Position numbers and translations under genes: made by a program
In this document: piece after piece, positions 1-25,049 of the stretch
Position numbering within the stretch: the stretch's first letter is position 1
Layout: each line of letters opens with the position of its first letter
Source of the DNA: a virus
IMG/VR virus record: IMGVR_UViG_3300042924_001321
Span: 1-25,049 of that record
Reading direction: 5' to 3' (one strand)
DNA: 25,049 nucleotides
Notes under the pieces: generated by a model
What the model was told of the DNA's origin: nothing
What the model saw: the letters and a program-made list of their open reading frames with translations, nothing else
Database searches by the model: none

Positions 1-119
1 CCTACTGGCGTTCCGCAAGGCCCCCAACCGAACTCATCAACATATTTTAAAACCCTTCTAGCGTTGTTTTTGACCGCCTCGGGGTAATCGGAATACGTTT
101 GCTCGGCTTTATCTAGCAT
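1..119 (-). CDS. Head-module protein, N-terminal fragment (cut by window edge)
   Basis: An open frame starts at the ATG at 119-117 and runs off the left edge after 39 codons. The visible part begins MLDKAEQTYSDYPEAVKNNA and continues with a basic helix and a GWGPCGTPVG-like turn. I recall a short 'DYP..VKNNA.R' domain in Bacteroidota phage proteins encoded just after the Mu F-like head protein, often near or fused to the prohead protease or capsid region. That link is from memory only. It lies 55 bp downstream of the Mu F-like gene and has its own promoter-like box (136-143), spaced from the ATG exactly as the portal gene is. The start is supported by the near-identical 28-bp upstream sequence shared with the portal gene. 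The function cannot be decided from this fragment. Confidence 0.6.
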   Translation of the reverse strand, partial: MLDKAEQTYSDYPEAVKNNARRVLKYVDEFGWGPCGTPV

Positions 120-135
120 TGCTTATTCGTTTAGA

Positions 136-167
136 CAAATATACAAAGAAAAAAAATTAGGAAACAA
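136..167 (-). promoter_or_regulatory. Bacteroidota-type promoter for the leftmost head gene
   Basis: On the minus strand, TATATTTG (143-136) matches the TAnnTTTG -7 box and a TTG lies 21 nt upstream (167-165). The box ends 16 nt before the ATG at 119, so the 5' leader would be only about 10 nt. The stretch 117-144 matches 2326-2353 at 24 of 28 positions. Confidence 0.55.
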
Positions 168-174
168 AAGGCGA

Positions 175-942
175 TTAAATCACAAACGCATTAGGAAAGT
201 TTCGTCGAGCATAAGACTCGGAAATATAAACGACAACACAACTGCAATTAACAGTCTGAGCAGCTCCGCCGTTGATGTCGCCAGGCTTATCCATTAAAAC
301 TTGGACTCCTTTCGTTGTAAAAGGAAAAAATTGGTCTGCTCTTATTGGTTTGTCTTGTGCTTGTATGTGTTCAATTCTTGGCTCTTTTGCTCCGCCATGA
401 ATCCATATTTTCCAAAGTTGTGTCCCTGTTTGATTTGCCCAATCCTCTGCCGATTTCTTTTTGCCTTCATTGTAGGCTCTTGTTGATTCAGTCCTAGCAA
501 TAGCACGCGCTCGTTTTACGTCAGGTATAAACTCAAGTAAAAGCCTTTCAATCTGAAACGGATTTAATCCGTCTGATATGCCTTGAGCGATTATCTCGTT
601 TACTTTCTTTTGCGTTGTTTCGGTAACATCCAAAATAAGCTGACCAAGGTTTTGTAAAACCCAATCCTTAATCCATTCTTTCCAAGTATTCAAAAAGAAA
701 TCATCGGGAATAAATGCCTTTTCTTTATTGTCTTGTCTTATTCGATTAAACTCTTTTCGTGCTGAGTCAATAAAGACGGTTTGGTAAAATTGAACGTAAG
801 CGTTCTGCATAGGCAACAAAGGCACAATTGGTTTAGCTTGTTCCTTTAATGCCTCGGTAAATATTTTTACTCCAAGGCGTTCGTATTTCTTTAGGTCTGC
901 TTGTGCTGACCTTCTAACCTTAGAATAATTTATTTTTTTCAT
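175..942 (-). CDS. Mu F-like phage head morphogenesis protein
   Basis: 255 residues. The C-terminal half carries the pattern of the phage Mu gpF / SPP1 gp7 family (minor head protein that joins portal and capsid during assembly). RARAIARTESTRAYNEG (residues about 144-160) is followed by W..W.HGG...PRIEH and a DQFF segment. A late GGAAQTVNCSCVVVY stretch with a Cys-x-Cys pair matches the metal-like conserved end of the domain. The N-terminal half is helical and charged, as expected for a portal-binding part. It starts 3 nt after the portal stop, so it is co-translated with portal in the normal packaging/head order terS-terL-portal-muF. Assignment to the family is firm; the exact role in head assembly is inferred. 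Confidence 0.88.
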   Translation of the reverse strand: MKKINYSKVRRSAQADLKKYERLGVKIFTEALKEQAKPIVPLLPMQNAYVQFYQTVFIDSARKEFNRIRQDNKEKAFIPDDFFLNTWKEWIKDWVLQNLGQLILDVTETTQKKVNEIIAQGISDGLNPFQIERLLLEFIPDVKRARAIARTESTRAYNEGKKKSAEDWANQTGTQLWKIWIHGGAKEPRIEHIQAQDKPIRADQFFPFTTKGVQVLMDKPGDINGGAAQTVNCSCVVVYISESYARRNFPNAFVI

Positions 943-945
943 TGC

Positions 946-2328
946 TTAGGCTTGGAAATCTACAAAGTCTGTCGATGCATTACCTAAGGCCTCCTCGCTA
1001 GGAATTACGTTGCTAGGTATCCAATGCACGTCCATTGCTGGGTCTTCGCTTGCGTGCCAGTTCAACAAGCTTCTAACTTCATTGCCTGTAAAGTATGGAG
1101 ATTTGCCGTATGTTTCTAGGATAACTTTTACGTCAGGTTGTAACTCACTAAAGCTGGAAATATCGAAATCAATAACGTAATCCATGCCGTAAGACTTGCC
1201 AAGCCATTGCGTAAACTTCTCCTCAATCATTTGGAGTTGAGGCATAATTACATCGGTAACTAAAGCCTTTTGCGCTCCTTCCAAATTGGCATAGGTTGCG
1301 TTAGATGTAAACAAAACAGGGTTTACTCCCCAAAGACCGCAAAGCGTTTGCAAGTCCATGTTTTGAGAGTTGATAATGTCCATCGCAACTGGAGACAATC
1401 CGATTGCATCGTAACGCAAAGGAATAGAAGACGCAACGATTTTATTGATGTTTTTATTGCCGTTTATCCTCTCATCTATCCGCTCGTCCATCTTGGCACG
1501 TTGGTCAGGGGACGGCCAAAACTCAGGGTTTGTTATATTAGGTGAAATAATGCCTTTGGCTCCTCCGTTTTGGAAAGTCTTTTGCTTTGCATAGGTCGCC
1601 TCGTTGTTGGCTTGCAATGTTGTTAAACCAGCCAAGAGAGGTGGCATTCCACGCAATTGCGCACCGTTCAAATCCCAAGTTAGATTCGTGGTTTTAATGT
1701 GTAATACCTGGTCAGCTGGTATCTCAATATTTTGGTCTCCAATTATCAATTTATAGCCTCGTACTGGCTCGAATAAACTACCAGCGACAATCTCGACATA
1801 GTTAGACGGCAAAACGTACATCTCTTTTATTTTGCCCTTATTAAGGCCGTCTTGAGGGGCAAAGCCGTAAACAAATATCTCGCCGCTAGTATTGTACCAG
1901 GTTAGCATAGAATCTAAAAACTCGCTCCAAGTTTGCATTGGATTAGGGTTTTTGATTAGCTGGCTTACTGGGTCGGTATAACTTACATCCTCAAGCTCCT
2001 TTTTACGAAATGCTATGCTTTGCAATCTGTTAAGCTCTTTGGAGTTGTACTTTCCGCCTCTGTATTTCTTGGATGCTTCGCTCTCTTTGTAAACGTAGGT
2101 CGGGCATTGCTTGCCTTTCTCTGCTATCTTTCGAATGATTGAGTAAACCAGGGCGTTTCCTTTGTATCCCTTGTCGATAAAAGTTTGTTGGTTTGAGTCG
2201 TACCAAACAACAAGCGTGGAGGCCGTAAACTGGCCGTAAAGTATCTGATTGAGTAGGTTTACATCGGGGTAAGTCTTTGTCGGCGTTACTTGTGGCGTGA
2301 TGTAATTCTGAAGAGCCTTTAATAGCAT
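946..2328 (-). CDS. Phage portal protein (HK97-type family)
   Basis: 460 residues, the usual size for the HK97-like portal family (a dodecameric ring at the head vertex through which DNA is packaged and ejected). Visible family features are an early NALVYSIIRKIAE helix, a D(P)V..L..NPNP segment near residue 125, a WYNTSGEIFVYG strand pair, VLHIK near residue 213, and the long helix region with LCGLWGVNPVLF and NATYANLEGAQKA that forms the crown/stem end of the family. It lies between terL (plus a small membrane gene) and the Mu F-like gene. The ATG at 2328 is preceded at 16 nt by a TATATTTG box, and a near-copy of this leader precedes the gene at 119, which supports this start over upstream frames. 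Confidence 0.92.
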   Translation of the reverse strand: MLLKALQNYITPQVTPTKTYPDVNLLNQILYGQFTASTLVVWYDSNQQTFIDKGYKGNALVYSIIRKIAEKGKQCPTYVYKESEASKKYRGGKYNSKELNRLQSIAFRKKELEDVSYTDPVSQLIKNPNPMQTWSEFLDSMLTWYNTSGEIFVYGFAPQDGLNKGKIKEMYVLPSNYVEIVAGSLFEPVRGYKLIIGDQNIEIPADQVLHIKTTNLTWDLNGAQLRGMPPLLAGLTTLQANNEATYAKQKTFQNGGAKGIISPNITNPEFWPSPDQRAKMDERIDERINGNKNINKIVASSIPLRYDAIGLSPVAMDIINSQNMDLQTLCGLWGVNPVLFTSNATYANLEGAQKALVTDVIMPQLQMIEEKFTQWLGKSYGMDYVIDFDISSFSELQPDVKVILETYGKSPYFTGNEVRSLLNWHASEDPAMDVHWIPSNVIPSEEALGNASTDFVDFQA

Positions 2329-2344
2329 AGCATATTCGTTTTAA

Positions 2345-2352
2345 CAAATATA
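2345..2352 (-). promoter_or_regulatory. Promoter -7 box before portal
   Basis: TATATTTG on the minus strand matches TAnnTTTG. It sits 16 nt before the portal ATG and directly after the stop of the 54-residue membrane gene. The nearest upstream TTG (2379-2377) is 24 nt away, longer than usual, so the -33 part is weak. Support comes mainly from the duplicated 28-bp leader at 117-144 and from the same 16-nt spacing before the XRE gene. Confidence 0.45.
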
Positions 2353-2353
2353 C

Positions 2354-2518
2354 CTATTTATTTTTTTCTAAAAATGCAAGTCCATAAAACCAAATTACAA
2401 CCATAACCACTCGAGCCAACCAATGCCAGGTAAGTGGATTAAAATCTAGCGTTACAAACACGATTAATAGGTAAGTAATAAACATTAAAATAAGCGAGGC
2501 AATTGTTTCTTTTGTCAT
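2354..2518 (-). CDS. Small membrane protein, 54 residues
   Basis: The ATG at 2518 overlaps the terL stop as ATGA, a strong sign of translational coupling, and the frame runs to TAG at 2356. The product has two hydrophobic segments, about residues 7-24 (ASLILMFITYLLIVFV) and 34-50 (LARVVMVVIWFYGLAFL), joined by a polar loop with DFNPLTW, and ends in a charged tail EKNK. I do not recognise a family. Position between terL and portal is unusual for a membrane protein; superinfection exclusion or another membrane role is possible but only a guess. It fills what would otherwise be a 186-bp gap in a very compact region. Confidence 0.65.
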   Translation of the reverse strand: MTKETIASLILMFITYLLIVFVTLDFNPLTWHWLARVVMVVIWFYGLAFLEKNK

Positions 2519-3684
2519 ATTGAGAATTTAAATTCTTGTTTCTTTTTTAATTCCATCATTGCCAAATATCTCAACGCGTCAATAGCGTGGTTATAATCGT
2601 CAATAGGACTATTTAGGCTTTTACCAGTCTTGTCTTTATCCCAGGTATAAGAGCGCAATTCCTTTATTAGGTTTGTGCTTTCTTTGGTAACTAATAGCTT
2701 ATACTCTTGCAAAATCTGTATGCCAAACTTAATCGAGTCGGCTCCCTTTAGTACTGGTTTAATGTTAAATCCTGAGCGGTAAATTTCCTCAATACTTTTC
2801 GGTTCGGCCGAGTCTGCATAGATTTTGTCGGTTTTATTTATTCCTAATCGGCTCATTTCTCCAATGATATCCGAGTTTAGCATCCCTTGGCGGTAAATTT
2901 TCTCATCAACAATTAAAGAATCGTCGTATTGATAAACTCCAACCAATGTCGTTGGGTCGTTAGTAAATCCAAAGTCCATGCCGTAACCAATCAGCTTGGC
3001 ATTTGCTGGCACTTGGTCGATTGATGACCAATTAGAGAAAATAACACCGTCTAAACTTCCAACCTGACCAAGGCCGTAAACCCTCCACCAGTTCTCCCAG
3101 TACTTAGATGTCTTAGCCTTTTCTTTTGCCTTCTCTATTTCCTTTACAATTGCAGCGTCTAAGGCTTCGTTGTCTTTGTAGGTCAATATCACAAAGTCAG
3201 AGTCTTCGTCTTTTATAAGCTCCGTATGCACCCAAAATTCTTGGGTTGGATTATAATCTAAATAAATAAAATCCCTTGTACGGATTGATAATTGATTGTA
3301 GGACTCAAAGTCGATATTGTTGCACTCATTTACGAATAAAACGTGCCTTCTTGCTCCTCTAAGTTTGTCGGGTTGGTCTGCCGAGAAAAACTCAATAAAC
3401 GAGCCGTTTAAAAACTTGTATTTTAGGTCGGACTTATTGAATTGAGCGTCTCGATAATTGTTAGTCATGACCATAATGTTTAAAAAGTCTTTGACCGCTC
3501 CACGCTTTAAGTGTGGGATTGATTCAGCCACAACCGAAATTTCGGTATAGGGAGTCTGCATTGCATGAGTAATAAGCAAAGGCAAAATCGAAAAGGTTTT
3601 GGACGATGATGTGCCACCTTGTACAATCCTTACTCTTTTTCTCAGCTTTGAGATTTTAGCTTGCGCCGTTGTCTTTTGGAACAT
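2515..3684 (-). CDS. terL: Terminase large subunit (ATPase-nuclease)
   Basis: 389 residues. The large subunit docks on the portal, pumps DNA into the head and cuts it. The ATPase domain shows Walker A GGTSSSKT (residues 23-30) and Walker B HVLFVNE (114-120, with the catalytic Glu). A YW.NWWRVYGLGQVG segment near 195-209 is typical of the Terminase_3/XtmB-like group. The RNase H-like nuclease follows: GMDFGF (Asp237), YADSAEP (Asp291) and DDYNHAIDALRY near the C terminus supply the metal-binding acidic residues. All key residues are present. The start overlaps the end of terS by 29 nt and the stop overlaps the next small gene (ATGA). Confidence 0.95.
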   Translation of the reverse strand: MFQKTTAQAKISKLRKRVRIVQGGTSSSKTFSILPLLITHAMQTPYTEISVVAESIPHLKRGAVKDFLNIMVMTNNYRDAQFNKSDLKYKFLNGSFIEFFSADQPDKLRGARRHVLFVNECNNIDFESYNQLSIRTRDFIYLDYNPTQEFWVHTELIKDEDSDFVILTYKDNEALDAAIVKEIEKAKEKAKTSKYWENWWRVYGLGQVGSLDGVIFSNWSSIDQVPANAKLIGYGMDFGFTNDPTTLVGVYQYDDSLIVDEKIYRQGMLNSDIIGEMSRLGINKTDKIYADSAEPKSIEEIYRSGFNIKPVLKGADSIKFGIQILQEYKLLVTKESTNLIKELRSYTWDKDKTGKSLNSPIDDYNHAIDALRYLAMMELKKKQEFKFSI

Positions 3685-4102
3685 TTAGGTCGATTCCTGT
3701 AAATATTGGCGTTTCCAAAATATGGGTTGTTTCTTGCTTGTCGCCATACTTCTTAGGCATTAGCTTAGACAACTCCCATTTCTTTGCGTCTATTTTTAAT
3801 CTTTGCAAGCTAACCCATCCTGGGTCTATCTTTCCAGTTTCCGCGTCTCTTTGTGGCTCCTCGGAATAATCTTGCTCGATACTTTCAAACTTTAATTCTG
3901 CACGAACATTCATTGCGTTCGCGTATTGGTTACGCATTTCCTCGTTTTCAGATATCCAATCTAAAAAAGTTTTAACCGCTGGTAAGTTTTTAGAATCTGC
4001 CTCAATTGTTGAACGCAAACTTTTTCCAAGGCATATTTCGCTAATGATATGCTCAAAAGCTTTTTTCTTGTCTTCGTGTTTCCAATGTAAGCTCGGTTTC
4101 AT
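3656..4102 (-). CDS. terS: Terminase small subunit (Sf6 gp1-like)
   Basis: About 148 residues. The N-terminal helices (AFEHIISEICLGKSLRSTIE..., then VKTFLDWISEN) look like the DNA-binding helix-turn-helix of small terminases. The C-terminal part has LQRLKIDAKKWELSKLMPKKYGDK, the hallmark of the Sf6 gp1-like small-subunit family. The protein recognises phage DNA to start packaging and hands it to TerL. It directly precedes and overlaps terL. I chose ATG 4102; a GTG at 4108 would add two residues, but it falls within a TAAATTTG (4115-4108) that itself resembles a -7 box, so a very short or absent leader is possible. Confidence 0.85.
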   Translation of the reverse strand: MKPSLHWKHEDKKKAFEHIISEICLGKSLRSTIEADSKNLPAVKTFLDWISENEEMRNQYANAMNVRAELKFESIEQDYSEEPQRDAETGKIDPGWVSLQRLKIDAKKWELSKLMPKKYGDKQETTHILETPIFTGIDLNVPKDNGAS

Positions 4103-4118
4103 AATCACAAATTTAAGT

Positions 4119-4145
4119 AAAAAAACCTTGCCCGATTGAGCAAGG
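4119..4145 (-). terminator. Intrinsic terminator between early genes and terS
   Basis: On the minus strand a 6-bp stem CCTTGC/GCAAGG with an 8-nt loop is followed by seven T. It lies after the stop at 4175 and only about 17 nt before the terS start, so it separates early from packaging transcription. Confidence 0.75.
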
Positions 4146-4174
4146 CTTTCCAGTTAACACTAACCCAAAACTAT

Positions 4175-4423
4175 TTATTTAAGTGTAATGACCTCGCCAG
4201 TCTTATTGCCAGCAAAGTCGCAAAGTACTCCATTCCATTCAAAGCGCACCTCTTTCTCTCTAAGTTGATAAGCGGCCGCCAGCGTTCTAATTTGCCTTTG
4301 TACAAGCTCGATGCATTCAAATTTACCCTTGCCTTTATTCGACCAAGGCGACCAATTTCCGTCTCGTAGTCGGTAACGAATCTCCAACGAATAATCGGTT
4401 TTAGTTGGCTGAATTCTCGGCAT
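4175..4423 (-). CDS. Conserved-looking hypothetical protein, 82 residues
   Basis: I do not recognise a defined domain. The sequence is polar and basic, with a short RDGNWSPWSNKGKGKFE motif (residues about 20-36) that recalls small proteins of Bacteroidota phages, then an amphipathic helix ECIELVQRQIRTLAAAY and a strand-rich end with VRFEWNGVLCDFAG. No membrane segment or signal is seen. The start overlaps the end of the XRE regulator gene by 23 nt, so the two are expected to be co-translated. It is the last gene before the terminator at 4119-4145. Function unknown. Confidence 0.7.
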   Translation of the reverse strand: MPRIQPTKTDYSLEIRYRLRDGNWSPWSNKGKGKFECIELVQRQIRTLAAAYQLREKEVRFEWNGVLCDFAGNKTGEVITLK

Positions 4424-4619
4424 CTTTTCTTTTAATTACTACCTCCAAACCAATCTCATCGCAAATTTGTCTAAGTCTGTTTAGGCTTATGCTTTCCCAA
4501 CCATTTTCAACCTGGTTAATTGGTGCCAAAGACAGTCCTATTTTGTCGGCCAATTGCTCCTGGGTGTAGCCAGCGGCTTTGCGTGCCTTTCTTATGAGTA
4601 ACCCTTCGTAAATGCTCAT
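4401..4619 (-). CDS. XRE-family helix-turn-helix regulator
   Basis: 72 residues, essentially a single HTH_3 (Cro/CI-like) domain. LIRKARKAAGYTQEQLADKIGLSLAPINQVENG (shortened: TQEQLADKIGLS, then INQVENGW) gives the classic helix 2-turn-helix 3, followed by LNRLRQICDEIGLEVVIK, the usual last helix and strand. It probably binds DNA as a dimer. It has its own promoter (TTG-N17-TATATTTG, 4663-4636) rather than depending on the upstream early operon, and the transcript would end at 4119-4145. It may regulate late genes just downstream, but that target is inferred. No large CI-type repressor with a peptidase domain is present. Confidence 0.85.
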   Translation of the reverse strand: MSIYEGLLIRKARKAAGYTQEQLADKIGLSLAPINQVENGWESISLNRLRQICDEIGLEVVIKRKDAENSAN

Positions 4620-4635
4620 TTGTTTAATCTTTAGG

Positions 4636-4663
4636 CAAATATAAGATTAGGATTATAATACAA
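4636..4663 (-). promoter_or_regulatory. Promoter of the XRE regulator gene
   Basis: Minus strand: TTG (4663-4661), 17 nt, then TATATTTG (4643-4636), a full match to the Bacteroidota TAnnTTTG box. The box ends 16 nt before the ATG, the same distance as at the portal gene and the leftmost gene. It lies in a 64-bp gap that holds no gene. Confidence 0.7.
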
Positions 4664-4683
4664 GTTAAAAACTAGATTTTTGT

Positions 4684-5025
4684 TTAAAACGGCAATAAAT
4701 TATAAATACCCATCTGTATAAACTCTTCGCCCTTTTTAACCAAGCATTTGCGGACGTTTAACTCGAAAATCATTTTGTCATTAAATCCGTATTTTTTCTG
4801 AGCCAAATCCAAAAGCAACTTTACTGGATTGTCTAGGTCAGAAGCTTTGTTGCTAAATCCAAAGAAAAACTCAACCCTTAACATTTGCGCTGGGTCAATC
4901 TTAGACGCTGGCATACGCAAAAGCATTGCCTTCTCGTAATCTTTGTAAGCTGGCGTTTTATACCGCTTACCTTGCCAGGCTAAATTGACGCTCAAAGGCT
5001 TTTCGTTTATCTTAAATTGAATCAT
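4684..5025 (-). CDS. rusA: RusA-like Holliday junction resolvase
   Basis: 113 residues, close to the 120 of the RusA family. RusA is a metal-dependent homodimeric endonuclease that cuts Holliday junctions formed in phage recombination and replication. The signature SDLDNPVK (residues 62-69, Asp63 and Asp65), then LLDL with another Asp, and FNDKMIFELNVRK (about 81-93, Asp83) matches the family pattern D.DN..K...D.L......D. The N-terminal KPLSVNLAWQGKRYKTPAYKDYE is also typical. The ATG overlaps the stop of the small membrane gene upstream (ATGA). It belongs with Erf and the helicase in the recombination/replication set. Confidence 0.88.
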   Translation of the reverse strand: MIQFKINEKPLSVNLAWQGKRYKTPAYKDYEKAMLLRMPASKIDPAQMLRVEFFFGFSNKASDLDNPVKLLLDLAQKKYGFNDKMIFELNVRKCLVKKGEEFIQMGIYNLLPF

Positions 5026-5171
5026 TTACATTTGGTATAAACCCAAGACCAAGCCAAAGTCCACAAAGCCAAAGCCACTACAAATAGCAGCAAACTAGAA
5101 ACCTTTAGGAGCGCAAGTAGGGTAATCCCTACAAGCGCCACAAAGATTGCGTATAAATCGTTTTTTTTCAT
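5022..5171 (-). CDS. Small membrane protein, 49 residues
   Basis: The ATG at 5171 shares a base with the upstream TGA (TGATG) and its own TGA at 5024 overlaps the RusA start (ATGA), so both ends are coupled to real genes. The product begins MKKNDLY and has two hydrophobic segments, about residues 8-22 (IFVALVGITLLALL) and 26-43 (SSLLLFVVALALWTLAWSW), ending in the basic tail YTKCK. No family recognised. A membrane protein between an SSB-like protein and a resolvase is odd; it could anchor replication proteins at the membrane or affect superinfection, both speculation. Confidence 0.65.
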   Translation of the reverse strand: MKKNDLYAIFVALVGITLLALLKVSSLLLFVVALALWTLAWSWVYTKCK

Positions 5172-5443
5172 CAGAAAGGCAAATCATTACTTTCAACAAT
5201 TCGTTTCTCTAATTGCTTGTTTGCCACTTGTACCGCCTCCCTTTGATAAACCTCCAAATAATGCGTTGCCTTTCCTTCTACTTTTTCTTGTTTTTCCTTT
5301 ACTGAAGAGTTGACCCATTCGGTATCGTTGTCATTCATAAACTTTAACAAGGTTTCCAGGTCTTTTCTTGACTGGCTAATTGTCCACATATCTCCATACT
5401 TTGTGGTAATCATTTTTGCGTTTCCGCCGTAAATCTTGCTCAT
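5171..5443 (-). CDS. Small protein with an SSB-like C-terminal tip
   Basis: 90 residues. Predicted strands (KMITTKYGDMWTISQS, then THYLEVYQ) and a central acidic helix are followed by a charged helix and the end ESNDLPF. This end closely resembles the DDLPF/DDIPF tip with which bacterial SSB recruits repair and replication proteins. The body is too short for a normal SSB OB fold (about 105-110 residues). I have an impression of similar short proteins next to RusA and ERF genes in Bacteroidota phages, but no database check. It starts 7 nt after the upstream 59-residue gene. A ssDNA-binding or SSB-mimic role is inferred. Confidence 0.7.
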   Translation of the reverse strand: MSKIYGGNAKMITTKYGDMWTISQSRKDLETLLKFMNDNDTEWVNSSVKEKQEKVEGKATHYLEVYQREAVQVANKQLEKRIVESNDLPF

Positions 5444-5450
5444 GGTTTTT

Positions 5451-5630
5451 TTAGTTAATAGTTATTTTAATCGTGTTAAACTTTGTTTCTGAATTCATAG
5501 CTTCACTTATTTCAATTTTAATATCTGAGTTTAAATCTATGTTTTTGCGCTGGCAAAACATCTGTATTTGTCTAATCAACTTAAGCGATTTCTTTTCCTT
5601 TCTGTTTGATAAAAAATAGGTGCTTTTCAT
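5451..5630 (-). CDS. Hypothetical protein, 59 residues
   Basis: The ATG at 5630 overlaps the methyltransferase stop as ATGA, and the frame ends with TAA at 5453, 7 nt before the next gene. The product starts MKSTYFLSNRKEKKSLK, has a basic amphipathic helix (SLKLIRQIQMFCQRKN) and a strand-rich C terminus (DIKIEIS..., TIKITIN). No domain recognised and no membrane segment. Overlap and spacing support that it is a real gene in the replication operon. Function unknown. Confidence 0.6.
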   Translation of the reverse strand: MKSTYFLSNRKEKKSLKLIRQIQMFCQRKNIDLNSDIKIEISEAMNSETKFNTIKITIN

Positions 5631-6544
5631 ATTGTTAGCTGCTTATCTAATTCATTATATTGTTGAATCGCCTTAAATATTTGATAAACTACTTGAGGGA
5701 CGATTGCGTTTCCTCCAGCTTTGATTGATTCTTGTCTCCATTTAGAAAAGGTAATTCCGTCCAATCTTTCTGAAAGCCCATCATTTCCATTACAAATTGG
5801 GGAGACAGTTGGGAAGTTTTTCCAGGAGTTCCATTTGTTATCCCGTGCATATGATTTACTAGAGAAGTTCCGTATTGAAGTTTTTGCGTTGGTCTTGTTA
5901 TTCCTCCATTCTTGTCTGATGCTGTTGGAGTTGGTAGTAGTCCCCTTAATGCCATTTGGTCTAGTGGCATTGTAAATGGTTTGTGACCCTTCTCGACTAA
6001 TCTCTTCATTCTCTCGTCGTATTTGTCGAAGCTCTTTTGCTCCCTGGCTTGCGCTAGAGGAGTAGGCAACAAACCAAATTCTGTCCCTTCTGTGTGGAGC
6101 GTTAACGGCACAAGCTGGAAGTAAAAACGGTGTAACTTCGTAGCCTTCATTTTCCAGGTCAGCCTGCACTTCGTCGAATACCAACCCTCCATTCCAATTA
6201 GTAAGCCCGCGAACGTTTTCGCCCACAACCCAGGTCGGTTGAATCTCTCGAATTGTTCTAAGCATCTCAGGCCAGAGGTGTCTCGAATCCTCTTTTCCAA
6301 GTCTCTTTCCTGCGGATGAGTATGGTTGACATGGGAATCCACCTGTAAGAATGTCAATTGTTCCTCTGTGAATAGTGAAATCTGTCTTGGTGATATCATT
6401 GTAAGTTATTGCTTTAGGCCAGTAATATTTTAAAACTTTTTGTCCAAATTCATTCCATTCGCAATGGAATACGTTTTCCCATCCCATCCATTCTGAGGCT
6501 AAATCGAAACCTCCAATTCCGCTAAATAGTGAGCCGTGTCTCAT
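5627..6544 (-). CDS. DNA cytosine-5 methyltransferase
   Basis: 305 residues from the ATG at 6544, which lies 1 nt after the helicase stop; an in-frame ATG at 6580 would overlap the helicase and is less likely. It transfers methyl from SAM to C5 of cytosine in a target site, likely to protect phage DNA or mark it. Motif I LFSGIGGFDL (6-15), motif IV GGFPCQPYSSAG with catalytic Cys72, motif VI ENV (109-111), motif VIII APHRRDRIW (149-157) and motif X GGNAIVPQV (about 277-285) are all present. Residues about 162-245 (target recognition region) are rich in N, S, T and R and look weakly constrained. A second gene (5689-6399) is read in another frame through most of this gene. No restriction enzyme partner is nearby. 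Confidence 0.93.
   Translation of the reverse strand: MRHGSLFSGIGGFDLASEWMGWENVFHCEWNEFGQKVLKYYWPKAITYNDITKTDFTIHRGTIDILTGGFPCQPYSSAGKRLGKEDSRHLWPEMLRTIREIQPTWVVGENVRGLTNWNGGLVFDEVQADLENEGYEVTPFLLPACAVNAPHRRDRIWFVAYSSSASQGAKELRQIRRENEEISREGSQTIYNATRPNGIKGTTTNSNSIRQEWRNNKTNAKTSIRNFSSKSYARDNKWNSWKNFPTVSPICNGNDGLSERLDGITFSKWRQESIKAGGNAIVPQVVYQIFKAIQQYNELDKQLTI
5689..6399 (-). CDS. Nested out-of-frame gene, methyltransferase-associated protein
   Basis: A 236-codon ATG-to-stop frame lies entirely inside the methyltransferase gene, shifted +1. It does not look like a shadow. It has composition of a folded protein (W, Y, P, G well spread) and motifs I recall from phage methyltransferase loci: CRLTWKMKATKLHRFYFQL, LLPTP twice (the second as LLPTPTASDKNG), and near the end LSPQFVMEMMGFQKDWTELPF (shortened: SPQFVMEMMGF, DWTELPF). 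The last block recalls the end of many phage methylases ('LNP.FVE.LMGFP..WT'). It overlaps catalytic Cys72 of the host frame and stops before motif X is complete. It could be a specificity subunit or accessory protein, or a second half of an ancestral fused enzyme. Expression is unproven. Confidence 0.6.
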   Translation of the reverse strand: MISPRQISLFTEEQLTFLQVDSHVNHTHPQERDLEKRIRDTSGLRCLEQFERFNRPGLWAKTFAGLLIGMEGWYSTKCRLTWKMKATKLHRFYFQLVPLTLHTEGTEFGLLPTPLAQAREQKSFDKYDERMKRLVEKGHKPFTMPLDQMALRGLLPTPTASDKNGGITRPTQKLQYGTSLVNHMHGITNGTPGKTSQLSPQFVMEMMGFQKDWTELPFLNGDKNQSKLEETQSSLK

Positions 6545-6545
6545 A

Positions 6546-7595
6546 TTAAAATGGTGATTTAGTTTCTGTTTCAAAGTCAAAATTATTTGTTCCCAAATTG
6601 GGAAACTTTTCTACTCCTGGAAATTGATGGCTTTTAACATTTGAGTTTGCAAAGTAATCGAATCCATCTTTACCAATGTAACGGTTGCGCTTTCTGTTAA
6701 AATCAATTGTAATCTCAAAAGGTATTCCAACCAGCTTTTGCTTTTTGATTTTATCCGTCTTAATTATTACCGTTGTATCGTTGGGGTCGGTTGCTCTATT
6801 AGGTCTCCAAACGCTTATGGTGTTGTCGGTCGAATCTGCAAAGGTACCCCCTCCCTTTATTTGGTAGAGACTTGGAGGAGGATAATTTCCGTCTTTCTCT
6901 TTTCGTGGTGTTGTTTGGTGCATGACCAAATGATAAGACACATTATTCTTTCGGGTAAAATTAATTCTATCCATCATAAAACGCGAGGCGTATAAATGCT
7001 CTTGCTCTCCAGGGCTCATCTCGTGACGGATTTTTATGTACGGGTCAACAATTACCGCGTTAACTCCTCTCTCCCAAACTAGAAACTCAAAGACGCTTTC
7101 AATCTGTTCTATCCTAAAGTCAGGAACTCCGTTTTTTTCGGGGTAAACAAAAAAGAAATTATCCTTTACCAAATCAAAAGCATTTAAATACTCCTCTTCG
7201 CTAAGGTCAAAATTCTTGTAAGCTCGGTCGGTACTCTTGCCAGTTATCGTGTGTATAATGTCATCGAAAAACTCGTCAGGAGGATAATTCTCAGGCGAAA
7301 AAAACGCAAACTTCCAACCCTCATTAATTGCCTTTAGAACGCAAAGAAAAATAAGGAATTGCGATTTACCTTCGTTGTTGTAACCAGTCCACAAGTTAAA
7401 CTCTCCAGCCTTCCAAGACCACATCTTATTTTGCAATCCTCCGCTGGTTACTTGGTCGATATCCCTTACATAGGTTTTACTTCCAGCCTCTTTGCCTTTA
7501 CGAAAATTGTTTAGCATTGACTCGCGTTGACCAGCAAATGTCTTAATAGATGCCTCGCAAAAATCTAGGTCGAACTCTTTGTTGTGTTTTTTCAT
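6546..7595 (-). CDS. RecA-fold replicative helicase (DnaB/Twinkle-like)
   Basis: 349 residues, shorter than DnaB because the primase-binding N-terminal domain is absent. Walker A is GYNNEGKS (71-78), Walker B NAVIVDPY (about 179-186), and VMHQTTP (about 224-230) with KGGGTFADSTDNTISVWR (about 247-264) match the H3/H4 region of SF4 hexameric helicases. The role is to unwind the fork during phage replication. The stop is 1 nt before the methyltransferase start; the start overlaps the upstream gene (ATGA). It follows an initiator-like gene and a small helical gene, an order that resembles initiator-loader-helicase modules. A RadA/RecA-like repair role is the alternative. Confidence 0.82.
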   Translation of the reverse strand: MKKHNKEFDLDFCEASIKTFAGQRESMLNNFRKGKEAGSKTYVRDIDQVTSGGLQNKMWSWKAGEFNLWTGYNNEGKSQFLIFLCVLKAINEGWKFAFFSPENYPPDEFFDDIIHTITGKSTDRAYKNFDLSEEEYLNAFDLVKDNFFFVYPEKNGVPDFRIEQIESVFEFLVWERGVNAVIVDPYIKIRHEMSPGEQEHLYASRFMMDRINFTRKNNVSYHLVMHQTTPRKEKDGNYPPPSLYQIKGGGTFADSTDNTISVWRPNRATDPNDTTVIIKTDKIKKQKLVGIPFEITIDFNRKRNRYIGKDGFDYFANSNVKSHQFPGVEKFPNLGTNNFDFETETKSPF

Positions 7596-7894
7596 TCAAA
7601 AAAGTATTTATCAATTTCTGTTTTAAGTTCGTTGTATTTGCCTTGTTTCTTGGCTAGGTCTGTAAACCATTGCTTCTCAAATATCCTATTTTGCCTTGCC
7701 TCTTCTTGCAATGCTAATTTAGTACCTTTTAAATCGTAATCTTGTAAATTTATAATATTGACATACTTTTTTTGTAGAGTGTAAAGCCTTTTTAAGTTTA
7801 CTTCCATTAAGGCCCAATTCTTAGTTTGCTGAGCTTGTACAATCAATCCCCAAACATTTCTATTTAGGTCGTTTAATTCTTTTATCTCTTTCAT
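7592..7894 (-). CDS. Helical hypothetical protein, possible helicase accessory
   Basis: 100 residues from the ATG at 7894. This start is 1 nt after the upstream TAA (7898-7896); a longer frame from 7945 would overlap the initiator gene by 50 nt and is unlikely. The protein is almost all helix with many charged residues (MKEIKELNDLNRNVWGL..., LKRLYTLQKKY..., QNRIFEKQWFTDLAKKQGKYNELKTEI), consistent with a helical bundle or coiled coil. No family recognised. Its place between the replication initiator and the helicase is where helicase loaders often lie, but it lacks a Walker motif, so it would be a non-ATPase loader at most. Function is inferred from position only. Confidence 0.7.
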   Translation of the reverse strand: MKEIKELNDLNRNVWGLIVQAQQTKNWALMEVNLKRLYTLQKKYVNIINLQDYDLKGTKLALQEEARQNRIFEKQWFTDLAKKQGKYNELKTEIDKYFFE

Positions 7895-7895
7895 C

Positions 7896-8606
7896 TTACC
7901 ACCAGTTGTCTTCAATTGTTGATTTAGCGTATTTAGGAGTCTCAATTTCTTTTGTGCCTTGATTGCTGGTTAAACTATTTTTCAAGTAAAGATTAAATGA
8001 GTTCTGAGCTTTGCTTATTGTCATTGCTTCTCCTTCCTTCAATATTTTCCATTTAGAGAAATAGTCTTTTACCTGGCTTTCACTTATTCCATGAATTTCT
8101 TGCATCCTTAAAAAGTAAGGTCTTTGCATTGGCTTCTCCTTTGCCATCTCTTGCGTAATCTCATCTAAAGAGATAAACATTTCTTTACTTTTTTCCTTCT
8201 CTAATTCTTTTACTTCTTTAGTTGGTTTCACTTGCGTTTCACTTGCGTTTCGTGTGCGTTTCACTTGCGTTTCACTATCGTTTCGCTCACCTTGGTAAGT
8301 GTCATATTTACAGATAGTTATCCGTGTCGTAACCGTTTCGCTTTTTAAGACAATCATTGAATCTTTCTCCAGCATTTTTAAAAACCTCAAAACTTTAGAT
8401 TTATTAATTTTCCATCTATTTGCCCAGGTTTCATAAGAATAAACAACCTCTCCTCGGTTGATTTCTATAAGCTGGTTTTTAATTAAAACCTTCTTTGGTT
8501 CTATGTTGGCTTGCATTAAAATGTCCAACCACCATTTTAAATATTCGGGTTTATCCCAAATCCAATGGTTTGATAATTGCCTGTGTACCTTAATCCATCC
8601 GCTCAT
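7896..8606 (-). CDS. Phage replication initiator-like protein with internal iterons
   Basis: 236 residues. The N terminus MSGWIKVHRQLSNHWIWDKPEYLKWWLDILMQAN followed by NRGEVVYSYETWANRW and INKSKVLRFLKMLEKD (shortened motifs GWIKVHRQL, WWLDIL, SKVLRFLKMLE) is a winged helix-turn-helix typical of phage replisome organisers (lambda O-like role). A charged linker (residues about 106-140) separates it from a C-terminal helical domain (PYFLRMQEIHGISESQVKDYFSKW) ending in DNWW, which probably binds the helicase or loader. The linker is encoded by 11-bp DNA direct repeats at 8226-8291, which makes it a likely origin, as in other phages with the origin inside the initiator gene. A structured RNA with a terminator ends 8 nt before the ATG. 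Confidence 0.75.
   Translation of the reverse strand: MSGWIKVHRQLSNHWIWDKPEYLKWWLDILMQANIEPKKVLIKNQLIEINRGEVVYSYETWANRWKINKSKVLRFLKMLEKDSMIVLKSETVTTRITICKYDTYQGERNDSETQVKRTRNASETQVKPTKEVKELEKEKSKEMFISLDEITQEMAKEKPMQRPYFLRMQEIHGISESQVKDYFSKWKILKEGEAMTISKAQNSFNLYLKNSLTSNQGTKEIETPKYAKSTIEDNWW
8226..8291. repeat. Six 11-bp direct repeats (iterons), likely replication origin
   Basis: Consecutive 11-bp units on the plus strand: TTTCACTTGCG (8226), TTTCACTTGCG (8237), TTTCGTGTGCG (8248), TTTCACTTGCG (8259), TTTCACTATCG (8270), TTTCGCTCACC (8281, degenerate). Eleven is not a multiple of three, so the reading frame rotates and the peptide repeats only every 33 nt (SETQVK twice, 11 residues apart). 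The conservation is thus at DNA level, one unit per helical turn. A pyrimidine-rich, AT-rich tract (about 8185-8222) adjoins it and could melt. Origin function is inferred. Confidence 0.7.
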
Positions 8607-8613
8607 AAGTAAA

Positions 8614-8651
8614 ATAAAAAAGGCCCTATCGTGTCGGAGTCGATGGGCCTT
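8614..8651 (-). terminator. Intrinsic terminator upstream of the replication initiator
   Basis: On the minus strand AAGGCCC+ATCG pairs with CGAT(A)GGGCCTT (one bulged base, 9-nt loop 8640-8632), followed by TTTTTTATTTT. It ends about 8 nt before the initiator ATG, which lies beyond it on the same strand. Confidence 0.8.
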
Positions 8652-8706
8652 GGGTGAATTTCACCTATGAAAGATTTAAGGCTCCGACCTCTTAAATCTC
8701 TCATTT
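8614..8706 (-). ncRNA. Candidate structured RNA / attenuator leader of the replication operon
   Basis: A strong promoter (8740-8713) would start an RNA near 8706 that ends at the terminator at about 8614, roughly 90 nt. Three elements follow in order. Hairpin A is a perfect 9-bp stem, AGATTTAAG/CTTAAATCT (8699-8672), with loop AGGTCGGAGC. Element B is the 13-nt palindrome GGTGAAATTCACC (8665-8653). Hairpin C is the terminator stem with loop ACTCCGACA. Loop A contains GTCGGAG and loop C contains CTCCGAC, perfectly complementary over 7 nt, so a kissing-loop contact is possible. It contains no convincing ORF. It could be an independent small RNA, or a leader whose terminator controls entry into the initiator gene. 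Confidence 0.6.
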
Positions 8707-8712
8707 AATACA

Positions 8713-8740
8713 CAAATATAAACATTTTGGATTTAACCAA
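8713..8740 (-). promoter_or_regulatory. Promoter for the structured RNA / replication operon
   Basis: Minus strand TTG (8740-8738), exactly 17 nt, then TATATTTG (8720-8713). The element and spacing are the same as at the XRE promoter (4663-4636). The -33 TTG lies in the last codons of the small HTH gene. Confidence 0.7.
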
Positions 8741-8882
8741 CCAGCGAGCGCTTTTTTAGTTGAAAATAAATACAACCGTAAGAAAGTCCCATTTCTTGAG
8801 CTATAACCTTTATTTGCTTTCTGTCTTGCCAGGCTTCAAATATTAGCTCCTTTTGATACTCAGTTAGATTTCGTCCCCTCAT
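8733..8882 (-). CDS. Small helix-turn-helix protein, 49 residues
   Basis: The ATG at 8882 overlaps the end of the upstream gene by 23 nt; TAA is at 8735-8733. The product begins MRGRNLTEYQKELIFEAW, then QIKVIAQEMGLSYGCIYFQL forms a helix-turn-helix of the type seen in sigma-70 region 4 and resolvase C-terminal domains (I..IA.EMGLS...I...L). It ends KKRSLVG. It probably binds DNA, perhaps near the adjoining promoter at 8740-8713, whose -33 element lies inside its 3' end. The target is a guess. The overlap with the upstream gene supports translation. Confidence 0.65.
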   Translation of the reverse strand: MRGRNLTEYQKELIFEAWQDRKQIKVIAQEMGLSYGCIYFQLKKRSLVG

Positions 8883-9225
8883 TGTTATCTAAAATTAGTT
8901 CTATGGCATTTAAGCAATCGTGAAACAAAGAGCCTCCCTTGTCAATAGAATGGTGCAGCTTTTCAAATAAGGTCACAAACTCGTGAAACTGCTTAATTGT
9001 AGCCTCTCCTCCGTCGTAATTCTCTAAGAATCTAAAAGCCTCGGTTGACTTTCTTTTTAGCGCGTTAATCATGTTTTTGTGTTTGGTTTTTAGGTCGCCG
9101 TCAAACGCTTTCAGCATAGTTACGTCTTCGTAGTAATCCAGCATAATCTCCTGAAGAGCCAAGTAAACCAAATACTTTTGGGTCGCCCTGTGATTTAGTT
9201 CTAATATTATTTCCTCTCTTGTCAT
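8860..9225 (-). CDS. Helical hypothetical protein, 121 residues
   Basis: No domain recognised. The sequence is rich in Glu, Lys, Leu and His and predicted all-helical: TREEIILELNHRATQKYLVY, then HKNMINALKRKSTEAFRFLEN, and QFHEFVTLFEKLHHSIDKGG (each shortened to a helix unit). It has no signal peptide or membrane segment. The start overlaps the HTH_39-like gene upstream (ATGA) and the end overlaps the 49-residue HTH gene by 23 nt, so it is embedded in an operon of DNA-binding proteins. Function unknown. Confidence 0.75.
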   Translation of the reverse strand: MTREEIILELNHRATQKYLVYLALQEIMLDYYEDVTMLKAFDGDLKTKHKNMINALKRKSTEAFRFLENYDGGEATIKQFHEFVTLFEKLHHSIDKGGSLFHDCLNAIELILDNNEGTKSN

Positions 9226-9434
9226 TTCTTTAGAATATAGCGTGCAACTCTTTTTCCGTTTTCCAAAGTAACCATGTCGGTCACCACGTTTAAACCTTTG
9301 TCTCTGAGGTTTGCAATCCTAGCAGCAAGCCTAAAGCATCCAAAGTGAGTTAATGCCTCCAGCTGGGTAATGGAATGGCCGTTTAATAGCCATCCCTTGA
9401 TTAATGCGTTTTGTGAGTCGGTCGATTCCATCAA
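9222..9434 (-). CDS. HTH_39-like winged helix protein
   Basis: 70 residues. The pattern SQNALIKGWLLNGHSITQLEA (shortened: IKGWLLNGHSIT), LTHFGCFRLAARIANLRDKG and VTLENGKRVARYIL matches my memory of the phage HTH_39 family (I...L..G..IT..EAL..FG..RL..RI..LR..G), a small winged helix with unknown target. The helix FGCFRLAARIANLRDKG is the likely recognition helix and ENGKRVARYIL the wing. Both ends overlap neighbouring genes by 4 nt. It may regulate early genes or assist recombination, but there is no direct evidence. Confidence 0.78.
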   Translation of the reverse strand: MMESTDSQNALIKGWLLNGHSITQLEALTHFGCFRLAARIANLRDKGLNVVTDMVTLENGKRVARYILKK

Positions 9435-9730
9435 TTTAAATAGTTTAATAGTTCAACACTTGCTTTTGTAAACTCGTCCTTAAATTCTTGCTCGCTAATT
9501 GGAATTAATTCCTGTTTAATCGTTTCGTCGTACCATCGCCCAGCGGAATAGCTAATTGGATGGATTGAAATCTCAGGATAAATAAGTAATGTATTTTCTA
9601 GCCTAGACTTGACAAACAAGTAATTTTTGTCGTCCAAAATCATTTGGTAGTGATGAGCAATTTTAAAATACTTAGGTAAATTAAACTCGGTTTCTACAAA
9701 ATTCGTTGTTTTAATTTTAATCGTTTCCAT
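9431..9730 (-). CDS. Hypothetical protein, 99 residues
   Basis: I do not recognise it. The sequence is strand-rich with many aromatic residues: IKIKTTNFVETEFNLPKYFK at the N terminus, then HYQMILDDKNYLFVKSRLE, and a YSAGRWYDETI segment before a final helix EFKDEFTKASVELLNYLN. No signal or membrane segment. The ATG follows the leader AAACTCCT, similar to the AAACACCT leader of two other early genes, which supports this start. The stop overlaps the HTH_39-like gene (ATGA). Confidence 0.72.
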   Translation of the reverse strand: METIKIKTTNFVETEFNLPKYFKIAHHYQMILDDKNYLFVKSRLENTLLIYPEISIHPISYSAGRWYDETIKQELIPISEQEFKDEFTKASVELLNYLN

Positions 9731-9749
9731 AGGAGTTTGGTTTTGGGGT

Positions 9750-9839
9750 TTAGGATAATTTTAAGCCAAGCATATAAAACAAGGCAAAGATTGGCGCGAA
9801 AGCCAGGATTGTGTAAATGATTTTAAATAGAGTTTTCAT
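9750..9839 (-). CDS. Very small membrane peptide, 29 residues
   Basis: From ATG 9839 to TAA 9752 the frame encodes MKTLFKIIYTILAFAPIFAL and then FYMLGLKLS. This is a short basic N terminus followed by one hydrophobic helix of about 20 residues. It has the A/C-rich start context AAAACACACATG seen at other early genes and fills the gap between 9730 and 9899. Size alone makes it uncertain, but composition and leader favour a real single-pass membrane peptide. Confidence 0.45.
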   Translation of the reverse strand: MKTLFKIIYTILAFAPIFALFYMLGLKLS

Positions 9840-9898
9840 GTGTGTTTTGGTTTAAATGTTTAGCAATATTAGACTTAATCTTAGAAATAAAAAAGAAT

Positions 9899-10231
9899 TT
9901 ATACTTTTTTCTCAATCATGTTTTTAGCCTCTGCCACATCCAGCAACTTTTTAACCTTTCTAAATTCTAGGTTTTGGTCTTCAGCTATTTCTCGGCAGCA
10001 GTAGCCGTAAGTTGCCAAAGTTAGAATCCTACTAATTTGATGGTCGGTTAAAATCTGAAATATATTCTCGTCCATCAACTTTCGAGGGTAAATCTCGTGG
10101 AGCTTCATCTTAGTATAAAGTAGGTAACCAACTTTTTGGTCGTCTAAGCCAAGCGTTTTGGCTATCTTTTTTCGGGTCAATCCCTCCAAGTAAAGGGACT
10201 TGATTTGTTGGGTTATTTCATCAAATTCCAT
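9899..10231 (-). CDS. Double helix-turn-helix protein
   Basis: 110 residues with two likely HTH units. The first is SLYLEGLTRKKIAKTLGLDDQKVGYLL (key part TRKKIAKTLGLDDQKV, residues about 19-34). The second is LATYGYCCREIAEDQNLEFRKVKKLL (key part CCREIAEDQNLEFRKV, about 78-94). Both resemble the sigma-70 region 4 / Trp-repressor-like pattern with an IA...L pair before a basic recognition helix. It may be a small transcription regulator of phage genes or of the host. The start overlaps the end of the 45-residue gene upstream by 19 nt. No effector or metal-binding domain is present. Confidence 0.7.
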   Translation of the reverse strand: MEFDEITQQIKSLYLEGLTRKKIAKTLGLDDQKVGYLLYTKMKLHEIYPRKLMDENIFQILTDHQISRILTLATYGYCCREIAEDQNLEFRKVKKLLDVAEAKNMIEKKV

Positions 10232-10350
10232 AGTCTTTCGAATGTTTCGTTAAATGGTAATTTCTCTTCGTTAAATGTGGAGGCGACACCTTTTGGAGCT
10301 AGGTCTCCAGGGCGTTGTATAAACTTGCCTAAGTATGTGTAATGGCTCAT
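10213..10350 (-). CDS. Hypothetical protein, 45 residues
   Basis: The ATG at 10350 overlaps the Gp157 stop as ATGA, and the frame ends with TAA at 10215, overlapping the next gene by 19 nt. The product starts MSHYTYLGKFIQRPGDLAPK and contains STFNEEKLPFNETFERLW. It is soluble, with no signal or membrane segment and no recognised motif. Coupling on both sides supports that it is translated. Confidence 0.6.
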   Translation of the reverse strand: MSHYTYLGKFIQRPGDLAPKGVASTFNEEKLPFNETFERLWNLMK

Positions 10351-10829
10351 TTGATTTGTAGGTTAAAGTTTTCGATTAGTCTTGCTCCAGTAATATTTTC
10401 GCCACGTTTAATGGCTTCTTTGATTGCTAACTTGTCAGCGGTTATTACATTTTTGACATTTATAAACTCGCTTGGTAAAGCCTCCACGATGTCAACCTCT
10501 ACGGCTTCGCTACGACGCAAAGAGAGCTTGAATAAAGGACTTTCTATTTTGTCGATAGCACTTACAAGCATTGCCTCCCTAACTGCGTCCTTGAGCCTTG
10601 TAATGGCTCTCTCCTTACTGTCCTTCATTGCTTTAAGTCTCTTAATCTCTTGGTCGATTGCTTCGCTATCGCTTTGAATGTTTGCAATTACCTTGGCGTA
10701 ATTATTAACCTTTACCTCCATCTTTTCTTGGTTAATTACCAGCATTGCCTCCAACTCAGGAGTCAGCTCTTCGGTTTCAAGTAGGGAGGCTAACTCTAGC
10801 GTCTCCCTTGTTATTTCGTATAAGTTCAT
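10347..10829 (-). CDS. Siphovirus Gp157-family protein
   Basis: 160 residues. The layout matches the Gp157 family: an N-terminal helix (LYEITRETLELASLLE), a long coiled coil (MEVKVNNYAKVIANIQSDSEAIDQEIKRLKAMK, shortened key part NYAKVIANIQSD), and a C-terminal strand region with FKLSLRRSEAVEV and LPSEFINVK, then KLAIKEAIKRGENITGARL. The family is common next to Erf/RecT-type recombination genes in siphophages; one streptococcal member was linked to phage resistance when expressed in the host. Its molecular role is not settled. Here it directly follows and overlaps the Erf gene, which fits. Confidence 0.87.
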   Translation of the reverse strand: MNLYEITRETLELASLLETEELTPELEAMLVINQEKMEVKVNNYAKVIANIQSDSEAIDQEIKRLKAMKDSKERAITRLKDAVREAMLVSAIDKIESPLFKLSLRRSEAVEVDIVEALPSEFINVKNVITADKLAIKEAIKRGENITGARLIENFNLQIK

Positions 10830-11377
10830 AGTAATCCGTCTAAAGTGTCTTTTTGTTCCTGGTTTAATTCGTATTTACTCAGAGCCTCTTTGGCTTGCTT
10901 TTTTTGTGCATCCGTTCCGTTTAAATATCTAACGATATAGGCGAATTGCTCGTCTGTGGGTTTGGTTTTTACAACCGCTGGAGCTTGTCGTACTGGTCTA
11001 GTTGCCGCCTCTCCATCGTCATCGCTAATAGCTAGGTTTAAAATGCTTGTAATGGCGTAACGTCTTGCGTAACTAATTGCCGAGCCTTGCGCTTGTGGGT
11101 CGTTTTGTCTCACTACCTGGAGCGTGTAAGTTGCCGAAATATACTCGCCAGTCTCGGCGTGTATTAGCATTGTGGTTAGGCCGTCGCCGTTTGGAAACTG
11201 ACTAAGAATTAAACCAGCTTTTTCAAGCGGTTCGCTTACCTCTGTAATGATGTGAGGCAAGCTGGCGTAATTGGACTTGAAAAATGGGTTTTTAGCGTCT
11301 TTGCTAATTTTCCCAACCATCGCATGGAACTTGGCTAAGCCTTGCGTTAGGTTTGTGATACTTGGTGATTTTTCCAT
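10826..11377 (-). CDS. erf: Erf-type single-strand annealing protein
   Basis: 183 residues. The core matches the ERF family: KNPFFKSNYASLPHIITEV (residues about 28-46), PLEKAGLILSQFP, TMLIHAETGEYI, and QAQGSAISYARRYAITSILNL (shortened: GSAISYARRYAI), ending in the acidic DDDGEAA. ERF proteins bind single strands and anneal them, driving recombination and circularisation of phage genomes. A Pro/Ala-rich linker leads to a C-terminal helix region (about 135-183), possibly a protein-contact part. It starts at ATG 11377 with the leader AAACACCT and overlaps Gp157. With RusA, the SSB-tailed protein and the helicase it forms the recombination/replication set. Confidence 0.92.
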   Translation of the reverse strand: MEKSPSITNLTQGLAKFHAMVGKISKDAKNPFFKSNYASLPHIITEVSEPLEKAGLILSQFPNGDGLTTMLIHAETGEYISATYTLQVVRQNDPQAQGSAISYARRYAITSILNLAISDDDGEAATRPVRQAPAVVKTKPTDEQFAYIVRYLNGTDAQKKQAKEALSKYELNQEQKDTLDGLL

Positions 11378-11391
11378 AGGTGTTTAAGTGT

Positions 11392-11670
11392 TTAAAGGTG
11401 ATATCGTTCAATTTGAAAACATACTTCGTAAATCATGGATTGAGTTGGTGTTACTTCGTCCCAATCGTTGGTCTCTTCGTTAAATTTTAGAATCGCTTTG
11501 GTTGTCTCAATCTCAACCTCTTGCTCTGAGTCTCCGCAATAATCCCAGTCGGATTCTTCGCCGTGTTGCTTTACTTCGTAATGACCTTGCCAGCAATAAG
11601 CTTCGCCTTCGTACTCAAATTGTACCTCCTGGTCTAGGTGCATTTCTGAATCGTTAAATAGTTTTCCCAT
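11392..11670 (-). CDS. Acidic hypothetical protein, 92 residues
   Basis: I chose the ATG at 11670: it follows AAAACACCT, the same leader as the Erf gene, and lies 10 nt after the upstream stop, whereas a longer frame from 11712 would overlap that gene by 32 nt. The product (MGKLFNDSEMHLDQ...) is very acidic and strand-rich: VQFEYEGEAYCWQGHYEVK, then SDWDYCGDSEQEVEIETTKAILKF (key part DWDYCGDSEQEVEIE) and a VCFQIERYHL end. The strong acidity and small size recall DNA-mimic anti-defence proteins, but no such family is recognised, so this is only an idea. Confidence 0.7.
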   Translation of the reverse strand: MGKLFNDSEMHLDQEVQFEYEGEAYCWQGHYEVKQHGEESDWDYCGDSEQEVEIETTKAILKFNEETNDWDEVTPTQSMIYEVCFQIERYHL

Positions 11671-11680
11671 AGGTGTTTTA

Positions 11681-11944
11681 TTAAAAATATTTAAATCCAT
11701 TAATTTTATCATTTACACAAATTTGGCAATCAATCATTGCTTTTTTTGCGCTTGTATAGTCTCCATAAGAGTTAAAAACTTTTCCATTGAAATAATAAGA
11801 AAAATAATATTTTTTTGTCTTCCATGGATTTTTTTCAACATAACCACGAATAATTTTGCCATTAATTTCTGACTCAAATTTATAAGAGACAGAATCATAA
11901 CTTGATGTCGGATTGACTTTTTCGAATTCTAGCAAATGGGCCAT
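11681..11944 (-). CDS. Hypothetical protein, first gene of the early operon
   Basis: 87 residues, not recognised. It has an N-terminal MAHLLEFEKVNPTSS, several strands rich in Tyr, Phe and Lys (VSYKFESEINGKIIRGYVEK, KYYFSYYFNGKVF) and a helix with SAKKAMIDCQICVNDKING. It is basic and strongly A/T biased in codon use. The leader is AAC/AAA-rich, typical of Bacteroidota genes without a Shine-Dalgarno. It is the promoter-proximal gene of the minus-strand early operon and faces the plus-strand cassette across a 144-bp divergent intergenic region. Early host-takeover or anti-defence roles often map here, but nothing in the sequence proves it. Confidence 0.7.
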   Translation of the reverse strand: MAHLLEFEKVNPTSSYDSVSYKFESEINGKIIRGYVEKNPWKTKKYYFSYYFNGKVFNSYGDYTSAKKAMIDCQICVNDKINGFKYF

Positions 11945-11984
11945 AGTTTTGTTGTTTTGGTTGTTGTTGTTCTGATTACTGATT

Positions 11985-12014
11985 CAAATATCTCACAAAT
12001 AAATTGGATTCCAA
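11985..12014 (-). promoter_or_regulatory. Probable early promoter in the divergent region
   Basis: Minus strand TTG (12014-12012), 19 nt, then GATATTTG (11992-11985), one mismatch from TAnnTTTG. A second near match, TTTATTTG, lies at 12003-11996. It would drive the early operon starting at 11944. Confidence 0.4.
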
Positions 12015-12088
12015 ACTATTTGTAAAAATATTTTCATCAAAATCGAATATTTTTTTTTCGTCTCGGTTTTTATGCTTTTAACTTGCGT

Positions 12089-12409
12089 ATGGAAGAGGAC
12101 AAAATTTTAAATCCGTTTGGCTACCTGGAGGCAACCAAGGTGCTGGACGAAAACAGAAAGCCAGTAGATTGGTGGCTGCAATATTTGGAGTTTAACCAGG
12201 CAGTCGAGGAAAACGAATTTTACGTTTTGTTTCCCGATGGGTTGCTGGTAAAAAAAGGACGGTCTAAATACAAAAGCAGCCAATACACGTTTGGAGACGA
12301 GTACAAATCATTTAAGCAATATTATGACGAGAAAAAGACTTTTAAGAATGACTCCAACGATAATTGGTATTTTATTGCTCATGGCATTATTAATGAAAAT
12401 ACTAAGTAA
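12089..12409 (+). CDS. Hypothetical protein of the plus-strand cassette
   Basis: 106 residues from ATG 12089; a TTG two codons upstream is a less likely start. Sequence starts MEEDKILNPFGYLEATKVLD and holds PVDWWLQYLEFNQAVEENEF, a FPDGLLVKKGRSKYKSS turn, and a Tyr/Lys-rich helix FGDEYKSFKQYYDEKKTF, ending HGIINENTK. No domain recognised. It is the first gene of the only plus-strand group in the window and overlaps the next gene as TAATG, so the two are coupled. No clear promoter of the TAnnTTTG type was found in front of it. Confidence 0.65.
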   Translation: MEEDKILNPFGYLEATKVLDENRKPVDWWLQYLEFNQAVEENEFYVLFPDGLLVKKGRSKYKSSQYTFGDEYKSFKQYYDEKKTFKNDSNDNWYFIAHGIINENTK

Positions 12410-12669
12410 TGGAGAATAATTTCTTTGCCGTCCAAGTTTGTGTTGTACTTGACGAAATACGGGACTTGCTAATTGCCAAAAATCTAAAGTACGGGAACTC
12501 AGCTCTTGAGCCTCTTGGCGTATTTAGTCAGTTGTCCGCTAGGGAGGGACTACTGGTTAGAATTGACGATAAGCTAAAGCGGATTAAAAATGGTAGCTTA
12601 GAGCGCGACGATGAGGACGTTATAAACGATTTGATTGGTTACCTGGTCTTGCTAAAGATAAATGGATAA
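12409..12669 (+). CDS. DUF1599 / Nmad1-like protein
   Basis: 86 residues, all-helical. The pattern LDEIRDLLIAKNLKYGNSALEPLGVF (key part KNLKYGNSALEP, residues about 24-35), VRIDDKLKRIKNG (about 51-63) and DEDVINDLIGYLVLLK (about 68-83) agrees with my memory of phage members of PF07659/DUF1599, also called nucleotide modification associated domain 1. Computational work placed that domain near DNA-base modification genes; its biochemistry is not established. Conserved Asp, Lys and Glu in R(I/V)DDK and EDV..DL could bind metal and nucleotide, similar to all-alpha NTP pyrophosphatases. No hypermodification enzyme other than the distant C5 methyltransferase is visible. Confidence 0.65.
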   Translation: MENNFFAVQVCVVLDEIRDLLIAKNLKYGNSALEPLGVFSQLSAREGLLVRIDDKLKRIKNGSLERDDEDVINDLIGYLVLLKING

Positions 12670-12790
12670 GGTTAACTAGAGTTTACAAAAAGCTAAATAA
12701 TGTAAGATATACTACGCATTAACGGCTATTTTTACTCAATGCCGTATAAATCGTACAAAAGTGCAATAAAACGCCTAAATACATATAATA

Positions 12791-12991
12791 ATGAGTCCTG
12801 ACATAACCATGTGCCCAGGGACAAATTGTCCCTACAAAGAAAGCTGCTACAGATTTACGGCAAAGCCAAGCGAGTATATGCAATCCTATTTTATGAATCC
12901 GCCTATTAAGGATGGCAAATGCGAAATGTACTGGGGTGATTTAAGCGAAGCTATTTGGGGTCAGCTTCAGGACATAGTAAAACCTAAATAA
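12791..12991 (+). CDS. Small Cys-containing hypothetical protein
   Basis: 66 residues. Four cysteines, at residues 8, 13, 19 and 44 (CPGTNCPYKESC, then GKCEMYWG), could bind a metal such as zinc. The CP..NCP.K..C.R pattern also occurs in small phage proteins of unknown role. It is soluble and has no signal. It lies 121 bp after the Nmad1-like gene; that gap holds only a 20-codon frame (ATG 12737 to TGA 12799) that I do not call. The gene ends the plus-strand cassette and converges on the lysis operon. Confidence 0.65.
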   Translation: MSPDITMCPGTNCPYKESCYRFTAKPSEYMQSYFMNPPIKDGKCEMYWGDLSEAIWGQLQDIVKPK

Positions 12992-13177
12992 GGCGAATCT
13001 GCCACAATTAGGAAAAATTCATGCATTTATAACGTGCCAAATGTCGCCAAAATGTAGACGGTTGGCCACTTATATTGTCGATTTTTGGGACGAATTTATA
13101 TAAAAAGGTAACAAACAATTCGGAATTTAACCGAATAACAACCTATAAGTTGACAAATTGGGAACTTTTATAAACCT

Positions 13178-13726
13178 TTAGAATATTTTTTTAGAGACTC
13201 CGATTTGGTGTACCTTTTGCAAAGGCTGGAACTGATATTGAAAAATGTATTTGTTATCCATGTAGCTAAGCGACGCGCTTGGCTGAAGCAACGAATTGAC
13301 GCCAGCGCCCAAGTAAATTCCTTTAGGTTTTTGCACAATTGTCTTCGTTTCTGTGTTAGTTATTGTATTCGTTACGACTGGTATTTTAAAATCGCTTGTT
13401 GCGGTCATTTTTAGCACCTCTCCAAGGACTTCACCGCTTACGTTGGTACTTCCATACTCAAAAGGAAAGGACGCGTTAAACTGGCTAATTTTAGGGTTAT
13501 AATCGACTAGGATTGTATCCCTTAAAACTTGCGTTTTTATTCTTGTTTTTGGCACGTATACAGTGTCCGTAAATGATACGTACAAAGTGTCCGTTTTTGT
13601 CACGGTTTCAAATTTGTACACAGTCTCGCTTTCAGTCTTTGGGAAAAATATGTAGGCAACAATTACCCCAGCCAAAAACGATATCGTTGCTATTTTAATT
13701 TTTTCGTTGTCAGTCGAGAAATTCAT
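13178..13726 (-). CDS. Spanin candidate: N-terminal TM and beta-rich C terminus
   Basis: 182 residues. A charged N terminus (STDNEKIK) precedes one TM helix (about 12-28, IATISFLAGVIVAYIFF). The periplasmic part is a long strand-rich Thr/Val stretch with repeated TDTLYV / TDTVYV / RDTILV units, as in DUF6808-type proteins that I recall near lysis genes of Bacteroidota phages. The last 45 residues (GIYLGAGVNSLL..., SASLSYMDNKYIFQYQF..., HQIGVSKKIF) look like alternating outer-membrane beta strands ending in Phe. A protein anchored in the inner membrane that reaches the outer membrane would be a spanin, acting after the endolysin. It is the last gene of the lysis operon. The role is inferred. 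Confidence 0.6.
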   Translation of the reverse strand: MNFSTDNEKIKIATISFLAGVIVAYIFFPKTESETVYKFETVTKTDTLYVSFTDTVYVPKTRIKTQVLRDTILVDYNPKISQFNASFPFEYGSTNVSGEVLGEVLKMTATSDFKIPVVTNTITNTETKTIVQKPKGIYLGAGVNSLLQPSASLSYMDNKYIFQYQFQPLQKVHQIGVSKKIF

Positions 13727-13944
13727 TGCTCTATAAATAAATTATCTTGCTCTAGTATTTTTCGTAACTCCTCACGGCAAAATTTATAAGCCTGGTAAGT
13801 TTCGTCCGATAATTCTTTGTATTTCATCTCTGAGCGCAAAAGCTGGTCAAAGTCCCAAATGGCATTCTTATAGTTATGGCCATTTATTGCGGCTTGGAAA
13901 TCGGTATTTTCCTCGGGTAAATAGTATTCTAAAATCGCTTTCAT
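13723..13944 (-). CDS. Small conserved phage protein, 73 residues
   Basis: The start MKAILEYYLPEENTDFQAAI and the AIWDFDQLLRSEMKY helix resemble a widespread small phage protein ('MKAILEF.LPED..DF..A.....W..WDLD..LR...KY'). I know no function for it. Acidic, helical, soluble. It overlaps both neighbours by 4 nt, lying between the phosphoesterase and the spanin candidate. Confidence 0.75.
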   Translation of the reverse strand: MKAILEYYLPEENTDFQAAINGHNYKNAIWDFDQLLRSEMKYKELSDETYQAYKFCREELRKILEQDNLFIEQ

Positions 13945-14822
13945 AACGGAAATTTACAACTGTCTACTAATAATTCCCAAGAGTCATTATCCTTCGTTCT
14001 AATTCGAAGACCTTCTAAGGTTAAAATTCGGCCTCCAGTAGGCTTGACAGGCGCTCCACGTTCAACGTGCCAACCTCCAAATCCATCCTCAAACTCTTCT
14101 TTGTAAGCGCCAGTTATTGCAAGGTGAATTTGCTTTTGTATTATTTGATGAGCGTGTTTACCTGGATTATATTGTACGGTATCCCTGGCATCGTTACGGC
14201 TTGAATTTTCGTGGATATGGCCCATAATAAAGATGTCCATATTTTCGTAAAGCTCGAGCGCTCTAGTCAAATTTATGGCTCCCTTGGTAACTACCCCACC
14301 CCCCCCTGAGCCGTGGAAATACTTCATCATTTTAGAAATGTAAGTATTGGTTTCTAGTTGCTTTTTAATGACTAGCCAACCTCCATAACCGCCAGTATAT
14401 ACGCTTGTCTTATTCGTGTAATTGAGCAAATCAACAAAGCGTTGTAAAGGGTCTGTTTCTAAGTTTTTTATAATCGCAGTCTCGTGGTTTCCGTATCCAA
14501 TAACTGTTAACAAATTAGCATAAGGTGTCCACCAATCTACGGCATCCTCTATTACCGCGTCAATATAGTTTGCCTTATTATGCTCAGGCAATACGTCCTT
14601 TTTGCTTCGCCTGGGGTCGTATTTACCTTGCATTAAACAAAAGAAATCGCCGTTTATAAATATGGGCATTTCTTGCTCTTTGCAGTAGTCTAAATGGCGC
14701 TTTAGCTTCTCTCGGTCACATTTGGGATTGTCCCAATGGATATCCGACAACAAGGCTATTTTTGACTCTTTTTGGTCGAGGTTGATTTGGTGCAAATTCC
14801 TCGAGATTTTTTTTATTTCCAT
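13941..14822 (-). CDS. Calcineurin-like metallophosphoesterase
   Basis: 293 residues with the full set of dimetal phosphoesterase motifs: SDIHWD (26-31), NGDF (57-60), GNHE (111-114), FHGSGG (about 169-174) and GHIHEN (about 201-206). The fold cleaves phosphomono- or diesters, including DNA ends and nucleotides; substrate cannot be told from sequence. It sits between the M15 endolysin and the small conserved gene, within the lysis operon, which is unusual for a nucleic-acid enzyme. The FHGSGGGG motif is encoded by a tract of eight G (plus-strand C8 at 14299-14306). A one-base slip there would remove the last two-fifths of the protein, including the GHIH motif. Confidence 0.88.
   Translation of the reverse strand: MEIKKISRNLHQINLDQKESKIALLSDIHWDNPKCDREKLKRHLDYCKEQEMPIFINGDFFCLMQGKYDPRRSKKDVLPEHNKANYIDAVIEDAVDWWTPYANLLTVIGYGNHETAIIKNLETDPLQRFVDLLNYTNKTSVYTGGYGGWLVIKKQLETNTYISKMMKYFHGSGGGGVVTKGAINLTRALELYENMDIFIMGHIHENSSRNDARDTVQYNPGKHAHQIIQKQIHLAITGAYKEEFEDGFGGWHVERGAPVKPTGGRILTLEGLRIRTKDNDSWELLVDSCKFPL
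14299..14306 (-). repeat. Poly-G tract (G8) in the phosphoesterase gene
   Basis: Eight G on the coding strand, preceded by TCA and followed by TGGGG, encode part of the Gly run in FHGSGGGG. The surrounding DNA is AT-rich, so this run stands out. Confidence 0.85.
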
Positions 14823-15283
14823 TAAATAGGAATGTAGGTTGTTTTGCCTCCCGACCGAACGGCCTTTAGCTTTTGCTTTCTGTTTCCGCTTTTAACATAG
14901 CTAACGTGAACCCAGTCAGGATTAAAATCCGTCCCAAACTCCCATATAAGCTGGTCAAAATCTAGCTTATTTTTAATGTAATCGAAAACCATTCTATTTG
15001 TCACCTCTCCATTACTTCCATCCATGTCGATGTCAATGGCTTGGCCTTTGCAATGCTGCGAGCTTGCGCTACCTTTTATAAAATCATTTAAGGCCTTAGA
15101 ACGGTAACCGCTAGAAATAAAAATAGGCGTTTTAAAATGCTCTCTTATTGGCTCAAATACTTTGTCCGCTAGTAATTTGAAATTCTCCAAATGCTCGGCG
15201 GTTGGCGTGTTGTCAATGCCATGACGCTTGGCCGTGTCGCTTCTGGTAATTTCGGCTAAATTAAGATTCGGGCTTATTTTCAT
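14822..15283 (-). CDS. Endolysin, peptidase M15 (D-Ala-D-Ala carboxypeptidase-like)
   Basis: 153 residues. The M15_3-type zinc peptidase motifs are present: SSGYRSKALN (about 58-66), SQHCKGQAIDID (75-86, with zinc ligands His77 and Asp84) and DWVHVSY (123-129, with ligand His126). It cleaves peptide cross-links of peptidoglycan to lyse the host. It has no signal peptide, so release to the periplasm depends on the holin encoded just upstream, whose gene overlaps it by 23 nt. It overlaps the phosphoesterase start (TAATG). Confidence 0.92.
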   Translation of the reverse strand: MKISPNLNLAEITRSDTAKRHGIDNTPTAEHLENFKLLADKVFEPIREHFKTPIFISSGYRSKALNDFIKGSASSQHCKGQAIDIDMDGSNGEVTNRMVFDYIKNKLDFDQLIWEFGTDFNPDWVHVSYVKSGNRKQKLKAVRSGGKTTYIPI

Positions 15284-15491
15284 TATTTGGTTTTTTAAAT
15301 ATCTTTTCGGCTGCCGTAATACCTAAAGCGGCCGCAGATAATGCAGCCACCGAATAAACTAAAGCGTCGTTAGGATTAAAATACAAAGTCCAACACAAGG
15401 CAATCGCAGTAAGTACGCCAACAAGCCTTTTACTAGACGCTTGCCCATGCTCGGAAAGAAATCCTTTTGCCCATGTAAAAAAGTTTTTCAT
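15261..15491 (-). CDS. Holin candidate, two TM segments
   Basis: 76 residues. A short amphipathic N terminus (MKNFFTWAKGFLSEHGQ) precedes the basic SSKRL and two hydrophobic segments, about residues 24-39 (LVGVLTAIALCWTLYF) and 43-60 (ALVYSVAALSAAALGITAA), with a charged tail (EKIFKKPNNENKPES). This layout matches class II holins and small Bacteroidota phage membrane proteins before M15 endolysins. It would form lesions that let the endolysin out. The start overlaps the stop of the basic protein (ATGA). Confidence 0.72.
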   Translation of the reverse strand: MKNFFTWAKGFLSEHGQASSKRLVGVLTAIALCWTLYFNPNDALVYSVAALSAAALGITAAEKIFKKPNNENKPES

Positions 15492-15613
15492 CGTCCTTGC
15501 CCTCTGTAAGTTTTTGGTTTTTGCTGGCTTTTTGAATAAGCCTTTTTGGCTTTTCCGTTTCTACGCTTGCCAAAAGAGGTTGGCTTTAAATTTGAGTTAC
15601 TCCCCTTTTTCAT
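15488..15613 (-). CDS. Small very basic protein, 41 residues
   Basis: From ATG 15613 the product is MKKGSNSNLKPTSFGKRRNG followed by KAKKAYSKSQQKPKTYRGQGR. I recall similar short proteins (with KRR.GKA and ending YRGQGR or near) in lysis regions of Bacteroidota phages. A longer frame from 15670 would lie inside the preceding membrane gene and is not needed. It overlaps that gene by 17 nt and the holin start by 4 nt. The high charge suggests binding to nucleic acid, lipid head groups or peptidoglycan; function unknown. Confidence 0.65.
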   Translation of the reverse strand: MKKGSNSNLKPTSFGKRRNGKAKKAYSKSQQKPKTYRGQGR

Positions 15614-15800
15614 CTTTGCGCTTTTCGAAAATTGCCTTTTCGTTTTTAATCTTGTAAACCAGGTACACAATTGAAAGCAATGAAATAACCATCGTTAAAA
15701 CCACGTTTAGGAAATCCACGCCAATTGCTTGGGAAACATTGGCTAAAATCGCCACAAGCGTGGACGGTACCCCTATTTCGTCTTTTTGCAAAATGTTCAT
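15597..15800 (-). CDS. Single-TM membrane protein at the start of the lysis operon
   Basis: 67 residues. The N-terminal third is weakly hydrophobic (VPSTLVAILANVSQAIG), a strong TM follows (about 30-50, FLNVVLTMVISLLSIVYLVY) and the C terminus is highly charged (KIKNEKAIFEKRKDEKGE). It may be a second holin, an antiholin or a membrane partner of the holin. It is first in the lysis operon, 50 nt after the terminator stem, with a TATTTTTG box 24 nt before its ATG. Confidence 0.65.
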   Translation of the reverse strand: MNILQKDEIGVPSTLVAILANVSQAIGVDFLNVVLTMVISLLSIVYLVYKIKNEKAIFEKRKDEKGE

Positions 15801-15824
15801 TGTTTAAAATTGCTTTTCGTTTAT

Positions 15825-15832
15825 CAAAAATA
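15825..15832 (-). promoter_or_regulatory. Possible -7 box of the lysis operon
   Basis: TATTTTTG on the minus strand fits TAnnTTTG and lies between the terminator and the first lysis gene. The nearest TTG is only 13 nt upstream, so the -33 element is poor. Confidence 0.35.
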
Positions 15833-15850
15833 AGTCATTTTAAAGCAAAT

Positions 15851-15872
15851 AAAAAAGGGCTATTTCTAGCCC
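15851..15872 (-). terminator. Strong intrinsic terminator after the tail module
   Basis: Minus strand GGGCTA-GAAA-TAGCCC, a perfect 6-bp stem with a GNRA tetraloop, then TTTTTT. It follows the last tail gene (stop at 15899) and separates tail from lysis transcription. Confidence 0.9.
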
Positions 15873-15898
15873 TCTAAATTGTTAGGTATGCATTACCA

Positions 15899-16186
15899 TT
15901 ACTTTTCTTTTAAAGCCTCGTAAAGCGGCCCTAAAACAAGCACAGTAAAGCCTTTGGCCTTGACCTTTTCCTTTACTAAATCAGCGTCCGATTTGCTTAA
16001 TTCAATGTCGCCCTCGGAATAGTAAATTTTCTTAGCCAGTTCGTAAAGTCTAATCGGGTCGTCTTTTTCTTCAGCAGAAAACAAAGCGTTTCCGACCATT
16101 TTAGACAAGTACATAAACTCGCCGTTCTCGCTTGTAATTTTGTTGCCTTCGATGTCAGTTAAGGCAATTGCTAGGTTTACAATCAT
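15899..16186 (-). CDS. Small protein after the tail fibre, 95 residues
   Basis: I chose ATG 16186, which overlaps the upstream stop (ATGA); a frame from 16249 would run 64 nt into that gene. The product (MIVNLAIALTDIEGNKI...) has ENGEFMYLSKMVGNALFS, then PIRLYELAKKIYYSEGDIEL and a final helix-strand DADLVKEKVKAKGFTVLVLGPLYEAL (shortened parts). It looks like small proteins that end tail modules of Bacteroidota phages. Function unknown; it could be a fibre cofactor or chaperone. Confidence 0.72.
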   Translation of the reverse strand: MIVNLAIALTDIEGNKITSENGEFMYLSKMVGNALFSAEEKDDPIRLYELAKKIYYSEGDIELSKSDADLVKEKVKAKGFTVLVLGPLYEALKEK

Positions 16187-16464
16187 ATAAGTGTTAAGTT
16201 TAATTTTTCGGCAATATAAGAAAAGGCGTAATCGTTGTCGCCGTCCCATGACAAATAATTCTCGCCATCGATTATTACGTTACCCTCTGCAACAGTTTGG
16301 CCAATTACCAAAGGCATTGCCTCTGTTCCTTCGCCGCTTGCACAAAGTGAATAGTAAAACGAGCAAGACGATTGCAAGTTGTCGTTAATAATAATAGCGT
16401 TTAGCAAATTAGCTTCTAATTGCTCGCCGTTTTTCCATGCTTGGATAGGTTGTATTTTTCTCAT
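16183..16464 (-). CDS. Small tail-module protein, 93 residues
   Basis: The start MRKIQPIQAWKNGEQLEANL, the NDNLQSSCSFYYSLCA segment, the VIIDGENYLSWDGDNDYAF stretch and the ending LNLTLI recall a small protein that follows tail-fibre genes in Bacteroidota phages. Predicted all-beta and soluble. It may bind or cap the fibre. The leader is AAC/AAA-rich. The stop overlaps the next gene (ATGA). Confidence 0.72.
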   Translation of the reverse strand: MRKIQPIQAWKNGEQLEANLLNAIIINDNLQSSCSFYYSLCASGEGTEAMPLVIGQTVAEGNVIIDGENYLSWDGDNDYAFSYIAEKLNLTLI

Positions 16465-16481
16465 TTTTTTGTTGTTTAAAG

Positions 16482-19469
16482 TTACGCAATCATTAAAACC
16501 CCTGATAAATTATAAACGTCACCGCTAGACAATCCAGCGGCAGATGTTGGCAAACCTACTATTCTTAATTTACTTGCTCCATTTGTTGCAGTTCCAATCA
16601 GCACGTTGCCGCCAGTAGTTATAGCAAAATAATTACTTGGCCAGCCTCCAAATGAATTTGGTGAATTATTTGCTCGATATCCTATTCCAAAAGAATCTGC
16701 AACTCCCCAACCAGCACTTACCTGACCAAAAACCCAACTGTGATTTGATACAGTACTAAAAAATAAAACAGTAGGTCTGTCCCCTCCTGTTGTACCTGTT
16801 GAGAATTCAGATACAACACCAAAAGTATGGTCACCATTTACATTTCTAACCTTTAATGCTGGAAAATAACCTCCAGTAGATTTAGTATTATTTATATTTA
16901 CCAAACCTTCAATGCTAGTAGCATCGCCACTAACAGATAATCTAGATGTAGGATTAATCTGATTTATTCCTACATTACCATAAAAAATTTGTCTATCTCT
17001 TAAAAAGTCTACAACGGTTGTTCTTGCTGATGACAGATTCCCATCACTAGCTTGAAATCTAAATCCGCTTGAATTTGCTGCGCCTGATACAGAAGTTTGA
17101 ATAGCATTTGCTTCAGCGTTAGTAACTGAGTATTGAGCAATATAAGCATCTGCAAAAGTTCCATCCACACCTGTTGAGGTTGCTCGAACGGTATTGCTAA
17201 AGGTAGCCGCGCCTGTGGTAGCAATTGATACGCCAACATTACTAAAATCTCCTGAGCCTGTTATATTATTAATTTTAAAAGAATCTGAATCTGAGTTATC
17301 AACACCCATTAACCATTCCCTAACTCCTGACAATAAGTATGAAATAGCAACGTCTCCGCTTCCAGCTTGTTCTAGCCTAATTCCAGTTGCATTGCCTACG
17401 CTAGTATTGTTTTGATTATACCGTCCAGTTCCGTTAACATCAAATTTATAGCCAAAATCTGTCGTTGTCCCTACAAGTACATTTCCAGCTGAACTAACAA
17501 CAAATCTTGTGAGTTGTTGTGCAATGTCGTAAATATAAAACGAACCTGAAAAAGCACCTGTTGAAGAGCCTGCTACTGAAAGTTCATAGCCTTTACTACT
17601 TGTATTGACTATTGCTAAAACAGTTTGAGAGGTATTACTACTTGATAATCTTAACCCAGGATTTGTTGAATTTTGTATAGCAGTTCCAAATATTTCAACT
17701 AATGCAGTTGTATTTGTTGCAGTACCAATACCAACATTTGTCCCATTGTCAAATATGCTACTATTGCCAATAGAACTTGTTCCTGTAAACTTAGACAAAT
17801 AGTTTGTTGTACCAGTTCCCGTAACTGTTCCGCCTCCATCTATTACCTCAATAATATTACCTAAAGAATCAACGGCCAAATTACGAGTTGCAGTTCCTGT
17901 AAACGTACCTCCTCCGTAAGCGTTAAGCCTTAGCCTTCCTGAACCATTTATTTCTAATCTTGTACTAGAATCAAGCGCTGTCCAATTATTAGCTATTTTA
18001 AAACTATCTCCATCAGAGTTATCTATACCAGCAGTCCAACCAATAACTCCGTCAATATCCCAAGAAAGAATTGGGTCCCCTCCTCCAGCTCCTCCTGTTC
18101 TTAAGGATAAAAATGTATTTGCAGTTGTAATTGAACTATTAGTATTATAAATATAGATACCAGGAACATCGCTTAAATTAGGGTTTGTATAAGTTGAACC
18201 TGAGCCTTCAATATGAAATTTAGCTAATGGAATAATCGTACCAAGTCCTACGTTTGTACCATTATCAAATAATAAGCTATTTCCAATCGTGCTGGCTCCT
18301 GTAAACTTTGGCAAATAATTAGTCGTCCCTGTTCCCGTTACTGGGTTAGTAAGCGCGTTTTGTTTGCCGTTAAAAGTAGACCAATCGGTACTTGATAACA
18401 AGCCATTTTGCGAGCCGCTGGCCGTTGCAATTGCTAAGGTAATAGTTCCGCTTGTTGTTATGGGAGTTGAGCCAATAGTGACCCCGCTAGTTGCCGAGGA
18501 TAAGCCGACCGAGGTAACCGTTCCAAGGTTGGAGGTTTTATTGTTAAAAGTCGTCCAATCCGCCGAGCTTAAGGCACCTCTAATGGTAGAGGTAGCCGTT
18601 GGTAAATTAAAAGTATGGGTATCGCTTGCGCTGGCAATGTTAAAGTCAGTTCCGCTAGTTCCAACCGCAAAGAATTGAACTTGACTAGTCAATCCATTTA
18701 AAGCAGTTAAACCAGTTGTAAACGTGGTAATAACTTGGCATAAATGATTGTCCTCTGTATGTAAAGTAATTGTACGACCTGAATGAGTAACGTAAAATCT
18801 AACCGCCAATCTATCTGTTAAAGCTAGGACTGTCTCGGGAACTGCTAAGGTTGAGAAATAAGGGTTTAAGTTAGTTCCAAACGCAATCAATTCAGGAGCC
18901 GAGCTGCTTGTAGCAAGTAAAGTAAAGGTTGTGCCATCGTACTTGTAAAGCTCAACATAAAAGGAGGGTGAACCTCCACTTGAAGACGCCGAGAAATACG
19001 TTTCAAAGTTCCAATTACCTCCAGGAATAAGTAGTTTATTCGGGTCTAAAGCGTCTGTAATAAATGAAGCAATATATCCGTCAGCATTAATGCTTATGTC
19101 AGTTCCAGTGCCAAAAACTGGCGTTCTATTCAACTCTTTATAAGCAACGCCCCCGATTGTGCCTTGCGAAACAGAACCATTCAAATAGTAGCTAACCGAT
19201 GAGCCTCCTCCAGTAGTTGCTGGAAAGTCTGCCAAAGAGCCATCGCCTCTAATGTATTGACCAACCGTACCAGCACCACCTAAAACTTGGCTTTCTGTAA
19301 TTGACAAACCAGTTGCGGCCGTGGCAATGGTTACGGGCAAATGATTCTGACCGCTTCCACTTGGGTCAACTGGATTTTGTCCCTCGGAAACAACAAAGCC
19401 AGGAGAGGCTGGAGTCGAGCCAGCTCTAACTACTTGCGCTCTGTATTTGCTAATATTTACGTCTTCCAT
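16482..19469 (-). CDS. Tail fibre-like protein, 995 residues
   Basis: A long Ser/Thr/Gly/Asn-rich protein typical of receptor-binding tail fibres. Residues about 1-95 probably attach it to the tail. About 95-260 form a beta-sandwich-like unit (GGNWNFETYFSAS..., RLAVRFYVTHSGRTITLHTE). From about 290 there are fibre repeats such as SADWTTFNNK / STDWSTFNGKQ, GTVTSVGLSS, and two copies of GTGTTNYL(P/S)KFTG..IGNS..FDNGTNVG(L/I)GT. Later units repeat SRLSVSGDA- and GNVLIGTATN-like strands. It ends SGDVYNLSGVLMIA. No C-terminal S74 self-cleaving chaperone is seen, so a separate chaperone or a short trimer tip may be used. It follows the 1012-residue tail protein with no gap. Confidence 0.8.
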   Translation of the reverse strand: MEDVNISKYRAQVVRAGSTPASPGFVVSEGQNPVDPSGSGQNHLPVTIATAATGLSITESQVLGGAGTVGQYIRGDGSLADFPATTGGGSSVSYYLNGSVSQGTIGGVAYKELNRTPVFGTGTDISINADGYIASFITDALDPNKLLIPGGNWNFETYFSASSSGGSPSFYVELYKYDGTTFTLLATSSSAPELIAFGTNLNPYFSTLAVPETVLALTDRLAVRFYVTHSGRTITLHTEDNHLCQVITTFTTGLTALNGLTSQVQFFAVGTSGTDFNIASASDTHTFNLPTATSTIRGALSSADWTTFNNKTSNLGTVTSVGLSSATSGVTIGSTPITTSGTITLAIATASGSQNGLLSSTDWSTFNGKQNALTNPVTGTGTTNYLPKFTGASTIGNSLLFDNGTNVGLGTIIPLAKFHIEGSGSTYTNPNLSDVPGIYIYNTNSSITTANTFLSLRTGGAGGGDPILSWDIDGVIGWTAGIDNSDGDSFKIANNWTALDSSTRLEINGSGRLRLNAYGGGTFTGTATRNLAVDSLGNIIEVIDGGGTVTGTGTTNYLSKFTGTSSIGNSSIFDNGTNVGIGTATNTTALVEIFGTAIQNSTNPGLRLSSSNTSQTVLAIVNTSSKGYELSVAGSSTGAFSGSFYIYDIAQQLTRFVVSSAGNVLVGTTTDFGYKFDVNGTGRYNQNNTSVGNATGIRLEQAGSGDVAISYLLSGVREWLMGVDNSDSDSFKINNITGSGDFSNVGVSIATTGAATFSNTVRATSTGVDGTFADAYIAQYSVTNAEANAIQTSVSGAANSSGFRFQASDGNLSSARTTVVDFLRDRQIFYGNVGINQINPTSRLSVSGDATSIEGLVNINNTKSTGGYFPALKVRNVNGDHTFGVVSEFSTGTTGGDRPTVLFFSTVSNHSWVFGQVSAGWGVADSFGIGYRANNSPNSFGGWPSNYFAITTGGNVLIGTATNGASKLRIVGLPTSAAGLSSGDVYNLSGVLMIA
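17725..17826 (-). repeat. Fibre repeat, copy 2
   Basis: This stretch encodes the second copy of the GTGTTNYL.KFTG unit and matches 18235-18342 closely through most of its length, with many silent changes, so it is an intragenic protein-level repeat. Confidence 0.65.
18235..18342 (-). repeat. Fibre repeat, copy 1
   Basis: First copy of the same unit, encoding VTGTGTTNYLPKFTGASTIG and the following FDNGTNVGLGT. Such copies can recombine to change fibre length. Confidence 0.65.
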
Positions 19470-22400
19470 TTATGTCGTTGGTTCTATTCCTAAATCGTAA
19501 AGCTCAATTCTCGCCGTTCCTTTTCTGCAATCAAGTTCGTAACTCATTAGCGCCCAATATCGTCCGTTAAACAAGAAACTTCTAAAAGGGTCGATTGGTC
19601 TTCGCTCAATTGTTGCTAAAACTCTGTAATTCGTTCGGCCTTTCAAGTTAGCTAATTCTTGCACGATAATATCTAACAAAGGTAACTCTTCAACTCCATC
19701 TCTTGTCCAATCCGTAGAAACTGCGTTGTCAAAATCTAGCAATCGAATAGCCGAAACTGAGTTGCTCGTAATTGCGTCTCCAATGTATGTATTATAGTCA
19801 GGATGCACGTTTGCATAAGGTGAGCCAGTAACCGCTTTAACTCCTAACTTAGACAAAGATAAGCCGTCCGTTTTCTCAATCTTTAGGGAAAGATTTTCAT
19901 ACCTCACAACGTATCTGTTAGGAGTTGCACCGTTGCAGATTAATTGATGCAATCTAATTTCAACCTCGCCGTCAACTGGGACTAATACATTATTTATCGC
20001 AATGCTATTCCAAACCGAGCCAGCCGTAACCGCGAACTCCATGACAGTACTTGTGGCAGTCCAAGCAAATGTTGTTGCTCCGCTTCTTGACAAGTATTGG
20101 TTGCCAATCTTAATCATTAATCCAACGGCATGAGCGCCAGGAGTAACCGCATAACTCGTGCTAACTCTCTCAACCATATATTGAAAGGTCAAAGAAATAG
20201 TATTGGCCGTCTCCTCTGCAATTGTAATGGCTCCTCCAGTTGTGTTCGTGCTTGCCGAAATCCAAGACAAGTTAGGGTCATCTATTCCGTCCGTTGTGGT
20301 TGTTGTCCAAATTTGCACATACTCCCCCCCCCCTGAAACGTATTGCACCAATGCAGTTGCTCCACTTGGAACGCTTGACGGCTGGTTAGTTGGGATTGCC
20401 TTGTGATAATCCCAAAGCTTTAGTTGGTAAATGCCGTCGTAAGTTGAGCCTACTCCGTTTAAGTTCCACTCCTCAATCGCAAACTTAGCGTCAAATATTC
20501 CGCCTTGGCTATTTGGGTCTAATACTCCTAGATTTAGATAAGAGTTAAATTCTGTAAATACTCGTCTAGCGGTCTCTTCAGGAGAGTTAATGTCCGCGTT
20601 TAAATCGTCGCCATTTACAATTGTACTTGTTGCTGTTAAACTTAGGTCGGGCAAAAATTCGTACATCTTGTAAGATAACTTGCCTAACTCGGTCAATCTC
20701 ACAACATAGAATTGATTTTTCCACAAAAACACTCGGCAAAGGAAAGGGTTAACCATTCTTTCGATTGTGTCCTTTAGGTAAAGTTGCTCATTTTCAATCC
20801 TTACTCCGTTGCTAAATTTAGCGTCTAGTCCATCGGTAAAGATTGCATTTTGTGGCACGTTAAATTGACGGAAAACGCTTTCGTCTGAATCCATCCTAGC
20901 CTCGTGGATTTCGCAACCAATAAAGACTGGTCTTTGCTCAACAAAAGATTGGTTTAAAGCGCCAACAACTGCCGACAAGGCCTGTGTTCTAGGGTCAGGC
21001 CAAGAGGTAAAATTAGAGCGTATTGAATCAAAACCTTTCAATCCATCAATTGCAGTAAAAGAGAAAAGCTTAGGGCCGCTCTTAAATTGTGAGGTAATAA
21101 AGTCGGGGGCAATGTATCCGCTAAAGAAAGATTGAACGCCTTCAAACAAAACATAGTTTATAAGATTTGTTCCAGTAGTTGCTCCCATTACAAATCTATT
21201 GTTCCCAAAAGCAACCGATTCAAAAGTTGCAACAGATGCTGCTGGAGTTGATGTCCAACTTTTTCCAGTTGTTGAATAATATATTCTATTTGTTCCGCTA
21301 GATATAACACCAACAAAATACCCATTTCCGTATGTAATCTGGAAAGGATTAAAAGCATTAGTTGCAGCCGTCCAAGTTAGGCCATCTTGTGACCATTGGC
21401 CGCCAGTTACAAATATTCCATTTGCAAAATAAATACTTCTATTTCCAAATGATGTAGGTTGTTCTGACCAAGTTAAACCGTCATAAGACGTAAATGTTGT
21501 ACCTCCTGGAGAACCATCAGAAATCGCAACCCAAATACCATTTCCATAAGCAACACTGCTAAAGGTTGGATTTATATTTGTTGCTCTTGATGTCCAAGTA
21601 ATACCATCAGGCGAGGTCATTATTCGATTAGTTCCAAATCTTGCAACGGCAACAAATAATCCGTTACCATAAGAAATACCTTGAAACCACATTGCTTCGC
21701 TTGGAGTTCTACTTGTCCAAGTTACACCATCAGTAGAGGTACGAATAAAAGATGTTGGAATAACTCCAACAACTGCGTATCCAACGGCAACAAATAATCC
21801 ATTACCAAAAGTTACATATTCAACATTAAAACTTCCAGCAGATGTCCAAGTAATTCCATCCGATGAGTATTGAATAGTTGAATTCATACCAACAAAAAGG
21901 CCATTTCCATAGGCCATTCCTCTAAAACCTCCGCTTACTGTTACGGCTTGCCAATCGGTAATATCATTATTGGCACTAATTTGATTTAAATCTACTCTCC
22001 AAGTCCTATTACCACCAACAAGAAACTCGTTAAAATCTCCAGTCTCTCCAGCAATTGTAAAGTCAACCGATGAGCCTATAATTGTCTCTAATGGGTCGTT
22101 TCCAGTATTACCCCAATTGTAGGTAATATCGTTAATCAGCATAGGAGTTACCGCTCCTGAGTAGCCAGCTTTAAGTATTTGCAAGTTCCAAACATTGCCG
22201 CCGTAGTTGGTAGCATACCCCCCCTCATATTTTAGGCCGTAGTCATTTATAGGAGCGTTTTGGCCAGTTAAAACAACATATGCTTTAACATCCTCACTCG
22301 GCATAGTGTAGCTAAAAGACAAGTTAGAAGACAATAAAGTATTGCCTGGCGAGGTATACCACATAGCCGTATGATATCCCGACTCGGGTGCAACTGCAAT

Positions 22401-22508
22401 TGTAAGCGAATCGCCTTCTGTGTAGAATTCTAAAGGAGCAACGCCGTTAACGGTAATCGTTCCAAGACCTTCTCGAACTGCAAGTAATAATCTGTAATCG
22501 TTAGCCAT
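19470..22508 (-). CDS. Large tail protein with inserted seven-repeat propeller
   Basis: 1012 residues, encoded directly after the tape measure, so likely a distal tail or baseplate-hub protein. Residues 1-180 are beta-rich (VREGLGTITVNG..., SVDFTIAGETGDFNEF). About 190-456 hold seven repeats of the form YGNG.FVAV...S.DG.TWTS, a propeller-like insert. The base protein resumes with FFSGYIAPDF and SFTAIDGLKGF (about 461-493), a segment typical of this tail-protein family, and ends with LFNGRYWALMSYELDCRKGTARIELYDL (shortened). Residues about 690-880 resemble a jelly-roll unit. A G10 tract lies at codons 726-729 and a G7 tract near codon 96. Role in host binding is inferred. Confidence 0.78.
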   Translation of the reverse strand: MANDYRLLLAVREGLGTITVNGVAPLEFYTEGDSLTIAVAPESGYHTAMWYTSPGNTLLSSNLSFSYTMPSEDVKAYVVLTGQNAPINDYGLKYEGGYATNYGGNVWNLQILKAGYSGAVTPMLINDITYNWGNTGNDPLETIIGSSVDFTIAGETGDFNEFLVGGNRTWRVDLNQISANNDITDWQAVTVSGGFRGMAYGNGLFVGMNSTIQYSSDGITWTSAGSFNVEYVTFGNGLFVAVGYAVVGVIPTSFIRTSTDGVTWTSRTPSEAMWFQGISYGNGLFVAVARFGTNRIMTSPDGITWTSRATNINPTFSSVAYGNGIWVAISDGSPGGTTFTSYDGLTWSEQPTSFGNRSIYFANGIFVTGGQWSQDGLTWTAATNAFNPFQITYGNGYFVGVISSGTNRIYYSTTGKSWTSTPAASVATFESVAFGNNRFVMGATTGTNLINYVLFEGVQSFFSGYIAPDFITSQFKSGPKLFSFTAIDGLKGFDSIRSNFTSWPDPRTQALSAVVGALNQSFVEQRPVFIGCEIHEARMDSDESVFRQFNVPQNAIFTDGLDAKFSNGVRIENEQLYLKDTIERMVNPFLCRVFLWKNQFYVVRLTELGKLSYKMYEFLPDLSLTATSTIVNGDDLNADINSPEETARRVFTEFNSYLNLGVLDPNSQGGIFDAKFAIEEWNLNGVGSTYDGIYQLKLWDYHKAIPTNQPSSVPSGATALVQYVSGGGEYVQIWTTTTTDGIDDPNLSWISASTNTTGGAITIAEETANTISLTFQYMVERVSTSYAVTPGAHAVGLMIKIGNQYLSRSGATTFAWTATSTVMEFAVTAGSVWNSIAINNVLVPVDGEVEIRLHQLICNGATPNRYVVRYENLSLKIEKTDGLSLSKLGVKAVTGSPYANVHPDYNTYIGDAITSNSVSAIRLLDFDNAVSTDWTRDGVEELPLLDIIVQELANLKGRTNYRVLATIERRPIDPFRSFLFNGRYWALMSYELDCRKGTARIELYDLGIEPTT
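20324..20333 (-). repeat. Poly-G tract (G10) in the tail protein gene
   Basis: Ten G on the coding strand (TCA then G10 then AG) encode SGGGE near residue 727 of 1012. It is the longest G run in the window and sits in AT-rich DNA. A one-base slip would shift the frame and remove about the last 280 residues. Confidence 0.9.
21140..21950 (-). other. Seven-repeat beta-propeller-like insertion
   Basis: Seven units can be counted from residue about 194 to 456: AYGNGLFVG..SSDGITWTS, TFGNGLFVAVG..STDGVTWTS, SYGNGLFVAVA..SPDGITWTS, AYGNGIWVAIS..SYDGLTWSE, YFANGIFVTGG..SQDGLTWTA, TYGNGYFVGVI..STTGKSWTS, and AFGNNRFVMGA (degenerate last unit). The number fits a closed seven-bladed ring. S.DG.TW resembles Asp-box-like repeats of sialidases and YCF48-type propellers. 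Confidence 0.7.
22218..22224 (-). repeat. Poly-G tract (G7) near the start of the tail protein gene
   Basis: Seven G on the coding strand encode EGG near residue 96-97 of the tail protein. A slip here would truncate the product at about a tenth of its length. Confidence 0.85.
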
Positions 22509-24391
22509 TAGCCTTTATTTATCTTATTGTTTGCTTGTCCTAAAACATAAACCAAATCCTGTCCTTTTACTACAAACTCGCCGCTTACGTCTCTGTTTTG
22601 AGCAAATAAACCACCTTGAGCGCCGCCAGTAAATGACGAGCCACCGCCAACGCCTGAGCTTCCAACTGAAGAGCCTCCGCCTCCGCCACCTTTTGAACCG
22701 CCCAAGCTTTTAGCTTTGTTTGATACAAAACCAGCTAAGGCAATCAAAGCAACACCAGCTCCAATTGCGACCGCTGGATTGAGTGTTTTTAAGGCCGTTT
22801 TTATGCCTTCTACGGCAAGACCAGTTGCAATCGCTAATTGTCCTAGTTGATTTAATATACCAGCTAATCCGCCAAGTAATGCACCTCCAGCGGCTTTAAT
22901 TACGTTGCCACCACTTGCCAAAGCGTCACCAATTGCGAAAGCCATGTCACCAAGGGTATTTTCCGCGCCTTGTTCTAAAATATCAAATGTTTCATTAACA
23001 AAAGCTTGAGTTTCTGCCAATCTGCCTATAAATGTATCTAAAGAGCTAAAACCTTCAGCGGCTCCGTTTGCTATTGCCGCATAAAATTGCTCAATACCGA
23101 TTCCACTACCACTCAAAGAATTAACTAAAGCATTATTTGATTGAGTTATTCCATTTATATTCTGTTCATAAATTCCTCTAGTATTTACAATTTTAGAAGC
23201 AATTGCATCTAAATCTGTCGCCACAAGAGCTAAAAAGCTTTTTTCTGTGGCTTTGTTTGTAAAAGAAATTAATGGGTCAAGTTTAGATAAATCCTCAAAA
23301 GTCCTTTTTAATTCTTCATTTGCAGAAACTGTCTTTTTTGTCTCTTCAGTTCTAACTTTAGCAAAGCTTGCTCCTTGTGAACTAAAACCAATAATTCCAG
23401 CCTCTAACTTTATGTTTTGTTCTGCTAATACAACTCTTTGTTCTGCACTTTTAACTTGTTCAGCTATTAATTTATTGATTTGAGATTCAATACCAGCAGC
23501 TTCAGAAATTGCAGCCGAACCAAAACCTCCAGCAGCCGTACCAATTGCCCTTCTTTGTTCGTCTTCTCTTCTTGCTCTTTCTTGGTCTTGTCTTTTTTGG
23601 CTAATAACAATTGCCCTTTGCTCTTCTTGTAATAAGAGAGTTAAAGTATCTGCCGAGTTTTTATCTATTTGAGCCGAGAAAGCTTTAGCCTTAGCCAATG
23701 CCAAAATATCATTGGTCAAAGACTTGTAGGCATCGCCAACATTTCCAGTCAATATCTGCTCGTCGGTTAAATTCTTTAAATATTCGGGTGCTAATTTTCT
23801 TAAATCATTTACTGCGGCTATTCTTTTCTCAAGACTTAGATTTGTATTTTCTGCTTGTACTTGTAATAATTTTAAATTTGATATTTCCTTTTGAGCGCTA
23901 ATAGTACCTTCTAAAGTCGCCTTTGTAATTCCGTCTAAGTTTTCTCTGTATTCGTCAAGTTGCTCATTTAATGATTTTGCGGCCTCTTCAGATTTAAAAA
24001 ATCCTTTCATCTGCAAAACAGTAAATGCAGTTGTCAAAATTGAAATACCCAAAACAAGGGCATTTCCTGAGCTTAAAATTGACCCAAAAGCTGATTTTAA
24101 AGCCGCTCCAGTTGAGCCAGTTTGATTCTTTAATACCTGGAAAGAGCCAGCGAGCTGGGTAATGTTGTTACCAACACCAATAATTCCAAAAGGGGCGTCT
24201 TGAATAATTCTTGCAAAGTCAGTTCCAACCGAATTGTAACCACTTGTCGCCTGGGTTAGCTTTTGAACTTGTGGCGCCGTTGCTTGTGCCGCTTTCCCTA
24301 ACTTATCAAGTTGACCAGTTGCAGTATTTACGCCAGTTGTTAAACCAACTACGTTTGCCCCAATCTCAACCTCTATTCTTGGATTTGCCAT
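22508..24391 (-). CDS. Tail tape measure protein
   Basis: 627 residues. It sets tail length and holds DNA-delivery parts. Evidence is the Ala/Gln/Thr/Lys-rich helical composition, a GTDFARIIQDAPFGIIGVGNNITQLAG-type segment (residues about 57-83) that marks tape measures of this phage group, and hydrophobic stretches (about 107-126; 500-560 with GGALLGGLAGILNQLGQLAIATGLA). A coiled coil with QEEQRAIVISQKRQDQERAR lies in the middle, and the C terminus is Gly/Ser-rich (GGGGGSSVGSSG). By the rule of about 0.15 nm per residue the tail would be near 90 nm. It follows the tail-assembly chaperone genes and overlaps the second by 26 nt; its stop overlaps the next start. Confidence 0.9.
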   Translation of the reverse strand: MANPRIEVEIGANVVGLTTGVNTATGQLDKLGKAAQATAPQVQKLTQATSGYNSVGTDFARIIQDAPFGIIGVGNNITQLAGSFQVLKNQTGSTGAALKSAFGSILSSGNALVLGISILTTAFTVLQMKGFFKSEEAAKSLNEQLDEYRENLDGITKATLEGTISAQKEISNLKLLQVQAENTNLSLEKRIAAVNDLRKLAPEYLKNLTDEQILTGNVGDAYKSLTNDILALAKAKAFSAQIDKNSADTLTLLLQEEQRAIVISQKRQDQERARREDEQRRAIGTAAGGFGSAAISEAAGIESQINKLIAEQVKSAEQRVVLAEQNIKLEAGIIGFSSQGASFAKVRTEETKKTVSANEELKRTFEDLSKLDPLISFTNKATEKSFLALVATDLDAIASKIVNTRGIYEQNINGITQSNNALVNSLSGSGIGIEQFYAAIANGAAEGFSSLDTFIGRLAETQAFVNETFDILEQGAENTLGDMAFAIGDALASGGNVIKAAGGALLGGLAGILNQLGQLAIATGLAVEGIKTALKTLNPAVAIGAGVALIALAGFVSNKAKSLGGSKGGGGGGSSVGSSGVGGGSSFTGGAQGGLFAQNRDVSGEFVVKGQDLVYVLGQANNKINKG

Positions 24392-24731
24392 TTCTTTCTA
24401 GTTTACTTGCAATTTCCAACAATTTCTTTGCTTTCGCAAAGTCTTGCGGTGTTGACTCTAAATGCTTTGCCGTCTTATCCCAAGGCAACGGCCAAAGTTT
24501 TGTTGGGTCTAGGTTAGCGCCTTTTTTTAAATGAGGATGTAAACCAATTACCGCTTGAACTCTCATTGCCTCAATCATGTCCTTTTGGTCAATCTCGTGA
24601 CCTTTTATTAATGCCTTTAACTCTTTACGGCTTAAACAAAAAAGTTGCTCATAGGGCACCTTAGTACGGCCTACAAGCAACATTAAATTTTCTCGAGCGG
24701 AATACTCTTCGCTCTCGTCCTCATTTATGTT
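24366..24731 (-). CDS. Tail assembly chaperone extension (gpT-like part, reached by -1 frameshift)
   Basis: After a -1 slip at 24737-24731 the frame reads NINEDESEEYSARENL and then continues without a stop into MLLVGRTKVPYEQLF and on to the end at 24366. An ATG at 24683 could alternatively start a free 105-residue protein. The body is helical and charged (SRKELKALIKGHEIDQKDM, DFAKAKKLLEIASKLERNGK). A small gene followed by a -1-frame extension just before the tape measure is the conserved arrangement of lambda gpG/gpGT, where the fusion binds tape measure and recruits tail subunits. The predicted fusion is about 206 residues from the TTG at 24985, longer with the true start outside the window. 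Confidence 0.7.
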   Translation of the reverse strand, partial: NINEDESEEYSARENLMLLVGRTKVPYEQLFCLSRKELKALIKGHEIDQKDMIEAMRVQAVIGLHPHLKKGANLDPTKLWPLPWDKTAKHLESTPQDFAKAKKLLEIASKLERNGKSKNRG

Positions 24732-25049
24732 TTTTTTTCTTGGCTTTCACCAATGCCCAACTCTAAAAGCAAGTCGGCCAAAACATCGTTAAATAACTTC
24801 ATCACATCCTTTCCCTCAATCCAAACTTTTAACTCATCCAAAGCAACTGGATTTGTTGATTTACGCAAACAAGCAACTTTGTGGCATTCGTGTAATAAAG
24901 CGTAAATGTAATCTAGTTTCGGGATTGCGTTGCCAGTAAATGCCTCTGCAATTCCTAATCCTGTAAAATCCTCAAAGTTTGCCAATGACCCAAGATTTGG
25001 GTAAAAGAAAATCTCCCCTTCTTTAAAAGGAGCTGAATGGTACTTAGCC
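24725..25049 (-). CDS. Tail assembly chaperone (gpG-like), start beyond the window
   Basis: The frame ends with TAA at 24727-24725 and is open to the right edge: upstream of a TTG at 24985 it still reads AKYHSAPFKEGEIFFYPNLG followed by SLANFEDFTGLG. No ATG lies in this part, so the gene very likely begins just outside the window and the TTG is internal. The rest is helical (LDYIYALLHECHKVACLRK, DVMKLFNDVLADLLLELG). It sits where phages encode the short tail-assembly chaperone, before the tape measure, and ends in an A9 slippery run. Identity rests on position and the frameshift more than on sequence similarity. Confidence 0.72.
   Translation of the reverse strand, partial: AKYHSAPFKEGEIFFYPNLGSLANFEDFTGLGIAEAFTGNAIPKLDYIYALLHECHKVACLRKSTNPVALDELKVWIEGKDVMKLFNDVLADLLLELGIGESQEKKT
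24731..24737 (-). other. -1 ribosomal frameshift site A_AAA_AAA
   Basis: The minus strand reads CAA GAA AAA AAA ACA TAA. The heptamer A|AAA|AAA in the zero frame fits X_XXY_YYZ. A slip of -1 avoids the TAA four bases on and enters the downstream frame, which has no stop before 24366. Nine A in a row allow either -1 slippage during translation or transcriptional slippage. Confidence 0.72.

Follow-up and report, generated by a model that had tools for sequence, protein, structure and literature searches.

Division of a C5-cytosine DNA methyltransferase (C5-MTase) over two polypeptides is already known. In M.EcoHK31I, motifs I–VIII and X are carried by the large polypeptide, and motif IX alone is located on the small polypeptide (PMC3404938). 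M.AquI is also a split C5-MTase, whose small chain contains motifs IX and X as well as the distal variable region (PMC3404938). Moreover, multispecific C5-MTases of Bacillus phages (M.SPRI, M.H2I type) carry several tandem target-recognising domains (PMC8936443).

The locus analysed here is located in a viral record of 25,049 bases (the window, i.e. the whole stretch of DNA that was analysed) and consists of a C5-MTase ORF, alpha, with 305 aa counted from its ATG, and a second ORF, beta, which is open for 236 codons from ATG to stop and lies wholly within alpha in the frame +1 relative to it; this nested ORF is present just as the initial annotation had described it. Compared with M.EcoHK31I (YGGCCR), by description only, the division of motifs is alike, with I–VIII and X on the large chain and IX on the small chain, and the small ORF of the window also lies within the large ORF in another frame. 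Reportedly, the small ORF of M.EcoHK31I is nested in an alternate frame of the large ORF, and its product is said to be shorter than beta of the window type. However, the target-recognition (TRD) region of M.EcoHK31I was predicted in the large subunit, whereas here it is assigned to beta on the basis of selection and of the fused relatives; beta is modular; and M.EcoHK31I is part of a restriction–modification system, whereas the loci here are mostly those of phages and prophages. Since the TRD would reside in beta and not in the large chain, the window locus is best read as a variant of the M.EcoHK31I type rather than a plain member, and the two-chain layout of M.EcoHK31I indicates, from one characterised case, that such a split can work. 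M.AquI differs in that motif X is on its small chain, whereas in the window it is in alpha. The multispecific Bacillus phage enzymes are similar in having tandem modules, but these are in frame on one chain, whereas the tandem exchangeable modules found here, which are ∼40 aa long and precede motif IX, belong to a second chain with a reading frame of its own. What is new at this locus is that the small chain, beta, carries tandem exchangeable modules.

The features of the locus are collected in Table 1. The alpha ORF is open over 5627..6544/6580(-) and runs 62 nt beyond the end of beta. Neighbouring genes in the window encode a DnaB-like helicase/primase, a DnaD-like helicase loader, a RusA-like resolvase, terminase and portal. 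A 995-aa ORF without a PHROGs match occupies 16482–19469(-), and the same stretch has a probable tail/virion structural gene.

Table 1. Coordinates of features of the alpha/beta locus (window positions)
Feature	Position	Strand	Evidence
Alpha, predicted large chain of a C5-cytosine DNA methyltransferase, 305 aa	5627..6544	-	PF00145, phrog_363 and M.HhaI matches; AF2 model
Beta, nested +1-frame ORF, 236 aa, predicted TRD region and motif IX subunit	5689..6399	-	phrog_1008; frame conservation; dN/dS
Alpha motif IV Pro-Cys-Gln, catalytic Cys72	6326..6334	-	Sequence
Alpha residues 162–243, low-complexity N/S/T/R linker	5816..6061	-	Near-neutral alpha frame; mostly disordered in model
Beta module 1, LPTPLAQAREQKS..., 44 aa	5938..6069	-	Sequence; module census
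Beta module 2, LPTPTASDKNGG..., 43 aa	5809..5937	-	Sequence; module census
Beta motif-IX-like segment LSPQFVMEMMGFQKDW	5761..5808	-	Beta profile against M.HhaI; same segment in Aggie gp53
Alpha motif X, GNAIVPQ	5693..5713	-	Sequence; alignment
A-rich leader of beta start, CTAAAGCAATAACTTACA followed by ATG	6400..6417	-	In-frame stop just upstream of beta ATG

Alpha matched PF00145 in Pfam (1.6e-47), phrog_363 in PHROGs (2e-73) and, over its residues 3–163, M.HhaI (9e-20). Motifs I, IV (PCQ), VI (ENV), VIII and X, all of which the initial annotation had read in this frame, are present, and their invariant residues are kept in 25 relatives. Motif IX was found neither in the sequence nor by alignment in the alpha frame ahead of motif X, a point on which the annotation was silent and which is the key to the identity of beta. 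In the AF2 model of alpha, pLDDT exceeds 90 across most of the catalytic half and is below 50 for residues 190–252, and a Foldseek search with this model returned M.HaeIII and M.HhaI at 1e-14. Modelled alone, alpha thus resembles the catalytic domain of a C5-MTase, and its TRD region is disordered. In two other loci, L083 (KT997847.1) and L089, the N-terminus of alpha is in the frame of beta and not in that of the remaining alpha, which may reflect a frameshift, a sequencing error or a different split.

Beta matched phrog_1008, named ‘DNA methyltransferase’, at about 2e-17 to 3.0e-17. No family was matched in Pfam or NCBIfam, phmmer of beta against the PDB returned nothing, and hhalign of beta with one canonical MTase was not significant. 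A profile built from 77 betas matched only M.HhaI chains in the PDB, weakly (E 0.25), at residues 268–302 (KLHPRECARVMGYPD), which correspond to motif IX. When beta was modelled alone by AF2, confidence was low (pLDDT 62), and the fold search gave no informative match. The peptides that had been taken as protein signatures of this frame (CRLTWK, two LLPTP units, TASDKNGG, FVMEMMGF and DWTELPF) are all found in beta.

The identity of beta became clearer in comparisons with relatives in which the same sequence is arranged differently. In gp53 of Mycobacteriophage Aggie (MH697576.1 35734–37386), motifs I–VIII, LPTP modules, FPEWMMGWPAGW and motif X (GNGVCPQQ) follow one another in a single frame; its modules and the next segment (IX) were aligned by the beta profile (hhalign E 7.6e-10), and the whole protein matched phrog_1008 at 3.9e-71. 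In Mycobacteriophage Peaches (NC_013694.1 46163–47258), gp77 carries motifs I–VIII, and the next gene, gp76, which is in the +1 frame, contains the modules, SEWMMGWEEGW and motif X; this side-by-side split, with IX and X together on gp76, is closer to M.AquI than the window locus is. The fully nested form of the window occurs in coliphage K1ind3, mycobacteriophage Bubbles123, Klebsiella phage BUCT711 and Paenibacillus phage Rani, and by profile the separate Peaches ORF, the fused Aggie protein and the betas of K1ind3 and Rani are also members of phrog_1008. Judged from sequence, the Peaches and Aggie loci appear to be alternative arrangements of the nested pair. From these fused, side-by-side and nested relatives, together with the M.HhaI motif IX match, beta is identified at the sequence level as the part of a C5-MTase that comprises the TRD region and motif IX, with I–VIII and X kept by alpha, and hence alpha and beta would jointly hold the full set of C5-MTase parts. 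Beside its single-frame fusion, the Aggie locus retains a second +1-frame ORF with LPTP units (L317:2329-2847).

With beta as the query, 80 loci were obtained from viral contigs, and alpha was found with beta in the same relative frame in all 80. Further loci came from bacterial genomes and viral contigs searched with a beta profile, from an alpha-only search of viral contigs and from four annotated phages, for a total of 306 sequences (the window plus 305 loci, 80 of them obtained with the alpha-only query and 80 out of bacterial genomes). Beta is in the +1 frame of alpha in 306 of 306, a count that speaks for the relative frame and, since every locus of the main set was gathered by similarity to the window alpha or beta, not for the frequency of the nested form among all phage C5-MTases. 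The set holds duplicate contigs, and 228 distinct alpha genes are left after a filter for both ORFs being intact. A canonical single-chain C5-MTase without a beta match is that of Streptococcus phage phiARI0639b.

If the beta frame were open by chance, stops would be expected in it. With the alpha protein fixed and synonymous codons shuffled in 62 unique loci, 6.8 beta-frame stops per locus were expected and 0 were observed, and only 0.04% of the shuffles were free of stops. The third frame, which served as control in the same shuffle, was not depleted of stops (19.6 observed, 20.8 expected). A single internal stop in the core of beta was seen in a few loci (e.g. L001 at codon 68, L173/L259 at codon 44, L151 at codon 30), where alpha is intact or nearly so; decay, error, or pairing of alpha with another beta may be responsible.

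Selection was then compared between the two frames, in which position 3 of alpha is position 2 of beta. Counted in alpha positions for close pairs, the ratio of differences at position 3 to those at position 1 falls from 5.55 in the 5′ non-overlapping region to 2.9 in the catalytic overlap, and reaches 0.44 in the TRD, where evolution follows the periodicity of beta. An OLGenie-like, overlap-aware count was made on 39 disjoint and hence independent pairs. In this count, NN/NS of beta was 0.41 [0.31–0.51] in the catalytic overlap (N part), 0.45 [0.36–0.54] in the TRD and 0.39 [0.30–0.49] in the C part, and the 5′ region without beta, used as control, gave 1.05 [0.74–1.64]. The corresponding NN/SN values of alpha were 0.07 (5′ region), 0.10 (catalytic overlap) and 0.52 (C part). 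In the TRD, NN/SN was 0.72 [0.64–0.84], i.e. not strictly neutral, and 1.01 in an earlier set of 16 close, non-independent pairs. On these counts beta is under purifying selection all through the overlap, and constraint switches in the TRD, where the alpha linker is near-neutral and beta is constrained; the near-neutral linker fits its disorder in the AlphaFold model. The initial annotation had proposed true dual coding, with the low-complexity target-recognition stretch of the host frame under weaker constraint than the nested frame. Both parts agree with the alignments of homologues and the two-frame tests, in which beta was open in nearly all homologues and constrained, as dual coding predicts.

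The most common position of the beta ATG among Bacteroidota phages is 145 nt 3′ of the alpha ATG, and in many of these loci a beta-frame stop lies right before it. Shine–Dalgarno sites are seldom used in Bacteroidota, and no obvious one was seen at the beta start in the Bacteroidota loci. Among 82 unique loci fetched with Paenibacillus- and coliphage-type beta, a Shine–Dalgarno sequence of ≥5 nt precedes the first beta ATG in 46%, compared with 8% at other ATGs of the same genes (OR 9.6, p 6e-17). Beta of the window phage is probably translated from its own internal ATG.

Between its N-terminal half and motif IX, beta has 1–5 tandem units beginning with LPTP, with a median length of 40 aa (5–95% range, 29–51). 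Among 1012 pairs of near-identical modules (≥85%), 687 are located at different indices or in betas differing in module count, and 221 occur in proteins that are <55% identical over the N-terminal 100 aa. Judged from this distribution, modules are exchangeable between betas, and each module might read one DNA sequence.

We therefore favour, with a probability of about 0.86, a two-subunit phage C5-MTase whose subunits overlap out of frame and act jointly as one enzyme, with beta supplying the TRD and motif IX. Alpha, with motifs I–VIII and X, would bind the cofactor and attack the cytosine. Beta, started at its own internal ATG within the alpha gene, would dock as the small domain, contribute motif IX and read the target through its modules, of which beta of the window has two of ∼40 aa. 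Alpha and beta would assemble into one enzyme with a specificity set by its modules, and this enzyme probably shields phage DNA from host restriction. The initial annotation had suggested a specificity or accessory subunit, or the remains of a split enzyme stacked in alternate frames: the former idea and the stacking agree with the fused form in Aggie and the side-by-side form in Peaches, but ‘remains’ does not fit, because selection maintains both parts.

Other explanations of the nested frame have to be weighed against this two-subunit enzyme. The frame could be incidental, i.e. open and similar between relatives merely through alpha conservation and codon usage, with no product made. Since alpha is highly conserved over the N-terminal half of beta (NN/SN 0.10), part of the similarity of beta in this half is indeed dictated by alpha. 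However, the codon-shuffle null predicts stops that are missing, beta is selected even where alpha is near-neutral, Shine–Dalgarno sequences are enriched at the first beta ATG, and beta-type sequence shares the frame of alpha in Aggie and forms a gene of its own in Peaches; an incidental frame is already contradicted by these data and is hardly credible. Alternatively, beta might be an unrelated overprinted protein with another role, e.g. one that inhibits or regulates either restriction or alpha, and the lack of a Pfam or NCBIfam family, as well as a fold that could not be modelled alone, would agree with this. But the same sequence lies between motifs VIII and X in the single-frame Aggie MTase and together with motif X in Peaches gp76, so that an unrelated protein appears very unlikely.

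Phages do have products made by frameshifting, and beta might be made solely as a trans-frame fusion, by a +1 shift from alpha to beta giving a chain of I–VIII, TRD and IX, i.e. canonical domain order through motif IX. Against such a fusion, motif X is in alpha beyond the end of beta, the start of beta is conserved and separate from that of alpha, with a ribosome-binding site in those groups in which one is expected, and beta is constrained 5′ of any useful shift point (NN/NS in the N part); we regard production by fusion only as unlikely. Out-of-frame HNH elements occur within actinophage methylases (ShiLan type, PMC11855218). A mobile element of this type was rejected for beta because no nuclease family was matched in Pfam, PHROGs or NCBIfam, the conserved catalytic half is part of the overlap with beta, and beta occurs in all relatives, with no disjunct distribution.

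The nested form was found in phages of Paenibacillus, Lacticaseibacillus, Mycobacterium, Escherichia and Klebsiella. Nested loci are thus not restricted to Bacteroidota phages, for which the initial annotation had mentioned them, and reach other host phyla; the two-polypeptide M.EcoHK31I is a described precedent (PMC3404938). The arrangement is widespread among phages, and gene annotation overlooks it nearly every time. In the literature on nested genes in phage methylases, no functional description was found. Rani gp51 (‘g50 Internal gene’) and Escherichia phage K1ind3 ORF29 (‘Mte8-like’) are the same nested +1 beta at the same place; their records annotate the internal ORF and offer no mechanism. 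The name of phrog_1008 does not tell that its members would be the TRD/motif IX half and not a whole methyltransferase. In the RefSeq/PLSDB records examined (E. coli prophages, plasmids), alpha is listed and beta is absent. Searches of plasmids and E. coli returned many nested alpha/beta loci, among which M.EcoHK31I was not identifiable. In L448, L449 and L324 (E. coli Ec1117, E. coli E21 and an Enterobacter hormaechei plasmid), alpha alone is annotated, and an unannotated nested beta of 243–334 aa ends in LNPAHSRWLMG or similar. In a Klebsiella aerogenes locus (L323), the frames are broken.

Functional gene pairs that are long, fully nested and kept across phage lineages from more than one host phylum are rare; at this locus the hidden gene would complete a textbook enzyme. 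With this assignment phrog_1008 gains a testable role, out-of-frame modular target recognition becomes testable as well, and many orphan phage cytosine methylases are predicted to be inactive if cloned as annotated, i.e. as alpha alone. The locus also provides a clean natural case in which two frames share out selection among segments of one sequence.

Motif IV is intact in the window alpha, and in some relatives it is split by a hexamer containing a stop codon, i.e. six extra bases between the codons of Pro and catalytic Cys. The pattern is GGN TTC CCN, then stop YYN, then TGC CAR CC, where the stop is TAA, TAG or TGA and YYN is CCN, CTN or TCN (loci L428–L447 and L450–L486, e.g. L428:6817-6839(+), L451:1462-1484(-) and L452:4760-4782(+)). 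A scan for any hexamer at this place, pooled with two earlier scans that required a stop, gave at least 43 unique methylase-like matches; among the matches listed, 40 of 43, all 40 in unique phage loci, have stop plus YYN, and the other 3 look like an unrelated sequence, without MTase features downstream. A sense hexamer at the same place was found in 0 of 220 unselected intact alphas. The pattern was absent from 369 genomes of one bacterial class (0/369), and blastn, a sequence search and not a pattern search, found no isolate with the hexamer.

Simple code reassignment is disfavoured, since the stop at this place can be any of three, and no suppressor tRNA was found on the fetched contig stretches of hexamer loci. 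RNA structure at the hexamer was not marked (mean z −0.9, controls −0.5). YYN comprises codons reachable by the NGG anticodon of tRNA-Pro through G-C or G·U pairs at the first two positions, so that a hop over the stop would restore native PCQ: peptidyl-tRNA(Pro) would leave CCN, pass the A-site stop, re-pair at YYN and resume at the catalytic Cys, giving GGFP-CQP. The hexamer is thereby a candidate for a natural stop hop by tRNA-Pro, of which no in-frame example was known to a 2016 review (PMC5009743). Readthrough of the stop is an alternative, as is a +1 shift at CCN-stop into beta. In the +1 (beta) frame, the second Y of YYN is not obviously needed. That one family combines an out-of-frame, shuffling cassette of TRD modules with a natural in-frame stop hop in a sub-group, to which the window does not belong, is a tentative proposal, to which we give somewhat less than even odds. 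In most hexamer loci alpha stays open past the hexamer through motif X, and in the TAACTA sub-group alpha 3′ of the stop is under strong purifying selection (NN/SN 0.10–0.20, 14 unique loci).
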